In this document: piece by piece, positions 1 to 64,000 of the stretch | Position numbering within the stretch: the first letter of the stretch is position 1 | Layout: each line of letters begins with the position of its first letter | NCBI RefSeq assembly: GCF_003236295.1 | Contig: NZ_POTW01000009.1 | Location: 1-64,000 of the forward strand | Source of the DNA: Jiangella anatolica | Lineage (GTDB): Bacteria; Actinomycetota; Actinomycetes; Jiangellales; Jiangellaceae | DNA length: 64,000 nt | Direction of reading: 5' to 3' | Notes under the pieces: generated by a model | The model's input: only the letters and a program-made list of their open reading frames with translations | Told to the model about the DNA's origin: nothing | Database searches by the model: none | Translations under genes and position numbers: made by a program

Positions 1-681
1 GAACGCGTTCCCGAACCCGCCCACCCACGCCCGCCCGCTGGACTCGCCGGCCGGCTCGATGTCCGTCGTGTCCGTGACGACCGCCGTCATGCCGTACTCG
101 CCGTCGTCCGCGGACGTCTTGTGCAGCGCGTCCGCGCCGGGGTCCGTCGTGGTGACGTTGACGTCGAACGGCGCGTAGTCCTCGGCCACCCGCGCCCACA
201 CCTGGTACACGTAGCCCGCGTCGGCGGCGGCCGCGACGGGCGCCAGCTCGTACACGTCCTGCCCGTAGAAGCGGTTCCACTCGGTGTTGCGGAGCGTGGC
301 GCCGTCGAAGTCCAAGTAGATGGTGAGCGGCGCGTCCGGCTTCGAGCCGCCGGCCGGGTCACCGGGGACGTCCGCGACCGGCGCCGTGCCGGCCGGGTGG
401 TCGTCCGGCGCGTCGAACCGGTCGGTGTAGGACAGTGTGCCGCCGTCGCCGACGACCGCCCGGCCGGACTCGACCAGCTCCCGGACCACGTCCACCGGGA
501 GCCCCGCGCGGCCGGCCGCCACCTCGAGCGAGTGGGCCGCCGCTTCGACGGACCGCAGGTCGACCAGACCGGCCGGATCGTCGTCGGTGGCCGCCGCCGG
601 CGCGGCGCCGGCGAGAGCGAGTGCGCCGGCCCCGGTCATCGCCACCGCGCCCAGCAGCCGGCGCGGAACTGCGCGATTCAT
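1..681 (-). CDS. Secreted reprolysin-like zinc metalloprotease, N-terminal part
   Basis: The reading frame stays open from an ATG at 681 to the window edge, so only the first 227 residues are visible and the catalytic domain is cut off. The start has AGGAGA about nine bases upstream. Residues 1-30 form a signal peptide (MNRAVPRR, a hydrophobic run, then APAAA before TDD). Further in come IYLDFDGATL, TEWN, YQVWARVAEDYAPFDVNVTT and a segment ending WVGGFGNAF. LDFDG plus VAEDYAPFDVNVTT is the typical opening of secreted bacterial M12B/reprolysin-like proteases. The zinc motif HExxH would lie beyond the edge, so protease activity is inferred from the family and not seen. Confidence 0.72.
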   Translation of the reverse strand, partial: MNRAVPRRLLGAVAMTGAGALALAGAAPAAATDDDPAGLVDLRSVEAAAHSLEVAAGRAGLPVDVVRELVESGRAVVGDGGTLSYTDRFDAPDDHPAGTAPVADVPGDPAGGSKPDAPLTIYLDFDGATLRNTEWNRFYGQDVYELAPVAAAADAGYVYQVWARVAEDYAPFDVNVTTTDPGADALHKTSADDGEYGMTAVVTDTTDIEPAGESSGRAWVGGFGNAF

Positions 682-817
682 GAGCTGACATCTCCTCAAG
701 ATTCACTCGCTCCCCGGGCACACGCTCGACGCACGGTAGCAGACCAGATTTCCGGTTCGGCCGGTCTGGTGGAGATCAGCTCACGTGGAGCGGGGGTCGC
801 CGGTTAGGCTCTTGGGC

Positions 818-1543
818 ATGCATCGCAAGGCGGCCCGGGGGCGTCGTAAGGCCTCCCGCCGGAAGACCCCTCAGCCAGCGCCCCAGCGCAACCTCGTCGC
901 ACTCATCGCGGGTGGTGTCGGCGAGCTCATGCTCACCGCCGGGGCGGTCGTGCTGCTGTTCGTGGTCTACACGCTGTGGGGCACCGGCATCCAGACCGCC
1001 AACGCCCAGGACGACCTGCGCGACCAGCTCGGGCTCGACGCCGGCCAGATCGAGAAGGACCCGATCCCGCTGGACCAGCTCGAGGTCGGCGACGCCTACG
1101 GCATCATCCGCATCCCCCGCTTCGGCGACGACTGGGAGTGGATCATCGTCCAGGGCACCGAGGACTCCGACCTCAAGAACGGCCCCGGCCACTACCTCGA
1201 CTCCGTCGACCCGGGCCAGGTCGGGAACTTCTCGATCGCCGGCCACCGTTCCGGTCACGGCGAACCGTTCGCCGAGTTCCCCGAGTTGCAGGTCGGCGAC
1301 ATCATCGAGATCGAGACGAGCGCCGGCACGTTCCTCTACGAGCTGGACAGCGCGCCGAACGGCGACCCCGACGGCAACAGGATCGGCATCAGGGACAGCT
1401 GGGTCGTCGACCCGGTGCCGGGCGAGGCGGAGGAGACCGAGCCCACCGAGCGGCGCATCACGCTGACCACGTGCTGGCCGCGCTGGGGGTCGTCACACCG
1501 TATGTACGCGACCGGCATCCTGATCGGCGGAGAGGAAGTCTAG
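818..1543 (+). CDS. Class E sortase
   Basis: Membrane-anchored transpeptidase that would attach surface proteins to the cell wall, cleaving an LPXTG/LAXTG-like signal. The 241 residues comprise a basic N-terminus, one transmembrane helix (about 27-54) and a sortase domain with catalytic His143 in SIAGHRSGHGEPF, Cys219 in TLTTCWPRW and Arg228. I chose the ATG at 818 because TAGGCT lies eight bases before it, a leaderless arrangement. A GTG at 785 would add 11 residues. The small membrane protein gene follows after four bases, a pairing often seen with actinobacterial sortase E. No sorting substrate is visible in the window. The family call is firm; the substrate is unknown. Confidence 0.9.
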   Translation: MHRKAARGRRKASRRKTPQPAPQRNLVALIAGGVGELMLTAGAVVLLFVVYTLWGTGIQTANAQDDLRDQLGLDAGQIEKDPIPLDQLEVGDAYGIIRIPRFGDDWEWIIVQGTEDSDLKNGPGHYLDSVDPGQVGNFSIAGHRSGHGEPFAEFPELQVGDIIEIETSAGTFLYELDSAPNGDPDGNRIGIRDSWVVDPVPGEAEETEPTERRITLTTCWPRWGSSHRMYATGILIGGEEV

Positions 1544-1547
1544 ACAG

Positions 1548-1703
1548 ATGTACGCCTGGATCTGGCGGCACCTGCCAGGACCGTGGCCCGTGCGGCTGCT
1601 CATCTACCTGATCCTCGTCGCCGCGCTCGTCTACGCGCTGTTCATCTGGGTCTTCCCATGGGCGGAGGACGCCTTCAACATCAGCGAGGTCACCGTCGGC
1701 TGA
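1548..1703 (+). CDS. Small single-pass membrane protein downstream of sortase E
   Basis: A 51-residue protein beginning MYAWIWRHLPGP, with one transmembrane helix (about 16-38) and a short acidic tail DAFNISEVTV. It starts four bases after the sortase stop codon, so the two are almost certainly cotranscribed. Similar small proteins with a WRHLPGP start occur after sortase E genes in other actinobacteria, from memory. The function is not known; a helper or regulator of the sortase is only a guess. Its end lies 42 bases from the convergent cysO stop. Confidence 0.7.
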   Translation: MYAWIWRHLPGPWPVRLLIYLILVAALVYALFIWVFPWAEDAFNISEVTVG

Positions 1704-1745
1704 CGGTGACCTCCGCTGGGTGGGCCGCTGGGTGAGCCGCTGCGG

Positions 1746-2030
1746 TCAGCCGCCGGCGACCGCCGGGATGACCGACACCTTCGCACCGGCCGGCGTCGGC
1801 GTCTGCAGGCCGTCGGAGAAGCGCACGTCGTCGTCGTTCACGTAGACGTTGACGAACCGGCGGATCTGGCCGGTGTCGTCGAGCACGCGCGCGCCGATGC
1901 CCGGGTACGCGGCGTCGAGCGCGCCGAGCACGTCGGAGAGCGTGGCGCCGTCGGGCACCTCGACGCTGACGTCGGACTCGCCCTTCGTGTAGGTGCGCAG
2001 GATGGTGGGGACGCGTACGGCGACGCTCAT
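1746..2030 (-). CDS. cysO: CysO-like sulfur-carrier protein (MoaD/ThiS fold)
   Basis: A 94-residue ubiquitin-like sulfur carrier ending in Gly-Gly (VIPAVAGG). The C-terminus would be thiocarboxylated and donate sulfur to O-phosphoserine in CysM-type cysteine synthesis. The segments VRVPTILRTYTKGE, RFVNVYVNDDDVRFSDG and the tail closely resemble mycobacterial CysO. The gene follows thrC by two bases, so both are expected to lie under the S-box riboswitch upstream. No cysM or Mec-type peptidase gene is in the window. ThiS or MoaD proper is less likely because no thiamine or molybdopterin genes are nearby and the sequence matches CysO better. Confidence 0.83.
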   Translation of the reverse strand: MSVAVRVPTILRTYTKGESDVSVEVPDGATLSDVLGALDAAYPGIGARVLDDTGQIRRFVNVYVNDDDVRFSDGLQTPTPAGAKVSVIPAVAGG

Positions 2031-2032
2031 GT

Positions 2033-3277
2033 TCAGCCTCCGTTGACGAGGCTGTGGAACGCCTCGGTAGTGGGTGCGATGGTGCCGGCGGGGCCGACCA
2101 CGGACGAGACGGCGTCGAGCGTCTTGAGCCCGTCGCCGGTGTTGAAGATGACGGTCTCGGCGTCGGGGTCGAGCTTCCCCTCGCGCAGCAGCTTGGCCAG
2201 GACGGCGACGGTGACACCGCCGGCGGTCTCGGCGAAGATGCCCTCGGTGCGGGCCAGCAGCCGGATCCCGTCGACCACTTCCTCGTCGCTGACGTCCTCG
2301 ACCGCGCCGCCGGTGCGCCGCGCGACGTCGAGCACGTACGGCCCGTCGGCCGGGTTGCCGATGGCCAGTGACTTGGCGATGGTGTCCGGGCGCACCGGCC
2401 GGACCACGTCGTGGCCCTCCTTGAACGCCGTCGCGACCGGGGAGCAGCCCGTGGCCTGCGCGCCGAAGATCGCCGGCGCGTCGCCCTCGACCAGGCCCAG
2501 CTGGACCAGCTCGCGGAACGCCTTGTCGACCTTGGTCAGCTGCGAGCCGCTGGCCACCGGGATCACGACCTGCTTCGGCAGCCGCCAGCCCAGCTGCTCG
2601 GTGGTCTCGTAGCCGAGCGTCTTGGAGCCCTCGGCGTAGTACGGCCGCACGTTGACGTTCACGAACGCCCAGTCGTCGTGCTCGCCGGCCAGCTCCGAGG
2701 CCAGCCGGTTGACGTCGTCGTAGTTCCCCTCGACGGCGACCAGCGTGGTGCCGTAGACGGCGCTCGTGACGATCTTCGGCCGCTCGAGGTTGCTCGGGAT
2801 GAACACGTAGCTGGTGATCCCGGCGCGGGCCGCCGCCGCGGCGACCGCGTTGGCCAGGTTCCCCGTCGACGGGCAGGCCAGCACCTTGAAGCCCAGCTCA
2901 CGCGCCGCCGCCAGCGCGACGGCCACCACGCGGTCCTTGAAGGAGTGGGTGGGGTTGGCGGCGTCGTTCTTGATCCAGAGAGCCTTCAGACCCAGCTCGC
3001 GGGCCAGGTTGTCCGCGCGGATCAGCGGCGTGAAGCCCGGGTCGGTGTTCGGGATCTCGGCGATGGTCTCGGGGACCGGGAGGAGGTCGCGGTAGCGCCA
3101 GATGGAGCGCGGGCCGCTCTCGATGCGCTCGCGCGTGATGGTGCCGAAGTCGTAGGCCACCTCCAGCGGGCCGAAGCACTCCAGGCACGCGTAGTAGGGG
3201 CCGAGCTCGACGGTGGCGCCGCACTCACGACATGAAAGGTGCGTGGCGCGCCCCAGGGCGGTTCCGGTGGTGGTCAT
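2033..3277 (-). CDS. thrC: Threonine synthase
   Basis: PLP enzyme converting O-phosphohomoserine to threonine. Length 414 residues, normal for the long actinobacterial type. An N-terminal ribbon has Cys16/Cys19 and Cys31/Cys34 (CREC, CLEC). The PLP lysine is Lys114 in NPTHSFKDRVV, and the phosphate-binding region STGNLANAVAAAAA and C-terminal FNTGDGLKTLDAV follow. The ATG at 3277 lies only 17 bases after the SAM-I riboswitch; an AAGGGA ribosome-binding site sits between them, directly next to the P1 stem. It is cotranscribed with cysO. Control by SAM is unusual and makes sense if threonine competes with methionine for O-phosphohomoserine. Identity is secure; the regulatory logic is inferred. 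Confidence 0.96.
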   Translation of the reverse strand: MTTTGTALGRATHLSCRECGATVELGPYYACLECFGPLEVAYDFGTITRERIESGPRSIWRYRDLLPVPETIAEIPNTDPGFTPLIRADNLARELGLKALWIKNDAANPTHSFKDRVVAVALAAARELGFKVLACPSTGNLANAVAAAAARAGITSYVFIPSNLERPKIVTSAVYGTTLVAVEGNYDDVNRLASELAGEHDDWAFVNVNVRPYYAEGSKTLGYETTEQLGWRLPKQVVIPVASGSQLTKVDKAFRELVQLGLVEGDAPAIFGAQATGCSPVATAFKEGHDVVRPVRPDTIAKSLAIGNPADGPYVLDVARRTGGAVEDVSDEEVVDGIRLLARTEGIFAETAGGVTVAVLAKLLREGKLDPDAETVIFNTGDGLKTLDAVSSVVGPAGTIAPTTEAFHSLVNGG

Positions 3278-3294
3278 GCTGCTGCGGATCCCTT

Positions 3295-3406
3295 CTCATC
3301 TCTCCCACCTCATGGGCGGGCCGGAATTGGCACCGTCATCGCGCTGATCGACACGGACGGTTGCCGGAGCTTCGACGGGCCGGTCCCTCGGCTCCTCTGG
3401 ATGAGG
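3295..3406 (-). promoter_or_regulatory. SAM-I (S-box) riboswitch upstream of thrC-cysO
   Basis: Read on the minus strand, the element opens with CUCAUCC and closes with GAUGAG, a perfect P1 stem. Between them lie the S-box hallmarks in order: CAGAGG-GCCGAGGGACCGGCCC, GAAGCUCCGGCAACC, GGUGCCAAUUCCGGCCC and the run into GAGAGAUGAG. These match the SAM-I consensus (GAGGGA, GGCAACC, GGUGCCAAUUC), so binding of S-adenosylmethionine is expected from the family. The 3' P1 strand is followed at once by the thrC ribosome-binding site, with no terminator stem visible, so I favour control of translation initiation. That mechanism is inferred. Confidence 0.9.
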
Positions 3407-3452
3407 ACAACTGCTTGTCACCTTACGTGGCGGTTTTGGATCCAGGCAGCTC

Positions 3453-3494
3453 GTATCCACGATGCGAGACGATTTTGTATCGCATCGTGGATAC
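3453..3494. terminator. Perfect 15-bp inverted repeat after the doc gene
   Basis: GTATCCACGATGCGA at 3453-3467 is the exact reverse complement of 3480-3494, with a 12-base loop (gacgattttgta). It starts four bases beyond the doc stop codon and lies between the toxin-antitoxin unit and the thrC leader. A transcription terminator for the doc transcript is the simplest reading. There is no U-tract, which is common in high-GC actinomycetes. The AT-rich loop and unusually perfect stem also leave room for a protein-binding operator upstream of thrC. Confidence 0.55.
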
Positions 3495-3497
3495 CCA

Positions 3498-3881
3498 TCA
3501 GGCGAGCAGTTCCGCGTTCGCCACGAGCCAGGCCGCCATCTCGGCCAGCTCGAGCTTTCCTTCGGCGACGGCGATCACGAAGTCATACGCCTCGTCCTGG
3601 TCGACGTCGAGCAGGCTCATGCCGTTGTCGAGCAGGAAGACGACCGTCGCCGCCCACGCCAGGCGCTTGTTGCCGTCGATCAGTGGGTGATTGCGAGCCA
3701 ACGACTCCAGCAAGGCCGCTGCCTTCGTGGGCAGATCCGGATACGCGTCGGCCCCGAACATCGAGGCCTGCGGCCGGTGCACCGCGGAGTCGAGCAGGCC
3801 TAGGTCCCGGAGCTCGGCCGGGCGGCCGAGTACGACCTCAGCCGTGTCGAGCACGTCGGCGAGGCTGAGGTAGACCGTCAT
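3498..3881 (-). CDS. doc: Doc-type toxin (Fic/Doc family)
   Basis: A 127-residue Doc-like toxin. Characterised Doc phosphorylates EF-Tu and blocks translation. The Fic core is HPLIDGNKRLAW, with His65, Asn71, Lys72 and Arg73. The second motif position is Pro instead of the usual Phe, as in several chromosomal Doc proteins. The N-terminal DVLDTAEVVLGRPAELRDLGLLDSAVHRP segment is typical of death-on-curing proteins. The ATG overlaps the antitoxin stop by four bases (ATGA), giving translational coupling. Length and motifs are intact, so it is probably functional. The partner is a ribbon-helix-helix protein and not a Phd-type protein. Confidence 0.85.
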   Translation of the reverse strand: MTVYLSLADVLDTAEVVLGRPAELRDLGLLDSAVHRPQASMFGADAYPDLPTKAAALLESLARNHPLIDGNKRLAWAATVVFLLDNGMSLLDVDQDEAYDFVIAVAEGKLELAEMAAWLVANAELLA

Positions 3882-4081
3882 TCCGCGAGGCGAGCCAGCA
3901 GGCCGGCGTGCCGGTCCTTGACCTCGTTCGCCAGCCGCTTGATGTGCTCGGACCGATCGCCCTGCTCGATGCGATCAACGAGAGCGAGCCGGACGACCTC
4001 GTGCATGGACCGATGCTCGCGCTCGGCCTGCCGCCGCAGCGCCTCGGTCTCTTCGTCGGTGAGTCGCAGTGTCATCGCCAT
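3878..4081 (-). CDS. Ribbon-helix-helix antitoxin paired with Doc
   Basis: A 67-residue protein: N-terminal strand MAMTLRLTDEETEALRRQA, then a helical region MHEVVRLALVDRIEQG, the CopG/Arc-type ribbon-helix-helix pattern. The C-terminal half (SEHIKRLANEVKDRHAGLLARLAE) would wrap the toxin. It is the first gene of the pair and overlaps doc by four bases. Antitoxins of this class normally repress their own promoter through the ribbon-helix-helix domain; the promoter would lie at 4082-4110, a short gap from otsB. The role is inferred from fold and context. Confidence 0.78.
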   Translation of the reverse strand: MAMTLRLTDEETEALRRQAEREHRSMHEVVRLALVDRIEQGDRSEHIKRLANEVKDRHAGLLARLAE

Positions 4082-4110
4082 ACCCGCGATGATACCGCCG
4101 TGATACCGGG

Positions 4111-4887
4111 TCAGTCGAGGGCGGCGAGCTCGCGCAGCAGCGCCTGAACCCCGGGCGGCCCGGGCACGACGATGTCGGCGGCGGCGCGCAGCTCGGCCGA
4201 GGCCTCCTCGGCGTCCGAGCAGACGACCAGCCCGACGAGGCCGGACGAGGACAGCTCCCGCACCGCGGCGACCGCGGGCAGGTCGCCGAGGTCGTCGCCG
4301 GCGTAGAGGACGGCGGTGGCGCCGGTCTCGGCGACCAGCGCCCGGATCGCCAAGCCCTTGTCGACGCCGGCCGGGCGCAGCTCCAGCACGAACCGGCCGG
4401 GCGTCACCTGCAGCCCGGCCTCGGCCGCGACGGCGTCGGCGTGCGGCCGTAGCTCCGCCAGCGCCGCCGCCGGGTCGGGCGCGGACCGGGTGTGCAGCGC
4501 CACCGAGTGGTGCTTGTCCTCGACGGCGACGCCGGGCCGGACAGCGGCCAGCTCGGCCACGCGGCGCCGGGCGAGGTCGACGCCGTCGTCGGCGCCGGGC
4601 GTGGTCAGCTCGCCGCCGGACCAGCGCTGCAGCCCGTAGTGCCCGAGCACCACCAGGCCGGGCACGTCGGCGAGCGAGCCCAGCCGCACCGCGTCCGCCG
4701 CCGGCCGGCCGGTGACGACGGCGACCCGGGCCACGCGCCCGGCGACCGCCGTCAGCACGTCCGCCGTCCCCGGCAGCGCGACGGCCGCATCGGGCGAGGA
4801 GACGATCGGCGACAGCACGCCGTCGAAGTCGAGGGCCACGAGGGTCCGGTCCAGCCGGCCGGACAGCGCTCGCAGCCGCGGCGTCAC
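4111..4887 (-). CDS. otsB: Trehalose-6-phosphate phosphatase
   Basis: HAD-family phosphatase removing phosphate from trehalose 6-phosphate, the second step of OtsA-OtsB trehalose synthesis. Length 258 residues. Motif I is LDFDGVLSPIV with the nucleophilic and acid Asp at about residues 19 and 21. Further motifs are VVTGRPAAD, GHYGLQRW (typical of OtsB), ELRPAGVDKGLAIRALV (motif III Lys) and YAGDDLGDLPA (motif IV). It overlaps the upstream LytR_C gene by four bases on the same strand. otsA lies about 1 kb away on the opposite strand. The cytoplasmic role in osmoprotection or spore carbon storage is family knowledge. Confidence 0.94.
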   Translation of the reverse strand: MTPRLRALSGRLDRTLVALDFDGVLSPIVSSPDAAVALPGTADVLTAVAGRVARVAVVTGRPAADAVRLGSLADVPGLVVLGHYGLQRWSGGELTTPGADDGVDLARRRVAELAAVRPGVAVEDKHHSVALHTRSAPDPAAALAELRPHADAVAAEAGLQVTPGRFVLELRPAGVDKGLAIRALVAETGATAVLYAGDDLGDLPAVAAVRELSSSGLVGLVVCSDAEEASAELRAAADIVVPGPPGVQALLRELAALD

Positions 4888-5429
4888 TCCGACTCGACCT
4901 CGTCGAGGTAGTCGTCGACGAGCACGACGACCAGGCGGGTGTCGTTGAACGGCTCGACGTTGGGCATGCTCCGGCCGATCTCCGGGAACTGCGCCATCAG
5001 CGCGTCGGCCGCCTCCTCCATGCCCTCGGGCACGTAGACCGTGGTCTCCGGGACGTTGCCGGTGAACTCGCTGACGGCGGCGACCTCCCAGCCGCCCTCC
5101 TCGAACCGCTCGCGCGCCTGCTCCTCCAGCCCCGGCTCGTCGGTCTGGTTCAGCACGCCCAGCGGCTCGCGGGCCTCCGGGTCGGCGGTGACCGGGCCGG
5201 TCGGGTCGGCGGACGGCGGCTCGGTGGCCGGCGGCTCCGTGGCCGGGGGCTCGGTGGCGGGCGGTTCCGTCGCCGGCGGCTCGGCGCCGCTCACGTCGCC
5301 CGCCGCGACGTCGTCGGGGGTGCTGTCGTCGGTGTCGTCACCGAAGTACCAGAGCAGCGCGAGGACGACCGCCACCGTGCCGACGAGCGCGACGAGGGAC
5401 GGCCAGAGCCGTTGAAGTCGGTCACCCAT
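4884..5429 (-). CDS. Membrane-anchored LytR_C domain protein
   Basis: About 181 residues from the ATG at 5429; an ATG at 5456 would add nine. A short cytoplasmic start (MGDRLQRLWP) leads into one transmembrane helix (about 11-28), an acidic Thr/Pro-rich linker with four PPATE repeats (51-70), and a C-terminal LytR_C-type domain (VLNQTDEPGLEEQARERF, TTVYVPEGMEEAADALM, LVVVLVDDYLDEVE). LytR_C domains occur on cell-envelope proteins next to LytR-CpsA-Psr enzymes; their ligand is not settled. It is translationally coupled to otsB, which suggests shared expression but no obvious biochemical link. Confidence 0.75.
   Translation of the reverse strand: MGDRLQRLWPSLVALVGTVAVVLALLWYFGDDTDDSTPDDVAAGDVSGAEPPATEPPATEPPATEPPATEPPSADPTGPVTADPEAREPLGVLNQTDEPGLEEQARERFEEGGWEVAAVSEFTGNVPETTVYVPEGMEEAADALMAQFPEIGRSMPNVEPFNDTRLVVVLVDDYLDEVESE
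5220..5279 (-). repeat. Four tandem 15-bp units encoding PPATE
   Basis: The linker of the LytR_C protein is coded by four head-to-tail 15-base units with a few silent differences, each giving Pro-Pro-Ala-Thr-Glu. In-frame unit gain or loss would only change linker length. It probably spans the peptidoglycan between membrane anchor and distal domain. Confidence 0.8.
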
Positions 5430-5538
5430 CGTCACAGGATCAGGAGCGTACGCCACGCGACCGGGCGGAAGCGAGGCACTCGGCCCTGGCGCGGCCGATC
5501 AAGATCAGCGACACTGTCGTATGGACCGGCGCTCCCGC

Positions 5539-5784
5539 TCATGCCTCCGCGGCGAGCGAGCGTCCGGATCGGGTCCGCAACCGCCGCGAGCGCTGCCGAC
5601 GCAGCCGGCGCACCAGCAGCGGGTCGTGCGCCAGTGCCTCCGGCCGGTCGATCAGCGCGTTCAGCACTTGGTAGTAGCGCGTCGCGGACAGCCCAAACTC
5701 ACTGCGTACGGCTTGTTCCTTCGCTCCTGGGTACTTCCACCAGCGGTGCTCGAACTCGAGGATCTCGCGCTCGTGGTCGTCCAT
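5539..5784 (-). CDS. DUF3263 protein, small DNA-binding-like factor
   Basis: An 81-residue protein from the ATG at 5784 (MDDHEREILEFEHRWWKY). It carries the DUF3263 signature throughout: GAKEQAVRSEFGLSATRYYQ, then VLNALIDRPEALAHDP and a basic tail VRRLRRQRSRRLRTRS. The pattern resembles a short helix-turn-helix, so DNA binding is plausible but unproven for the family. TACGAT lies seven bases before the start, a leaderless promoter. An upstream in-frame start at 5823 would overlap the divergent otsA promoter and is less likely. It is divergent from otsA, a neighbourhood that recurs in actinobacteria from memory. Confidence 0.82.
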   Translation of the reverse strand: MDDHEREILEFEHRWWKYPGAKEQAVRSEFGLSATRYYQVLNALIDRPEALAHDPLLVRRLRRQRSRRLRTRSGRSLAAEA

Positions 5785-5864
5785 ACCCGCCATCGTAGGC
5801 AAGGGGTGTGACAACCCAGGCACCGCACAACTCGGTTACCGTTGTCGGCACGAGGAGGCCCCAT

Positions 5865-7265
5865 TTGTCCACGACTGGAACGAGTAGCTTCGTCGTAGTC
5901 GCCAACCGGCTGCCGGTCGATCGCGTGTCGACAGCCGATGGCACGACCACCTGGCGCAGGAGCCCCGGCGGACTGGTCACCGCGCTGGCCCCGGTGATGC
6001 GGGCCTATGACGGCGCATGGGTGGGCTGGACCGGCTCGCCCGACGACGCGCCGGAGCCGTTCTCGACCGACGACATGGACCTGGTCCCCGTGCCGTTGTC
6101 GGCGGAGGAGATCGCGCTCTACTACGAGGGGTTCTCCAACGCCACGCTGTGGCCGCTGTACCACGACGTCATCGTCCAGCCGGAGTACCACCGGGAGTGG
6201 TGGGACGCCTACCGCGCCGTCAACCAGCGCTTCGCCCGCGCCGCCGCCGAGGTGGCCGCCGAGAACGCCGTCGTGTTCATCCAGGACTACCAGCTGCAGC
6301 TGGTGCCGCGGCTGCTGCGCGAGCTGCGCCCGGACCTCAAGATCGGCTTCTTCCTGCACATCCCGTTCCCGCCGACGGAGCTGTTCGCACAGCTGCCGTG
6401 GCGCAGGCAGATCCTCGAGGGCCTGCTCGGCGCGGACCTCGTCGGGTTCCAGCGGGCCGGCGCGGCCAGCAACTTCGAGTCGCTGGCCGAGACGTTCGCC
6501 TCGGCGCGGCTGGTCGACGAGAGCCTGGTGCTCGACGACGGCCGCGAGGTGCTGGCCCGCTCGTTCCCCATCTCGATCCAGGTGGAGGAGGTGGCGAGGC
6601 TCGCCGCCGACCCCGAGGTGCAGCAGCGGGCCGCCACGATCCGCGAGGAGGTCGGGTCGCCGCGCTACATCCTGCTCGGCGTCGACCGGCTCGACTACAC
6701 GAAGGGCATCGGGCACCGGCTCAAGGCGTTCGGCGAGCTGCTCGCCGAGGACGCCATCACCCCCGAGGAGGCGGTGCTGGTCCAGGTGGCCACGCCCAGC
6801 CGCGAGCGGGTCGAGGCCTACCAGACGCTGCGCGACGATGTCGAGCTGGCGGTCGGGCGCATCAACGGCGACTACGGTCGCATCGGGCACCCCGCGGTGC
6901 ACTACCTGCACTCGTCCTACGACCGCTCCGAGCTGGTCTCGCTGCTGCTGGCCGCCGACGTCATGGTCGTGACACCGTTGCGCGACGGCATGAACCTGGT
7001 CGCGAAGGAGTACGTCAGCGCCCGCGCCGACCTGCGCGGCGCGCTCGTGCTGTCCGAGTTCGCCGGCGCGGCCGACGAGCTCGGCGAGGGCGCGTTCCTC
7101 GTCAACCCGCACGACATCGACGGGATGAAACGCACCATGCTGACGGCCATGCGGCTCGAGCCGGCCGAGGCCGAACAGCGCATGAAGCTGCTGCGCGACC
7201 GCGTCACCAGCCACGACATCTCCCGCTGGGCCACCGAGATCCTGACCGCGCTACGGGCGATCTGA
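5865..7265 (+). CDS. otsA: Trehalose-6-phosphate synthase
   Basis: GT20 glycosyltransferase joining UDP- or GDP-glucose to glucose 6-phosphate. From the TTG at 5865 it has 466 residues, the normal family length. GAGGAGG at 5851-5857 gives ideal spacing to that TTG, so I prefer it to a GTG at 5808. Motifs in order: [11 protein letters not shown] near the N-terminus, [52 protein letters not shown] and [11 protein letters not shown], together covering both substrate sites. With otsB nearby on the other strand the complete two-step pathway is present. TACCGT at 5837-5842 is a possible -10 box. Confidence 0.95.
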
Positions 7266-7281
7266 CGCGGCGGCGACGGGG

Positions 7282-7548
7282 TCAGCGGCGGTCGGTGCCC
7301 GGGTCCGGGTCGACCTCGGTGTAGGCCAGCCAGGCCTGGGTGTCCGCCGCGTCGACGGGCTCGGCGGCCGCCGGCTCCGACAGCGTGGCCAGCCGCCGCT
7401 CGGCCGCCTCGACGTTGCGCAGCTCCATCTGCGCCAGGGCCATCAGGTCGCGCAGGCCCTCCGCGCCGAAGCGATCACGCACGTTCATCACGGCGGTGGT
7501 CACCATGGGGTCGACTTCGGGGGTCTGGGGCTGCAGCCGAGGGTCCAT
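7282..7548 (-). CDS. Hypothetical 88-residue protein
   Basis: Starts at the ATG at 7548 with AGGAG about ten bases upstream; the frame stays open further 5' but lacks another plausible signal. Sequence begins MDPRLQPQTPEVDPMV, followed by an amphipathic helix region VRDRFGAEGLRDLMALAQ and ELRNVEAAERRLATL, then an acidic tail. No transmembrane segment or known motif is visible. It converges on otsA with 16 bases between stops. I do not recognise a family. Confidence 0.6.
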   Translation of the reverse strand: MDPRLQPQTPEVDPMVTTAVMNVRDRFGAEGLRDLMALAQMELRNVEAAERRLATLSEPAAAEPVDAADTQAWLAYTEVDPDPGTDRR

Positions 7549-7753
7549 CGAGATCACTCCTGAGAACTTTGACCGAGAGTCCGACGTACCGTAACCCGGC
7601 GAGCGGTCCCGGTGGGCGACCGCCCCGCACCGTGTGTCCCGGCGGGCCGCCGTGACAGGATCGCCGCACATCGACGATGATGAGGCTGCACAGGCCTGAG
7701 TACACGGGGGTGACGTCCGGCCTGCCCGGAGTTCCCAACGTTACGGTGGTCGA

Positions 7754-8326
7754 TTGCTCCCACGACGGTTCGCCCTCGTCCGCCACGTCGACTACACCGG
7801 TGTGTCCGGGGTCGGGGTGGTGGCCTACGGCGTCCTCTTCGCCGACGGTCACGTCGCGCTGCGCTGGGCGTCGGCACACCCGGCGACCAGCCTGTGGAGC
7901 TCGCTCGACGACCTTGTCGCGGTGCACGGCCATGGTGAGGCCACCAGCATCGAGTGGCTCGACCCGGCCTCGGACCCGTTCGCCCAGCCGCTGCCGTCCC
8001 GGGGCGCCGGACGGCGGGCGCGGCGGGTCCAGCCCGGCCCCGTCCTGCCCGAGCCGGTGGTCGAGCCCGACGTGACCCGCGAGACGCGGCCGATCCAGCT
8101 GGAGCCCGATCCGGAGCCGGTCGAGCCGGAGCCGGAGCCGCGCGCCCGCCACGCCGAGCCCGACGCCGGACCGCCACCGCCGCCACCGGCCGAGCCGGCG
8201 AACGTCAACGGCGCACGGCCTCCGCACGCGCGGCTGCCGGCCCAACGGGGCACCGGGCGGCACCGCCGCAGCCCACCTGAGCCACAATCGAGAGCGACCC
8301 ATCACCTCGAGAGCGACGGATCATGA
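7754..8326 (+). CDS. Hypothetical protein with proline-rich tail
   Basis: A 190-residue protein from a TTG at 7754; TACGGT sits six bases upstream, a leaderless arrangement. Residues 1-75 look globular (GVVAYGVLFADGHVALRW, TSLWSSLDDLVAVHG, TSIEWLDP). From about 80 onward the chain is low-complexity Pro/Glu/Arg with a PPPPPP run and a basic end. The stop overlaps the first DUF202 gene by four bases, so the three genes 7754-9032 probably form one operon. Function unknown. The conserved-looking N-terminal part and the coupling support a real gene. Confidence 0.62.
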   Translation: MLPRRFALVRHVDYTGVSGVGVVAYGVLFADGHVALRWASAHPATSLWSSLDDLVAVHGHGEATSIEWLDPASDPFAQPLPSRGAGRRARRVQPGPVLPEPVVEPDVTRETRPIQLEPDPEPVEPEPEPRARHAEPDAGPPPPPPAEPANVNGARPPHARLPAQRGTGRHRRSPPEPQSRATHHLESDGS

Positions 8327-8709
8327 CCGACAGCGCGGACCGCGACGACCCGTCCCGCCGCTGGCCGCGCAGCGTCTACCAGGCCGGCAGCGAGCCCGAC
8401 CCACGCTTCACGTTCGCCAACGAGCGGACCTTCCTGGCCTGGATCCGCACGGCGCTCGCGCTGCTGGCCGCCGGCATCGCCCTGGAGGCGCTGGAGATCC
8501 CCGACCACAACGGGCTGCGGCTGGTGCTGGTCGTGGCGCTGTCGGCGCTGGGCGCCGCGTGCAGCGTGCTGGCGTTCTTCCGCTGGGCCCGGGCCGAGCG
8601 GGCGCTGCGCGAGTCGCGGCCGCTGCCGTCACCGGCGCTGGCGCCGGTGCTCGCGTTCGGGCTGGCCATCGCGGCCATCGTCATCGTCGTCGTGCTGGTC
8701 GCGCCCTGA
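8323..8709 (+). CDS. DUF202 (YidH-type) membrane protein
   Basis: A 128-residue protein with the DUF202 signature RTFLAWIRTALALLAAGIAL and three predicted transmembrane helices (about 43-62, 68-88, 103-126). It overlaps the upstream gene by four bases and is followed two bases later by a second DUF202 gene. The order is like E. coli yidH-yidG. The biochemical role of DUF202 proteins is unknown; the pairing suggests a heteromeric membrane complex. Confidence 0.85.
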   Translation: MTDSADRDDPSRRWPRSVYQAGSEPDPRFTFANERTFLAWIRTALALLAAGIALEALEIPDHNGLRLVLVVALSALGAACSVLAFFRWARAERALRESRPLPSPALAPVLAFGLAIAAIVIVVVLVAP

Positions 8710-8711
8710 CG

Positions 8712-9032
8712 ATGGCCGAGCGCACCTACGACGACGGCGCGCAGAACGAGCGGACCGCGCTGGCGTGGACCCGCACCGCGCTCGCGCTGCTGGTCGGCGT
8801 CGTACTGGCCACCCGGCTCGCCGCCGAGCCGCTCGGCCCGGCGGCAGTGGTGTTCGGGCTGCTGGTCGCGCCGGTCGCGGTGGCGGTCCTGCTGCTGGCG
8901 CGGCGCCGCTACCGGCGCTCGCACGAGGCCCTGCACTCCGACCGGGCCCTCCCCGACGGCAAGCTGCCCGGCCTTGTCGCGGTGGTCACGCTGCTGCTCG
9001 CGGTCCTGGAGATCGCCTACGCCCTCGCCTGA
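8712..9032 (+). CDS. Second DUF202 (YidG-type) membrane protein
   Basis: A 106-residue partner of the preceding gene: AERTYDDGAQNERTALAWTR, then three hydrophobic segments and a final helix VAVVTLLLAVLEIAYAL. It starts two bases after the upstream stop. Its RTALAWTRTALAL motif matches the first paralogue's RTFLAWIRTALAL, so the pair arose by duplication or is an old heteromer. It converges on the decayed vapC with five bases between. Confidence 0.83.
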   Translation: MAERTYDDGAQNERTALAWTRTALALLVGVVLATRLAAEPLGPAAVVFGLLVAPVAVAVLLLARRRYRRSHEALHSDRALPDGKLPGLVAVVTLLLAVLEIAYALA

Positions 9033-9037
9033 TGCCT

Positions 9038-9355
9038 TCAGACGACGATGACGTGCAGCCCCGCGACACCGCCCGGGAAGCCCTGATCCTGTGTGACAAC
9101 CGGCCACCCGTGAGCGATGGCGGTAGCGGCGATCCACGAATCGTTCACACCCATCTTGAGACCCTGACTCTTGAGCCGTTGCCTCAGCAGGGCCCAGGCG
9201 GCCGCGATCTGGTCGTCGATGACGATCGGCTCGAACCGCTGCGCCGCGTTCAACGTGTCGAGACGACGCGATCTGGCCTCGTCGTCGGGCGCCATCAGCA
9301 CACCCCACCGCAGCTCCCCGATCGTCACGGCGCTGACGGCGCCTTCGACTGGGCT
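9038..9355 (-). pseudogene. VapC PIN-domain toxin lacking its N-terminus
   Basis: The visible reading (96 residues from a GTG at 9328) contains the middle and end of a PIN ribonuclease: AVSAVTIGELRWGVL, RFEPIVIDDQIAAAWALL, GVNDSWIAATAIAHGWPVVTQD. The first strand with the catalytic Asp (the usual LLDTN/S-V start) is absent. Only 27 bases separate the antitoxin stop from AVSAVTIGEL, where about 90-120 bases would be expected. A deletion has therefore removed roughly 30-40 codons including the first active-site residue, and the product should be inactive. Later acidic residues (Glu of GEL, Asp of NDSWIA, Asp of TQD) remain. Confidence 0.75.
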
Positions 9356-9622
9356 TCACGTCTGCCATGGGTCGTCCAGCTCTGCCGTCGTCTCGGGCAT
9401 GGCCGCATCCAACTGGTCTGCCAGCGCGCTGTCCGCGCGCGGCACCGTGACGAGAAACTCCCTGGCAGGCAAGGTACGCGGCCTGATCTGACGCGGAATC
9501 AGCAGCGCCACCGGGCGCTCGTTGACCGTGACTTCGAGCGTCTCTCCTGCTTCAACCCGCCGCAGGACCTCACTGACATGGTTGCGGAGATCGCGAACCG
9601 AAATCCTTGCCGGCTCATCCAC
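9356..9622 (-). CDS. Phd/YefM-type antitoxin
   Basis: An 88-residue antitoxin: ISVRDLRNHVSEVLRRVEAGETLEVTVNERPVALLIP is the Phd/YefM fold that dimerises and binds its own operator, and the C-terminal part (DQLDAAMPETTAELDDPW) would normally cover the PIN toxin. The gene looks intact although its toxin is truncated, so it may be a leftover or protect against related VapC toxins elsewhere. It starts about 20 bases from the murQ stop on the same strand. Confidence 0.83.
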   Translation of the reverse strand: MDEPARISVRDLRNHVSEVLRRVEAGETLEVTVNERPVALLIPRQIRPRTLPAREFLVTVPRADSALADQLDAAMPETTAELDDPWQT

Positions 9623-9643
9623 ACCGTCACAACCTTCGTCGTG

Positions 9644-10546
9644 TCACCGGGCGATGGCGGCGCGGACGTGGCCGCCGGCGGCGGCGAGCCGGGCGCGGGC
9701 CTCGTCGGCGTCGACGCCGGCCAGCAGCATGACCGTCGCCGTCTTCGTCTCGTCGCCGCTGGCGGCCAGCGCGGCCGCGACCGCATCGGCGGACTCGCCG
9801 GTGGCCTCCTGGACGATCCGCTGCGCGCGGCGGCGCAGCTTGTCGTTGGACGCCCGCACGTCGATCATCAGGTCGCCGTGGGTGTGCCCCAGCTGCACCA
9901 TGACCAGCGTCGAGATCGTGTTGAGCACCAGCTTGGCGGCGGTGCCGGCCTTGAGCCGGGTCGAGCCGGCCAGCACCTCGGGGCCGGTCAGCGCCTCGAC
10001 GGCGACGGCGCAGGCGGCGGCGATCGGCGAGCCGGGATTGTTGACGACGGCGACGGTGTAGGCGCCGCCCGCGCGGGCGGCGGCCAGCGCGCCGAGCACG
10101 TACGGCGTCCGCCCGGACGCGCTGACCGCGACCACGACGTCGTCCGGGCCGACGCCGAGCGCCGCCAGGTCGTCGCGGCCGCCGTCGTGGTCGTCCTCGT
10201 CGTGCTCGGTCGCCGAGCGGACCGCGTCGAACCCGCCGGCCATGACGGCGACCACCTGGCGCTCGTCCACCCCGAACGTCGGCCCGCACTCCGCCGCGTC
10301 GAGGACGGCGAGCCGGCCGGGAGTGCCGGCGCCGACCTCGATCAGCCGGCCGCCGCGGCGCAGCCGGGCCACCGTCTGGTCGATCGCCTCGACCAGACGG
10401 TCCCGGTTCGCGGCGACGGCGTCGACGGCCACCCGGTCCTGCGCGGCCATCAAGTCGACCTGCTCACGGGTGGACCGCAGGTCCAGGTCGGCGGCGGCCG
10501 GCAACCGTCCCTCGGTGGCCAGCCGGTCCAGGTCGGAACTCGTCAC
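9644..10546 (-). CDS. murQ: N-acetylmuramic acid 6-phosphate etherase
   Basis: Cleaves the lactyl ether of MurNAc 6-phosphate to give GlcNAc 6-phosphate and D-lactate, a step of peptidoglycan sugar recycling. The 300 residues hold the SIS-domain signature: GGRLIEVGAGTPGRLAVLDAAE, CGPTFGV, VVAVSASGRTPYV and the family-defining EVLAGSTRLKAGTAAKLVLN. It is coupled (four-base overlap) behind the GntR-type regulator. There is no MurNAc kinase or PTS permease gene in the window, so the source of MurNAc 6-phosphate lies elsewhere. Identity is firm. Confidence 0.94.
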   Translation of the reverse strand: MTSSDLDRLATEGRLPAAADLDLRSTREQVDLMAAQDRVAVDAVAANRDRLVEAIDQTVARLRRGGRLIEVGAGTPGRLAVLDAAECGPTFGVDERQVVAVMAGGFDAVRSATEHDEDDHDGGRDDLAALGVGPDDVVVAVSASGRTPYVLGALAAARAGGAYTVAVVNNPGSPIAAACAVAVEALTGPEVLAGSTRLKAGTAAKLVLNTISTLVMVQLGHTHGDLMIDVRASNDKLRRRAQRIVQEATGESADAVAAALAASGDETKTATVMLLAGVDADEARARLAAAGGHVRAAIAR

Positions 10547-11265
10547 TCGCTCGTCCTCAGTGGCCGGCGGGCCGGCTGCAACTCGACGCGGAACTGGTAG
10601 CGGTCGCCACGGTAGACGGAGCGGACGAACTCGACCACCCGGCCGGCGGTGTCGCGGGAGATCCGTTCGAACAGGAACGCCGGCGAGTGCAGCGGCACGC
10701 CGAGCAGCTCGGACTCGATCTCGTCGGTGACGGTCGCCTCGATGGTCTGCACGCCGCCGGACAGCTCCAGCCCGTACACGTCGTGCAGCAGCTCGTAGAA
10801 CGAGCCGTCGGCGAGCATCGCGCCCTCCAGGCCGGGCGCGATGGCGCGCGGCACGTGCAGCGTCTCGACCGCCATCGGCGCGTCGTCGGCCAGCCGCAGC
10901 CGGGTCACCCGCACGACGTTCTCGCCCGGCGAGATCTCCAGGCGGCGGCCCAGCGGCGCGCCGGCCAGCACGTCGTCGACGGCCAGCGTGCGGCTGGAGG
11001 GCACCGAGCCGCGCTGGCGCATGTCCTCGGAGAACGACGTGACGGCCAGCCCCTGCGCGATCTTCGGGCCGGCGACGAACGTGCCCGCGCCCTGCCGCCG
11101 GACCAGCCGGCCCTCGCGGACCAGCTCCTCGACGGCACGCCGCAGCGTCATCCGCGAGACGCCGAACCGCGGCGCCAGCGCGCGCTCGGCCGGCAGTGCG
11201 TCGCCGACGCTCAGCTCCGCGACGAGGTCGAGGATCTCGTCCCGGATCGAGTGGTACTTCGCCAC
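10543..11265 (-). CDS. GntR/HutC-family regulator of cell-wall sugar genes (DasR-like)
   Basis: A 240-residue regulator starting at a GTG (11265) with AGGGGGTGA just upstream. The N-terminal winged helix (YHSIRDEILDLVAEL, LPAERALAPRFGVSRMTLRRAVEELV) is followed by GRLVRRQGAGTFVAGP and a UTRA effector domain (from about 85 to the end; FSEDMRQRG, PMAVETLHVPR). This is the HutC/NagR/DasR subfamily, whose members bind amino-sugar phosphates. A TGGTCTAGTCCA site lies 55 bases upstream. Coupling to murQ and divergence from a GHL10 hydrolase suggest it senses GlcNAc 6-phosphate or a MurNAc derivative. The effector is inferred. Confidence 0.85.
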   Translation of the reverse strand: MAKYHSIRDEILDLVAELSVGDALPAERALAPRFGVSRMTLRRAVEELVREGRLVRRQGAGTFVAGPKIAQGLAVTSFSEDMRQRGSVPSSRTLAVDDVLAGAPLGRRLEISPGENVVRVTRLRLADDAPMAVETLHVPRAIAPGLEGAMLADGSFYELLHDVYGLELSGGVQTIEATVTDEIESELLGVPLHSPAFLFERISRDTAGRVVEFVRSVYRGDRYQFRVELQPARRPLRTSE

Positions 11266-11294
11266 GCCTTCACCCCCTGTAGACGTTTCGCGCA

Positions 11295-11332
11295 AAGTCT
11301 TCCAGACTTGGGGCCCATATTGGTCTAGTCCA
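11295..11332. promoter_or_regulatory. DasR-type operator and adjacent inverted repeat between gntR-murQ and GHL10 gene
   Basis: TGGTCTAGTCCA at 11321-11332 differs by one base from the symmetrical TGGTCTAGACCA core of DasR-responsive elements. A second palindrome, AAGTCT-tcc-AGACTT, lies at 11295-11309. Both sit in the 82-base divergent gap, so one regulator could control both transcription units. The dre resemblance is from established DasR work; binding here is inferred. Confidence 0.7.
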
Positions 11333-11347
11333 TCGAGGAGGACCAGC

Positions 11348-12910
11348 GTGAGCCGACGTCGTCGCACGCTCCCCGTCATCGTGGCACTCGTCCTGGCCGT
11401 CGTCGCGGCGCCCCCTGCCGCGGCCGGTCCCGAACCGCTTCCCGAGCAGTGGCGCGGCTACTGGGTGGACGCCTTCAACGAGGGCATCTACACCCCGGCG
11501 CAGGTCGAGGAGCTGGTCGGCGACGCGCTGGAGGTCAACGCGAACGCGCTGATCGTCCAGGTCGCGCGCCGCTACGACTGCTTCTGCAACCGCGCCGACT
11601 ACCCGCGCACCGACGCCGCCATCGCGCCGGCGCCGTACGACCCGCTGGACGAGGTCATCGAGCAGGCGCACGCGGCCGGGCTCGAGGTGCACGCGTGGGT
11701 CAACTTCGGCACGCTGTGGAACTCGGCGACGCCGCCGCAGTCGCCGGAGCATGTGTTCAACACCAACGGCCCCACCGCCACCGGCGCCGACCGCTGGCTG
11801 AACAAGCGGGTCGACGGCGCCGAGCGGGTCGGCAACAACAGCTTCATCGACCCGGCCAACCCGGCCGCCCGCGACTACGTCGTCGGCGCGATCCAGAGCA
11901 TCGTCCGCGAGTACGACGTCGACGGCATCAACCTCGACTACATCCGCTACCCCGACCACAACTCCACCACCACGCACAGCGACTGGGGCTACAGCGAGAC
12001 CTCGATCGCCCGGTTCCAGGCCGCGACCGGCCGCACGGATGTGCCGGCGCCGTCGGACACCGAGTTCACCGACTGGCGACGCGACCAGATCACCAGCCTG
12101 GTGCGCCGCATCTACCTCGGCATCTTCGAGATCGACCCGGCGGTGCGGCTGAGCAACGACGGCATCACCTACGGCTTCGGCCCGCAGAGCGTCGGCGGCT
12201 GGGAGAAGACGCGCACGTACGCCGAGGTCCTGCAGGACTGGAGGGGCTGGCTGGACGAGGGGATCATCGACACCGTCGTCGCCATGAACTACAAGCGCGA
12301 GTGGATGCCCGATCAGGCGCGGATGTTCGCCGAGTGGAACGAGGTACTCGCCGACTGGCAGGGCGACCGGCAGACGGTGTCCGGCCCGGCGCTGTACCTC
12401 AACGAGATCGCCGACAGCGTCCAGCAGGTGAACGACCTGCTCACGCCGACGGCGGCCGGCAACACCGTCGCCGGCTGGAGCGGCTACTCCTACGCGAACC
12501 CGTCGCTGACGGCGGCCGCCGGCTCGCCCGCGGTGAAGGACGCCGAGCGGGCCGCGCTCGCCGCAGCGCTCACCGGCCCGGACGCCCCGTTCGCCGAGGA
12601 CGCGGCCGTCCCGTCGATGCCGTGGAAGGAGACGCCGACGACGGGGAACGTCGCCGGCACGCTGCGGCTGCGCACCGGCGCCGCGCTCGACGGCGTCACC
12701 GTCACCCTGGAGCCGGTGCTCGGCGGCGAGACCCGGACGCAGGTCAGCGACGGCTCCGGCTGGTTCGGCTTCGTCGACGTGCCGCCCGGCGTGTACCTGG
12801 CCCGCTACGACCTGCCGGACCGGGTCACCGGCGCTCCGCTCAGCGTCGTCCGGGTGCAGGCGGGCGACCTGGCCGACACGCGCACCCCGTCGTTCATCCC
12901 GCTTCCCTAG
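11348..12910 (+). CDS. Secreted GHL10 (DUF187-type) glycoside hydrolase
   Basis: A 520-residue secreted enzyme from a GTG at 11348 with GAGGAGG six bases upstream. The signal peptide (1-26: SRRRRTLPV, hydrophobic core, APPAAAG) is followed by a GHL10 barrel: WRGYWVDAFNEGIYTP, VNANALIVQVARRYDCF, AGLEVHAWVNFGTLW and DVDGINLDYIRYPD, the region with the presumed catalytic acids. A C-terminal beta-sandwich (about 430-515, VAGTLRLRTGAALDGVTVTL) resembles carboxypeptidase regulatory domains. The E. coli GHL10 protein DigH cleaves denuded peptidoglycan glycans, so cell-wall glycan is the favoured substrate, in line with murQ next door. Substrate not proven. Confidence 0.82.
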   Translation: MSRRRRTLPVIVALVLAVVAAPPAAAGPEPLPEQWRGYWVDAFNEGIYTPAQVEELVGDALEVNANALIVQVARRYDCFCNRADYPRTDAAIAPAPYDPLDEVIEQAHAAGLEVHAWVNFGTLWNSATPPQSPEHVFNTNGPTATGADRWLNKRVDGAERVGNNSFIDPANPAARDYVVGAIQSIVREYDVDGINLDYIRYPDHNSTTTHSDWGYSETSIARFQAATGRTDVPAPSDTEFTDWRRDQITSLVRRIYLGIFEIDPAVRLSNDGITYGFGPQSVGGWEKTRTYAEVLQDWRGWLDEGIIDTVVAMNYKREWMPDQARMFAEWNEVLADWQGDRQTVSGPALYLNEIADSVQQVNDLLTPTAAGNTVAGWSGYSYANPSLTAAAGSPAVKDAERAALAAALTGPDAPFAEDAAVPSMPWKETPTTGNVAGTLRLRTGAALDGVTVTLEPVLGGETRTQVSDGSGWFGFVDVPPGVYLARYDLPDRVTGAPLSVVRVQAGDLADTRTPSFIPLP

Positions 12911-12919
12911 GCTGGGTCG

Positions 12920-13480
12920 ATGAGCAGCTTCGGCGCCATCGGCGCGCGGCTCTATGCCTGGTTCAACCGCCATCCGGAGTTCAACCGGGCGGTGGTCGAC
13001 CTCGCGGAGCCGCGCGCCGGCGAGCCGGTGCTGGAGGTCGGCTGCGGGCCCGGCGTCGCGCTCGAGCTGGCCGCCGACATCGCCGGCGCAGAGCACGTCG
13101 CCGCGGTCGAGCCGTCGGAGACGTTCGTCGCCATGGCCCGCAAGCGGGTGCCGGGGGCCGACGTCCGGGTGGCCGGCGCCGAGGACGTCCCGTTCGCCGA
13201 CGGCTCGTTCGCGGTGATCTACACACTCGCCTCCATGCACCACTGGGACGACCGGGACGCGGGCCTCGCCACGCTGTGCGCGAAGCTGCGCCCGGGCGGC
13301 CGCCTGGTGCTGGCCGAGCGGCTGCTCGACCGGCCCGGCCACGGCATCACGCCGGCGCAGCTCGGCGAGGTGTCGGGCCGGCTGACGGCGTTCGGTCAGA
13401 CCGGTGTGCGGACGGAGCAACGGCGGATCGGCCGCAAGACGCTGGTGGCGATCCTCTCGGAGCGTCCGCTCGCGGCTTGA
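12920..13480 (+). CDS. Class I SAM-dependent methyltransferase
   Basis: A 186-residue Rossmann methyltransferase. SAM-binding motif I is VLEVGCGPGVALELA (about 34-48), followed by VAAVEPSETFVAMARKRV, AEDVPFADGSFAVIYTLASMHHW and LRPGGRLVLAERLL. TAGGCT overlaps the upstream stop codon and lies six bases before the ATG, indicating its own leaderless promoter. The acceptor is unknown; the fold resembles UbiE/COQ5-like enzymes. The lone position between two glycosidases gives no clear clue. Confidence 0.8.
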   Translation: MSSFGAIGARLYAWFNRHPEFNRAVVDLAEPRAGEPVLEVGCGPGVALELAADIAGAEHVAAVEPSETFVAMARKRVPGADVRVAGAEDVPFADGSFAVIYTLASMHHWDDRDAGLATLCAKLRPGGRLVLAERLLDRPGHGITPAQLGEVSGRLTAFGQTGVRTEQRRIGRKTLVAILSERPLAA

Positions 13481-13512
13481 CATGGAACGCTATTGCACGT
13501 TGTGGTCGTGCG

Positions 13513-15966
13513 ATGACGACGGAATGGCCGGTCCTGCGCCGGTACGACGCCGACCACTCACTGCGCATCGCGCTTCCGCTGGGCGGCATCGGGACGGGGA
13601 CGGTGTCGCTGGGCGGCCGCGGCGACCTGCGCGACTGGGAGATCCGCAACCAGCCGGCGAAGGGGTTCGCGCCGCGGGACAGCTTCTTCGCGATCCGTGC
13701 CGGCGACGTCGTCCGGGCGCTGGAGGGGCCGATCGACCCGGTCCTGTACGACGGCTGGGAGGGCGCCGCCGTGCCCAACCACAGCCTGCCGCGGTTCGCG
13801 CGGTCGGAGTTCCTGGCCGCCTACCCGCTGGGCCAGGTGCTACTCGACGACCCGGCGCTGCCGCTGACGGTGCGGCTGCAGGCGTTCAACCCGCTGGTCC
13901 CGGCCGACGTCGAGGCCAGCTCGCTGCCGGTCGCGGTGCTGCGGTACGCGGTGACGAACGCCGGCGCCGAGGTCCTGGACGTCACCGTCGCCGGCAGCGT
14001 CCGCAACCCCGGCGAGGCGCCCGTCAACGAGCGGCGCGGCGACGGCGTGCTGCTGCGCTCCGGCGGCGCCGTGGACTCCGAGCGCTGGGGATCGATCGCG
14101 CTGGCCGTGCTGGACGAGGACGACGTCACCGTCCGCACGACGTGGGCCGCGTCCAGCTGGGGCGGGCCGCTGCTGGACTTCTGGGACGACCTCGGCGCCG
14201 ACGGCCGGCTGGACGAGCGGCCGGCCGGCGGCGAGCCGGTGGCCTCCGTCGCCGCCCTGCGCCGCCTCGGACCCGGCGAGACGCACGCCTTCACGTTCCT
14301 GCTCACCTGGCACTTCCCCAACCGGCTGGACTGGCGCGGCGAGACCGTCATCGGCAACCACTACGCGACGCGCTACGACGACGCCTGGGACGTCGTCACC
14401 GCGACGACGCCGGAGCTGGCCGACCTGGAGGACCGCACCGTCGCGTTCGTCGCGGCGCTGACCGGCAGCGACCTGCCCGCGCCGCTGGTCGAGGCGGCGC
14501 TGAGCAACGTCAGCACGCTGCGCTCGCCGACCTGCTTCCGCACCCCTGACGGCCGGTTCTACGGCTGGGAGGGCTGCCACGACGACAGCGGCAGCTGCTA
14601 CGGCAACTGCACCCACGTCTGGAACTACGAGCACACGACGCCGTACCTGTTCGGCGAGCTCGCCCGGTCGATGCGCGAGCTGGAGTTCGCCCACGCCACC
14701 GGCCCCGACGGGCACATGAGCTTCCGGCTGGAGCTGCCGCTGGACCGCTCCCGCGAGCACGGCGTCGCCGCCGCCGACGGGCAGATGGGCTGCCTGGTGA
14801 AGCTGCACCGCGAGTGGCGGCTCAGCGGCGACGACGACCTGCTGCGATCGCTGTGGCCGGCCGCGCGCCGGGCGCTGGAGTTCGCCTGGATCCCCGGTGG
14901 CTGGGACGCCGACCGCGACGGCGTCATGGAGGGCTCCCAGCACAACACCATGGACGTCGAGTACTTCGGCCCGAACCCGCAGGTCGGCACGTGGTACCTG
15001 GCCGCGCTACGGGCCGCGGAGGAGATGTCCCGGCATCTCGGCGACGACGAGTTCGCCGCCACCTGCGCGGACCTGTTCGCCCGCGGCAGCGCCTGGATCG
15101 ACGCGCACCTGTTCAACGGCGAGTACTACCGGCACGAGATCCGCCCGCCGGGCCACGATGACGCCATCGCGCCGGGGCTGCGGCTGCCCGGCATCGGCGC
15201 CCGCGACCTCACCGAGCCCGAGCTGCAGATCGGCGACGGCTGCCTCACCGACCAGCTGGTCGGCCAGCACGTCGCCCGGCTGACCGGCCTCGGCGACCTG
15301 CTCGACGCCGGGCACGTCCGCACGACGCTGGGCAGCATCCTGCGGCACAACGACCGCACCGCGCCGGGCGCGCCGTTCAACCCGAAGCGCAGCTACGCGC
15401 TGGCCGGCGAGCCGGGCCTGCTGGTGGCGTCGTACCCGCACGGCAACCGGCCGGTCCGGCCGTTCCCGTACTTCGCCGAGGTGTGGACCGGGCTGGAGTA
15501 CACCGCGGCGATCGGCCTGCTCCAGGCGGGACGCGCCGACGACGGCGTGCGGGTCGTCGAGGCGGTCCGCAGCCGCTTCGACGGCCGGCGCCGCAACCCG
15601 TTCGACGAGGCCGAGTGCGGCCACCACTACGTGCGAGCCATGGCGGCGTGGGGCACGCTGCTCGCCGCCACCGGGTTCGGCTACGACGGCGTGCGCGGCG
15701 AGCTGCGGTTCGCGGCCGCCTCCGTCTCCGACGGGCCGGTGACGTGGTTCTGGTCCACCGGCGGCGCCTGGGGCACGGCGACGCAGCAGTCCGCCGGGGC
15801 GGGCGGCGGCGTCCGGGTCACCGTCGCCGTGCGCGGCGGCCGGCTGCGGCTGCGCGCACTCACGCTGGACCCGTACGGCACCGCCGAACTGCAGGACCGA
15901 GTGCTCACCGCCGGCGCCACCACGGACGCCGTCGTCGGCGACCGCGGGCGGTCAGCGGGGTCGTGA
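13513..15966 (+). CDS. GH116 (GBA2-type) glycoside hydrolase
   Basis: An 817-residue cytoplasmic enzyme with the two-domain GH116 layout: N-terminal beta-sandwich opening with PLGGIGTGTVSLGGRGDLRDWEI-like sequence, and a C-terminal alpha/alpha-toroid. Family comparison points to Glu373 in THVWNYEHTTP as nucleophile and Asp481 in QHNTMDVEYFGP as acid/base. Later segments DGCLTDQLVGQHVARL, PFPYFAEVWTGLEYTAAIGL and the final beta strands are typical. GH116 members are beta-glucosidases, beta-xylosidases or glucosylceramidases; no signal peptide is seen, so a small imported glycoside is the likely substrate. The start ATG follows the methyltransferase by 32 bases and no strong ribosome-binding site is visible. 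Confidence 0.87.
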   Translation: MTTEWPVLRRYDADHSLRIALPLGGIGTGTVSLGGRGDLRDWEIRNQPAKGFAPRDSFFAIRAGDVVRALEGPIDPVLYDGWEGAAVPNHSLPRFARSEFLAAYPLGQVLLDDPALPLTVRLQAFNPLVPADVEASSLPVAVLRYAVTNAGAEVLDVTVAGSVRNPGEAPVNERRGDGVLLRSGGAVDSERWGSIALAVLDEDDVTVRTTWAASSWGGPLLDFWDDLGADGRLDERPAGGEPVASVAALRRLGPGETHAFTFLLTWHFPNRLDWRGETVIGNHYATRYDDAWDVVTATTPELADLEDRTVAFVAALTGSDLPAPLVEAALSNVSTLRSPTCFRTPDGRFYGWEGCHDDSGSCYGNCTHVWNYEHTTPYLFGELARSMRELEFAHATGPDGHMSFRLELPLDRSREHGVAAADGQMGCLVKLHREWRLSGDDDLLRSLWPAARRALEFAWIPGGWDADRDGVMEGSQHNTMDVEYFGPNPQVGTWYLAALRAAEEMSRHLGDDEFAATCADLFARGSAWIDAHLFNGEYYRHEIRPPGHDDAIAPGLRLPGIGARDLTEPELQIGDGCLTDQLVGQHVARLTGLGDLLDAGHVRTTLGSILRHNDRTAPGAPFNPKRSYALAGEPGLLVASYPHGNRPVRPFPYFAEVWTGLEYTAAIGLLQAGRADDGVRVVEAVRSRFDGRRRNPFDEAECGHHYVRAMAAWGTLLAATGFGYDGVRGELRFAAASVSDGPVTWFWSTGGAWGTATQQSAGAGGGVRVTVAVRGGRLRLRALTLDPYGTAELQDRVLTAGATTDAVVGDRGRSAGS

Positions 15967-15981
15967 GGACCCCGCGCCGGA

Positions 15982-16278
15982 TCACTGGGCGGGACGCGCC
16001 TCCGGGTCGGCCGGGGAGGCGGCCGGCGTCGCGGCCGGGGTCTCGGTGGCCGGCTGCGCGGCGGTGGCCTGCGCGGCCGGTGCCTGCTGCGGAGCCGGCG
16101 CCGGGTTGACGATGACGGCGTTGGCCGCGTCGCTGTCGGCCGGCTTCGACATCTCCGACTTGAAGATCTTCAGCGACTGGCCGATTCCGCGGGCCATCTC
16201 GGGCATCCGCTTCGCGCCGAAGAGGAGGAAGATGACGATGAGGCCGATGATCAGCTCAGGCGTACCGATGTTGGGCAT
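15982..16278 (-). CDS. tatA: Twin-arginine translocase subunit TatA
   Basis: A 98-residue protein: MPNIGTPELIIGLIVIFLLF is the short N-terminal membrane helix, GAKRMPEMARGIGQSLKIFKSEM the hinge (FGAKRMPE) and amphipathic helix, and an Ala/Pro-rich tail (about 60-98) is typical of actinobacterial TatA. It forms the pore of the Tat system that exports folded proteins. It stands alone: no tatB or tatC is in the window. The stop lies 16 bases from the convergent GH116 gene. Confidence 0.9.
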   Translation of the reverse strand: MPNIGTPELIIGLIVIFLLFGAKRMPEMARGIGQSLKIFKSEMSKPADSDAANAVIVNPAPAPQQAPAAQATAAQPATETPAATPAASPADPEARPAQ

Positions 16279-16407
16279 GTGGTCACTTCTTCCCTGACAG
16301 GTACCGGTCCGCACCATCGTACGCCTCAGGTGCAGCGGGTATGGTAGGCGCGGTTCGGGGGTCGGGACGGTCTCACCGCCGAGAGGGTGCGTCAGGAGGT
16401 CGAGGCA

Positions 16408-16818
16408 GTGTCGGGTCGCCGCTCCGAGGGCCGCGCGGGTCACCGCGTGCTCCGGAAGGCCTGGGCGCTCCCCGCCATCCTGCTCTCCGGCGCGCTGATG
16501 CTCATCTCGTCCGGCCCGCCGGCGACCGCCGGCCCGGCCGGCCAGCAGCGCGGATCGTCCGTCGCGACGGCACCGAGCGGCGTGCACGGCCCGGCCGCGC
16601 CGTCCGTCACCGCCGGCGGCGACGTCCGCGACCTGCCCGTCACCGCCGCACCCGCGACCGGCAAGCTCGGCTACGCGCCGCCGGCGTCCGTCGGCACCGT
16701 CGCCGGACTCGACCGCTACCTGCTCGACACCGTCCCCGCACCGACCGGCCGGGTGCCCGCCGACGACGCGTGGACCACGACCGACCCGCAGCGCGGCCCG
16801 CCCGCGATCCGGCAGTAG
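16408..16818 (+). CDS. Hypothetical exported or membrane-anchored protein
   Basis: A 136-residue protein from a GTG at 16408 with AGGAGG eight bases upstream. A basic start (SGRRSEGRAGHRVLRK) leads to one hydrophobic segment (AWALPAILLSGALMLISS), then an Ala/Pro/Gly-rich extracellular part with GYAPPASVGTVAGLDRYLLD. No known domain. It precedes the secDF gene by 73 bases on the same strand and is divergent from tatA, so it sits between two export genes. A role in export is only suggested by position. Confidence 0.55.
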   Translation: MSGRRSEGRAGHRVLRKAWALPAILLSGALMLISSGPPATAGPAGQQRGSSVATAPSGVHGPAAPSVTAGGDVRDLPVTAAPATGKLGYAPPASVGTVAGLDRYLLDTVPAPTGRVPADDAWTTTDPQRGPPAIRQ

Positions 16819-16891
16819 ACGTCCCCTTCGCACTCCGCCCGGCCGCCGGTCCCTGACCGCGCCCGCCGGGCACATCCCTTGGAGACCTCCT

Positions 16892-19465
16892 GTGGATCGC
16901 ACCAACGCGCTCTACCTCGCCATCGGCGTGACGGCCGTCGTCCTGGCCACCTTCGCGCTGATCCGCCGGCGCGCGGCGAAACGAGGCACCCCCGTCGACG
17001 GCGGGCGCTTCGCCCGCGGTGTGGCGGCGCTGCTGATCCTCGTCGCCTCCGGCTTCATCACGCTCACTTCGAGCCCGAACCTCGGCCTCGACCTGGAGGG
17101 CGGCGCGCAGATCGTCCTCGAGACGCAGAGCACCGACACCGTCGAGGCCAACGCCGAGTCCACCGACCGCGCACTGGAGGTGCTGCGCCGCCGGGTCGAC
17201 GCGCTCGGCGTCTCGGAGCCGTCGCTGAGCCGGTCCGGCGACCGGCGCATCATCGTCGAGCTGCCGGGGGTCTCCGACCCGCGTGAGGCGGCCGACGCGC
17301 TGGGCCGGACCGCCCAGCTCACCGTGCACCCCGTCCTCGGCTACGACACGTCCGGCCTGACGCCGGAGACGCCGGCCGAGACTCCACCGGCCACGCCGCC
17401 GGCCACCACCCCGCCCGCCACGCCGCCGGCCACCGAGGGCTCCGTCGGCGGCGCGATCGAGCCCGGGTCGGCGGACGGCGACACCGGCACCGACGTCGTC
17501 GCCGGCAGCACCCCGGCGCCGACCGAGACGCCCGCGCCGTCGGAGACGCCGGCCCCGGAGGGCGACGGCCAGCTGGTGCTGCCGGACGAGTCCGGCCAGC
17601 CGCTGCTGCTCGCGCCCACCGCGATGACCGGCGACGAGATCGACGGCGCCGACGCCGTGTTCGACCCGACCCGCGGCTGGTTCGTCACGCTCGACTTCTC
17701 CGGCAGCGGCGGCGACACCTGGGCGAACCTCACCAGCGAGGCCGCCTGCCAGCCCGAGGGCGACCCGACGCGGCGCATCGCGATCGTGCTGGACGACACC
17801 GTCATCTCCTCGCCCAACGTGACGACCAGCGTCCAGTGCGGCGTCGGCATCCGCGGTGGCACGACGGAGATCACCGGCGACTTCGACGAGGAGGAGGCCA
17901 AGGACCTCGCCGCGCTGGTCGAGGGCGGCGCGCTCCCCATCGACGTCACCACCATCGAGCAGCGGGTCGTCGGCCCGACCCTCGGCGACGCGGCCATCGA
18001 GGCCAGCGCCTGGGCGGCGATCATCGGCATGGCCGCCACCGCGATCTTCATCGGCGTCGCGTACCGCCTGGTCGGCGTCATGGCGATCCTCGCGCTGCTC
18101 GGCTACGCCGCGATCTCCTACGCGGCGCTGAGCGCGCTGGGCGCCACGCTCACCCTGCCGGGCCTCGCCGGTTTCGTCCTGGCGATCGGCATGGCAGTCG
18201 ACGCGAACGTGCTGATCTTCGAACGAGCACGCGAGGAGTACGTCGACGGCAAGACCAAGAGCCTGCGCGCCGCCGTCCAGAGCGGCTTCAAGAACGCGCT
18301 CTCGGCGATCGCCGACTCGAACGTCACCACGCTGCTGGCGGCCGGGCTGCTGTTCTTCCTGGCCTCCGGCCCGGTCCGCGGCTTCGGCGTCACGCTGACC
18401 ATCGGTGTGCTGGCCTCGCTGCTGTCGGCGCTGGTGCTGAGCCGGGTGCTGTGCGAGTGGCTGGCCGACCGGCGCTGGCTGAACCGGCACCACGACGCCA
18501 GCGGCCTGGCGCACCACGGCCGGATCCGGCTCTGGCTGCGTGAGCGCAACCCGCAGCTCATGACGAAGCCGCTGCGCTGGCTGCTGATCTCGGCGGTCGC
18601 CGTCGTGCTGGCCGTCGGCGGCATCGTCGCCCGTGGCCTGGAGTTCGGCATCGAGTTCACCGGCGGCCGGCTGGTCGAGGTGTCGCCGACCGAGACCGTC
18701 GACATCGACGACGCGCGCGCCGCCGTCGCCGACGCCGGCTTCCCCACGGCGATCGTCCAGGAGTCCGGCGACGACGACATCACCGTCCGGGCCAGCGACA
18801 TGTCCGACGACGAGGCGGCCGCCGTCATCGCCGCGCTCGACGAGATCGGCGGCGGCGCCGAACTCGTCCGCGACGAGACGATCGGCCCCAGCCTCGGCGA
18901 CGAGTTGCAGCGCAACGCGCTCATCGCCCTGGGTGTGGCGCTGGCGGCGCAGCTGGCGTACCTGGCGATCCGGTTCCGCTGGACGTTCGGCACCGGCGCC
19001 GTCATCGCGCTGTTCCAGAACGTCATCGTGACCGTCGGCATCTTCGCCTGGATCGGCAAACCGCTGGACGGCATGTTCCTCGCCGCCCTGCTGACGATCA
19101 TCGGCTACAGCGTCAACGACGCCGTCGTCGTGTTCGACCGCATCCGCGAGACCTGGACCCGCAAGGACGGCGAGAAGTTCAGCGACGTCTCCAACACGGC
19201 GATCCTCAACACGCTGCCGCGGTCGGTGAACACGGGCGCCAGCACCCTGTTCATCCTCGTCGCCCTGCTCGTCCTCGGCGGCGACTCGCTGTCGGACTTC
19301 GCGCTCGCCCTGGTCCTGGGCATCCTGATCGGTACCTACTCGTCGAACTTCACGGCGGTGCCGCTCACGATCCTGCTGGAGAGCTCCAAGCCGGCCCCGC
19401 CGCCGGCCCCGAAGAAGGTCGACAAGCGCAGCCGCGAGGATCCCAACTACGGCGCGGTCGTCTGA
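16892..19465 (+). CDS. secDF: SecD-SecF fusion protein-export subunit
   Basis: A single 857-residue chain that carries both SecD and SecF, which use the proton gradient to pull proteins through SecYEG. SecD part (1 to about 540): NLGLDLEGGAQIVLE, LEVLRRRVDALGVSEPS, a Thr/Pro-rich insertion (about 155-215), GALPIDVTTIEQRVVGPTLG and the membrane motif AIGMAVDANVLIFERAREE. SecF part (about 550-835): GLEFGIEFTGGRLVEV, DETIGPSLGDELQRNALIAL and IGYSVNDAVVVFDRIRETW. Twelve membrane helices are expected. The usual neighbours yajC and ruvB are absent, so this may be a second, stand-alone copy. It starts at a GTG with GGAG upstream. Confidence 0.93.
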   Translation: MDRTNALYLAIGVTAVVLATFALIRRRAAKRGTPVDGGRFARGVAALLILVASGFITLTSSPNLGLDLEGGAQIVLETQSTDTVEANAESTDRALEVLRRRVDALGVSEPSLSRSGDRRIIVELPGVSDPREAADALGRTAQLTVHPVLGYDTSGLTPETPAETPPATPPATTPPATPPATEGSVGGAIEPGSADGDTGTDVVAGSTPAPTETPAPSETPAPEGDGQLVLPDESGQPLLLAPTAMTGDEIDGADAVFDPTRGWFVTLDFSGSGGDTWANLTSEAACQPEGDPTRRIAIVLDDTVISSPNVTTSVQCGVGIRGGTTEITGDFDEEEAKDLAALVEGGALPIDVTTIEQRVVGPTLGDAAIEASAWAAIIGMAATAIFIGVAYRLVGVMAILALLGYAAISYAALSALGATLTLPGLAGFVLAIGMAVDANVLIFERAREEYVDGKTKSLRAAVQSGFKNALSAIADSNVTTLLAAGLLFFLASGPVRGFGVTLTIGVLASLLSALVLSRVLCEWLADRRWLNRHHDASGLAHHGRIRLWLRERNPQLMTKPLRWLLISAVAVVLAVGGIVARGLEFGIEFTGGRLVEVSPTETVDIDDARAAVADAGFPTAIVQESGDDDITVRASDMSDDEAAAVIAALDEIGGGAELVRDETIGPSLGDELQRNALIALGVALAAQLAYLAIRFRWTFGTGAVIALFQNVIVTVGIFAWIGKPLDGMFLAALLTIIGYSVNDAVVVFDRIRETWTRKDGEKFSDVSNTAILNTLPRSVNTGASTLFILVALLVLGGDSLSDFALALVLGILIGTYSSNFTAVPLTILLESSKPAPPPAPKKVDKRSREDPNYGAVV

Positions 19466-19526
19466 CGCCCGCGCCATCCGACGCAGTGGAGGGGACGGTG
19501 CCCGCTCGGGTACCGTTTCCCCTTCT

Positions 19527-19600
19527 GCCCGAATAGCTCAGCTGGTCAGAGCAACCGCCTTGTAAGCGGTAGGTCGTCGGTTCGAATCCGACTTCGGGCT
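19527..19600 (+). tRNA. tRNA-Thr (anticodon TGT)
   Basis: The acceptor stem GCCCGAA pairs with TTCGGGC at 19593-19599. The D arm is AGCTCAGCTGGTCAGAGC. The anticodon stem ACCGC/GCGGT encloses loop CTTGTAA with anticodon TGT at 19561-19563, reading ACA. The T arm contains GGTTCGAATCC. The CCA end is not encoded. The 3' end forms part of a 16-base direct repeat described separately. Confidence 0.93.
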
Positions 19601-19925
19601 CCCTCGTTACCCCATGACGACGGTGGATGCCCGCGAGACCGCCGGAACCAGACCGACGCCGGCCCGGAACCGTCGGTGGGGCGCGCATCCGCCGGTTTCG
19701 CGGGCATCAGCAGGTTCCCAAGGTCGCCCCCGGCGACGAGACACCCGTCCCGTGATGATCAACCCGAAGACAGGGCCCACCACCGCTCATGTGGTGCAGG
19801 CGCCCGTTGACGCGCCGGGTGACGACGCGGCCTCGTACCGCTTCCTCAGCACATCAGCTCTGTCGCAGATCACCTGAGACACCTGTCGCCTCTGTGTTGA
19901 GCCAGGAGACGACTTCGGGCTCCCT
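19589..19925. other. Att-like direct repeat at tRNA-Thr bounding a 305-base remnant
   Basis: CGACTTCGGGCTCCCT occurs at 19589-19604 (3' end of the tRNA plus four bases) and again at 19910-19925. Duplication of a tRNA 3' end is what tRNA-targeting integrases leave as attL and attR. The 305 bases between hold no supported gene, no integrase and no clear inverted repeat. A stretch with CAGATCACCTGAGACACCTGT near 19867-19887 is less GC-rich and may be an insertion-sequence relic, which I cannot confirm. The distal repeat overlaps the stop codon of the GNAT gene. This entry also covers the gene-free stretch 19601-19923. Confidence 0.6.
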
Positions 19926-20397
19926 ACACCGTCCGGCTCAGTAGCACGCCCATCGGCTGGAATCCGAGGTCGCGATACAGCCGCAGCGCGCCCTCGTTCG
20001 CGTGGTGCGCGTCGAGCTGAAGGCGAACGGCGCCGAGACCGGCCGCCGTCGTGACGGCCGCCTCCAGCAGGCGGCGGCCGATGCCCTGGCCGCGATGCTC
20101 CGGCAGCACCGCGACGTCCAGGGAGGCGGTCGCGACGTCGGCGAGCATGCTGGCCGGGCCGGGTCGCGGCAGCCGCGCCACCGAGGCGGAGCCCACGACC
20201 TCGCCGTCGAGTCTGGCGACCAGGATCCGTTCGCCGGCCGGCCGCGGCTCCCGATAGCGCTCGACGACGGCGTCGACCGGCGGGACGCGGTAGCGGTCCG
20301 GGTCGAGGGCGAGGTGATGCGCCGCGCTCGACACATAGACGCGGGCCAGCGCTTCGGCGTCATCGGGGAGTCGTGCAGCGGAGATCGCGACGGTCAC
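19924..20397 (-). CDS. GNAT-family N-acetyltransferase
   Basis: A 157-residue acetyltransferase from a GTG at 20397 (VTVAISAARLPDDAEAL). The acetyl-CoA site is seen in VAVLPEHRGQGIGRRLLEAA (motif A) and the C-terminal NEGALRLYRDLGFQPMG (motif B). The substrate is unknown. The gene is divergent from the next methyltransferase gene with 38 bases between starts. Its TAG stop lies inside the distal copy of the tRNA-derived repeat, so an integration event may have set its 3' end. Confidence 0.82.
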   Translation of the reverse strand: MTVAISAARLPDDAEALARVYVSSAAHHLALDPDRYRVPPVDAVVERYREPRPAGERILVARLDGEVVGSASVARLPRPGPASMLADVATASLDVAVLPEHRGQGIGRRLLEAAVTTAAGLGAVRLQLDAHHANEGALRLYRDLGFQPMGVLLSRTV

Positions 20398-20435
20398 CCG
20401 ATCGATCCTGCCCGAGCCATGACACGATCGGTGGC

Positions 20436-21212
20436 ATGAGCCGGGAGCTGCGCGGCATCTTCGACGAGGACGCCGCTCTGTACGCACGGGTCCGGCCGGA
20501 GTATCCGGTGGCGATCTTCGACGATCTCGGCGAGCTGGCCGGGCTGGGTCCGGGCACGCGCGTCGTCGAGATCGGGCCCGGCACCGGGCAGGCGACGCTG
20601 GCGCTGGCGGCGCGCGGGGCGCGGGTGGTCGCCGTCGAGTTGGGGGCGAACCTGGCGGCGGTGCTGCAGGAGCGGACCGACGGGCTGCCGGTCGAGGTGG
20701 TCGAGGCGGCGTTCGAGCGCTGGGCCGCGCCGCCCGCGTCCGCCGACCTCGTCACGTCGTTCACGGCCTGGCACTGGCTGGACCCGGCCGTGCGGGCAGA
20801 ACGGGTCGCCACGCTGCTGCGGCCGGGCGGCGCCCTGGCCACGGTGACGACGGAGCACGTGGCCGGCGGGACCGAGGACTTCTTCGCCGACGTCCAGGAG
20901 TGCTACGAGCACTGGGACCCCGCGACCCCGCCCGGCCTGCGCCTCACCCCGGCCGACGACATCGCGCCGTTCGAGGACGAGATCGACGAGTCGCCGCTGT
21001 TCGGCCCACCCATCCGGCGCCGCTACCGTGCCGACGTCACGTACGACACCCGCGGCTACCTCGACCTGCTGTCCACCTACTCGGGCCACCGCGCACTCAC
21101 GCCGGACCGGCGAAGCGGCCTGTTCGCCTGCATCGGCGGGCTGATCGACGACCACTACGGCGGCAGCGTCACCAAGGCCTACCTCTACGAGCTGCGCGTC
21201 GCCCGCACATGA
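20436..21212 (+). CDS. Class I SAM-dependent methyltransferase
   Basis: A 258-residue methyltransferase beginning SRELRGIFDEDAALYARVRPEYP, a common start in a family of small-molecule methyltransferases. Motif I is VVEIGPGTGQATLALA, then VVAVELGANLA, ADLVTSFTAWHWLDP and LLRPGGALATV. CACGAT lies seven bases before the ATG, suggesting a leaderless transcript. It overlaps the following phosphotransferase start by four bases. The substrate is not evident. Confidence 0.83.
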   Translation: MSRELRGIFDEDAALYARVRPEYPVAIFDDLGELAGLGPGTRVVEIGPGTGQATLALAARGARVVAVELGANLAAVLQERTDGLPVEVVEAAFERWAAPPASADLVTSFTAWHWLDPAVRAERVATLLRPGGALATVTTEHVAGGTEDFFADVQECYEHWDPATPPGLRLTPADDIAPFEDEIDESPLFGPPIRRRYRADVTYDTRGYLDLLSTYSGHRALTPDRRSGLFACIGGLIDDHYGGSVTKAYLYELRVART

Positions 21213-21791
21213 CCGAACAGCCCCTGACCGGCGGCCGCCTCACCCCGGGCGTCGTCCGCATCGGCGACACCGTGCGCCGTCCGGCCGGGCCGCACTCCCC
21301 TTTCGTCGCGGCGTTGCTCCAGTGGCTCGCCGAGCGCGGCTTCGACGGCGCGCCCCGGCACCTCGGCAGCGACGACCAGGGCCGCGACGTGCTGAGCTAC
21401 CTGGTCGGCGACGTCCCGGCCCGGTTCCGCACATGGGCCGACGCCCAGGTGCGCGCCGCGGCCGCACTACTGCGCGACTTCCACGACGCCACCTTCGGCA
21501 GCCGGTTGGCCGAGCCGTACCCCGTCGTCTGCCACCACGACCCCGGCCCGAACAACGTCGTCTTCCGCGCCGGCGTCCCGGTCGCGTTCATCGACTTCGA
21601 CTTCGCCGCGCCCGGCGACCCGCTCGAGGACGTCGCCTACCTGGCGTGGACATGGTGCGTGGTGGTCGGGCCGCGACGACCCGAAGGCGCCGGAGGTGGT
21701 GGCGTGGACCTGGCGCGAGCACGCGTTCATCGACAGCCATCGCCACAGCTTCACGGCTGCTCTCGACGGCGGCGACGGCGGGCGGCGATGA
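21209..21791 (+). pseudogene. Aminoglycoside-phosphotransferase-like kinase with internal deletion
   Basis: From the ATG at 21209 about 155 residues read as an APH-fold kinase: LLRDFHDATFG, VVCHHDPGPNNVVF (catalytic loop HxDxxxxN), AFIDFDFAAPGDPLEDVAYLAWTW. Right after this the frame turns into Gly/Arg-rich nonsense, while the +1 frame reads DDPKAPEVVAWTWREHAFID and SHRHSFTAALDGG to a TGA at 21791, which looks like the normal C-terminus of this family. About 40-50 codons between the two parts seem to be missing. I read this as a deletion with frameshift, so the enzyme is probably inactive. The tail overlaps the convergent MFS gene by 41 bases. Confidence 0.68.
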
Positions 21792-23067
21792 CGTCGCGCA
21801 GCGGCGGCACGACGACGCCGGCGGCGGCCATGCGACGGCGGGCCAGTCGGCGCGTGCGCAGGATGCCGACCAGCCCGATCGCCCACATCACGTACTGAAC
21901 GCACATCGCCACCCGGAAGTCGTCCAGGGAGTACTGCGCCGACGACCCACCGGCGCGGGCGTCGAGGACCAGGCCGATCGCCAGGATCGTCAGCAGCGAG
22001 GCGAGGAACCCGCCGACGTTGACGATGCCGGTCGCGGTGCCCAGCCGGTTCGGCGGGTTGAACGTGCGGGCGAAGTCGAACCCGATCATCGAGCCGGGGC
22101 CGCTCAGGGCCATCGACAGCACGAGCAGCACCAGCAGCCAGCCCGGCGCCCGCCCCGGCAGGAGCAGGACGGCGGTCCAGGCGGCCGCGTTCGCCGCCAC
22201 GATCCCCAGCACCAGCCAGGACCGCCGCAGCGGATGGCGCTGCACCATCACGCCGATGACCGGCCCCGCCACGACGCCGGCCAGCACGGTCAGCGTCAGC
22301 AGCGCGCCGGCCGCGGCCTCCGACCGCCCCTCGCCGGAGACCAGGAACGGGAACCCCCACATCAGCGCGAACACCGTGCCGGAGAACTGGGTCGTGAAGT
22401 GCGTCCACAGCCCGAGCCGGGTGCCCGGATGCCGCCACGCGGTGACGAGGTCCGCGCCCAGGTGCCGGATCGACGCGTCCTGCGGCCGCTGCGCGACGCG
22501 CGACGGGGTGTCGCGCAGCGCGACGGCGGCGAGCACGCCCACCAGCACGCCGGTCGCCGCCGCGGACCCGAACGCCGCGCTCCAGCCGTAGGCGTGCAGG
22601 ACGGCGACGAACGGCACCGCGGACAGGATCTGGCCGGCCTGCCCGACCAGGCCGGTGAGCTGCGTCATCACCGGGACCCGGCCGGGCGGGAACCAGGCCG
22701 AGACGATCCGCAGCACGCTGACGAACGTCAGCGCGTCGCCCGTCCCGACGAGGATCCGGCCGGCCGCGGCCAGCGGCACCGAGTCGGCCAGCGCCAGCAC
22801 GGCCTGGCCGCCGGCCATCAGCAGCGCGCCGGACGCGACCAGCAGGCGCCCGCCCACCCGGTCCAGCAACAGCCCGATCGGGATCTGCAGTCCGGCGTAG
22901 ACGACCAGTTGCAGCACGACGAACGAGGCGAGCACGCTGGCCGACACGTCGAAACGGTCCGCCGCGTCCAGCCCGGCCACCCCGAACGAGGTGCGGTGCA
23001 TGACGGCGACGATGTACGCGGATACGCCGACGGCCCAGATGGTCCAGGCGCGGCGCGGTGTCGGCAT
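21751..23067 (-). CDS. Major facilitator superfamily transporter
   Basis: A 438-residue 12-helix transporter. The N-terminal half carries MHRTSFGVAGLDAADRF and the loop motif GLLLDRVGGRLLVASGALLM; the second half has PFLVSGEGRSEAAAGALL and GFDFARTFNPPNRLGTATGI, a pattern of the nitrate/sialate/oxalate-type MFS group. The start ATG at 23067 is preceded by GACAAT eight bases upstream, a leaderless arrangement. The substrate is unknown. The 11-mer GAACGCTATTG at 23069-23079 in its leader is also found at 13484-13494. Confidence 0.84.
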   Translation of the reverse strand: MPTPRRAWTIWAVGVSAYIVAVMHRTSFGVAGLDAADRFDVSASVLASFVVLQLVVYAGLQIPIGLLLDRVGGRLLVASGALLMAGGQAVLALADSVPLAAAGRILVGTGDALTFVSVLRIVSAWFPPGRVPVMTQLTGLVGQAGQILSAVPFVAVLHAYGWSAAFGSAAATGVLVGVLAAVALRDTPSRVAQRPQDASIRHLGADLVTAWRHPGTRLGLWTHFTTQFSGTVFALMWGFPFLVSGEGRSEAAAGALLTLTVLAGVVAGPVIGVMVQRHPLRRSWLVLGIVAANAAAWTAVLLLPGRAPGWLLVLLVLSMALSGPGSMIGFDFARTFNPPNRLGTATGIVNVGGFLASLLTILAIGLVLDARAGGSSAQYSLDDFRVAMCVQYVMWAIGLVGILRTRRLARRRMAAAGVVVPPLRDVIAARRRRRREQP

Positions 23068-23205
23068 AGAACGCTATTGTCCACCGCGGCGGTCGCAGAG
23101 GACCCGGCACTCCAGGAGGGAGCACCGAGTCCTCCGACTTCGGTCACGAGGGTGTGTGACCATTCCGACTGCGGGTTTGATTTCAGGCGGTCCCCACAAT
23201 CGGAA

Positions 23206-23227
23206 GTGGCGGCCCGAAGGCCGCCAC
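23206..23227. terminator. Nine-base-pair hairpin with CGAA loop in the 23068-23413 gap
   Basis: GTGGCGGCC-CGAA-GGCCGCCAC is a perfect stable hairpin. It lies about 190 bases after the CBS gene stop and about 140 bases before the MFS start, both on the minus strand, so it could terminate the CBS transcript. No U-tract follows. The rest of this 346-base gap is somewhat less GC-rich (for example CGAAAATTCGACC and AAAGACTTTCAGAG) and shows no gene that I can support. Confidence 0.5.
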
Positions 23228-23413
23228 GTCCGAGAATGCGCCGCTGCTCACAACGCATGACATCTCGCGAAAATTCGACCGGGCAAAGACTTTCAGAGAT
23301 CGACTTCTCGTGCATGTCGACAGGCCCGGACCTGGGAACACGTCGCCCGATTTGCCGGCAAACGTCAGGAAAGATCGGCCGATCGGTGGAGGGCCGGATG
23401 GGCCCAACGACAC

Positions 23414-23854
23414 CTATGTCGATGCGGTGCGGATGTAGGTCGAGAGCGAGTCGCGTTCCACCTCGAGCTCGGTGATGCGGATCTTCACGACGTCGCCGAT
23501 GCTGACGATGCCGTCGAGCGTGCCGTCGTCGGTGACCACCGGCATGTGCCGGAACCGCCCGACCGTCATCGCGGCGGCCAGCTCGTCGACGTGCTGGTGC
23601 GGCGCGCAGGTCTGGACGTCGGCCGTCATGATCGCGGAGATCGGCTCGGAGAGGACGGCGGCGCCGCGCGCGGCCAGCGCCCGGACGACGTCGCGCTCGG
23701 AGACGATGCCGGCGATCGAGCTGCCGTCGGCCGACACGACCACGGCGCCGATCCCGTTGTCGGCCAGGACGGTGAGTAACGTGCGGACGTCGGTGTCGGG
23801 CGGGACAGTCACAACGCCCTTGCCCTTGGTGCGGATGATGTCGGAGATGCGCAT
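23414..23854 (-). CDS. Tandem CBS-domain protein
   Basis: A 146-residue protein made of two CBS motifs: residues 1-60 (MRISDIIRTKGKGVVTV, DNGIGAVVVSADGSSIAGIVSERDVVR) and 75-135 (ISAIMTADVQTCAPHQHVDEL, RFRHMPVVTDDGTLDGIVSIGDVVK). Such stand-alone pairs bind adenine nucleotides and act as energy sensors. GAGGAGG lies about eight bases before the ATG. The neighbours give no target. It is monocistronic between a terminator-like hairpin and the LacI gene. Confidence 0.9.
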   Translation of the reverse strand: MRISDIIRTKGKGVVTVPPDTDVRTLLTVLADNGIGAVVVSADGSSIAGIVSERDVVRALAARGAAVLSEPISAIMTADVQTCAPHQHVDELAAAMTVGRFRHMPVVTDDGTLDGIVSIGDVVKIRITELEVERDSLSTYIRTAST

Positions 23855-23951
23855 CGGGGGCCTCCTCGCCGGCTCGGAGTACTCCTGGTGCCTTCGAACC
23901 GTACGGCCTTCGCGCCGATCCGGAAAGGCTTCTGCAGAGTCGCGACTGCTT

Positions 23952-24989
23952 TTACCCCGGATTGTCCGCCGGACGCGTGCCGGTGGACGCCGGCCCGGTC
24001 GATCCGCGCAGCACCAGCTCCGGCGTGAACAGCAGCTCCGCACGGTCCGCCGGGACGCCGGCCAGCTGCTCCAGCAGCGCCTGCACCGCGGCCGCGGCCA
24101 TCGCCGGCACCGGCTGCCGGACGGTGGTCAGCGGCGGGTCGGTGAACGGGACGAGCGGCGAGTCGTCGTAGCCGACGACGGACACGTCGCCGGGCACCGC
24201 GAGCCCGCGCTGCCGCACCGCACGCACCGCGCCGAGCGCCATCAGGTCCGACCCGCAGACGATCGCCGTGCAGCCGGCGTCGATCAGCTGGGAGGCGCAG
24301 GCCCGGCCGCCCTCGACGGTGAAGAACGACGTCGCCACCAGCGTGACGGGGTCCGGCGCGCCCGGCACGGCCCGCATCGCCCGGGTGAAGCCCTCGATCT
24401 TGCGGGCCGCCGGGACGAACCGGCGCGGCCCGATGGCCAGGCCGATGCGACGGTGCCCGAGCGAGGCGAGGTGCTGGACGGCCAGCTCGGCCGCCGCGAC
24501 GTCATCAGTCGAGACCGACGGCGCGTCCAGGCCCGGGACGTGGCCGTTGACCAGGACGATCGGCAGTCCCAGCTCGCGCAGCCGGTGATAGCGGGCGGGG
24601 CTCGCGGTGCTGTCGGCGTGCAGCCCGGAGACGAACAGGATGCCGGCGACGCCGCGGTCGAGCAGCATCTCGACGTACTCGTCCTCCGTGATCCCGCCCG
24701 GCGTCTGCGTGCACAGCAGCGGCGTGTACTCCCGCTGCGCCAGGATCGTCTCGATGACCTGCACGAACGCCGGGAAGACCGGGTTCTCCAGCTCGGGCAC
24801 GATCAGCCCGATGAGCCCGGCGCTGGTCGAGCGCAGCCGGCTGGGCCGCTCGTAGCCGAGCACGTCGAGCGCCGCCAGCACCGCCTGCCGGGTCTGCGCG
24901 GCCACGCCCGGCTTCGCGTTGAGCACCCGGCTGACCGTCGCCTCGCTGACCCCGGCGTGCAGGGCGACGTCGCTGAGCCGCACCGTCAT
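23952..24989 (-). CDS. LacI-family transcription regulator divergent from msiK
   Basis: A 345-residue repressor. The helix-turn-helix and hinge are TVRLSDVALHAGVSEATVSRVLNAKPGVAAQTRQAVLAA, with a periplasmic-binding-type sensor domain from about 60 (LIGLIVPELENPVFPAFV, IVLVNGHVPGLDAPSVSTDD, ELVLRGSTGPAS). The gene faces msiK across 219 bases, as in several actinomycetes where a LacI protein controls the shared sugar ATPase. The inducer is probably a sugar or oligosaccharide; none is shown by sequence. Confidence 0.86.
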   Translation of the reverse strand: MTVRLSDVALHAGVSEATVSRVLNAKPGVAAQTRQAVLAALDVLGYERPSRLRSTSAGLIGLIVPELENPVFPAFVQVIETILAQREYTPLLCTQTPGGITEDEYVEMLLDRGVAGILFVSGLHADSTASPARYHRLRELGLPIVLVNGHVPGLDAPSVSTDDVAAAELAVQHLASLGHRRIGLAIGPRRFVPAARKIEGFTRAMRAVPGAPDPVTLVATSFFTVEGGRACASQLIDAGCTAIVCGSDLMALGAVRAVRQRGLAVPGDVSVVGYDDSPLVPFTDPPLTTVRQPVPAMAAAAVQALLEQLAGVPADRAELLFTPELVLRGSTGPASTGTRPADNPG

Positions 24990-25049
24990 GGACGGACGGT
25001 ACCGCGCGGGCCAACCCGGTCAGCGGCCACGCGCGTACCATCGTGAGCT

Positions 25050-25194
25050 ACGTCACGCCCGGGTGACGTGGCGCACGCCGCCATATAGTGTCTCGTAACA
25101 CCCGCAACCTGGCAGTAACCCGCGGGACAACTTCATACACGGGTTTCATAACCCGGGCCACTTCACTACGGATCGTCCGGCACGTACCTGCCGG
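25050..25194. promoter_or_regulatory. Divergent lacI-msiK control region with three inverted repeats
   Basis: Inverted repeats lie at 25050-25069 (ACGTCAC-gcccgg-GTGACGT), 25140-25155 (CGGGTT-tcat-AACCCG) and 25177-25194 (CCGGCA-cgtacc-TGCCGG). TATAGT at 25084-25089 is a possible -10 box for msiK. None has the ACCGGT core seen in the 51-56 kb locus, so this LacI protein likely recognises a different site. Which repeat binds which regulator cannot be read from the sequence. Confidence 0.45.
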
Positions 25195-25208
25195 TGAAGG
25201 GAAACACG

Positions 25209-26322
<1,114 letters not shown>

Positions 26323-26330
<8 letters not shown>

Positions 26331-26339
26331 TCCAGGGCT
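26323..26339. terminator. Hairpin overlapping the msiK stop codon
   Basis: AGCCCTG-atc-CAGGGCT forms a seven-base-pair stem with a three-base loop, spanning the TGA. A GC-rich run follows, without U-tract. It is likely to separate msiK from the DUF4032 gene, which has its own leaderless promoter. Confidence 0.45.
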
Positions 26340-26397
26340 GACCACCAGCTGAACGCCCGCGGCGAGGATCCGGCCTCCGTACGGGACAATGATGTCC

Positions 26398-27666
26398 ATG
26401 GAGCTTCGGATCCTCGCCGCACCGCGCGAGCAGCAGGCGCTCCTCGACCTGCCCTGGGACATGCCCCTGGAGCAGTGGCCGGAGTGGTACCTGGTCGCGC
26501 TCCCCCGCGGCATCTCCCGGCACGTCGTCCGCTTCACCCGGCTCGGCGGCAACGTCTACGCGCTGAAAGAGATCGTCAAGCCGTACGCCGACCGCGAGTA
26601 CCAGATGCTGCGCGACCTCGCCCGGCTGGACGTGCCGGCGGTCCAGGCCGTCGGCGTCGTCAGCGGCCGCGAGGCGCCCGGCGGCGAGTCACTGGACTCC
26701 GTCCTCGTCACCCGGCACCTGCAGTTCTCGCTGCCCTACCGGGCCCTGTTCGCGCGGATGATGCGCCGCGACACCGTCGACCGCCTCATCGACGCGCTGG
26801 TCGTGCTGATCGCCCGGCTGCACCTCACCGGCTTCTACTGGGGCGACTGCTCGCTCTCCAACACGCTGTTCCGCCGTGACGCCGGCGCGTTCGCCGCCTA
26901 CCTCGTCGACGCCGAGACCGGCGAGCTGCACAACGGGCTCAGCGACGGACAGCGCGCGCACGACCTCGACACCGCCCGCACCAACATCGCCGGCGAGATG
27001 ATGGACCTGCTCGCCGCCGGCCAGCTGGACGAGAGCGTCGACCCGATCGGCGTCAGCGACCAGGTGGTCGAGCGGTACGAGGCGCTGTGGACCGAGCTCA
27101 CCGAGTGGGAGGCGTTCGACGTCAACGAGCGCTGGCGCATCGCCCGCCGGGTCGACCGCCTCAACGAGCTGGGCTTCGACGTCGACGAGCTCGACATCGT
27201 CACCGACATCGGCGGGCGCACCATCCGGGTCCAGCCCAAGGTCGTCGACCCCGGGCATCACTCCCGCCGGCTGCTGCGCCTCACCGGCATCGACGCGCAG
27301 GAGAACCAGGCCCGCCGGCTGCTCAACGACCTCGACACGTACGCCGCGGTCACCGAGCAGCAGGGCGAGGACGAGGAGATCGTCGCCAACGCGTGGGTGA
27401 TGGACAGCTACGAGCCGGTGCTGCGGGCGATCCCGCGCGACCTGCGCGGCAAGCTGGAGGGGCCGGAGATCTTCCACGAGGTGCTGGAGCACCGCTGGTA
27501 CCTCTCCGAGAACCTCGGCCGCGACATCGGGCTGGAGGAGGCCGCGCGCGACTACGCCGACACCGTGCTGCGGCACAAGCCGGACGAGCTGGCCATTCTC
27601 GGCGGCACCAGCGCGGAGGCCGACACCACGCAGCCGTTCCGCATCACCTGGAGCGACCTGCAGTAG
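26398..27666 (+). CDS. DUF4032 protein, kinase-like fold
   Basis: A 422-residue protein from the ATG at 26398; GACAAT lies seven bases upstream. An upstream ATG at 26389 is possible. The N-terminal 250 residues look like a lipopolysaccharide-kinase-type fold: GGNVYALKEIVKPYADREYQML (Lys and Glu), LTGFYWGDCSLSNTLFRRD (catalytic loop) and YLVDAETGEL (metal Asp). The DUF4032 domain proper follows (QPKVVDPGHHSRRLLRLTGI, YLSENLGRDIGLEEAARDY). A cytoplasmic kinase is suggested by the fold; the substrate is unknown. The family is widespread in actinobacteria. Confidence 0.82.
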   Translation: MELRILAAPREQQALLDLPWDMPLEQWPEWYLVALPRGISRHVVRFTRLGGNVYALKEIVKPYADREYQMLRDLARLDVPAVQAVGVVSGREAPGGESLDSVLVTRHLQFSLPYRALFARMMRRDTVDRLIDALVVLIARLHLTGFYWGDCSLSNTLFRRDAGAFAAYLVDAETGELHNGLSDGQRAHDLDTARTNIAGEMMDLLAAGQLDESVDPIGVSDQVVERYEALWTELTEWEAFDVNERWRIARRVDRLNELGFDVDELDIVTDIGGRTIRVQPKVVDPGHHSRRLLRLTGIDAQENQARRLLNDLDTYAAVTEQQGEDEEIVANAWVMDSYEPVLRAIPRDLRGKLEGPEIFHEVLEHRWYLSENLGRDIGLEEAARDYADTVLRHKPDELAILGGTSAEADTTQPFRITWSDLQ

Positions 27667-27669
27667 GCC

Positions 27670-28059
27670 TCAGCTCCGGTGCGGGATGTCGCCCCTGACG
27701 AGGTCGGTGACCTCCTCGTTCACCGGCCGGATCTCGACCGCCCCGCCGGCGCCGCACGGGATCCGCGTCGCCACCTCGGCCGCCTCGTCGATGGTGTCGC
27801 ACTCGACGACGTAGTAGCCGGCCAGCAGCTCCTTCGCCTCCAGGAACGGCCCGTCGGTGACCGCGGGCACGCCACCGCCGGCGCCCAGGCGCACCGTCCG
27901 CACCCCCGACCCGTCGCCGAGCGCCGCCGAGCTGACCAGCCGGCCGGCCGCGTCGAGCTCCTTCACCAGCGTCATGTGCCCCTGCAGCCGAGCCTCGGCG
28001 TCGGGGTCCGGCCCGGTGCCGATGGTCTGATTGTTGTAGATGAGCAGCAGGTACTTCAC
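27670..28059 (-). CDS. YciI-like (YCII-related) protein
   Basis: A 129-residue protein with the YCII pattern: KYLLLIYNNQ start, GRLVSSAALGD, VTDGPFLEAKELLAGYYVVE (the DGPF motif) and EIRPVNE. The start is a GTG at 28059 with GAGAGG upstream. Related proteins are often encoded beside ECF sigma factors of the SigJ/ECF41 type, but no sigma gene is adjacent here. The biochemical function is unknown. It converges on the DUF4032 gene with three bases between stops. Confidence 0.87.
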   Translation of the reverse strand: MKYLLLIYNNQTIGTGPDPDAEARLQGHMTLVKELDAAGRLVSSAALGDGSGVRTVRLGAGGGVPAVTDGPFLEAKELLAGYYVVECDTIDEAAEVATRIPCGAGGAVEIRPVNEEVTDLVRGDIPHRS

Positions 28060-28179
28060 GGACCCAGCCTCTCATAACGAGCATGTGACGCAGGTCACGT
28101 TCTTCTCTGTCGAAATCACCGCCCACGGCCCGACGTACCGGTGACAGCGCGATCGAGAAGACCTGAGAGAGGGATCACC

Positions 28180-29766
28180 GTGACGACGATCGACACCTCG
28201 GCTCCCGTGGAGCGAGCCGGCAAGCGCGAATGGATCGGCCTGGGCGTCCTGGCCCTGCCCACCCTGTTGCTCGCACTCGACATGAGCGTGCTCTACCTGG
28301 CCCTGCCCCAGCTGGCGGCGGACCTGCAGCCGAGCAGCACCCAGCTGCTGTGGATCACCGACATCTACGGCTTCATGGTGGCCGGCTTCCTCATCACCAT
28401 GGGCACGCTGGGCGACCGGATCGGCCGGCGGAAGCTGCTGATGATCGGCGCGGCCGCGTTCGCGGTGACGTCGGCGCTCGCCGCCTGGTCCACCAGCGCG
28501 GAGATGCTGATCGGCACCCGGACGGCGCTGGGCATCGCCGGCGCGACCCTGATGCCGTCGACCCTCGGCCTGATCTCCAACATGTTCAAGGACCCGAAGC
28601 AGCGTGGCGTCGCGATCGCGGTGTGGATGAGCTGCTTCATGGGCGGGACGGCGCTCGGCCCGGCCATCGGCGGGGTGCTGCTGGAGGCCTTCTGGTGGGG
28701 CTCGGTGTTCCTGCTCGGTGTCCCGGTGATGGTGCTGCTGCTGGCCACCGGCCCGGTGCTGCTGCCCGAGTCGCGCAACCCCGATGCCGGCCGGCTCGAC
28801 CTCGTCAGCGTGGGCCTGTCGCTGGCCACGATCCTGCCGGTCATCTACGGCTTGAAGGAGCTGGCCAAGGACGGCGTGAGCACGGTGGCCCTGGGCGCCG
28901 TCGCCGTCGGTCTGGTCGTCGGCGTGGTGTTCGCCCGCCGGCAGCTGACGCTGGCCGACCCGCTGCTGGACCTGCGCCTGTTCCAGAACAAGCGGTTCAC
29001 CTCCGCGCTCGGCATCTTCTCCGTCGGCGGCTTCGCGATGGGCGGCATCTTCCTCTTCGTCAGCCAGTACCTGCAGCTGGTCGAGGGCCTGTCGCCGCTG
29101 CAGGCCGGGCTGTGGCTGGTCGCGCCGTCCCTGGCGATGATCGGCGGGACGATGTTCGGCCCGGCCCTGAACCAGAAGTTCGGCGCCGGCTGGGTGATCG
29201 GCGGCGGGATGGGCGTGGCGGCCGTCGGGCTGGCGCTGATGACGCAGGCCGGTGCCAGCGGCGGCCTCGGCGTGATCGTCGCCGGCCTGATCGTCGCGAC
29301 GGTGGGCCTGGGCCCGGGTGCGGCCGTGAGCGCCGACATCGTCGTCGGCTCCGCCCCGCCGGAGAAGGCCGGTTCCGCGGCGTCGGTCCAGGAGACCAGC
29401 GGCGAGTTCGGCATCGCCTTCGGCATCGCGTCGCTGGGCAGCCTCGGCACCGCGATCTACCGCTCCGAGCTGACGATCCCCGACGGCACGCCGGCCGAGC
29501 TGGCGACCGCCGCGGAGGACTCGCTGGCCGGCGCCTCCGCCGTCGCCACCGGCCTTCCCGCCAACGTCGCCGGCCCGCTGCTGGAGACCGCTCGTGAGGC
29601 GTTCATGACCGGCCTGAACACGGTCGCCGGCATCGGCGCCGCCGCGATGTTCGTCTTCGCCATCGTCGGGGTGACGCTGTTCCGCCGGTTCCAGCCGGCC
29701 GCCGCCCCGGCCGTCGAGGAGACGGCCGAGGTGACGGACGCCGAGCCGGAGCCCGCCGCGGCCTGA
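28180..29766 (+). CDS. DHA2-type MFS drug/proton antiporter
   Basis: A 528-residue, 14-helix transporter from a GTG at 28180 with GAGAGGG upstream. Motif A is MGTLGDRIGRRKLLMIGAAA; WITDIYGFMVAGFLITMG and the motif C-like GPAIGGVLLEAFWWGSVFLL mark it as a proton antiporter of the EmrB/QacA/SmvA group. The C-terminal tail is acidic. Such pumps export cationic drugs or natural products; the substrate is unknown. No TetR regulator is adjacent. A strong terminator follows. Confidence 0.88.
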   Translation: MTTIDTSAPVERAGKREWIGLGVLALPTLLLALDMSVLYLALPQLAADLQPSSTQLLWITDIYGFMVAGFLITMGTLGDRIGRRKLLMIGAAAFAVTSALAAWSTSAEMLIGTRTALGIAGATLMPSTLGLISNMFKDPKQRGVAIAVWMSCFMGGTALGPAIGGVLLEAFWWGSVFLLGVPVMVLLLATGPVLLPESRNPDAGRLDLVSVGLSLATILPVIYGLKELAKDGVSTVALGAVAVGLVVGVVFARRQLTLADPLLDLRLFQNKRFTSALGIFSVGGFAMGGIFLFVSQYLQLVEGLSPLQAGLWLVAPSLAMIGGTMFGPALNQKFGAGWVIGGGMGVAAVGLALMTQAGASGGLGVIVAGLIVATVGLGPGAAVSADIVVGSAPPEKAGSAASVQETSGEFGIAFGIASLGSLGTAIYRSELTIPDGTPAELATAAEDSLAGASAVATGLPANVAGPLLETAREAFMTGLNTVAGIGAAAMFVFAIVGVTLFRRFQPAAAPAVEETAEVTDAEPEPAAA

Positions 29767-29787
29767 TCCTCGAAGCGCTGTCCCGGG

Positions 29788-29819
29788 AGCCGGGACCGGT
29801 CGACCGACCGGTCCCGGCT
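29788..29819 (+). terminator. Strong hairpin after the MFS gene
   Basis: AGCCGGGACCGGTCG at 29788-29802 is perfectly complementary to 29805-29819, giving up to 15 base pairs around a two-base gap. It begins 22 bases after the MFS stop. The downstream gene is on the opposite strand, so this may also stop leftward transcription. Confidence 0.75.
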
Positions 29820-29890
29820 CTCCCGCGTTCGGGGCCCACTACTGCTTGAGCCCATGAACTTCAGCAGGCGCGGGAGCGATTCAAGGATAT

Positions 29891-30682
29891 TCAGGAGCGC
29901 TGACGCAGGGCCTCGTACAGGACGACGGCGCCGGCGGCGGCCGCGTTGAGGGAGCTGGCGCCGCCGGTCATGGGGATCCGGGCGACCACGTCGCAGGCGT
30001 CGCGCCAGGCGCGGCTCATGCCGGTGGTCTCGTTGCCGATCACCACGACGACCGGGCCGGCGAGCGGCGCGTCGGGCAGCGAGACCGTGCCGGACTCGTC
30101 GGTGCCGACGACGGTCGCGCCGGCGGAGGCGGCCCACGACAGCAGCGGCGCCGGCCCGGGCAGCCGCAGCACCGGGATCGTGAAGACCGACCCGGTGCTG
30201 GCCCGCACCGCCTGCGGGTCCCACGGGTCCGCCGCGTGCCCCGTCACGACGACGGCGTGCGCGCCCAGCGCGTCCGCCGAGCGCACCAGCGACCCGACGT
30301 TGCCGGGCGACGAGGGCCGGTCGAACGCCACCACCAGCGGCGCCGCCACCGACGGCAGCCGGTCGACCGAGTCGGAGGGCCGGCGGACGACGGCGAGCAC
30401 CTCGGGCGGGCCGTCGGAGCGTTCGCCGAGCTCGGCCAGCAGCGACGGCGCCACCCGCACGACCGGCGCCAGGCCGGACGCCATCAGCTCGGCCGCCCAC
30501 GACGAGGGCCGCGGCCGGCCGTCGAACAGCAGCGACACGAACGGCACACCGGCCGCGGCGGCCAGCGTGATCGGCCGCACGCCCTGCACGAGCAGCTCGC
30601 CGCTGGACTGCCGCTTGGACCGGTTGGTGAGCAACGCCTGCCACTGCTGGAACGTGGCGTTGCGCCGCTCGACCGCCTTCAC
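29891..30682 (-). CDS. TrmH/SpoU-family RNA 2'-O-methyltransferase
   Basis: A 263-residue enzyme with a trefoil-knot SAM site: AFDRPSSPGNVGSLVRSADALG (motif 1), VVVIGNETTGMSRAWRDACD (motif 2) and IPMTGGASSLNAAAAGAVVLYE (motif 3). The N-terminal part (LLTNRSKRQSSGELLVQGV) is the RNA-binding domain of the SpoU group. It overlaps the acyl-CoA dehydrogenase gene by four bases. Its target (tRNA or rRNA) is unclear; RlmB is encoded separately at 31900. Confidence 0.88.
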   Translation of the reverse strand: MKAVERRNATFQQWQALLTNRSKRQSSGELLVQGVRPITLAAAAGVPFVSLLFDGRPRPSSWAAELMASGLAPVVRVAPSLLAELGERSDGPPEVLAVVRRPSDSVDRLPSVAAPLVVAFDRPSSPGNVGSLVRSADALGAHAVVVTGHAADPWDPQAVRASTGSVFTIPVLRLPGPAPLLSWAASAGATVVGTDESGTVSLPDAPLAGPVVVVIGNETTGMSRAWRDACDVVARIPMTGGASSLNAAAAGAVVLYEALRQRS

Positions 30683-31827
30683 CCGTGCGACCGCAGCTCG
30701 CGCGAGATGACCAGCCGCTGGATCTGGTTGGTGCCCTCGAAGATCTGCATGACCTTCGCCTCGCGGAAGTACCGTTCGACCGGATGGTCGCGGGTGTAGC
30801 CGGCGCCGCCGAGCACCTGGACGGCGTCCGTCGCCACCCGCATCGCGTTGTCGGTGGCCACGAGCTTCGCCACCGCCGCCTGGTGCCGGAACGGCAGCGA
30901 CGCGTCGCGGCGCCGGGCCGCGACGATGTACAGCGCCCGGGCCGACTCGACCGCCGCCGCCATGTCCGCGAGCAGGAAGCCCAGGCCCTGGTGATCGATG
31001 ATCGGCTGGCCGAACTGCTCGCGCTCACGCGCGTAGTCGACGGCGGAGGTCAGAGCCGCCTGGGCCAGGCCGGTCGCGATCGAGGCGACGCCGAGCCGGC
31101 CGGAGTTCAGCGCCTCGAGCGCGATGCCGAAGCCGTCGCCCTCGCGGCCTATCCGCCGCTCGACCGGCACCCGGACGCCGTCGAGGTTGACGATCGTGGT
31201 CGGCGAGGCCGTCATCCCCATCTTCCTCTCCGGCGCGCCGAACGAGAGCCCCGGGAGGTCGGCGGGCACCAGGAAGCACGAGATGCCGCGAGTGCCGTCG
31301 TCGGAGGTGCGGGCGAAGACCGTGTAGAAGTCGGCGACGCCGCCGTGGGTGATCCACGCCTTGGTGCCCGTCAGCACGTAGAAGTCGCCGTCGCGCGCCG
31401 CGCGGGTGGTCAGCGCGGCCGCGTCGGAGCCGGCGTGCGGCTCGGACAGGCAGTAGGCGCCCAGCAGGTCGCCGCCGATCATCTCCGGCAACCAGCGTTT
31501 GCGCTGCTCAGCAGTGCCGTGGGTGGCCAGCGGCCAGCACGACAGCGTGTGCACGCTGACGGTCAGCGCGACGGTGGTCCAGCGCTGCGCCAGCTCCTCG
31601 AGCATCTGCAGGTAGACCTCGTACGGCTGCCCGCCGCCGCCGTAGGTCTCTTCATAGGGCAGGCCCAGCAGGCCGATGCGTCCGAGCGTGCGGACGAGGT
31701 CGCGGGGGTACTCGCCCGCCTCCTCCGCCGCCGAGGCGCGCGGCCGCAGCTCTCGCTCTGCGATGTCGCGAACCAGGCCGATCAGGTCGTCGGCCTCGGG
31801 CGTGGGCAGCATGCGCTCCACGGACAC
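30679..31827 (-). CDS. Acyl-CoA dehydrogenase
   Basis: A 382-residue flavoprotein oxidising an acyl-CoA to the 2,3-enoyl-CoA. Motifs: GAYCLSEPHAGSDAAAL and YVLTGTKAWITHGG (FAD and substrate contacts), EREQFGQPIIDHQGLGFLLADMA, and GGAGYTRDHPVERYFREAKV followed by QIFEGTNQIQRLVISR, where the Glu of FEGTN is the usual catalytic base. Short-chain type by similarity. It starts at a GTG (31827) with GGAGG nine bases upstream, and is coupled to the trmH-like gene, an arrangement without an obvious metabolic logic. Confidence 0.92.
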   Translation of the reverse strand: MSVERMLPTPEADDLIGLVRDIAERELRPRASAAEEAGEYPRDLVRTLGRIGLLGLPYEETYGGGGQPYEVYLQMLEELAQRWTTVALTVSVHTLSCWPLATHGTAEQRKRWLPEMIGGDLLGAYCLSEPHAGSDAAALTTRAARDGDFYVLTGTKAWITHGGVADFYTVFARTSDDGTRGISCFLVPADLPGLSFGAPERKMGMTASPTTIVNLDGVRVPVERRIGREGDGFGIALEALNSGRLGVASIATGLAQAALTSAVDYAREREQFGQPIIDHQGLGFLLADMAAAVESARALYIVAARRRDASLPFRHQAAVAKLVATDNAMRVATDAVQVLGGAGYTRDHPVERYFREAKVMQIFEGTNQIQRLVISRELRSHG

Positions 31828-31899
31828 GTCCGGATACCTCCGCGCTCGGCGCCGTGTCCGGGGATCGCCCGGGCGACGGCGTCAGTGGACGGCCGTAGC

Positions 31900-32880
31900 C
31901 TACCGTGGCCCGCCGGCGGCCCGGGCCCGGGTGATCTCGTAGAGCGCCACCCCGGCCGCGACGCCGGCGTTGAGCGACTCGACGCTGCTCACGATCGGGA
32001 TGCGGACGACGAGGTCGCAGGTCTCGGTGACGATGCGGGACATGCCGGCGCCCTCGGACCCGACCACCAGGCAGACCGGCTGGTCCAGCACCTCGGCCGC
32101 CGCCAGCTCGACCTCACCGGCGCCGTCGAGCCCGACGACGAACAGCCCGGCGTCCTTGTAAGCGCGCAGCGCCCGGGCCAGGTTGGTGGCCTTGGCGACG
32201 GGGGTCCGCGCGGCCGCGCCGGCCGACGTCTTCCAGGCGCCGGCCGTCATGCCCGCGCTGCGCCGCTCCGGCACGACGACGCCGTGGGCGCCGAACGCGG
32301 CGGCGGACCGGACGACGGCGCCCAGGTTGCGCGGGTCGGTGACGCCGTCGAGCGCGACGATCAGCGGCACCTCGCCGGCGTCGGACGCGGCGGCGACGAG
32401 GTCGGCGGGGTCGGCGTACTCGTACGGCGGCAGCGTCAGCGCCAGCCCCTGGTGCACGGCGCCGCCGGTGATCCGGTCGAGCTCCGACCGCGGCGCCTCG
32501 AGCAGCGGCAGCCCACGCTCGGCGGCGACCTTCAGCACCTCGCGAACGCGGTCGTCGCTGTCGATGCGCTCGGCCACGTAGAGCGCCTTGACCGGCACGT
32601 CGGCCCGCAGCGCCTCGACGACGGCGTTGCGCCCGGCCACGGTCTCGGCGGCGCCGGGCCGCCCCGTCGCGGCGCCGCGACGGGCTTCGCCGGCACGCTC
32701 CTCCGCCCTACGGGCGGCCGCCGCCTTGCGTGCCGCCGGGTGGGACGGGCGCTCCTCGGCCTTCGGCGTCGGGCCCTTGCCCTTGAGCGCCTTGCGTCGC
32801 TGCCCGCCCGAGCCGACGACCATGCCCTTCTTCGTGCCGGTCTTGCGCATGGCGCCGCGGCGCTGGGAGTTGCCGGCCAT
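31900..32880 (-). CDS. rlmB: 23S rRNA (guanosine-2251-2'-O)-methyltransferase
   Basis: A 326-residue SpoU methyltransferase. The first 80 residues are a long basic tail ([31 protein letters not shown]) that is typical of actinobacterial RlmB. The catalytic part has [62 protein letters not shown] and [22 protein letters not shown]. The ATG overlaps the cysS stop by one base (TGATG), so translation is coupled. The cysS-rlmB order is conserved in many bacteria. Confidence 0.94.
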
Positions 32881-34328
32881 CAGATGCTGCCTCCGTGGTC
32901 GCCGGGCTCGTCGGCCAGCTGCCAGCGAGTCCCGTCGGGGTTGTCCTCGACGACGATGCCGGCCGCCTTGAGCCGGTCGCGCAGCGCGTCGGCGGTGGCG
33001 AAGTCGCGGCTCTCGCGGGCCCGCTGCCGCTGCTCGAGCACGGTGTGGACGAGCGTGTCGACGGCGCTGCGCAGCCGGTCGCCGCCGCTGCCGACCGTCC
33101 CCAGGCCCAGCCACGGCTCGGACAGCGGGTCCAGCCCCAGCACGCCCAGCATGGCCCGCACCGACGCGAGGTTGGCGCGCAGCTCGACCCGCTCGCCGGA
33201 CGTCAGCAGCGTGTTGCCCTCGCGGACGGTGTCGAACAGCACCGCCAGTGCCTGCGGCACGGACAGGTCGTCGTCCATCGCCGCGCGGAACGCAGCGGGC
33301 ACGTCGGCGGCCGGCCGGACGTCGGTCGTCACCTCGGAGGCGCGGACGACGAAGCCCTCGATGCGCCGGAACGCCGCGGCCGCGTCGGCCATCGCCTCCT
33401 CGGAGAAGTCGACGTGGCTGCGGTAGTGCGGCGAGGCGAGGTAGTAGCGCAGCTCGATCGGGCGCATCCGCTGCACGACGTCGGCCACCAGCAGCGAGTT
33501 GCCCAGCGACTTGCTCATCTTCTCGCCGGCCATGGTGACCCAGGCGTTGTGCATCCAGATGCGGGCGAACGGGCGCCCGGCCGCACGCGACTGGGCCTGC
33601 TCGTTCTCGTGGTGCGGGAAGCGCAGGTCGATGCCGCCGCCGTGGATGTCGAACTCGTCGCCGAGGTACTTGCCGGCCATCGCCGAGCACTCCAGGTGCC
33701 AGCCGGGGCGGCCGCGGCCGAACGGCGTCGGCCACGACGCGGTCTCGGGCTCGCCGGGCTTGTGCCCCTTCCACAGCGCGAAGTCGCGCGGGTCGCGCTT
33801 GCCCCGCGGGTCGGCGTCGGCGGCCGGCTCCATCTCGTCGATCTTCTGGCCGGACAGCTCGCCGTACGCGGGCCACGAGCGCACGTCGAAGTAGACGTCG
33901 CCGGAGCCGTCGGCGGCGACGTAGGCGTGACCGCGCTCGATCAGCTCGTTCATCAGCTCGACCATCTCGGGGATGTGCCCGGTGGCCCGCGGCTGGTAGG
34001 TGGGCAGCAGGCAGCCGAGCACCTCGTAGGCGGCGTCGAGCGCGCGCTCGTTCTCGTACGCCCACGCCCACCAGGGCCGGCCCGCCTCGGCCGACCTGGT
34101 GAGGATCTTGTCGTCGATGTCGGTGACGTTGGCCACGATCGTGACCTCGTAGCCGTTGTGCTCCAGCCAGCGCCGCAGCACGTCGAACACGACTTCCTTG
34201 CGGATGTGGCCGATGTGCGGCGGTCCCTGCACGGTCAGCCCACAGTGGTAGATCCCGACCTTGCCCGGCACCACCGGGACGAAGTCGTGGATCTCACTGC
34301 TGGCCGTGTCGTACAGGCGAAGACTCAC
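32880..34328 (-). CDS. cysS: Cysteinyl-tRNA synthetase
   Basis: A 482-residue class I synthetase charging tRNA-Cys. Zinc ligands and the HIGH motif are in [19 protein letters not shown], the second zinc Cys in [15 protein letters not shown], then [20 protein letters not shown] and the KMSKS motif in [12 protein letters not shown]. The GTG start at 34328 is preceded by TACCCT six bases upstream, so the operon cysS-rlmB is probably leaderless. MshC, the mycothiol-specific paralogue, is excluded because the C-terminal anticodon domain ([20 protein letters not shown]) is present. Confidence 0.95.
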
Positions 34329-34395
34329 CGGACAAGGGTACGCGGTGCGACCGTCGCCGTTCCCCGATCGCCGCCATGATGGGGGACAATGAGCA

Positions 34396-35109
34396 GTGAC
34401 CATGGTGACCGACGACGTTCAGACCCGAGTGTCCACCCGGCGTGAATGGCCGTGGTGGGCTCCGTCGGTGTCCGCCGGTCTCCTCAGCGCCGCGCTGCTG
34501 GGCCTCATGACCTGGCTGGTCGTGGAGCGTGGCTGGTTCATCGCCTGGGACTGGGACTTCCACGTCTACGTCGACGCCCGCCAGCCCACCGGCGTCACCA
34601 AGGACCTCCTCGACGCGCTGGCCAGTCTCGGGGGGCAGCGGCTGTACACGCTGCCCATCATCGCCGCGGTGGGGCTCTACGTGGCTTACCGCCAGCGCAG
34701 CATCCGGGTGCCCATCGCGATCGCCTCCGGCCTGGCGACGGTGCTGGTCATCGGCTACTGGATCAAGTTCGGCCTGGGCCGCACCCCGCCGGCCAGCGGG
34801 CAGGACGTCCTGTACAGCGTCGGCCAGGCGTTCCCGTCCGGGCACACCGCGAACGCCACGCTCACCTGGTTCCTGCTGGTGACCGTGCTGTTCGGGGCGC
34901 AGGGGCTGTGGCCCGACCCGGTCCGGTTCCGCCGCTACCTCTGGGTGGCCGGCGCGCTGGTGGTCGTCACCGGCTTCCTCATGACCGCCCTCGACTACCA
35001 CTGGGTCAGCGACATCCCCGGCGGCATGGCGCTGGGGGTGCTGGCCCTGATGATCTCGGTGACGGTGCTCAGGGCGCCGGCGCCGCGCTGGCCGCGCCGG
35101 CCGGAATGA
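34396..35109 (+). CDS. PAP2-family membrane phosphatase
   Basis: A 237-residue membrane phosphatase with about six helices. The active site follows the PAP2 pattern: KFGLGRTPP (motif 1), [12 protein letters not shown] (motif 2, catalytic His) and [11 protein letters not shown] (motif 3, His and Asp; the usual Ser-Arg is replaced by Leu-Asp). Substrates of the family are undecaprenyl diphosphate or phosphatidic acid. GACAAT lies five bases before the GTG start; ATG at 34402 is an alternative. It is divergent from cysS with 67 bases between. Confidence 0.88.
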
Positions 35110-36040
35110 GCCCGCGCCCCTCGAGGGCCGCCCACAGCTCCGGGTCGACGGGATCGCCCAGCAGCGCCGCGTTCCGCTCCACCTCGGCCGGGCTGCGCAT
35201 GCCGACGACGGCGGAGCGGACCAGCGGGTGCCGCAGCGGGAACTGCAGCGCGGCCTGCGGCAGGACGGCGCCGTGCTCGGCGCAGACGGCGGCCAGCTCA
35301 CGGGCGCGCGCCAGCACGGCCGGCGGCACGGCGCCGTAGTCGTAGGTGCTGCCGGGGTCCGGCTCCGGGCTGGCCAGCAGGCCGGAGTTGAAGACGCCGG
35401 CGGCGACGACGGACGTGCCCGCGGCGGCGCAGGCCGGGAACAGGCCGGTCAGCGCCGGCTGCTCCAGCAGCGTGTACCGCCCGGCGACCATGACGACGTC
35501 GAGGCCGCCCTCCCGGACCAGCCGGGTCAGCGCCGCGCCGTCCTTCGACCCGGCGCCGACGGCCGCGACGACGCCCTCGTCGCGCAGCTCGGCCAGCGCC
35601 GGCAGCGCGGTGGCCAGCGCCTCGTCCAGCCGGTCCTCCGGGTCGTGCAGGTACAGCAGGTCGACCCGGTCCAGGCCCAGCCGCACCAGGCTCTCGTCCA
35701 GGCTGCGCCGGATGCCGTCGCGGCTGAGGTCCCAGACGCGGCGGTGCGTGGCCGGGACGGCGAAGCCGCCTTCGTCGTCGAGTCCGCCGCCGCCCGACGG
35801 GACCAGCAGCCGGCCGGCCTTGGTGGAGACGGCGTACGCGTCGCGGTCGCGGCCGGCCAGCGCGACACCGAGGCGGCGCTCGGACACGCCCAGCCCGTAG
35901 TGCGGCGCGGTGTCGAAGTAGCGGACCCCGGCGTCCCACGCGGCGTCGACGGTGGCGGCCGCGGTGTCCGGGTCGACTGCGGTGTAGAGCCCGGCGATCG
36001 GCGCGGCGCCGAAGCCCAGCCGGGACAGCGTCAGCGCCAC
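35069..36040 (-). CDS. Aldo/keto reductase, D-threo-aldose (L-fucose) 1-dehydrogenase type
   Basis: A 323-residue aldo/keto reductase. [35 protein letters not shown] (catalytic Asp and Tyr) and [12 protein letters not shown] match the D-threo-aldose 1-dehydrogenase subgroup that oxidises L-fucose. Later segments are [12 protein letters not shown] and [15 protein letters not shown]. It starts at a GTG (36040) that overlaps the end of the fuconate dehydratase gene by ten bases, so both belong to one operon. The expected reaction is L-fucose to L-fucono-lactone with NAD(P)+. Its stop overlaps the convergent PAP2 gene. Confidence 0.85.
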
Positions 36041-37323
36041 ACCGAACCGTCCGGGTACCGGTGCGCGACCAGCGACGGGACCAGGATCTCGGTGCTCGCG
36101 CCGGGCAGCTCCGGCGCGCGGTAGCGGCCGTTCTCGACCCGGACCGGGTCGGCGAAGTGCTCGTGCAGGTGGTCGACGTACTCGAGGATGCGGTCCTCGG
36201 TGCTGCCGCTGACCGCGACGTAGTCGAACATGGCCAGGTGCTGGACCGCCTCGCACAGCCCGACGCCGCCGGCGTGCGGGCAGACCGGGACGCCGAACTT
36301 CGCCGCGAGCAGCAGGATCGCCACGTTCTCGTTGACGCCGGCCACTCGCGTCGCGTCGATCTGCACGAACTGCGTCGCCCGGGCCTGCAGCAGCTGCTTG
36401 AACATGACCCGGTTGGCGACGTGCTCGCCGGTGGCGACGCGGACCGGCGCGATCGCCTCGGCGATGGCGGCGTGGCCGAGGATGTCGTCGGGGCTGGTCG
36501 GCTCCTCGACCCACCACGGGTCGAACGGCGCCAGCTCCTTCACCCAGCGCACCGCCTCGTCGACGCCCCAGCGCTGGTTGGCGTCGACGGCGATGCGCAC
36601 GTCGGGGCCGCAGATCTCCCGGGCGATGCGCAGGCGGCGGACGTCGTCGTCGAGGTCGCCGCCGACCTTCAGCTTGATCTGCGTGAACCCGGCGTCGAGG
36701 GCCTCGCGGGTCAGCCGGGCGAGCTTGGCGTCGTCGTAGCCGAGCCAGCCCGGCGACGTGGTGTAGGCCGGGAAACCGTCGGCGACCAGCCGGGCCGCGC
36801 GCTCGGCCTTGCCCGGCGCCGCGGCCCGCAGCAGCTCCAGCGCCTCGGCCGGCGTGAGCGCGTCCTCGAGGTAGCGGAAGTCGACGAGGTCGACGATCTG
36901 CTCCGGCGAGAGGTCGGACAGCAGCCGCCACAGCGGGACGCCGGCCCGCTTGGCCGCGAGGTCCCACAGCGCGTTCACGACCGCGCCGATGGCCATGTGC
37001 ATGACGCCCTTCTCCGGGCCGAGCCAGCGCAGCTGCGAGTCGTGCACGAGCCGGCGCCAGGCCTCGCCCGGGTCGGCCAGCAGCGCCTCGACGTCGGCGC
37101 CGACGAGCATCGGCCGCAACGCCTCGATCGCCGCGACCTGCACGTCGTTGCCCCTGCCGATCGTGAACACGAAGCCGTGGCCGTCGGGACCGTCGTCGTC
37201 GGTGCGCAGGATCGCGTACGCCGCCGAGTAGTCCGGGTCGGGGTTCATCGCGTCCGACCCGTCCAGCATCCGTGACGTCGGGAAGCGCAGGTCGAACGTG
37301 TCGAGCGCGGTGATCTGACTCAT
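36031..37323 (-). CDS. fucD: L-fuconate dehydratase
   Basis: A 430-residue enolase-superfamily enzyme that dehydrates L-fuconate to 2-keto-3-deoxy-L-fuconate. The N-terminal [38 protein letters not shown] and [13 protein letters not shown] are characteristic of FucD. Catalytic features are the Lys pair in [11 protein letters not shown], metal ligands in [17 protein letters not shown] and VATGEHV, and the His in [11 protein letters not shown]. The ATG at 37323 has GAGAAGG upstream. It is divergent from the SDR gene over a palindromic operator. L-fuconolactonase and the final hydrolase of the route are not in the window. Confidence 0.88.
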
Positions 37324-37384
37324 CGGCGGCCTTCTCGCGAAAGGGGACAGACATCGGATGTTTCCAGCCCAGTCTGCCATCTGG

Positions 37385-37399
37385 TGTGGTCTGACCACA
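37385..37399. promoter_or_regulatory. Palindromic operator in the fucose gene promoter
   Basis: TGTGGTC-T-GACCACA is a perfect 15-base palindrome between the divergent fucD-AKR operon and the SDR gene. Its TGGTCTGACCA core fits the TGGTnnnACCA sites of FadR-subfamily GntR regulators. No such regulator is adjacent; one is encoded at 60554-61231, and whether it acts here is unknown. Confidence 0.65.
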
Positions 37400-37454
37400 A
37401 TGCCCTAGGATGACTCGCGCGATCGATCGGCGTCGACGAGACAGGGAGCGGACC

Positions 37455-38201
37455 ATGGGTGAACTGGACGGCCTGACCGCGGTGGTGACCGGCGGCGCGT
37501 CCGGCATCGGGCTGGCGACGGCACGGCTGCTGGCGGAGTCCGGCGCCTCTGTCGGCGTCCTCGACCGCTCGACCGACGGCGCCCCGTCCGACCTCTACGC
37601 CGTCCAGTGCGACGTCACCGACTCCGACGGCGTGACGGCCGCCGTCGCCGCCGTCGCCGAGCGGTTCGGCGGCCTGGACATCGTCGTCAACAACGCCGGC
37701 ATCGGCGCCGCCGGCACCGTCGAGGACAACCCCGACGACGAGTGGCACCGCGTCTTCGACGTCAACGTCGTCGGCATGGTCCGCGTCTCGCGCGCCGCGC
37801 TGCCGTACCTGCGCCGTTCCGAGCACGCCGCCGTCGTCAACGTGTGCTCGGTCGCCGCGACGGCGGGGCTGCCGCAGCGGGCGCTCTACTCCGCGACGAA
37901 GGGCGCCGTGCTGTCGCTCACCCAGGCGATGGCCGCCGACCACATCGGCGAGGGCATCCGCGTCAACGCCGTCAACCCCGGCACCGCCGACACCCCGTGG
38001 GTCGGGCGCCTGCTCGACGCCGCGCCCGACCCGGCGGCCGAGCGGGCGGCGCTGGAGGCCCGGCAGCCGACCGGCCGGCTGGTCCCGCCGGAGGACATCG
38101 CCGCCGCGATCGTCTACCTCGCCGGGCCGCGGGCCGGCTCCGTCACCGGCACCACGATCGCCGTCGACGGCGGCATGCAGGCGCTACGGCTGCGCAAGTA
38201 G
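37455..38201 (+). CDS. Short-chain dehydrogenase, probable 2-keto-3-deoxy-L-fuconate dehydrogenase
   Basis: A 248-residue SDR with cofactor motif [18 protein letters not shown] in [11 protein letters not shown], catalytic Ser in VCSVAATAG and [11 protein letters not shown] for Tyr-x3-Lys. The Asp in [10 protein letters not shown] suggests NAD preference. The divergent arrangement with fucD and the L-fucose dehydrogenase points to oxidation of 2-keto-3-deoxy-L-fuconate to the 2,4-diketo acid; that assignment is from context. GGAGCGG precedes the ATG. It ends overlapping ispF, convergently, by 18 bases. Confidence 0.83.
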
Positions 38202-38663
38202 CAAGGCGGTCGCGACGGCGGCCAGGCCCTCGCCGCGGCCGGTGATGCCGAGCCCGTCGGTGGTGGTGCCGCTGACGCTGACCGGCGCGCCGATCGCCTC
38301 GGACAGGACGGCCTGAGCCTCGTCGCGCCGACTGCCGATGCGCGGGCGCACGCCGATCACCTGCACCGACGCGTTCCCGATGGTCAGCGACGCCGCCCGC
38401 ACCAGCCGCGCGGTCTCACCGAGCAGCGCGACGCCCGAGGCGCCCGCCCATTCCGGCCGGTCGGTGCCGAAGACGGCGCCGAGGTCGCCGAGGCCGGCGG
38501 CGGAGAGCAGCGCGTCGCACATGGCGTGCGCCGCAACGTCGCCGTCGGAGTGGCCGACCGGGCCGGCCGGCTCGTCCGGCCACTGCAGCCCCGCGACCCA
38601 GCAGGGCCGGCCCGGCTCCAGCCGGTGCACGTCGACGCCGAGGCCGATCCGCGGCGTGCTCAT
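38184..38663 (-). CDS. ispF: 2-C-methyl-D-erythritol 2,4-cyclodiphosphate synthase
   Basis: Fifth enzyme of the MEP isoprenoid pathway. 159 residues with [15 protein letters not shown] (zinc Asp and His), [26 protein letters not shown] and [21 protein letters not shown]. The ATG overlaps the ispD stop by four bases, giving the conserved order carD-ispD-ispF of actinobacteria, all leftward. Confidence 0.96.
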
Positions 38664-39340
38664 ACGGCCGCCGAACGCCGGGACAGCACGGCCGCTGCCA
38701 GCAGCAGATCGAGCGGGCGGGTCACCTTGAACGCGTCGGCGTCGCCGGCGACGACGTGGACCGGCAGGCCCAGCCGCTCGACCAGCGCGCCGTCGTCGGG
38801 AGCGTCGGTGTCGCCCCGCTCGACGGCGGCGAGGTGGGCGCGTTCGAGGACGGCGCGGCGGAAGCCCTGCGGGGTCTGGATTGCGCGCAGTTCGGTGCGG
38901 TCCGGGGTCGCGGTGACCCGGCCGGCGCCGTCGACCGCCTTCAACGTGTCGACGACCGGCACACCCGGGACGACGGCGTCGTGCCCGGACAGGACGGCGC
39001 CGGCGACCGCGTCGAACAACGCCGGCGGCGCGAGACAGCGGGCCGCGTCGTGAACGAGCACGATCTCGGTGTCGTCGGGCAGCGCGGCCAGCCCGTTGGC
39101 GACCGAGTGCTGCCGGGTGGCCCCGCCGGGAACGACGGCGGCCACGCCGGCCAGCGCCGGGTCGCCCGCGAAGCCGTCCGGCGCCACCACGACGACGTGG
39201 GACACCCGGGTGGCGTCGGACGCGGCCCGCAACGCGTGCCAGACCAGGGGACGTCCGCCGACCTCGACGAACGCCTTCGGGCGCTGTTCGCCCAGCCGCT
39301 CGCCACGTCCGGCGGCGACCACGATGCACGCGACGCTCAC
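38660..39340 (-). CDS. ispD: 2-C-methyl-D-erythritol 4-phosphate cytidylyltransferase
   Basis: Third enzyme of the MEP pathway, making CDP-methylerythritol. 226 residues with CTP-binding [55 protein letters not shown] and [10 protein letters not shown]. The start lies 32 bases beyond the carD stop, so it may be read with carD. Coupled to ispF. Function well supported. Confidence 0.96.
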
Positions 39341-39372
39341 GACGGGATCATGCCCCGTACGCCGTCGCGCTG

Positions 39373-39855
39373 TCAGCCCGCGAGGACCTCGTCGAGCAGG
39401 GTCTCGGCCTTGTCCTCGTTCGTGTTCTCCGCCAGGGCCAGCTCGGAGACGAGCACCTGACGAGCCTTGGCCAGCATGCGCTTCTCGCCTGCGGACAGCC
39501 CGCGGTCACGCTCGCGGCGCCAGAGATCGCGCACGACCTCGGCGACCTTGATGACGTCACCGGACGCCAGCTTCTCCAGATTCGCCTTGTACCGGCGCGA
39601 CCAGTTGGTGGGCTCCTCGGTGTGCGGCATGCGCAGCACCTCGAAGACGCGGTCGAGCCCTTCCTGGTTGACCACGTCACGCACGCCGACGAGGTCGACG
39701 TTGTCAGCCGGGACGCGAACGGTCAGGTCACCTTGCGTGACCTTCAGGACGAGGTACTGGCGTTCCTCTCCTTTGATGACCCGGGACTCGATCGCCTCGA
39801 TGAGCGCGGCCCCGTGATGGGGGTAGACAACCGTTTCGCCGACCTTGAAAGTCAT
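39373..39855 (-). CDS. carD: CarD-family RNA polymerase-binding regulator
   Basis: A 160-residue factor that binds the RNA polymerase beta subunit and stabilises open complexes at rRNA and other promoters. The N-terminal Tudor-like domain is [20 protein letters not shown] and [19 protein letters not shown]. The C-terminal DNA-binding helices include [39 protein letters not shown] and a conserved Trp in the loop. AGGAAC precedes the ATG at 39855, and a TATCAT -10-like box is on the minus strand at 39882-39887. It heads the carD-ispD-ispF cluster. Confidence 0.95.
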
Positions 39856-40149
39856 GTGTTCCTGTCCCCTTTCCCCCACCGATGATAGCACGAATTTTCT
39901 TACCCGGATGAGCGTTTGTGCTGGTCAGCGCCCGTGGTGGGGGTTGACAAATGCCCATTCGGCGTGCTGCGGTCGCTCGTCATACGCCATCGGCGGCCGA
40001 CGCGGAGTGCCCGATTCACCCCATTCCAAGGTCACGGATCTTGCCGTCCCACCAGGTGGGAGCGGGTGCCGGTGACCCGGCCCTCGGACGGCGCCGGTAC
40101 GCTGGTCCGCGGTCTGTCCACTGTGAGCGCGCTTTTCGAGGAGCACGTG

Positions 40150-40743
40150 GTGAAGGTTGCTGTCCGGCGTCTGGTTCTCGTCGCCGCCCCGGCCCTGGTG
40201 CTGGGCGTGGCCGGCTGCGGCATCCACGAGCAGACGCAGCGGTGGTACCCCGCCGACAACGGCGTGAACGCGGAGGCCGGCGACGTCGGCCTGCGCAACA
40301 TCCAGGTCGTGTCCGACGGCGAGGGCACCGCGACCCTGGTCGGCACGCTGACCAACCGCGGCGGCAGCGACGACGAGCTGGTCGAGGTGATCATCGGCGA
40401 CGTCACCGGCGAGCTCGCCGACGGGCCGCTGGACCTGCCGGTCAGCGGCGTGACCCACCTCGGCCCGGACGCCGACCGCGTCGACGCGTTCGACGTCGAC
40501 GCGACGCCCGGCCGCACGGTGTCCGTGGAGTTCCGGTTCGAGAACGCGCCGCGCACCACCGTCCGGGCCCTCGTCCGGCCGGCCGAGGGCCACTACGCCG
40601 AGGCGCTGCCGGCCCAGCCGGCGGAGGAGCAGGCCGACGAGGCGACGGACGAGCCCGCCGATGAGCCCACCGGCGAGCCCACGGACCAGCCCGCCGAGGA
40701 GCCGACGGGTGAGCCCACCGAGACGGAGACCCCGTCGGAGTGA
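40150..40743 (+). CDS. Lipoprotein with acidic Pro/Thr-rich tail
   Basis: A 197-residue exported lipoprotein from a GTG at 40150; GAGGAG lies six bases upstream, and a GTG at 40147 is less well spaced. Signal peptide VRRLVLVAAPALVLGVAGC ends in a lipobox Cys. The middle part (about 45-150) looks like a beta-sandwich (GLRNIQVVSDGEGTATLVG, VSVEFRFENAPRTT). The tail is repeats such as DEPTGEPTDQPAEEPTGEPT. The place upstream of carD and divergent from it is common for such lipoproteins. The function is unknown; TACGCT at 40098-40103 is a possible -10 box. Confidence 0.78.
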   Translation: MKVAVRRLVLVAAPALVLGVAGCGIHEQTQRWYPADNGVNAEAGDVGLRNIQVVSDGEGTATLVGTLTNRGGSDDELVEVIIGDVTGELADGPLDLPVSGVTHLGPDADRVDAFDVDATPGRTVSVEFRFENAPRTTVRALVRPAEGHYAEALPAQPAEEQADEATDEPADEPTGEPTDQPAEEPTGEPTETETPSE

Positions 40744-40749
40744 GCGGCG

Positions 40750-40769
40750 GCCTCAGGCGAACCTGAGGC
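40750..40769. terminator. Bidirectional terminator hairpin between convergent genes
   Basis: GCCTCAGG-CGAA-CCTGAGGC is an eight-base-pair stem with a CGAA loop, starting seven bases after the lipoprotein stop and covering the last codons of the enolase-family gene. It serves both directions. The loop is the same as in the hairpin at 23206. Confidence 0.7.
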
Positions 40770-41823
40770 CCAGCCCGGGCGCCGTCGCGGCAACGAGCCG
40801 GGCGTTCTCGATGACGACGCCGCTGGGCTCGGCGAGGCAGCCGAGCGCGGCGAACGAGGCGTCCTCGACGTCCTCGACGAGCACCGGCTCCGGCAGCGTC
40901 AGGGCCAGCTGGCCGGACAGCTCCGGCAGCAGGTGCGGCGCGACGCCCACCCCGTAGACGCGAGCCAGCTCGACGATGCGCAGGAACGGCGTGATGCCGC
41001 CCACGCGCACGATGTTGGGCTGGACGACGTCGCAGGCGCCGGCATCGAGCAGGTCGCGGAAACGGTGGATCGTGTGCGCGTTCTCGCCGAGCGCGATCGC
41101 CACGTCCACGCAGCGGCGCAACTGCGCATACGCCCAGGTCGCGTCGGCCAGCAGCGGCTCCTCGACCCAGTACAGGTCGTACGGCGCCAGCGCGGCGATG
41201 GCGCGCCGGGCCGCGGGCAGGTCCCAGCGCTGGTTCGCGTCGACCATCAGCCGCCGGTGCGGCCCGATGACCGACCGCACCGCGGCCACCCGCTCGACGT
41301 CCTCGGCGAGGTCCGGGAGCCCCACCTTCAGCTTGACCGCACCGTGCCCGGCCGCCACCCACCGCCGCGCCTGCTCGATCAGCTCGTCCAGCGGGTAGTG
41401 GCGGTTGACGCCGCTGCCGTACACCTCCACCGACTCGTGCCGCCGGCCGAGGAGGTCGACGAGGCCGAGCCCGGCCCGCCGTCCGCGCAGGTCCCAGAGC
41501 GCAAGGTCGACGCCGGCCATGGCGATGGTCGTGACACCGCCGCCGCCGGCCTCGTGCAGGTGCCGCCACAGGCCGTCCCAGACGAGTTCCGGCTCGGCCG
41601 GCCGCCCGACCAGCCACGCGGCGATGTCCTGGGTCAGCAGCGCGTGCACCGCACCCGCGCCGATGGTCGGGGTCCAGCCGAACCCACGACCCTCCGCACC
41701 GCCGGAGGTCGTCAGCACGACCTCGATGACGTGCAGACGGGTCACGTCGGGCCCCCACGGCCGGCGCAAGGGCAGCCGCAGCACCCGGGCGGTCAGGCCC
41801 GTGACGGTGTCAGACGAGGCCAT
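40753..41823 (-). CDS. Enolase-superfamily sugar-acid dehydratase (mandelate racemase group)
   Basis: A 356-residue enzyme with Lys164 and Lys166 in AVKLKVG, metal ligands Asp195 (MVDANQRW), Glu221 (YWVEEPL) and Glu247 (ALGENAH), and His297 in VAPHLLPE. This set is typical of acid-sugar dehydratases that abstract the proton next to a carboxylate. Its place after a KdgD homologue and a uronate-dehydrogenase-like gene suggests glucarate or galactarate (or its lactone) as substrate. It is the last gene of the nine-gene operon, overlapping kdgD by 14 bases. Substrate specificity cannot be read from the sequence. Confidence 0.84.
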   Translation of the reverse strand: MASSDTVTGLTARVLRLPLRRPWGPDVTRLHVIEVVLTTSGGAEGRGFGWTPTIGAGAVHALLTQDIAAWLVGRPAEPELVWDGLWRHLHEAGGGGVTTIAMAGVDLALWDLRGRRAGLGLVDLLGRRHESVEVYGSGVNRHYPLDELIEQARRWVAAGHGAVKLKVGLPDLAEDVERVAAVRSVIGPHRRLMVDANQRWDLPAARRAIAALAPYDLYWVEEPLLADATWAYAQLRRCVDVAIALGENAHTIHRFRDLLDAGACDVVQPNIVRVGGITPFLRIVELARVYGVGVAPHLLPELSGQLALTLPEPVLVEDVEDASFAALGCLAEPSGVVIENARLVAATAPGLGLRFA

Positions 41824-42709
41824 CCGCCACCTCGATGAGCTCCCGGATCCGCTGCAGATGCGCCGCCGACGGGTCCACCAGGGGCGGTCGCACGCCGCCG
41901 ACGTCGAGCCCGCGCAGTCGCACGCCGGCCTTGACGAGCGAGACGGCGTAGCCCGGCACCGAGTCGCGCAGCTCCACCAGTGGCCGGAAGAACGCACCGA
42001 GCAGGTGGGTGCGGCGCTGCTCGTCGCCGGAGGTCACCGCGTGGTGGAACGCCACCGACAGCTCGGGGGCGAAGCAGAAGACCGCCGACGAGTACAGCGG
42101 AACGCCGATCGCCTGGTACGCGGCCTGGGTCTGCTCCGCCGTCGGCAGACCGTTGAAGAACATGAAGTCCTCGCCGATCTCGGTCCGGACCGCGAGCACG
42201 ATCCGCTGCATGAGGTCGAGGTCGCCGAGGCCGTCCTTGAGCCCCACCACGGTGGGCAGCCGGGCCAGCCGGACCACGGCCTGCGGGGAGAATCGCATCC
42301 CGCCGCGCTGGTACAGCACCAGCGGCAGGTCGGTGGCCGCGGCCACCGCCTCGACGTAGGCCACCGTTCCCGCCTCCGGGCCGGTGACCAGGTACGGCGG
42401 CAGCACGAGCAGCCCGTCCGCCCCGGCCGCCGCGGCCCGCCGGGCGCACGCGATCGCGTGCGAGAACGCACCGCCGGCCCCGCCGAACACCGGTACGGCG
42501 CCACCGACCGCGCCGACGGCGGCTGCCACGACCGTCTCGTACTCGTCGAGGTCCAGCGCGTGGAACTCGCCGGTCCCGCACGCGGCGAACACCGCGCCCG
42601 GGCCGTGCGCCAGCCCCGACTTCACGTGCGTGGCCAGGAGGTCCGGATCGACCGCCCCGGACGCGTCGAACGGCGTCACCGGGAAGAAGAGAACGCCATC
42701 GAGATTCAT
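41810..42709 (-). CDS. kdgD: 5-dehydro-4-deoxyglucarate dehydratase-like (DHDPS family)
   Basis: A 299-residue aldolase-family enzyme. Schiff-base Lys158 is in VVGLKDGLGD and the catalytic Tyr133 in LVLYQRGGM. The N-terminal FFPVTPFDASGAVD and FAACGTGEFHALDLDEYE match KdgD, which decarboxylates and dehydrates 5-keto-4-deoxyglucarate to 2-oxoglutarate semialdehyde. The ATG is coupled to the upstream SDR by a four-base overlap. Another DHDPS-type activity on a related keto acid is possible. No semialdehyde dehydrogenase gene is in the window. Confidence 0.82.
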   Translation of the reverse strand: MNLDGVLFFPVTPFDASGAVDPDLLATHVKSGLAHGPGAVFAACGTGEFHALDLDEYETVVAAAVGAVGGAVPVFGGAGGAFSHAIACARRAAAAGADGLLVLPPYLVTGPEAGTVAYVEAVAAATDLPLVLYQRGGMRFSPQAVVRLARLPTVVGLKDGLGDLDLMQRIVLAVRTEIGEDFMFFNGLPTAEQTQAAYQAIGVPLYSSAVFCFAPELSVAFHHAVTSGDEQRRTHLLGAFFRPLVELRDSVPGYAVSLVKAGVRLRGLDVGGVRPPLVDPSAAHLQRIRELIEVADGLV

Positions 42710-43587
42710 CGCAGCTCCGTTCGCCAGCTTCGTTCCGGCTTCCAGCCGAGCCACCGTTCGGCGGCCGTGTTGCGGAACGCCGACTCCGAACCGGACAGCG
42801 TGCCGGCCAGACCCGCGGCCCCCGGATGGAACCGCGGCAGCAGCTCGGCCAGCGGCTCGCGGGCCAGCGCGTCGGCGGCCCCGACGAAGAACGTCTCGCC
42901 GTTCGGGACGTCCTCGGCCCGGCGCAGCAGCAGGTCGACGAAGTCGGCGGCGTCGCGGGCGTCCACGTAGTTGAACAGCGAGCCGGCGGCCAGCGCCGGG
43001 TCGTCCAGCCGCTCGCGGACCGTGTGCCCCTGCTGCGTCGGCGCGCCGGCCCACTCGTCCTCGGCGATCACGTAACAGGGCCGGATCGCGCTGAACCGCA
43101 TGCGGTCGCCGGCCTGCGCCGTGAACATCCGCATCACGTGCTCGGCCATCAGTTTGGACAGCCCGTACGCGTTCCACGGCCGCACCGGATGCGCCTCGTC
43201 GATCGGCAGGTAGGCCGGCGCCCACCCGGTCGGCGCGCCGTACCCGACGACGGTCGGGCTGCTCGCGACGACGACGGTGCGGGCGCCGGCGTCCAGCGCG
43301 GACCGGCACACGTTGTAGGCCAGCGTGGTGTTGGTGCGCAGGATCTCCCGCTCCGGCCGGCTGAACGGGACGGCGATCGCGGCCAGGTGGACGACGGCGT
43401 CCGGCCTCACCCGGGTCAGCGCCCAGGACGCCTCGTCGACGACGGTGAGGTCGGCGGCGAACCAGCGGTCGCGGTGCTGGCGCGGCGACCGCAGGTCGAC
43501 CCCGACGACGTCGTGCCCGGCCCGCAGCAGTCCGTCGACCACACTCTCGCCGAGCCGGCCGGAACCGCCGGTGACCAGGACCTTCAC
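42706..43587 (-). CDS. NAD-dependent epimerase/dehydratase-fold enzyme, possible uronate dehydrogenase
   Basis: A 293-residue extended SDR: VLVTGGSGRLGESVVDGLL binds NAD, Asp in VVGVDLRSP selects it, AVVHLAAIAVPF and YGLSKLMAEHVMRMF give the active site. Size and context fit uronate dehydrogenase (galacturonate or glucuronate to aldaric lactone), the step before the two dehydratases encoded next. A nucleotide-sugar epimerase is the main alternative. It starts at a GTG that overlaps the Gfo/Idh/MocA gene by four bases. Confidence 0.72.
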   Translation of the reverse strand: MKVLVTGGSGRLGESVVDGLLRAGHDVVGVDLRSPRQHRDRWFAADLTVVDEASWALTRVRPDAVVHLAAIAVPFSRPEREILRTNTTLAYNVCRSALDAGARTVVVASSPTVVGYGAPTGWAPAYLPIDEAHPVRPWNAYGLSKLMAEHVMRMFTAQAGDRMRFSAIRPCYVIAEDEWAGAPTQQGHTVRERLDDPALAAGSLFNYVDARDAADFVDLLLRRAEDVPNGETFFVGAADALAREPLAELLPRFHPGAAGLAGTLSGSESAFRNTAAERWLGWKPERSWRTELR

Positions 43588-44924
43588 GGCCGCTCCGGTC
43601 CGTGCAGCGGCAGGCCGAGACTGGCCACCGCCACCGGACGCCCGGTGGCCAGCGACTCGTTGCCGGCCAGCCCGACGGCGATGCTGCGGAATCCGTCGAC
43701 GGTGCCCGCGGGCCGGCCGAGCGGATCGTCGCCGGGACCGCGGAACACGTCGTCCAGCAGCAGGCGGTCGCCGCCGCCATGCCCGTGCGCACCGTGCGGG
43801 CCGTCCGGCGCCGGCAGCTCCACCGCCGGCTCCCAGTGCCGCTGCAGCACGATCCGCGTGCCCTTGCGCCGTACCCCCTCGTCCCCCGGGTCCGGCGCCC
43901 TGTGCGCGGACTCGACCACCTCGATCTCCAGGCGCCCGGCGGTGCCGTTGAACGCGACCCGGTACCCCTCCCACGGCGAGTGCGCGTTCAGCGCGTAGCT
44001 CAGGGTGGCGCCGCGCTCGTACCCGACCAGGACGCTGAGGTTGTCCTCGATGGTGATGCCCTCGCCGAACACGTCCTGGTCGCGGACGTAGCCGTCGTCG
44101 CCCTCGGCCTCCAGGTACAGCCGCCGCAGGGTGTCGTCGGCGGCGAGGTCGAGCGCGAACGGGTCGGCGGCCCGGCCGGCGTCGTCGCGGCTGCGTGCCG
44201 GCCGCGGCCCGAGACCGCGGGCCTTGGCGTTCTCGGCGCCGTAGAACCGCAGCCCGCCGAGCGCGAACACCGTCGCGGGCACGTCGTCGAGCCACCAGTT
44301 CACCAGGTCGAAGTGGTGCGCCGCCTTGTGCACCAGCAGCCCGCCGGACCGGTCCTTGAGCCGGTGCCAGCGGCGGAAGTAGTCGGCGCCGTGCGAGGTG
44401 TCGAGCACCCACTCGAAGTGCACCGAGGTGACGTCGCCGATCGCACCGTCGCGGATCAGCTGCTTCACCGTCGAGTTGCGTGGCGAGTAGCGGTAGTTGA
44501 ACGTCATGACCAGCCCGGCCCGCGACTCGCGCGCCGCGTCGGCGATGGCCCGTGCCTTGTCGACGCTGACGGTCAGCGGCTTCTCGACCACGACGTCGCT
44601 GCCGTGCGCGAGCGCCGCGATCACGTAGCGATCGTGGGTCCAGTCCGGCGAGGTGACGATGACGCCGTCGGGCCGCACCTCCTCGAGCAGCGCGCCGAAG
44701 TCGTCCGGGCCGTACCGCCTCGGCAGCGGTGCGTCGGGGCCCTTCGCGACCCGCACCCGCTCGTCGTAGTACGACATCCGGGTGCCGTTGACGTCGCACC
44801 AGGCGACCGGAGCGCCGACGTCGGCATGGGTGGTGAGCAGGGCGTCGACGTACAGCTGTGCCCTGCTGCCGGTGCCGACGACGGCGTAGCGCCGCGGGCC
44901 GCCGCCGGGGATCGTTGGGTTCAC
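43584..44924 (-). CDS. Gfo/Idh/MocA-family oxidoreductase
   Basis: A 446-residue NAD(P)-dependent sugar oxidoreductase. The Rossmann part has YAVVGTGSRAQLYVDALL, VIVTSPDWTHDRYVIAAL and VVEKPLTVSVDKARAIAD. The C-terminal sheet contains HKAAHHFDLVNWWLDD, with the conserved His. A long insertion (about 245-275) includes a GPRPARSRDD stretch. The GTG at 44924 has GGAG five bases upstream, better than the GTG at 44930. Members act on free or phosphorylated sugars or as retaining glycosidases; the reaction is undefined. Part of the nine-gene operon. Confidence 0.82.
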   Translation of the reverse strand: MNPTIPGGGPRRYAVVGTGSRAQLYVDALLTTHADVGAPVAWCDVNGTRMSYYDERVRVAKGPDAPLPRRYGPDDFGALLEEVRPDGVIVTSPDWTHDRYVIAALAHGSDVVVEKPLTVSVDKARAIADAARESRAGLVMTFNYRYSPRNSTVKQLIRDGAIGDVTSVHFEWVLDTSHGADYFRRWHRLKDRSGGLLVHKAAHHFDLVNWWLDDVPATVFALGGLRFYGAENAKARGLGPRPARSRDDAGRAADPFALDLAADDTLRRLYLEAEGDDGYVRDQDVFGEGITIEDNLSVLVGYERGATLSYALNAHSPWEGYRVAFNGTAGRLEIEVVESAHRAPDPGDEGVRRKGTRIVLQRHWEPAVELPAPDGPHGAHGHGGGDRLLLDDVFRGPGDDPLGRPAGTVDGFRSIAVGLAGNESLATGRPVAVASLGLPLHGPERP

Positions 44925-44971
44925 TGCCACTCCATCTGCTGGTGAGTGCGGACGACGAGCACGGGCCACCG

Positions 44972-46288
44972 TCAGCCGGTGGCCGCCTCGACCTCGTTGA
45001 TGAACTGCTCGGCCGCCTCGTCGGGGCTGAGCCGGTCGAAGAGGACCTCGATGTTGAGCCGCTTGATGATGTCGACGACCTGGCCGGCGCCGACCGGTGG
45101 CGCGGGCGGCGCGTCGACGACGTCCTCCTGGATCTGCGCCAGGTACTCGGCCTCGGCGACCTGGTGCTCGTTCAGGTCGGCGAGGATGCGCTCGCGCTGC
45201 TCGAGGTTGGCCGGCAGGCCGCGGTCGGAGCGGACGGCGTCGATGGCCGCGGGGTCGTTGAGCAGGAAGTCGACCAGCATCGCCGCCTCCTCCGGGTGCT
45301 CGGTGCGGGCCGAGACGGAGTAGTGCATGGCCGGCTTGTAGTAGTTGCCGGTCCGCTCGCGCTCGTGCTCGCCGGGCGGCCGCAGCAGCCGCAACTCGCC
45401 GCCGGACGCACCGGACAGCGCCGCCAGCGTGTTGCTCCAGTACCAGGCCATGGCGGCCCGGTTGGTGCCCAGCAGCGTCTGTTCCGGCGAACCGGTGTCC
45501 TGCTGCTCGGCCGACAGCGTGGCCTGCGGCGTGCCGCCGCCGTCGCGCAGCTGCAGCGAGTACTCCCACCACTGCGCCAGCGTCGCCGGCTCGAGGGCCA
45601 GCTCGCCGTCCTCGTCGTACAGCTCCTGGCCGTGCTGCCGGGCCAGGATCTTGAGGCCGGCCTCGTTGCCGCCGTAGTCCATGGCGCCGACGATCTCGCC
45701 TCCGGTCGCCGCGGTGATCTCGTTGGCGATGCGGATGTAGTCGTCCCACGTCCAGGTGGCGTCGTCGGGCAGCTCGACGCCGGCCTGGTCGAACAGCCGC
45801 GGGTTGGCGTACACGACGTAGGCGTTGACGCCGGTCGGCAGGCCGTAGAGCCCGCCGTCGACCTCGCCGCTGCCGGTCACCAGCGGATCCAGCTGCGACA
45901 GGTCGATGGTGTCCTCGTACTCGGAGAGGTCCAGCAGCGCGCCGCGACCGGCGTACTCGCGCAGGAACCGCTCCTCCTGAGTGATGACGTCCGGCGCGTC
46001 GTTCGCGGCGACCTGCGTCGCCAGCCGGTCCCAATAACCGCTCCACTCGATGTACTCGCCCTGCACATCGATGTTCGGATGCTGCTCCTCGAACGCCGCG
46101 ATCGCGGCCTCGGTCAGCTCGCGCCGCTCGTCGCTGCCCCACCACGCGAACCGCAGCGTCACCTGCTCGTCCGAGCCGGCCGCATCGCCGTCGCCACCGC
46201 CGTCGTCGCTGCCGCAGCCGCCGGCCAGCAGCGCCACTGCGAGCACGCTGGCCAGGGAGGTCCTTCTCCGTCTGCCGCCCATCTCCAT
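44972..46288 (-). CDS. Sugar ABC transporter substrate-binding lipoprotein (paralogue 1)
   Basis: A 438-residue cluster-1 solute-binding protein with lipobox ALLAGGC. The mature part contains RFAWWGSDERRELTEAAIAA, EYAGRGALLDLSEY, GLPTGVNAYVVYANPRLF and TWTWDDYIRIANEI. It is clearly paralogous to the proteins at 48406 and 54818: the three share W/F-WG-x-D/E-x-R, PTGVN-Y and TWTWDD at the same places. It is fifth in the operon, behind the glycosidase gene. Substrate is probably an oligosaccharide set free by the local enzymes. Confidence 0.88.
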   Translation of the reverse strand: MEMGGRRRRTSLASVLAVALLAGGCGSDDGGGDGDAAGSDEQVTLRFAWWGSDERRELTEAAIAAFEEQHPNIDVQGEYIEWSGYWDRLATQVAANDAPDVITQEERFLREYAGRGALLDLSEYEDTIDLSQLDPLVTGSGEVDGGLYGLPTGVNAYVVYANPRLFDQAGVELPDDATWTWDDYIRIANEITAATGGEIVGAMDYGGNEAGLKILARQHGQELYDEDGELALEPATLAQWWEYSLQLRDGGGTPQATLSAEQQDTGSPEQTLLGTNRAAMAWYWSNTLAALSGASGGELRLLRPPGEHERERTGNYYKPAMHYSVSARTEHPEEAAMLVDFLLNDPAAIDAVRSDRGLPANLEQRERILADLNEHQVAEAEYLAQIQEDVVDAPPAPPVGAGQVVDIIKRLNIEVLFDRLSPDEAAEQFINEVEAATG

Positions 46289-46321
46289 CCCACTCCTTCG
46301 GGGTCCGGTCCTGGTCTTCGG

Positions 46322-48409
46322 TCAGGGAGCGGGGACGAGGCCCTCGGCCTCGACCGTCCACCGCCCGTCGTCCGGGAATCCCGGCGCCGGCCTGCCGGCC
46401 GCGCCGTCCCATCCGGCGGCCATCAGGGCGACGGCCGCCAGCACTCCCCCGTTGCCCGGCAGGTACAGCGGCAACGACGACGTCTGCCGGTTGTGACCGT
46501 TCGGGAGGAACTCGTTCTTCTGCACCTGCATGGTCAGCGCCGCCACGGCCAGCTCCGGCTCGCCGAGACGCGCGGCCGTCATGGCGATGACCGGGTAGTC
46601 CCACCCCCACGTGCTGTCCCAGTCCCAATCGGCCAGCACGTCGTGCAGGGTGGCCCGCATGACCGGCGGGTCGATCAGCGGCGTCTGCGGCAGGAACCCC
46701 AGCGCGCACAGCATCGACGGGTGGTCGGTGCGGATGGTGTACGGATCGACGTCGATGGCCGTGTAGACGCCGTCGCGCACGTGCGGACGGACCAGGCGGC
46801 CGGCCACCGCGCTCCACCGCTCGTCACGGGGCAGCCCGGCGCGCTCGCGCCACCGCTGCGCCGTCTCCAGCGCCCACTGCCAGTACGCCAGCTCGAACGT
46901 CGGATTGGTGGCGCGCGCCCGGAGCGACCCGTACGACTCCTGCGCCGGCACCAGCGGCGGCCCGAGCTGGAAGCCGCGCTCGGTCCGCGCCGCGTAGGAC
47001 GCCATGAACTCGGCCGTCTCGAAGACGATGCCGGCGAACTCGTCGATCACCTCGCGGCTCGGCGCGGCCCGGTACAGCAGCTCGGCGAGGTGGATGGGGT
47101 GCGGCTGCTGCCAGATGAGGAACGCGCCGATGGGGCTCGGGCTCTCCCGCGCGTCGGGGCCGACCTGCTTCGGCCACCGGGCCCCGGCCCGTCCCTGCGC
47201 CTTCGCCGTCGCCCGGGCCGCGTCCAGCGCCGAGTGGTACCAGCGCAGGCTCCGCGCCAGCAGCTCCGGCCGGCCCCACAGCGGGAAGTGCGCCGCGTGC
47301 CACCAGTGCATCTCCAGATGGAACCGGCCCCGCCAGGAGTTGCAGACCAGTCCGGTCTCCTGCGGCGGCAGCGACCCGGCGCAGTTGATCGCCGTGAGGT
47401 ACTGGGACAGGACGGTGCGCCGCTCGATCTCCGCGGCCCGCTCGTCGGTGCTGCCGACCAGGTCGACGGCGCCGCCGCCGGACCAGAACGCCGGCCAGTG
47501 GGCCTCGGCGGCGGCGAGCACCGCGTCGAAGCCCGGCGCCGGGGGCAGTGAGCGGGCCGACGGCGCGAACGCGGCCACGAGGTCCAGCCTCGCGGTCCCG
47601 GCGGTGGCCCGCAGCTCGTGCGGCCCGGCCTGTTCCACCGTCAGCCCTGGGGTGGCGGCGACGGCGACGGCGTACCCGTCGGCGTCCAGGACGCGGTCGA
47701 TCCGCCAGCCGCCGCCGGTGCGTTCAAGCGTCGTGCGATGTGCCTCCGGACGGGTCCAGTCGGCGGCGTCGTGCCAGCTCTGCGAACCGTACGGGAACGC
47801 CAGCCGGACCGCGAGCCGGCCGGATCGGACCGCGTCGGACTCGATCCGGACCGCGAGCACGTCCGCGGTCGGGTGGCAGACCGTCAGCACGCGTACCGGC
47901 TGGCCGCAGAGCTCGAACGTGCTGTCGATGACGCCGTGCCAGAGGTCGAGCACCTGGCGGACCCCGGACACGTCGCCGGGTGCGACCGGCCGCGCCCGTC
48001 CGTCGTCGAGCAGCTCCAGCCCGATCCGGCCGAGATCCAGCCGATGCGGGTTGGCCCGCAGCCACAGCTCCGCGGGCGAGTGGGTGCGGTCTCCGCCGGC
48101 GCCGATGCTGCCGGTCACGTCGGCGTACGGCGCCGGGCCGTGCGGCGTGTCGTACGTGATCAAGGTGTCCTCGAGCCGGTGGTCGCCGGGTACGGAGTGC
48201 CAGCCCCACTGCGCCTGGGTGCCCAGCAGGGTGCCGTCCGCCGTGCCGTCCCGGGACGCCACCGGGTAACGGTCCGGGAACGTCTGCAGGCCGGTGACGT
48301 CGACGGTGAAGCAGAACTCGCCGTTGCCGACCGACAGCGGCGACCGCCCGTCGATCTCCGTCATCACGACGCGGTGCCGGGACACCAGCGCGCGGCGGTC
48401 GATGCTCAT
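46322..48409 (-). CDS. Large cytoplasmic glycoside hydrolase of the GH65/GH95-like (alpha/alpha)6 type
   Basis: A 695-residue protein without signal peptide. The N-terminal beta domain begins PLSVGNGEFCFTVDVTGLQ. The C-terminal part has helical-toroid features: EIERRTVLSQYLTAINCAG, FHLEMHWWHAAHFPLWGR (a HLEMHWWH motif containing the candidate catalytic Glu), RWPKQVGPDARESPSPIGAF, and TWGWDYPVIAMTAARLGEPE. It resembles GH65/GH95-type inverting enzymes, but I cannot name a CAZy family. It lies between two binding-protein genes and is coupled to the upstream one by four bases. A role on imported oligosaccharides is inferred. Confidence 0.68.
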   Translation of the reverse strand: MSIDRRALVSRHRVVMTEIDGRSPLSVGNGEFCFTVDVTGLQTFPDRYPVASRDGTADGTLLGTQAQWGWHSVPGDHRLEDTLITYDTPHGPAPYADVTGSIGAGGDRTHSPAELWLRANPHRLDLGRIGLELLDDGRARPVAPGDVSGVRQVLDLWHGVIDSTFELCGQPVRVLTVCHPTADVLAVRIESDAVRSGRLAVRLAFPYGSQSWHDAADWTRPEAHRTTLERTGGGWRIDRVLDADGYAVAVAATPGLTVEQAGPHELRATAGTARLDLVAAFAPSARSLPPAPGFDAVLAAAEAHWPAFWSGGGAVDLVGSTDERAAEIERRTVLSQYLTAINCAGSLPPQETGLVCNSWRGRFHLEMHWWHAAHFPLWGRPELLARSLRWYHSALDAARATAKAQGRAGARWPKQVGPDARESPSPIGAFLIWQQPHPIHLAELLYRAAPSREVIDEFAGIVFETAEFMASYAARTERGFQLGPPLVPAQESYGSLRARATNPTFELAYWQWALETAQRWRERAGLPRDERWSAVAGRLVRPHVRDGVYTAIDVDPYTIRTDHPSMLCALGFLPQTPLIDPPVMRATLHDVLADWDWDSTWGWDYPVIAMTAARLGEPELAVAALTMQVQKNEFLPNGHNRQTSSLPLYLPGNGGVLAAVALMAAGWDGAAGRPAPGFPDDGRWTVEAEGLVPAP

Positions 48410-49683
48410 GGCCGCAGCGCCGCCTCGACCTCGGCAATGAACCGCTCGGCGGCGTCCTCCGGCGCCGCCCGGTCGAACAGCACCTCGCTGTTCAGGCGGG
48501 TGACGATGCCCGCGGTCTCGGTGGAGCCGACCGGCGCCGGCGGCACCGGCACGCCGGCGGCCTCTTCCAGCCGGGCCAGGTACTCGGCCTCGGCCTGCTG
48601 CACCGGCGTCAGCTGGTCCATGATCGCGGCGCGGACGTCGGCGTTGACCGGCAGGCCGCGGTCGGTGAGGAACGCCTCCGCCGCCGCCGGCTCGTTGAGC
48701 ATGAAGTCGACCAGTCGGGCCGCCTCCTCCGGATGCTCCGAGCGCGCCCCGATCGTGTAGTACATGGACGGCCCGAGCCACGAGCCGGCCTCGCCGCCGT
48801 CCACGCCGGGCGGGATCAGCAGCTCGAGCTCCTCGCCCGACGCGGTGCTGAGCGCCTCGAGCACGTTCGACCAGATCAGCGACATGCCGCCGGCGTTGGT
48901 GCCGATCAGCGTCTGCTCCGGCGCGCTCTGGCTGGCCAGCTCCCCGGTCAGCGTGGCCGGCGGGGTGCAGCCGGAGTCGCGCAGCTCGAGCGCGAACTCC
49001 CACCACTCGGTGACCGTCCCGGCCGAGATGCCCAGCTCGCCGTCCTCGGTGTAGAGCTGTTCGCCATGCTGCCGCGCCCACAGCGACAGCGTGTTGTGGT
49101 TGGTGAGGTCCTGGGCGCCGTAGCCGGCGTCGCCGAGCGCGGCGCCGATCTGAGTGCACAGCTGGGCGAAGTCGTCCCACGTCCAGGTGGTGTCGTCGGG
49201 GAGCTCCAGGCCGGCCTGCGCGAAGACCGCCGGGTTGGCCACCATGGCGTAGCCGTTGACTCCGGTCGGGATGGCGTAGAGCGAGCCGTCGATGGTGCCG
49301 TGCGCGAGGATGTCCTCGGAGATCTCGTCGGTGCGGATGATGTCGTCGACCTCGGCGAGGTCCAGCAGCGCGCCTCGTCCGGCGTACTCGCTGTGGTAGG
49401 CGCCGCCCATGGTCATGACGTCGGGCGCGTCGCCGGCGGCGACACTGGTGGCGAGCTTGTCGAAGTAGGCGCCGAAGTCGGCGTAGTCCATCTCGACCCG
49501 GATGTCCGGGTTCTCGGCCTCGAACGCGTCGATCATCTCCTGCGTCAGCTGTGCCCGGTCCTCGCTGCCCCAGAACGCGTAGCGCAGCTCGACGACGTCG
49601 CCGTCACCGCCACTGGTCGTGCCGCCACCGCCACAGGCGGCGAGCAGCACGGCGACCGGCGCCAGGGCACGGAGGGTTCGCAT
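48406..49683 (-). CDS. Sugar ABC transporter substrate-binding lipoprotein (paralogue 2)
   Basis: A 425-residue lipoprotein (lipobox VLLAACGGG). Mature part: RYAFWGSEDRAQLTQEMIDA, SEYAGRGALLDLAEV, AIPTGVNGYAMVANPAVF, TWTWDDFAQLCTQI, ARQHGEQLYTEDGELGI. It is the binding protein directly behind the two permease genes (23-base gap), hence the most likely cognate receptor. The C-terminal AEEFI-like helix DAAERFIAEVEAAL is shared with paralogue 1. Overlaps the glycosidase start by four bases. Confidence 0.9.
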   Translation of the reverse strand: MRTLRALAPVAVLLAACGGGGTTSGGDGDVVELRYAFWGSEDRAQLTQEMIDAFEAENPDIRVEMDYADFGAYFDKLATSVAAGDAPDVMTMGGAYHSEYAGRGALLDLAEVDDIIRTDEISEDILAHGTIDGSLYAIPTGVNGYAMVANPAVFAQAGLELPDDTTWTWDDFAQLCTQIGAALGDAGYGAQDLTNHNTLSLWARQHGEQLYTEDGELGISAGTVTEWWEFALELRDSGCTPPATLTGELASQSAPEQTLIGTNAGGMSLIWSNVLEALSTASGEELELLIPPGVDGGEAGSWLGPSMYYTIGARSEHPEEAARLVDFMLNEPAAAEAFLTDRGLPVNADVRAAIMDQLTPVQQAEAEYLARLEEAAGVPVPPAPVGSTETAGIVTRLNSEVLFDRAAPEDAAERFIAEVEAALRP

Positions 49684-49706
49684 GGATGAGCTCCTTCCGG
49701 GAGACG

Positions 49707-50600
49707 TCACTTGATGCCGGTCGTGGCGATGCCGCGCATGAGATAGCGCTGCCCGGCGAGGAAGAAGCCGAAGATCGGCCCCAACGCCACCAGGGACATG
49801 GCGAACAGCGGCCCCCAGGCGGACTCGCCCTGGGAGTCGACGAAGGTGCGCAGCGCCACCGGCACCGTGTACAGGTCGGGGTCGGTCACGAAGATCAGCT
49901 GGCTGTAGAAGTCGTTCCACACCGAGATGAAGGTGAAGATGGCCGTCGTCGCCAGCGCGGGCAGGCACAGCGGCATGATGATGCGCCAGAAGATCCGGAA
50001 GTGGCCGCAGCCGTCGATGCGCGCGGCGTCGTCGAGCTCGCGCGGCAGCCCGCGGATGAACTGCACCATGAGGAAGATGAAGAACGCGTCCGTGGCCAGG
50101 AACTTCGGCACGATCAGCGGGTAGTACGTGTTGATCCAGTCCAGCTCGGAGAACAGGATGTACTGCGGCACGATCACCACGTGGATCGGCAGCATGATCG
50201 TGCCGAGCATCGCGGCGAAGAACAGCCGCTTGCCGCGGAACTGCAGCCGGGCGAACGCGTAGGCGGCCAGCGCGCAGCTGAGCAGGTTGCCCACCACCGA
50301 GAAGAAGACGATGATCGCGGAGTTGATCAGGTAGTGGTGGAACGGGCGGGCCAGCGCGGTCCAGCCCTCGGTGTAGTTGCTGAAGTCGAACTCCGTTGGG
50401 ATGAGCGACGCGTCGCGGAAGATCAGGTCCGACGGCTTGAACGAGCTCGACACCATCCACAGCAGCGGATAGAGCATCGCGAAGCCGAACACGATGAGCG
50501 CGGCGTGCTTGAGCAGCCGTCGTTTCCGGCCGTCGCGCCGGCGCCGGGCGGCCAGGGCCGCGGGATCGGGCGCCGCGATCGATTCGAGGTCAGTCGCCAT
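49707..50600 (-). CDS. Sugar ABC transporter permease, MalG type
   Basis: A 297-residue inner-membrane permease with six helices. The ATPase-docking EAA loop is ELDDAARIDGCGHFRIFWRIIMPL. Typical CUT1 features are the N-terminal FAMLYPLLWMVSSSFK and the end GQRYLMRGIATTGIK. It overlaps the MalF-type gene by 11 bases. With its partner it would form the channel served by the binding proteins of the locus and an ATPase encoded elsewhere. Confidence 0.93.
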   Translation of the reverse strand: MATDLESIAAPDPAALAARRRRDGRKRRLLKHAALIVFGFAMLYPLLWMVSSSFKPSDLIFRDASLIPTEFDFSNYTEGWTALARPFHHYLINSAIIVFFSVVGNLLSCALAAYAFARLQFRGKRLFFAAMLGTIMLPIHVVIVPQYILFSELDWINTYYPLIVPKFLATDAFFIFLMVQFIRGLPRELDDAARIDGCGHFRIFWRIIMPLCLPALATTAIFTFISVWNDFYSQLIFVTDPDLYTVPVALRTFVDSQGESAWGPLFAMSLVALGPIFGFFLAGQRYLMRGIATTGIK

Positions 50601-51564
50601 AGTGCACCCACCGCTTCGCCGCGAGGAAGTTGACCGCCGTGAACCCGGCGATGATCACCAGCAGGACCCAGGCCAGCGCCGAGGCGTAGCCCATCTCGAA
50701 CGAGCCGAAGCCGCGCTGGTAGGTGTAGAGCGTGTAGAAGAGCGTGGAGTCGGCCGGTCCGCCGGTGCCGCCGCTGACGATGAATGCCTGCGTGAACGTC
50801 TGGAACGACCCGATGATCTGCAGCACGAGGTTGAAGAAGATGATCGGCGTGAGCAGCGGCACGGTGATGCGCCAGAACTTGGTGAACCCGCCGGCGCCGT
50901 CGACGTCGGCCGCCTCGTAGTACATGGCGGGGATCTGCCGCAGCCCGGCCAGGAAGATCACCATGGGTGCGCCGAACGTCCACACGTTGAGCACGATCAG
51001 CGTCGACAACGCGTGGTCGGGATGCGACACCCATCCTTGGCCCTCGATGCCGACCAGGCCGAGCAACTGGTTGATCAGCCCCTCGGTGCCGAAGATCTGC
51101 CGCCAGAGGATGGCGATCGCGACGCTGCCGCCGAGCAGCGAGGGCAGGTAGTAGATCGACCGGTACACGGCGAGCCCGCGCACACCGCGGTCGAGGAAGA
51201 ACGCCAGGGCGAGCGCCAGCGCCAGTTGCAGGGGCACCGACACCAGCACATAGGTGAACGTCACCCGCAGCGCCGTGTGCAGCCGTTCGTCCTCGAGCAT
51301 GCGGCGGTAGTTGTCGAGCCCGAGCCACTCCGGCGGCTGGAGCAGGCTGTACTCGGTGAACGACAGGTACAGCGAGGCGAGGATCGGGCCGATGGTGATG
51401 AGCACCATGCCGACGAACCAGGGCGCGAGGAACAGGTAGGCCACCCGGCCCTCGCGTTTGGCCAGCGGGCTGCGCCGGCGGGGCGGTTCGGGCGCCCGCG
51501 GCGGCTCCGCGGGCGGCGGCTCGCCCGGTGCCCGGCCGCGCGAGAACGTCGGAACGGTGGTCAT
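50590..51564 (-). CDS. Sugar ABC transporter permease, MalF type
   Basis: A 324-residue CUT1 permease and first gene of the nine-gene operon. After a Pro-rich cytoplasmic start (PPPAEPPRAPEPPRRRS) come six helices beginning AYLFLAPWFVGMVLITIGP; the EAA loop is MYYEAADVDGAGGFTKFWRI. The ATG at 51564 has GGAGGAGG upstream; the longer frame from 51645 would run through the promoter and is rejected. The promoter with its operator lies at 51626-51664. Confidence 0.93.
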   Translation of the reverse strand: MTTVPTFSRGRAPGEPPPAEPPRAPEPPRRRSPLAKREGRVAYLFLAPWFVGMVLITIGPILASLYLSFTEYSLLQPPEWLGLDNYRRMLEDERLHTALRVTFTYVLVSVPLQLALALALAFFLDRGVRGLAVYRSIYYLPSLLGGSVAIAILWRQIFGTEGLINQLLGLVGIEGQGWVSHPDHALSTLIVLNVWTFGAPMVIFLAGLRQIPAMYYEAADVDGAGGFTKFWRITVPLLTPIIFFNLVLQIIGSFQTFTQAFIVSGGTGGPADSTLFYTLYTYQRGFGSFEMGYASALAWVLLVIIAGFTAVNFLAAKRWVHYGD

Positions 51565-51625
51565 CGGTGACCTCCTCCTGATCTCGTCGACGGCCACCTG
51601 ACTGGCGGGGAAAGCGTTGTCCGTC

Positions 51626-51664
51626 GAGATACCGATTTCTAGCAAGCGTAGGGGGAGCTGTCAA
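51626..51664 (-). promoter_or_regulatory. Promoter of the nine-gene operon with overlapping LacI-type operator
   Basis: On the minus strand, TTGACA (51659-51664) and TAGAAA (51636-51641) are spaced by exactly 17 bases. The operator GAGATACCGATTTCTAGC (51626-51643 on the plus strand) covers the -10 box, so a bound repressor would block polymerase. The leader to the ATG at 51564 is about 65 bases. Confidence 0.72.
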
Positions 51665-51715
51665 TTGTCAGCAAGAGTTGCCGCTAGTTGGCCACAGAAG
51701 GCCTGGTGGCGGCGG

Positions 51716-51743
51716 TACGCTAGCCTGAGATACCGGTTACTCG
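51716..51743 (+). promoter_or_regulatory. -10 box and LacI-type operator before the second oxidoreductase gene
   Basis: TACGCT at 51716-51721 is followed five bases later by GAGATACCGGTTACTCG (51727-51743), a near-palindrome around CCGG. The site would sit on the transcription start. It is closely related to the operators at 51626, 56172 and 56271. Confidence 0.7.
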
Positions 51744-51773
51744 GATGCGAGCCACTGAGAGGGGACCTCGACG

Positions 51774-52925
51774 ATGCGTCGCTCGACACCGGCGAGGGTG
51801 GTGCTCGCCGGAGCCCACGGCTACGGAGCCACCTACGTGCGCCGCCTGGTCCGGCTGGCCGGCGACGAGGTGGCCCGGCTGGCCGGTGTCTGCGACCCAC
51901 GGCCGCCGTCGCCGGACCACGACGGCCTCCCACCCGGTACCCCGTGGGCGGACGACCTCGGCGATCTGCTCGGCCGCGTCGACGCCGACGTCGTCGTGGT
52001 GGCCGCACCGATCCATCGGCACCATGACCTCGCCGAAACCGCCCTGCGCGCCGGGGCCCACGTCCTGCTGGAGAAGCCCCCCACGCCGACGCTCGCCGGG
52101 TTCGACGCGCTGAGCGATCTGAGCTCCCGGCTCGGCCGCGCCTGCCAGGTCGGCTTCCAGAGCTTCGGCACCGACGCCATCGAGCACGTCCGCCGTCTCG
52201 TCGCCGACGGCGCGATCGGCGACGTCCGCGGCGTCGGCGCCGCCGGCGCCTGGGTGCGCACCCGGGCCTACTGGAGCCGGTCGGCCTGGGCCGGTCGCCG
52301 CGAACTGGACGGCCGGCCCGTCGTCGACGGCGTGGTCACCAACCCCCTGGCGCACGCCCTGGCCACCGCGCTGCGCATCGAGGGCAGCGACCGGCGCGGC
52401 CAGCTGGCCTCTGTACACACCGAGCTGTTCCGGGCCAACGACATCGAGGCCGACGACACCTCCTGCGTCCGCGTCACCACCATCGGTGGCGGTACGGTCC
52501 TCGCCGCGCTCACGCTCTGCGCCCGGGAGCAGCGCGAGCCGTACGTCGTCGTCACCGGCAGCCGCGGCCGCGCCGTGCTCTGGTACAAGACCGGGCGGGT
52601 CGACGTCACCGGGCCGGCCGGCACCGTCACCCGGACCTTCCCGTTCATCGACCTGCTGGAGAACCTGCTGGACCACCGGCGCGATCCGGCCGTGCGGCTG
52701 ATCTCGCCGCTGGAGCGGTCCGGGGCGTTCACCGAGGTGCTCGAGGCGATCCGCACCGCGCCGCCGCCGACACCCATCGCGTCGCCGCACCGGGTGGTGC
52801 TCGGCACCGGGCCCGACCGGCGGCCGGTGGTGACCGGTGTCGACGACGCCGTCGAGCGCGCCGCCGCCACGCTGACGACGTTCCGGGAGCAGGAGCTCCC
52901 ATGGGCCGCGACGGTGATGTCGTGA
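51774..52925 (+). CDS. Gfo/Idh/MocA-family oxidoreductase, second copy
   Basis: A 383-residue oxidoreductase, distinct from the one at 43584. VVLAGAHGYGATYVRRLVRL is the NAD site (GAHGYG), VVVVAAPIHRHHDLAETAL and HVLLEKPPTPT follow, and the C-terminal domain carries TNPLAHALATALRI and RPVVDGVVTN. The start ATG has AGAGGGG upstream. It opens the rightward unit oxidoreductase-lacI-DUF6807. DUF6807 proteins are often encoded next to such enzymes. The substrate is unknown but likely derives from the same glycan. Confidence 0.8.
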   Translation: MRRSTPARVVLAGAHGYGATYVRRLVRLAGDEVARLAGVCDPRPPSPDHDGLPPGTPWADDLGDLLGRVDADVVVVAAPIHRHHDLAETALRAGAHVLLEKPPTPTLAGFDALSDLSSRLGRACQVGFQSFGTDAIEHVRRLVADGAIGDVRGVGAAGAWVRTRAYWSRSAWAGRRELDGRPVVDGVVTNPLAHALATALRIEGSDRRGQLASVHTELFRANDIEADDTSCVRVTTIGGGTVLAALTLCAREQREPYVVVTGSRGRAVLWYKTGRVDVTGPAGTVTRTFPFIDLLENLLDHRRDPAVRLISPLERSGAFTEVLEAIRTAPPPTPIASPHRVVLGTGPDRRPVVTGVDDAVERAAATLTTFREQELPWAATVMS

Positions 52926-52978
52926 GAGATACGATCAGTGCTTCGTCCCGCTCGACGGGGCACGCCGGGGAGGGGAAC

Positions 52979-53989
52979 ATGACGGCGCAGGCCCGCGAGG
53001 AGGCCCGACCGGCCACCATCAGCCGGGTGGCCGAACTGGCCGGGGTCTCCAGGGCCACGGTGTCGCGGGTCATGAACGGCAGCTCGACCGTCGCGCCGGA
53101 GCTGTCCGAACGGGTCCGGGCGGCCGCGGCCACACTCAACTACCAGCCCAGCGTGCTCGCGCGCAGCCTGGCCGTCGGCCGGACGTCGACCATCGCGCTG
53201 GTGGTGCCCGACCTCGCCAACCCGATGTTCCAGGACGTCCTGCGCAGTCTCAGCCACGCCGCCGCCACTCGCGGGCACCGGCTGCTGGTCGCCGACTCCG
53301 AGGAGAACGTCGCCGAGGAAGGGCTGATCGCGGTGGAGGCGCGCCGGCGCTGCGACGGCCTGGTGCTCTGCGCGCCGCGCATGCCCGACGAGGAACTGGC
53401 CGCCCTCGCGCCGCAGCTGGCGCCGTTCGTACTGGTCAACCGCGATACCGCGGGACTGTCGGTACCGTCGGTCAACGTCGACTACGCCGCGGGCATGCGC
53501 GATCTCGTGTCGCATCTCCTCGGGCTCGGCCACCGCCGGTTCGCCTACCTGGCCGGTCCGCCCACCAGCTCGTCCAACCAGCTTCGCCTCAGTACGCTGC
53601 GTGGGTTCGCCGCGGCGGGCAAGCTGGAGCTGGCCGAGTTGGACTGCGGCGCCACCTTCAGCGACGGTCACGCCGTGGCCGGACGCCTCATCGACGGCGT
53701 CTGCACGGCGGTGATCGCCTACAACGACCTCGTCGCATTCGGCGCGCTGTCCGGGCTGCACGAGCTCGGCGTCTCGGTCCCGCACCAGATCTCCATCGCC
53801 GGCTTCGACGACATCCCGTTCGCCCGCTACACCACGCCGCCGCTGACCACGGCGTCGGTGCCACCGAGCGAGATCGGCCAGGAGGCATGGCAGCGGCTGT
53901 GGTCGCTGCTCGGCGGCGAGCCGGCCGCGCCGGACATCCAGTTCCGGCCGCGGCTGGTGGTCCGCGGCAGCACGGGTCCCGCCGCGTGA
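52979..53989 (+). CDS. LacI-family regulator of the glycan locus
   Basis: A 336-residue LacI repressor: TISRVAELAGVSRATVSRVM is the helix-turn-helix, ARSLAVGRTSTIALVVPDLANP the hinge and start of the sugar-binding domain, with FDDIPFARYTTPPLTT near the end. GGGGAGGGG precedes the ATG at 52979; the frame is open back to 52901. It lies in the middle of the locus, flanked by operators on all four promoters, so it is the obvious local repressor. Inducer probably a breakdown sugar. The gene overlaps the DUF6807 start by four bases. Confidence 0.87.
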   Translation: MTAQAREEARPATISRVAELAGVSRATVSRVMNGSSTVAPELSERVRAAAATLNYQPSVLARSLAVGRTSTIALVVPDLANPMFQDVLRSLSHAAATRGHRLLVADSEENVAEEGLIAVEARRRCDGLVLCAPRMPDEELAALAPQLAPFVLVNRDTAGLSVPSVNVDYAAGMRDLVSHLLGLGHRRFAYLAGPPTSSSNQLRLSTLRGFAAAGKLELAELDCGATFSDGHAVAGRLIDGVCTAVIAYNDLVAFGALSGLHELGVSVPHQISIAGFDDIPFARYTTPPLTTASVPPSEIGQEAWQRLWSLLGGEPAAPDIQFRPRLVVRGSTGPAA

Positions 53990-54813
53990 GCCCCGGCGCC
54001 GGCGACGTGGTCACCCGGACCCTCGAGGCCGCCGGCAGCCCGGTGGCCGAGTACGTCATCGACCCGTCGCTCGATCGCTCCCTGTCGCCCCGGCCGTTCC
54101 TGCATCCGGTCCGCACGCTCGGCGGTGTCGTCCTCACCGAGATGGTGCCCGACGACCACCGCCACCACCTGGGACTGTCGCTGGCCATCGCCGACCTCGA
54201 CGGGACGACGTTCTGGGGCGGGCGGACGTTCGTCGCCGGCCGCGGGCCGACGCCGCTGGACAATCACGGGGTCCAGCGCCATGACGGCTTCCGGCCGGCG
54301 TCGCCGTCGTCGATCGCCGAGGACCTGACCTGGCTGACGCGCACCGGCGAGCCGCTGGTGCGGGAGACGCGGACCATCGAGGCCACCGACGCCGGCAGGC
54401 CCGGTGCGTGGACGCTCACGTGGACCAGCACGCTGACCAACGTCGCCGGCCGTGGGCTGCGCGTCGCCAGCCCGGCGGTGAACGGCCGCCCCGGCGCCGG
54501 ATACGGCGGCATCTTCTGGCGGGTGGCTTCCGACGCGGCCGCGCACACCGTCACGGTCGCCGAGGGCGGTGGCGAGCAGGTGGCCCATGGATCGACGTCG
54601 CCGTGGCTGCTGCTCACCGGCCGGACCGCCGCCGGCCGGACGTGGTCGCTGCTGTTCAGCCGGCCGGGCACCGATCCGTGGTTCGTCCGGATGTCCGGCT
54701 ACGTCGGCGCCGGACCGGCGCTGGCGTGGTCGCGGCCGCTCGTGCTGGCCGCGGAGACGGCGCTGGAGCGTCAGCTCACCGTCGTCGTCGCCGACGGTGA
54801 GCTGACGCCCTGA
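53986..54813 (+). CDS. DUF6807 (PmoA-like) protein
   Basis: A 275-residue protein starting at a GTG that overlaps the lacI stop. Typical DUF6807 segments are RPFLHPVRTLGGVVLTEM, PDDHRHHLGLSLAIADL, FWGGRTFV, a Gly-rich GYGGIFWRV and GTDPWFVRMSGYVG. The His cluster DDHRHHLG suggests a metal or sugar site. The family often accompanies Gfo/Idh/MocA oxidoreductases in carbohydrate loci; its reaction is, as far as I know, not defined. Confidence 0.8.
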   Translation: MSPGAGDVVTRTLEAAGSPVAEYVIDPSLDRSLSPRPFLHPVRTLGGVVLTEMVPDDHRHHLGLSLAIADLDGTTFWGGRTFVAGRGPTPLDNHGVQRHDGFRPASPSSIAEDLTWLTRTGEPLVRETRTIEATDAGRPGAWTLTWTSTLTNVAGRGLRVASPAVNGRPGAGYGGIFWRVASDAAAHTVTVAEGGGEQVAHGSTSPWLLLTGRTAAGRTWSLLFSRPGTDPWFVRMSGYVGAGPALAWSRPLVLAAETALERQLTVVVADGELTP

Positions 54814-54817
54814 CGAC

Positions 54818-56140
54818 CTACTGGATGGCCGCCGTCACCTGGTCGACCACCGAGGCCGCGGCCTCGGCGACGGACATCCGGTCGAACAGCACCTCGTCGT
54901 TGAGCCGCTGCACGATCGCGCGCGTCTCCGTCGAGCCGGTGGGCCCGATGATCAGCTCCTCGCTCACGTGGTCGCGGATGGCGGCGATGAACTCCGCCTG
55001 CGCCGCGGTGTTCTCGTCGAGCTGCGGCGTGATCGCCTCCAGCACCTCCGCGTTCGCCGGCAGCCCGCGGTCGGCCAGGATGAACGACGCGGCCTCCTCG
55101 CTGTTGACCAGGAAGTCGATCAGCATCGCCGCCTCCTCGGGATGGTCGCTGCCGGAGTAGATGGCGTAGGACTGCGACGCCTGCAGCCACATGCCCGGCT
55201 CGGCCCCACTGGTCTCGCCGGGCGCGCGCAGCAGCTCCAGCGGCGCGCCGGATGCGGTGCGCAGCGCGGTGAGCTGGTTGCTCCAGTCGAACTGCATGCC
55301 GGCGAGGCCGCGGCCCATCAACGTCTGCTCCGGCGAGGGCTGCCCGCCGACCTCGGCGGTGACGGTGGCCGGCGGCGTCGCGCCGGACTCGCTCATCGCC
55401 TTGGTCATCGTCCACCAGTCCTCCAGCGTGCCGGCCTCGATGGCCAGCCCGCCGTCCTCGGTGTAGAGGCCGTCGCCGGTGTGCTGGCGGGCGTAGAGGT
55501 CGAGGGTGTCGGCGCTGGTCGGGTCGGCGGCGCCGTAGGTGCCCTCCGGCGACGCGTCGGAGATCTGCTGCGCGATGCTGACGAAGTCGTCCCAGGTCCA
55601 CGACGAGTCGTCGGGCAGCGGGACGCCGGCCGCCTCGAACACCGCCGGGTTCACGACGACGGCGTAGGTGTTGACGCCGGTCGGGACGCTGTACTGGACG
55701 CCGCTGAAGAACCCGTTGCTCAGCGCCGCCGCGTCGATGCCGTCGGTGGGCAGCTGCTCCTCGACGGTGGAGAGGTCGAGCAGCGCGCCGCGGTCGCCGT
55801 ACTCGCGCGGGTAGGCGCCGCCCAGCGTGATGACGTCGGGCGCGTCGCGGGCGGCCACGCTGGTGGCCAACCGGTCGAAGTAGCCCTCGAAGTCCAGCGG
55901 CTCGCCCTCGACGGTGATGTCCGGGTGCTCCGCCTCGAACGCGTCGATCGCCTGCTGGGTGATGCGGGCCCGATCGTCGTTGCCCCACCACGAGAAGCGC
56001 AGGGTGACGTCGCCGCCGGAGCCGTCCGTGCCCGTGCCGTCGTCGCCGCCACCGCACGCCGCCAGCGTCAGCAGGGCCGCGGCCGACGCGGCGAGCGCTG
56101 CGCGGCGCCGGGCCGGGCCGCGTCCTCTTGGGTGCCTCAT
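54818..56140 (-). CDS. Sugar ABC transporter substrate-binding lipoprotein (paralogue 3)
   Basis: A 440-residue lipoprotein from the ATG at 56140, placed six bases after GAGAGAGG; an ATG at 56146 would have no room for a ribosome-binding site. Lipobox LTLAACGGG. Mature part: RFSWWGNDDRARITQQAIDA, GDRGALLDLSTV, SVPTGVNTYAVVVNPAVF, TWTWDDFVSIAQQI. It has its own promoter and operator region and no permease partner nearby, so it probably shares the permeases at 49707-51564. It is divergent from the GH5 gene. Confidence 0.88.
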   Translation of the reverse strand: MRHPRGRGPARRRAALAASAAALLTLAACGGGDDGTGTDGSGGDVTLRFSWWGNDDRARITQQAIDAFEAEHPDITVEGEPLDFEGYFDRLATSVAARDAPDVITLGGAYPREYGDRGALLDLSTVEEQLPTDGIDAAALSNGFFSGVQYSVPTGVNTYAVVVNPAVFEAAGVPLPDDSSWTWDDFVSIAQQISDASPEGTYGAADPTSADTLDLYARQHTGDGLYTEDGGLAIEAGTLEDWWTMTKAMSESGATPPATVTAEVGGQPSPEQTLMGRGLAGMQFDWSNQLTALRTASGAPLELLRAPGETSGAEPGMWLQASQSYAIYSGSDHPEEAAMLIDFLVNSEEAASFILADRGLPANAEVLEAITPQLDENTAAQAEFIAAIRDHVSEELIIGPTGSTETRAIVQRLNDEVLFDRMSVAEAAASVVDQVTAAIQ

Positions 56141-56171
56141 GGTCATCCTCTCTCCCCGGGCACACGCCTGC

Positions 56172-56219
56172 GAGTGCCCGGTTTCCCGACCTGGAACCGT
56201 AGACTTGAATCGGTTTACG
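56172..56219. promoter_or_regulatory. LacI-type operators in front of binding-protein paralogue 3
   Basis: GAGTGCCCGGTTTCCC (56172-56187) and TTGAATCGGTTTACG (56205-56219) both resemble the CCGGTTTC-centred sites of this locus. On the minus strand a TACGGT box (56196-56201) lies between them, so the first would cover the transcription start. The second is a weaker match. Confidence 0.58.
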
Positions 56220-56237
56220 TGGGCTGGTGCGTCATAG

Positions 56238-56288
56238 TTGCACGCGCTCGACGCTCTTGGCTAGCCTGCCGAGGAACCGGTTTCTAAG
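56238..56288 (+). promoter_or_regulatory. Promoter and LacI-type operator of the GH5 gene
   Basis: TTGCAC (56238-56243), an 18-base spacer and TAGCCT (56262-56267) form a plausible promoter. GAGGAACCGGTTTCTAAG (56271-56288) starts four bases downstream and would overlap the transcription start, the same layout as at 51716-51743. Confidence 0.68.
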
Positions 56289-56309
56289 CCGTTATCCCCA
56301 GGAGGATCC

Positions 56310-57710
56310 ATGACGACGCTGCCCTGGCTCCGGGTCGAGGGCAGCCGGCTCGCCGACGAGCGGGGCCGGACGGTCCGGCTGCGCGGCGTCGGCCTGGGCG
56401 GCTGGATGAACATGGAGAACTTCATCACCGGCTACGCGGGGACGGAGTCTCAGCACCGCGCCGCACTGCGGGCGGCGCTCGGCCCGGACGGCTACGCGCG
56501 GTTCTTCGACCGGTTCCTCGACGACTTCTTCGCCGACGCCGACGCCGCGTTCCTCGCCCGGCTGGGCGCCAACGCCGTCCGGATCCCGTTCGGCTACCGC
56601 CACTTCGAGGACGACGACCGGCCGTTCGAGCTGAAGGAGTCCGGGTTCCGCCGACTCGATCAGGCGGTCCGGGCCTGCGCGCGGCACGGCCTGTACGCGA
56701 TCCTCGACCTGCACGCCGCACCCGGCTACCAGAACCAGAACTGGCACAGCGACAACCCCACCCACCAGGCGTTCTTCTGGCAGCACCGGCACTTCCAGGA
56801 CCGCGTCGTCCACCTGTGGGAGGCGCTGGCCGACCGCTACCGCGACGAGCCCGCCGTCGCCGGCTACAACCCGCTCAACGAGCCGGCCGACCCCAGCGGC
56901 GAGGTCATCGGACCGTTCTACTCCCGGCTCGAGGCCGCCATCCGCGCCGTCGACCCGCGGCACGTGCTGTTCCTCGACGGCAACCGCTACTCCACCGACT
57001 TCTCGATGTTCGCCGAGCCGTTCCCGGGCGCCGTCTACACGGCGCACGACTACGCGCTGCCCGGCATCGCCCGCGACGGCGCCTACCCGGGCACGACCCG
57101 CGGCGAGTGGTTCGACCGCGACGTGCTGGAACAGACCTTCCTGCGCCGCACCGAGTTCATGCGGCGTACCGGCACCCCGATCTGGATCGGCGAGTTCGGC
57201 CCCATCTACACCGGCGACCGCGACCGGGACGATGCCTGCCTACGACTGCTCGCCGACCAACTGGCGATCTACGACGAGCACGGCGCCAGCTGGTCGCTGT
57301 GGACGTACAAGGACGTCGGGCTCCAGGGACTGGTGCACGCCCGCGCCGACTCGCCGTACCTGCGCCGCATCGCGCCGGAGCTGGAGCGGAAGAACCGACT
57401 CGGAACCGACTCGTGGGGCGGCACCGACCGCCACATCCGCGCCGTCATGGAGCCGATCGAGAAGCTGTTCGACCGTGAGTTCCCGGACTTCGCGCCGTAC
57501 CCGTGGGGCCGGCGCGCCTGGCTCGGCCTGCTGGTGCGCAACATCCTGCTCGCCGAGCCGATGGCCGAGCGGTTCGCTGGCTGCTTCGACGGCGCATCGC
57601 CGGACGAGGCCGCCGAGCTGGCCGCGTCGTTCGCGTTCGACGCCTGTGTCGTCCGCGACGAGCTGGCCGCCGTCCTCCGGACGAGCCTGGGTCAGGCCTC
57701 GAGCTTGTAG
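56310..57710 (+). CDS. GH5-type glycoside hydrolase (endoglucanase/glycosidase fold)
   Basis: A 466-residue retaining glycosidase without signal peptide, so cytoplasmic. RLRGVGLGGWMNMENFITGY opens the barrel, LGANAVRIPFGYRHF and YAILDLHAAPGYQNQNWH follow, acid/base Glu191 is in YNPLNEPAD and nucleophile Glu295 in IWIGEFGPI. AGGAGG stands five bases before the ATG. The lack of export suits action on oligosaccharides brought in by the ABC system. The exact specificity (beta-glucan, mannan, glucosylceramide-like) is open. The stop overlaps the convergent regX3 by 19 bases. Confidence 0.87.
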   Translation: MTTLPWLRVEGSRLADERGRTVRLRGVGLGGWMNMENFITGYAGTESQHRAALRAALGPDGYARFFDRFLDDFFADADAAFLARLGANAVRIPFGYRHFEDDDRPFELKESGFRRLDQAVRACARHGLYAILDLHAAPGYQNQNWHSDNPTHQAFFWQHRHFQDRVVHLWEALADRYRDEPAVAGYNPLNEPADPSGEVIGPFYSRLEAAIRAVDPRHVLFLDGNRYSTDFSMFAEPFPGAVYTAHDYALPGIARDGAYPGTTRGEWFDRDVLEQTFLRRTEFMRRTGTPIWIGEFGPIYTGDRDRDDACLRLLADQLAIYDEHGASWSLWTYKDVGLQGLVHARADSPYLRRIAPELERKNRLGTDSWGGTDRHIRAVMEPIEKLFDREFPDFAPYPWGRRAWLGLLVRNILLAEPMAERFAGCFDGASPDEAAELAASFAFDACVVRDELAAVLRTSLGQASSL

Positions 57711-58372
57711 CCGAGGCCACGCACCGTCAGCAGGTAGGTCGGCGCCGCCGGGTCGGGCTCGATCTTGGCGCGCAGCCGCTTGACGTGGACGTCCAGCGTC
57801 TTCGTGTCGCCGACGTAGTCGGCGCCCCAGATGCGGTCGATGAGCTGGGCGCGGGTGAGCACCCGGCCGGCGTTGCGCAGCAGCAGCTCGAGCAGCTCGA
57901 ACTCCTTCAGCGGCAGCCGGACGGTGTCGCCGTTGACGGTGACCACGTGGCGCTCGACGTCCATGCGGACCGGGCCGGCGCCCAGCACCGCCTGGCTGGT
58001 CTCCGTCGGCTCGGTGCCACGGCGCAGCACCGCCCGTATCCGCGCGACCAGCTCGCGCGAGGAGAACGGCTTGGTGACGTAGTCGTCGGCGCCCAGCTCC
58101 AGGCCGACGACCTTGTCGACCTCGGAGTCCTTGGCGGTCAGCATGATGACCGGGACGTTGGAGCGCTGCCGCAGCTGGCGGCAGACCTCGGTCCCGGACA
58201 GGCCCGGCAGCATGAGGTCGAGCAGCACCAGATCCGCCCCGCCCCGGTCGAACTCGTCGAGGGCGTCGTCGCCGGTGACGGAGACCGCGACCTCGAAGCC
58301 TTCCTTCCGGAGCATGTACGACAGGGCGTCGCTGAACGAATCCTCATCCTCGACGACGAGCACGCGGGTCAC
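57692..58372 (-). CDS. regX3: Phosphate-responsive response regulator RegX3
   Basis: A 226-residue OmpR-class regulator. Receiver domain: RVLVVEDEDSFSDAL (acidic pocket), LVLLDLMLPGLSGTEVCRQL (phospho-acceptor Asp about 53) and VIMLTAKDSEVDKVVGLELG. The C-terminal winged helix is LPLKEFELLELLLRNAGRVLT and TKTLDVHVKRLRAKIE. It overlaps senX3 by four bases. RegX3/PhoP orthologues control phosphate uptake genes through PHO boxes, one of which lies upstream of phoU. Confidence 0.94.
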   Translation of the reverse strand: MTRVLVVEDEDSFSDALSYMLRKEGFEVAVSVTGDDALDEFDRGGADLVLLDLMLPGLSGTEVCRQLRQRSNVPVIMLTAKDSEVDKVVGLELGADDYVTKPFSSRELVARIRAVLRRGTEPTETSQAVLGAGPVRMDVERHVVTVNGDTVRLPLKEFELLELLLRNAGRVLTRAQLIDRIWGADYVGDTKTLDVHVKRLRAKIEPDPAAPTYLLTVRGLGYKLEA

Positions 58373-59544
58373 GGCGTCTCCTTACCAACTGGCGTCTCGA
58401 ACGCGGACGGTTGCCCGGTTCGGTGCGGGTGCAGCGGCAGTCGCAGGGTGAAGGTGGACCCCGCTCCTTGCACGCTCCACACGCCTACCTCGCCACCATG
58501 GCTGGCGGCGATGTGCTTGACGATGGACAGTCCCAGCCCGGTGCCTCCGGTGGCACGGGACCGGGCCGGGTCGACGCGGTAGAACCGCTCGAAGACCCGT
58601 TCCAGCTCGCTCTCGGCGATGCCGAATCCCTGGTCGGTCACGCTGATCTCGACGAGGTCGTCGCGGCGGCGCACGCCGACGGCGACCCGGGTGTTGGGCG
58701 GGCTGTAGTTCACCGCGTTCTCGACCAGGTTGCCCAGTGCGATGACCAGCTGCTCGACGTTGCCCAGCACCTGCAGGCCGGGGGTGCCGCCGGCGGTGAG
58801 CCGGATCTTGTGCTTCTCGGCCTCCACCCGGCTGCGGTCCAGCGCCGCCTCGACGACGCTGTCGACGTCGACGGACTCGGGCGAGGCGACCGGGTCGTCG
58901 TACTGCAGCCGGGACAGGTCGATGATCTCCTGCACCAGCCGGGTCAGCCGGGCGCCCTCGCGCTGCATGCGCTCGGCGAAGCGCTGGACCGCCTCGGGGT
59001 CGTCCTTCGCGTCCTCGACCGCCTCCGCGAGCAGCAGCAGCGCGCCGACCGGCGTCTTCAGCTCGTGCGAGACGTTGGCGACGAAGTCGCGGCGGACCTC
59101 GTCGACGCGGATCTCGTGGGTGCGGTCCTCGATCAGCGCCAGCAGCAGCTTGCTGTTCAGCGGCGCCACCCGGGCCGACACGTACAGCGTCTGCGTCGTG
59201 TCGCGCGAGCGCGGGATCTCCAGCTGGACCTCGCGGATCTGGCCGTCGCGCCGGACCCGCTCGGTCAGCTCCACCAGCTCCGGCACGGCCACGCGGTCGT
59301 GGCGGACCAGGCCGAACGCGTACGCGGACGGGCTGGCCTTGACCACGTCGAGGGCGCTGTCGAGGACGATGGCGCTGGAACGCAGCACCGACAGCACCTC
59401 GTCGACGCCCTCGGGGACGCGGGACGTCCGTGGCGGCTCCGGCGGGTGCTGCGCGCGCTCACTGGCCTTGAACGCCAGACCCGCCGCGAGGCCGACCGCT
59501 GCGCCGACACACGCGGCCAGCGCTCCGGCTGTCACGGCATCCAC
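58369..59544 (-). CDS. senX3: Sensor histidine kinase SenX3
   Basis: A 391-residue kinase from a GTG at 59544, eight bases after TACCAT (leaderless); starts at 59550 or 59589 are alternatives. It has one or two N-terminal membrane segments (VTAGALAACVGAAVGLAAGL), a PAS-like domain (about 60-145), the H-box DFVANVSHELKTPVGALLLL, N-box LGNLVENAVNYSPP, and G-boxes DQGFGIAESELERVFERFYR and GGTGLGLSIVKHI. Phosphate signalling via PhoU and the Pst system is family knowledge. Coupled to regX3; phoU is divergent. Confidence 0.93.
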   Translation of the reverse strand: MDAVTAGALAACVGAAVGLAAGLAFKASERAQHPPEPPRTSRVPEGVDEVLSVLRSSAIVLDSALDVVKASPSAYAFGLVRHDRVAVPELVELTERVRRDGQIREVQLEIPRSRDTTQTLYVSARVAPLNSKLLLALIEDRTHEIRVDEVRRDFVANVSHELKTPVGALLLLAEAVEDAKDDPEAVQRFAERMQREGARLTRLVQEIIDLSRLQYDDPVASPESVDVDSVVEAALDRSRVEAEKHKIRLTAGGTPGLQVLGNVEQLVIALGNLVENAVNYSPPNTRVAVGVRRRDDLVEISVTDQGFGIAESELERVFERFYRVDPARSRATGGTGLGLSIVKHIAASHGGEVGVWSVQGAGSTFTLRLPLHPHRTGQPSAFETPVGKETP

Positions 59545-59618
59545 ATCCACCGATGGTATGTGCCACAGCGGAGTTCCTCTCCACTTCAAGACACTTCACG
59601 GCGCGATTTCGGGCGCTT

Positions 59619-59651
59619 GTTCACCGAGACTTCGCGGCCCATTCACCTTCC
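59619..59651 (+). promoter_or_regulatory. PHO box: three 11-base direct repeats upstream of phoU
   Basis: GTTCACCGAGA, CTTCGCGGCCC and ATTCACCTTCC follow head to tail with an exact 11-base period, the layout of actinobacterial PhoP/RegX3 sites (GTTCACC-type units). Two further partial units (CTTCAAG, CTTCACG) lie at 59584-59600. The site is 75 bases before phoU and also close to the senX3 start, so it may autoregulate both. Confidence 0.8.
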
Positions 59652-59724
59652 GGAGCGGACCGTCCATCAATTGCACCTACGCTGATCAGACAGGACCAGC
59701 CTGCCTACCCTCAGGACGACAGGG

Positions 59725-60402
59725 ATGACGAAGCCAATGCGCGAGGCGTACCACGAGCAGCTCGACGAGGTCAACGGCCGCCTGATCGGGATGATCCGCA
59801 AGACCGGTGAGCTGATGGGGCTGGCCACCAAGGCGCTGCTCGAGGCCGACCTCGACGCGGCCGAGAAGGCGATGGCATCGGACTCCAGCATCAACCGCGA
59901 CCAGCTGGAGATCGACGAGCAGGTCCTCGAGCTGATGGCCACGCAGGGCCCGGTCGCCTCCGAGCTGCGCATCGTCACCTCGGCCATGCGCACCACGTCC
60001 GACGCCGAGCGGATGGGCGACCTCGCGGTCCACGTCGCCAAGGTCGCGCGCATGCGCTACCCCGACCACGCCGTGCCCGACGAGCTGCGCGGCACGTTCG
60101 CCGCCATGGGCAAGGCCGCCTGCGAGATGTCGACCAAGGCCACCGAGGTGCTGCGCACCCGCGACCTCGAGGCCGCCGCCGAGCTGGCCCAGGACGACAA
60201 CGAGATGGACCATCTGCACCGGTCGCTGTTCCACGCGCTGCTCGACGACCAGTGGGACCGCGGCGTCGAGGCGGCCGTCGACATCGCGCTGCTGGGCCGC
60301 TACTACGAGCGGTTCGCCGACCACGCCGTGCACATCGCCACCAACGTGCGCTACCTGGTGACCGGCGAGATCGAGTGGGCCGACAGCACCGCCGGCCACT
60401 GA
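59725..60402 (+). CDS. phoU: Phosphate signalling protein PhoU
   Basis: A 225-residue all-helical protein that couples Pst transporter status to SenX3. Two PhoU repeats are visible: MREAYHEQLDEVNGRLIGMI with ASELRIVTSAMRTTSDAERMGDLA, and ACEMSTKATEVLRTRDL with VDIALLGRYYERFADHAVHIA (both contain the E-R-x-x-D/H-A metal motif). The ATG at 59725 has AGGA eight bases upstream; the ATG at 59737 matches the usual family start and is equally possible. Confidence 0.93.
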   Translation: MTKPMREAYHEQLDEVNGRLIGMIRKTGELMGLATKALLEADLDAAEKAMASDSSINRDQLEIDEQVLELMATQGPVASELRIVTSAMRTTSDAERMGDLAVHVAKVARMRYPDHAVPDELRGTFAAMGKAACEMSTKATEVLRTRDLEAAAELAQDDNEMDHLHRSLFHALLDDQWDRGVEAAVDIALLGRYYERFADHAVHIATNVRYLVTGEIEWADSTAGH

Positions 60403-60426
60403 CCTAGTCGCACGGGGCTCGTCGCG

Positions 60427-60518
60427 CCTTGGCACGCCCCAGCGTCGCCCTTGGCACGCCGCAGGTGACCTGGCGCGCCGGAAATGTCGCGATTGTGGGA
60501 CGCCACGGCGTGCCAAGG
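60427..60518. repeat. Twelve-base element, two direct copies and one inverted
   Basis: CCTTGGCACGCC occurs at 60427-60438 and 60449-60460 and as its exact reverse complement GGCGTGCCAAGG at 60507-60518, in the gap between the convergent phoU and fadR-type genes. The second and third copies could form a 12-base-pair stem with a 46-base loop. It may terminate transcription in both directions, or be a small dispersed repeat; nothing else is visible in the gap. Confidence 0.6.
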
Positions 60519-60553
60519 CCGCGACTCCGGTGCGGCGCCGGCGGCTCGGCGCG

Positions 60554-61231
60554 TCAGGGCGTCAGCGCCTCGCGCAGCCACTGCTCGACGCCGGCGACGT
60601 GGACGGTCGCCCAGGAGCGGGCGACGTCGGGCTGGCGGGACCGGATCGCCTCGACGATCGCGCGGTGCTCCTGCAGGGTCCGCTCCACCGCCGACTCCTG
60701 GGTCAGGCCACGCCACACCCGGGCCCGGTGCGTGGGCCCGGACAGGCTCTCCACCAGCGAGCAGAGCACCGGGTTGCCGGAGCCCTCGGCGATCAGCCGG
60801 TGGAACTCCAGGTCGCTGGCGACCAGCTCCTCGACGCCGGTGTCCGGGCCCAGCGGCGCCATCGTCGCGTCCAGCTTCGCCAGCGCCTCGTCGCTCATCC
60901 GCGTCGCCGCCATGGCCGCGGCGGCGGGCTCGATGATGCGGCGGACCTCCAGGAACTGCAGGACGGTGTCGTCGCGGTGGAAGTCGACGACGAAGGCCAT
61001 CGCGTCGAGCAGCAGGTGCGGCGAGAGGCTGGTGACGTAGGTCCCGTCGCCCTGCCGCACGTCGAGCACGTGGATCAGCGACAGCGCCCGCACCGCCTCG
61101 CGCAGGGAGCTGCGCGACAGCCCCAGCCGCTCGGCGAGGTCGGCCTCGCGTGGCAGCCGGTCGCCGGGGCTCAGCTCCCCGCTGACGATCATCTGCTTGA
61201 TCTTCTCGATGGCGTCGTCGGTCACGGCCAT
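60554..61231 (-). CDS. FadR-subfamily GntR regulator (FCD domain)
   Basis: A 225-residue regulator. Winged helix: AIEKIKQMIVSGELSPGDRLP, ADLAERLGLSRSSLREAVRAL. FCD ligand domain: FLEVRRIIEPAAAAMAATRM, SDLEFHRLIAEGSGNPVL (metal-binding Asp and His) and LQEHRAIVEAIRSRQPDVA. The ATG at 61231 has GGGGGAA upstream. Members sense carboxylates and sugar acids. No target gene is adjacent. The TGTGGTCTGACCACA palindrome at 37385 is the kind of site this subfamily uses, but a link is speculative. Confidence 0.86.
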   Translation of the reverse strand: MAVTDDAIEKIKQMIVSGELSPGDRLPREADLAERLGLSRSSLREAVRALSLIHVLDVRQGDGTYVTSLSPHLLLDAMAFVVDFHRDDTVLQFLEVRRIIEPAAAAMAATRMSDEALAKLDATMAPLGPDTGVEELVASDLEFHRLIAEGSGNPVLCSLVESLSGPTHRARVWRGLTQESAVERTLQEHRAIVEAIRSRQPDVARSWATVHVAGVEQWLREALTP

Positions 61232-61319
61232 ACGATCGTTCCCCCTCGCGGTTCTGGCCGGACTATATGCGCTCACGGCGAGCACACCAGATTGAATCCC
61301 AAGTTGGTATGCTCACTGC

Positions 61320-61556
61320 ATGACGGTTCAGATCGCGGTCCGGCTGCCCGACGATGTCGTGGCATACCTCGACGAACGCGTCGCCTCAGGCGACGCACCC
61401 AGCCGCGCCGCCGTCGTGACGGAGGCGCTCGAAGCCGCCCGCCGCCGAGCCGCTGCCGAACGGGACGCCAAGATCTACGCCGCCCTCGAGGACGATCCCG
61501 ATGACCTGCAGGGTCTGGCCGAATGGGCCGTGGGGAAGCCGCTCGGGCTCGATTGA
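61320..61556 (+). CDS. mazE: Ribbon-helix-helix antitoxin of a MazEF-type module
   Basis: A 78-residue antitoxin: TVQIAVRLPDDVVAYLDERV is the ribbon and first helix, SRAAVVTEALEAARRRAAAE the second, then a toxin-binding tail (DPDDLQGLAEWAV). TATGCT stands six bases before the ATG, so the transcript is probably leaderless. Its stop codon shares a base with the toxin start. Autorepression through the ribbon-helix-helix domain is expected from the family. Confidence 0.86.
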   Translation: MTVQIAVRLPDDVVAYLDERVASGDAPSRAAVVTEALEAARRRAAAERDAKIYAALEDDPDDLQGLAEWAVGKPLGLD

Positions 61557-61861
61557 TGCGCCCGATCCACATCGTCAGGCTGGACAAGTCCCGCCCAGCC
61601 CTGGTGCTGACCAGGGAAGCCGTCCGCCCGTACATCGGCCGCTTCACCGTGGCGCCGATCACCAGCACCATCAGAGGTCTCTCGACCGAGGTGCGCCTCG
61701 GGCCGAGGAACGGCGTCGACCACGAGTGCGTGGTCTCCTGCGACAACATCGTCACCGTGCCGGTCGACGCGGTCGGCCGGCAGGTCGGCTACCTCTGGGA
61801 AGAGCAGGAAGCCGACCTCGCCGAGGCCATCGCCAACGCGTTCGAACTGCGACCGGACTAG
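61556..61861 (+). CDS. mazF: MazF/PemK-family mRNA interferase
   Basis: A 101-residue toxin that would cleave RNA at short motifs. [18 protein letters not shown] holds the conserved RPALVL segment, followed by [18 protein letters not shown] (Thr and Arg of the active site) and [15 protein letters not shown]. The usual length and intact motifs suggest a working toxin. It overlaps the antitoxin stop by one base and the convergent gpm gene by four. Confidence 0.9.
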
Positions 61862-62604
61862 CGGCCCTGGTTCTTGACCGCCTCGATGGCCGCCGCGGCG
61901 GCGTCCGGGTCGAGATACTCCCCGCCCGCCGTGACCGGGCGCAGCGACTCGTCCAGCTCGTAGACCAGCGGCACGCCGGTGGGGATGTTCAGGCCGGCGA
62001 TGGCGTCGTCGGAGATGCCGTCGAGGTGCTTGACCAGCGCCCGTAGCGAGTTGCCGTGCGCGACGACGGCGACGGTCTGGCCGCGGCGCAGGTCCGGCAC
62101 GATCGCGTCGTACCAGTACGGCAGGAACCGCTCCAGCACGTCCTTCAGGCACTCGGTGGCCGGCAGCAGCTCCGGCGGCAGGTCGGCGTAGCGCGGCTCG
62201 CCGGTCTGGGCGAACTCGTCGCCGGGGTCGATCGGCGGCGGCGGGGTGTCGTAGGAGCGACGCCAGAGCATGAACTGCTCCTCGCCGAACTCGGCCAGCG
62301 TCTGCTTCTTGTCCTTGCCCTGCAGCGCGCCGTAGTGGCGCTCGTTGAGCCGCCACGACCGCCGCACCGGGATCCAGTGCCGGTCGGCGACGTCGAGGGT
62401 GATGTTGGCGGTGCGGATGGCCCGGCGCAGCACGCTGGTGTGCAGCACGTCGGGCAGCACGCCGCGCGCCCTCAGCAGCTCGCCGCCGCGGCGGGCCTCG
62501 GCCTCGCCCTTCGCGGTGAGGTCGACGTCGACCCACCCGGTGAACAGGTTCTTCGCGTTCCACTCGCTCTCGCCGTGACGGAGCAGCACCAGGCGATACG
62601 TCAT
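61858..62604 (-). CDS. gpmA: 2,3-bisphosphoglycerate-dependent phosphoglycerate mutase
   Basis: Glycolytic enzyme interconverting 3- and 2-phosphoglycerate. 248 residues with catalytic His in [54 protein letters not shown] and the second His in [19 protein letters not shown]. It sits beside ybjN-like and mshA genes, the usual actinobacterial order mshA-ybjN-gpm next to senX3-regX3-phoU. Confidence 0.96.
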
Positions 62605-62614
62605 GGGCGCCAGC

Positions 62615-63109
62615 TTACGGTGCGGGTTTGAGGTGCTCGAACGCGGCCAGGTTCCGGGTGGACTCACCGCGGGCGAGCCGCCACTCCCACTCCCGCCGGA
62701 TGGACGCGGCGAACCCCAGCTCCAGGATGGTGTTGAACGAGGAGTCGGCGGTGTCGAGCACGATGCCGAGCAGCCGGTCCACCTCCTCCGCTGTGACGGC
62801 GTGCAGCGGCAGCCGGCCGACGAGGTAGATGTCGCCGGCCCGGTCGACGGCGAACGCGACGCCGGACAGCCGGGCGTTGCGCTCCAGCAGCCAGCGGTAG
62901 ACGGCCTCGTGGTTCTCGTCGGGCTTGCGGGCGACGAACGCGCTGACGAGGAGGCTGTGGTCGCGGACGGCGAGGCTGCAGGACGTCTTCAGCTTGCGCT
63001 CGCCGGGCAGCTCGACGGCGAACTCGCCGGGAGCGGGCTCGTCCCACGGCTGGCCGGAGCCGGCGAGGTAGTCGCGGACGACCGCGGCCGGGCCGTCGCC
63101 GTTGGTCAT
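62615..63109 (-). CDS. YbjN-domain protein
   Basis: A 164-residue protein of the YbjN family, structurally like type III secretion chaperones. Segments: [76 protein letters not shown]. It is coupled to mshA by a four-base overlap and followed ten bases later by gpm, a conserved order. The function in actinobacteria is not known. Confidence 0.86.
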
Positions 63110-64000
63110 GCCGTCATCACCTGCCGTCGCTGCAGCGCCGTCGTGTAGACGTCGAGCATACGAGCCGCGGTCGCGTCCCAGCCGAACTCCGCCGCGTGTG
63201 CCACCGCGCCGGCGCCGAGGCGGCGCACCCGGTCCGGGTCGCCGATCAGCCCGGCGATCGCGTCGGCCCAGTCGGCCGGGTCGTGCCCGTCGACCAGCAG
63301 GCCGGAGACGCCGTCGGCGACGGCGGTGCGCAGCCCGCCCACCGCGGCCGCGACGACCGGCGTCCCGCAGGCCTGCGACTCCAGCGCCACCAGCCCGAAC
63401 GACTCGCTGTAGGACGGCACGGCGGTGACGTCGGCGGCGCGGTACCAGTCGGCCAGCTCCCGCTGGTCCACCGGCGGCTCGAAGCGGACGACGTCGGCGA
63501 GGTCGAGGCAGTCGGCCAGACGAGCCAGCGCATGAGGTTCGGCCAGGCCGGAACCCGACGGCCCTCCGACGACGGCGACGACCAGCCGCTCGCGCAGCGC
63601 CGGGTCGCGGGCCAGCAGCAGGGACGCGGCCCGCACCAGCACGTCCGGCGCCTTCAGCGGCTGGATCCGGCCGGCGAACAGCAGCACGACGGCGTCGGCG
63701 GGCAGCCCCAGCCGGGCCCGGGCCGCGGCCGCCGGGCCGGGCGCGAACACGTCGAGGTCGACGCCCGGCGGGACGGTGGCGACCCGGGCCGGGTCGGCGC
63801 CGTACAGCCGGGCCAGCTGCCCGGCCTCGTCGGCGGTGCTGGCGACCAGCAGGTCCGCCGCCGCGACCACCTGCTCCTCGCCCAGCTCCCGCTCGCGCGG
63901 CTCGGGACGCTCGCCGTCGGCCAGCGCCAGGTTCTTCACCTTGGACATGGTGTGCATGGAGTGCACCAGCGGGACGCCCCACCGGCTGGTCGCGAGCCAG
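63106..64000 (-). CDS. mshA: D-inositol-3-phosphate glycosyltransferase MshA, C-terminal part
   Basis: First enzyme of mycothiol synthesis, adding GlcNAc to inositol 3-phosphate. The frame is open at the window edge; about 297 C-terminal residues are seen. [71 protein letters not shown] (GT4 E-x7-E motif) and [13 protein letters not shown] are diagnostic. Coupled to the YbjN gene. The N-terminal nucleotide-sugar acceptor half lies outside the window. Confidence 0.93.

Follow-up and report, generated by a model that had tools for sequence, protein, structure and literature searches.

In the CysM/CysO/Mec system of Mycobacterium tuberculosis, a PLP enzyme takes the thiocarboxylate sulfur of a carrier protein ending in Gly-Gly and displaces phosphate, converting O-phosphoserine to cysteine. 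The MetY/HcyS system of Wolinella succinogenes makes homocysteine in a carrier-dependent manner from an acylated homoserine substrate. In Streptomyces, work by Hasebe from 2024 reportedly places metO downstream of metM, and many members of the genus are said to lack the usual homocysteine genes. Excerpts of a paper that cites this work (Hasebe et al. 2024, AEM 90:e01247-24) state that Hasebe et al. identified MetM of Streptomyces as a homocysteine synthase acting on O-phosphohomoserine; they give S. albulus metM an upstream SAM riboswitch, and also describe a carrier gene similar to S. albulus metO (PMC12172450). According to the same excerpts, a Microcystis homologue of MetM is a threonine deaminase that forms threonine weakly at high substrate and does not raise cell methionine (PMC12172450), so that some relatives may not serve as homocysteine synthases in vivo. 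In S. lividans TK24, an RF00162 element located before SLIV_16930-SLIV_16925 is labelled 'Threonine biosynthesis' in the accessible portion of another study (PMC8079986). The accessible portions of PMC12452182, PMC8780764, and PMC13257386 do not mention MetM.

Here we analyse a locus of this kind in Jiangella anatolica, contained in a 64,000-nucleotide stretch of DNA that we refer to as the window. The locus combines a ThrC-like enzyme distinct from canonical ThrC, an adjacent carrier ending in Gly-Gly, and a SAM riboswitch upstream. Set beside the observed riboswitch, gene families, paralogues, conservation, and lack of a MetX-grade or MetA match, analogy with the published Streptomyces system (from which we take the reaction) makes it highly likely that the two genes form a SAM-repressed methionine operon, metM-metO, in which MetM would make homocysteine from O-phosphohomoserine and sulfur delivered by MetO.

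The SAM-I aptamer and the two-gene unit

A SAM riboswitch is present on the minus strand at 3407-3293, where cmscan against Rfam matches the SAM-I (S-box) aptamer family RF00162 with 84.7 bits (E 1.4e-18). The match covers the full length of the covariance model (positions 1-108 of 108) and exceeds the gathering score of 44.4 bits, in agreement with the first-pass annotation of this DNA, which had described a complete SAM-I motif. The span given there, 3278-3406, corresponds to the aptamer together with the spacer that follows it (3292-3278, minus strand); the distance to the gene needs revision from 17 bases to 15 nt, measured from the aptamer end to the ATG at 3277. A spacer of 15 nt is too short to accommodate a separate terminator. 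In the genome to which the window belongs, this is the single SAM-I match, located in front of the metM-type gene (in a search run with strict filters, under which weak matches can be lost).

Immediately downstream, and on the same strand as the aptamer, lies an open reading frame at 3277-2033 encoding a ThrC-like PLP enzyme of 414 aa (TIGR00260 and PF00291), which we assign as a metM-type gene and which would ordinarily be annotated thrC. It is followed after 2 nt by a minus-strand frame at 2030-1746 encoding a ThiS/MoaD-family sulfur carrier of 94 aa (PF02597) that ends in AVAGG, which we assign as metO type. The shared strand and the 2-nt gap make a single transcript likely, so that the earlier proposal of cotranscription holds for the second gene, if not the name cysO that was attached to it. 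Between positions 1500 and 3700, a promoter scan returned no sigma-70-like promoter, and the three terminator-like sites found there are all on the plus strand.

Several features of the flanking sequence may be recorded alongside. A Fic/DOC-family gene and a ribbon-helix-helix gene upstream of it (3498-4081), likely a toxin-antitoxin pair, lie directly upstream of the operon. A perfect 15-bp inverted repeat at 3453-3494 (arms 3453-3467 and 3480-3494, with a 12-base loop) sits between the stop of the Fic/Doc gene and the riboswitch, and may end the upstream transcript. Further away, a minus-strand trehalose-phosphatase gene lies near a plus-strand glycosyltransferase family 20 gene (4111-7265), as in trehalose synthesis, and an msiK RNA motif (RF01747) occurs at 25151-25209 (60.2 bits, cut-off 33).

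Identity of the enzyme and its carrier

By profile score alone, the enzyme could be taken for a threonine synthase: it passes the NCBIfam thrC model TIGR00260 with 278 bits (cut-off 167) and nearly reaches another threonine synthase model (294 bits, cut-off 303). A second true threonine synthase, repressed by SAM so that O-phosphohomoserine is conserved or threonine and methionine are kept in balance, would fit these scores, and a cyanobacterial homologue did give some threonine at high substrate, according to the excerpts of PMC12172450. We nevertheless regard this explanation as very unlikely. A canonical thrC lies beside thrB on a different contig (C223) of the same genome, and its product is 35% identical to the window protein. 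The same duplication recurs in all ten genomes of Jiangella and relatives considered, each of which has two proteins over the thrC cut-off (one of the window type and one canonical) and a thrB over its own cut-off. Moreover, threonine synthesis offers no obvious role for a sulfur-carrier partner.

The phylogenetic evidence points the same way. In a tree of 66 proteins, built by a quick method from 67 rows of which one was dropped as too short, the MetM sequences (41 rows, SH-aLRT 96) are separate from canonical ThrC (20 rows, SH-aLRT 99), and five further ThrC-like proteins, with 35-40% identity, make up a third group. At each of seven positions where the 20 canonical ThrC proteins are invariant, 40 or 41 of the 41 MetM rows have a different residue (G64V, T88L, S155N, N157R, R160Y, N188S, and D323T, in Thermus numbering as computed). 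One of these aligns to Arg160 of Thermus ThrC, which we take to be a residue that binds the substrate phosphate. Conversely, an N-terminal CxxC...CxxC pattern is found in 41/41 MetM sequences, 0/20 canonical ThrC, and 3/5 members of the third group. The window enzyme thus neither groups with the thrB-linked ThrC proteins nor keeps their invariant residues; the riboswitch-linked enzyme is very probably a MetM-type paralogue of ThrC, and the gene name thrC given by the first-pass annotation is not retained. Threonine synthase proper was rejected as an assignment, given the separate canonical thrC-thrB pair, the clade of its own, and the replaced residues. The corollary that SAM throttles the threonine branch probably does not apply.

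The partner gene raises a related question of naming. Among solved structures, the window carrier best matches the corresponding chains of 3dwg/3dwm and 4n6e, which are carriers too. We take the 3dwg chain to be CysO (the structure entry says cfp10A). On the strength of this resemblance, and of a fold family shared with CysM and cysteate synthase, one could suppose that the regulated function is synthesis of cysteine or cysteate through a CysO-type carrier. A cluster suited to that role exists elsewhere in the genome: three genes in a row on contig C204 encode a JAMM-type protein, another carrier, and a cysteine synthase that scores 357 bits on TIGR01136 (cut-off 344). The nearest model for the JAMM-type protein is desampylase, at 76 bits and below the cut-off of 130; we presume the protein to be Mec. 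The C204 carrier is 49% identical to that of the window, which, unlike it, is not adjacent to cysM and mec; with a mec-cysO-cysM cluster located separately, the window carrier is better described as a second carrier than by the name cysO, and CysO proper was rejected for it. In addition, the window enzyme scores only 78 bits on the cysteate synthase model (cut-off 325), and at 26 loci the riboswitch stays with metM where an adjacent carrier gene is absent. Regulation of cysteine or cysteate synthesis is, in our assessment, extremely improbable. Assignment of the window enzyme itself as a cysteine or cysteate synthase was likewise rejected, on the grounds of paralogues, tree, and model scores.

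The C-termini of MetO-type carriers in the class show some variation. Among the 46 complete proteins of the 67 adjacent MetO (inspected among loci L060-L139, e.g., L074, L107, and L111), 33 end in Gly-Gly and 13 continue beyond it, with a single Cys in 11, Cys-Ala in one, and Ala in one. A Cys following Gly-Gly presumably resembles the CysO-cysteine product that is cut by Mec, and MetO proteins with residues past Gly-Gly may need trimming. Carriers from mec-cysM clusters vary as well, with a VAGG end in 9/21 (some of these frames are possibly misread), and 11 Chloroflexi loci within L206-L220 encode a carrier with two residues after Gly-Gly.

Homocysteine supply and conservation across the class

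We next consider how the genome containing the window could otherwise obtain homocysteine. Profile searches of this genome gave no MetX-grade match (the best MetX match has E 4.5e-5), no MetA match, and no HcyBio match. The HcyBio route was rejected, with PF01837 present in 0/138 genomes of the class and in 3 of 14 controls. At E 0.001, TIGR01392 matches in 131/138 genomes, none of them over the 500-bit cut-off (nor is it exceeded in any of the 14 controls); MetX was counted in the 72 of 138 genomes with 313-448 bits, the next match having 169 bits. The steps needed on either side of homocysteine formation in the proposed pathway have candidates: MetH is present with 1411 bits, and a ThiF-domain protein has MoeZ as its best NCBIfam match (489 bits on a domain fragment, against a full-length cut-off of 647).

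Two PLP proteins of Cys/Met metabolism are also encoded in the genome. One of them (G000:C237:29274-30392) passes the cystathionine gamma-synthase model NF005871 with 666 bits (cut-off 513) and might supply homocysteine otherwise. Under that explanation it would be the main source of homocysteine, perhaps working on O-phosphohomoserine as the plant enzyme does (according to the accessible part of PMC13257386), with MetM as an auxiliary. With neither a MetX-grade nor a MetA match found, one would not expect the acylated substrate that such enzymes usually take, the protein may run as a gamma-lyase instead, and the only SAM-I match of the genome sits on metM; we consider this arrangement unlikely. 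Three of the seven Jiangella genomes (G183, G198, and G250) do carry MetX, in each case with an adjacent extra PF01053 gene of which no counterpart was seen in the genome of the window.

At the scale of the class, SAM-I matches (E 0.001) were found at 109 places in 105/138 genomes. Among the 107 places examined, 101 have a metM-type gene after the riboswitch and six (L125, L128, L129, L131, L135, and L136) do not. Two metM genomes without SAM-I (G161 and G205) retain just the 3' portion of metM, which would fit truncation at a contig end, and in G214, a SAM-I genome scored as metM-negative, a fragment of metM follows the riboswitch (L120). Conservation extends to named relatives: the homologous ThrC-like gene has a SAM-I directly in front of it in 20/20 scanned (20 of the 23 loci L142-L164). 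Six Jiangella species are among these; they are the closest named relatives, at 93-97% identity, among the best 80 of 92 loci. The scan of named loci covered 40 of these best 80 of 92; it found SAM-I at 11/12 other actinobacterial loci (the twelfth, L168, has only 112 bases upstream of the gene) and at 0/8 Chloroflexi loci scanned. None of the best 80 of 92 named loci is titled Streptomyces. In the excerpt available, a 2005 survey reported that the threonine and methionine operons of the Actinobacteria it covered were not preceded by conserved RNA structures (PMC1262725); for Actinobacteria, the present SAM-I results do not bear out that excerpted negative.

The carrier gene is less constant. 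It is adjacent in 67 of the 101 metM loci, was not found in 26 with at least 450 nt of room, and cannot be judged in 8; metO is thus not adjacent in 26 of 93 judgeable metM loci, and therefore the SAM-I riboswitch tracks metM and not the carrier gene. In 12 of the 26 genomes with a metO-less locus, we located the best carrier match, which in 12/12 lies beside Mec-like and CysM-like genes (this concerns the best match only, and some genomes have a second, weaker one). We infer that CysO supplies MetM where metO is not adjacent.

MetX or MetA is found in 42/101 metM genomes, versus 32/37 genomes without metM (Fisher p 2e-6, uncorrected for relatedness); when only genomes with completeness of 90% or more and contamination of 5% or less are counted, the figures are 39/87 and 29/31. 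Predictions of methionine need made from MetX and MetA alone are likely to mislead for many genomes, as 59/101 metM genomes have neither.

Predicted action of the switch and comparison with known systems

The arrangement of the leader suggests how SAM could act. A Shine-Dalgarno-like sequence, GAGAAGGGA, at 3297-3289 on the minus strand starts inside the 3' strand of the P1 helix (3300-3293). Folding calculations pair 3405-3400 with 3295-3300 at a probability of at least 0.97 (six pairs), and leave the two outermost pairs open; the mean unpaired value of the Shine-Dalgarno is 0.31 in the presence of the P1 5' strand and 0.77 in its absence. The calculation forms P1 even without SAM, and by itself shows no switching. 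The geometry recurs widely: in 98 of the 101 metM loci (three were left out, their Rfam end not being at P1), the median distance between the aptamer end and the start codon is 13 nt, and 97 of the loci have 25 nt or less. In 66/98 loci, the best Shine-Dalgarno match starts within the last bases of the aptamer; in 31/98 it starts 0-4 nt after the aptamer, and one truncated locus has none. Overlap with the aptamer 3' end in 66 of 98 loci suggests direct translational shut-off, and the data fit a model in which the ribosome site is blocked directly and no terminator is involved, a mechanism proposed from sequence and folding.

Taken together with the proposed chemistry, the pathway would run as follows. 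MetO would receive its sulfur, in the form of a thiocarboxylate, from a MoeZ-like enzyme that would first adenylate the C-terminal Gly-Gly; MetM would combine this sulfur with O-phosphohomoserine from the Hom/ThrB branch to give homocysteine, which MetH would methylate to methionine, leading on to SAM. Plentiful SAM would then stabilise the aptamer and the P1 helix, whose 3' strand holds the start of the Shine-Dalgarno, so that translation of metM would fall, and that of metO too, by coupling. SAM control of metM-metO is very probably ordinary end-product feedback, and the puzzle of SAM throttling threonine goes away because the genes were misnamed. The first-pass annotation had hinted at O-phosphohomoserine use and carrier-based sulfur assimilation, and had the right chemistry in view; the carrier as a constant target does not survive the 26 loci that lack an adjacent metO.

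A broader proposal is more tentative, and we put it forward as possible but somewhat doubtful: that SAM-I upstream of metM in Actinomycetota is a minimal switch, in which the P1 3' strand doubles as the Shine-Dalgarno start with no separate expression platform, that CysO feeds MetM where metO is not adjacent, and that MetO tails past Gly-Gly are trimmed, perhaps by Mec. If CysO does feed MetM, one carrier would serve both cysteine and methionine. The very short metM leader would also offer a simple handle on SAM control of translation in actinomycetes. More generally, the case illustrates how gene names can conceal a pathway: SAM control of a 'threonine synthase' is paradoxical, whereas SAM control of a homocysteine synthase is plain feedback. 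The pattern across the class suggests that 'thrC' genes preceded by an S-box in actinomycetes deserve a check for metM identity.

Among described systems, CysM/CysO/Mec of M. tuberculosis shares with the window a PLP enzyme and a Gly-Gly carrier, but makes cysteine, and its cluster is separate in the genome of the window. MetY/HcyS of W. succinogenes shares carrier-dependent homocysteine synthesis, but its PLP enzyme belongs to another family and acts on an acylated homoserine. The SLIV_16930-SLIV_16925 unit of S. lividans likewise has SAM-I before two genes and was read as threonine biosynthesis, as this locus had been; the accessible description gives no methionine role (PMC8079986). MetM/MetO of S. 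albulus, as excerpted, likewise has a ThrC-like enzyme, a metO carrier gene, and a SAM riboswitch upstream of metM (PMC12172450), and differs in belonging to another genus. The window locus is very probably a representative, in Jiangella, of the known MetM/MetO pathway and its SAM-I switch, an arrangement already in print.
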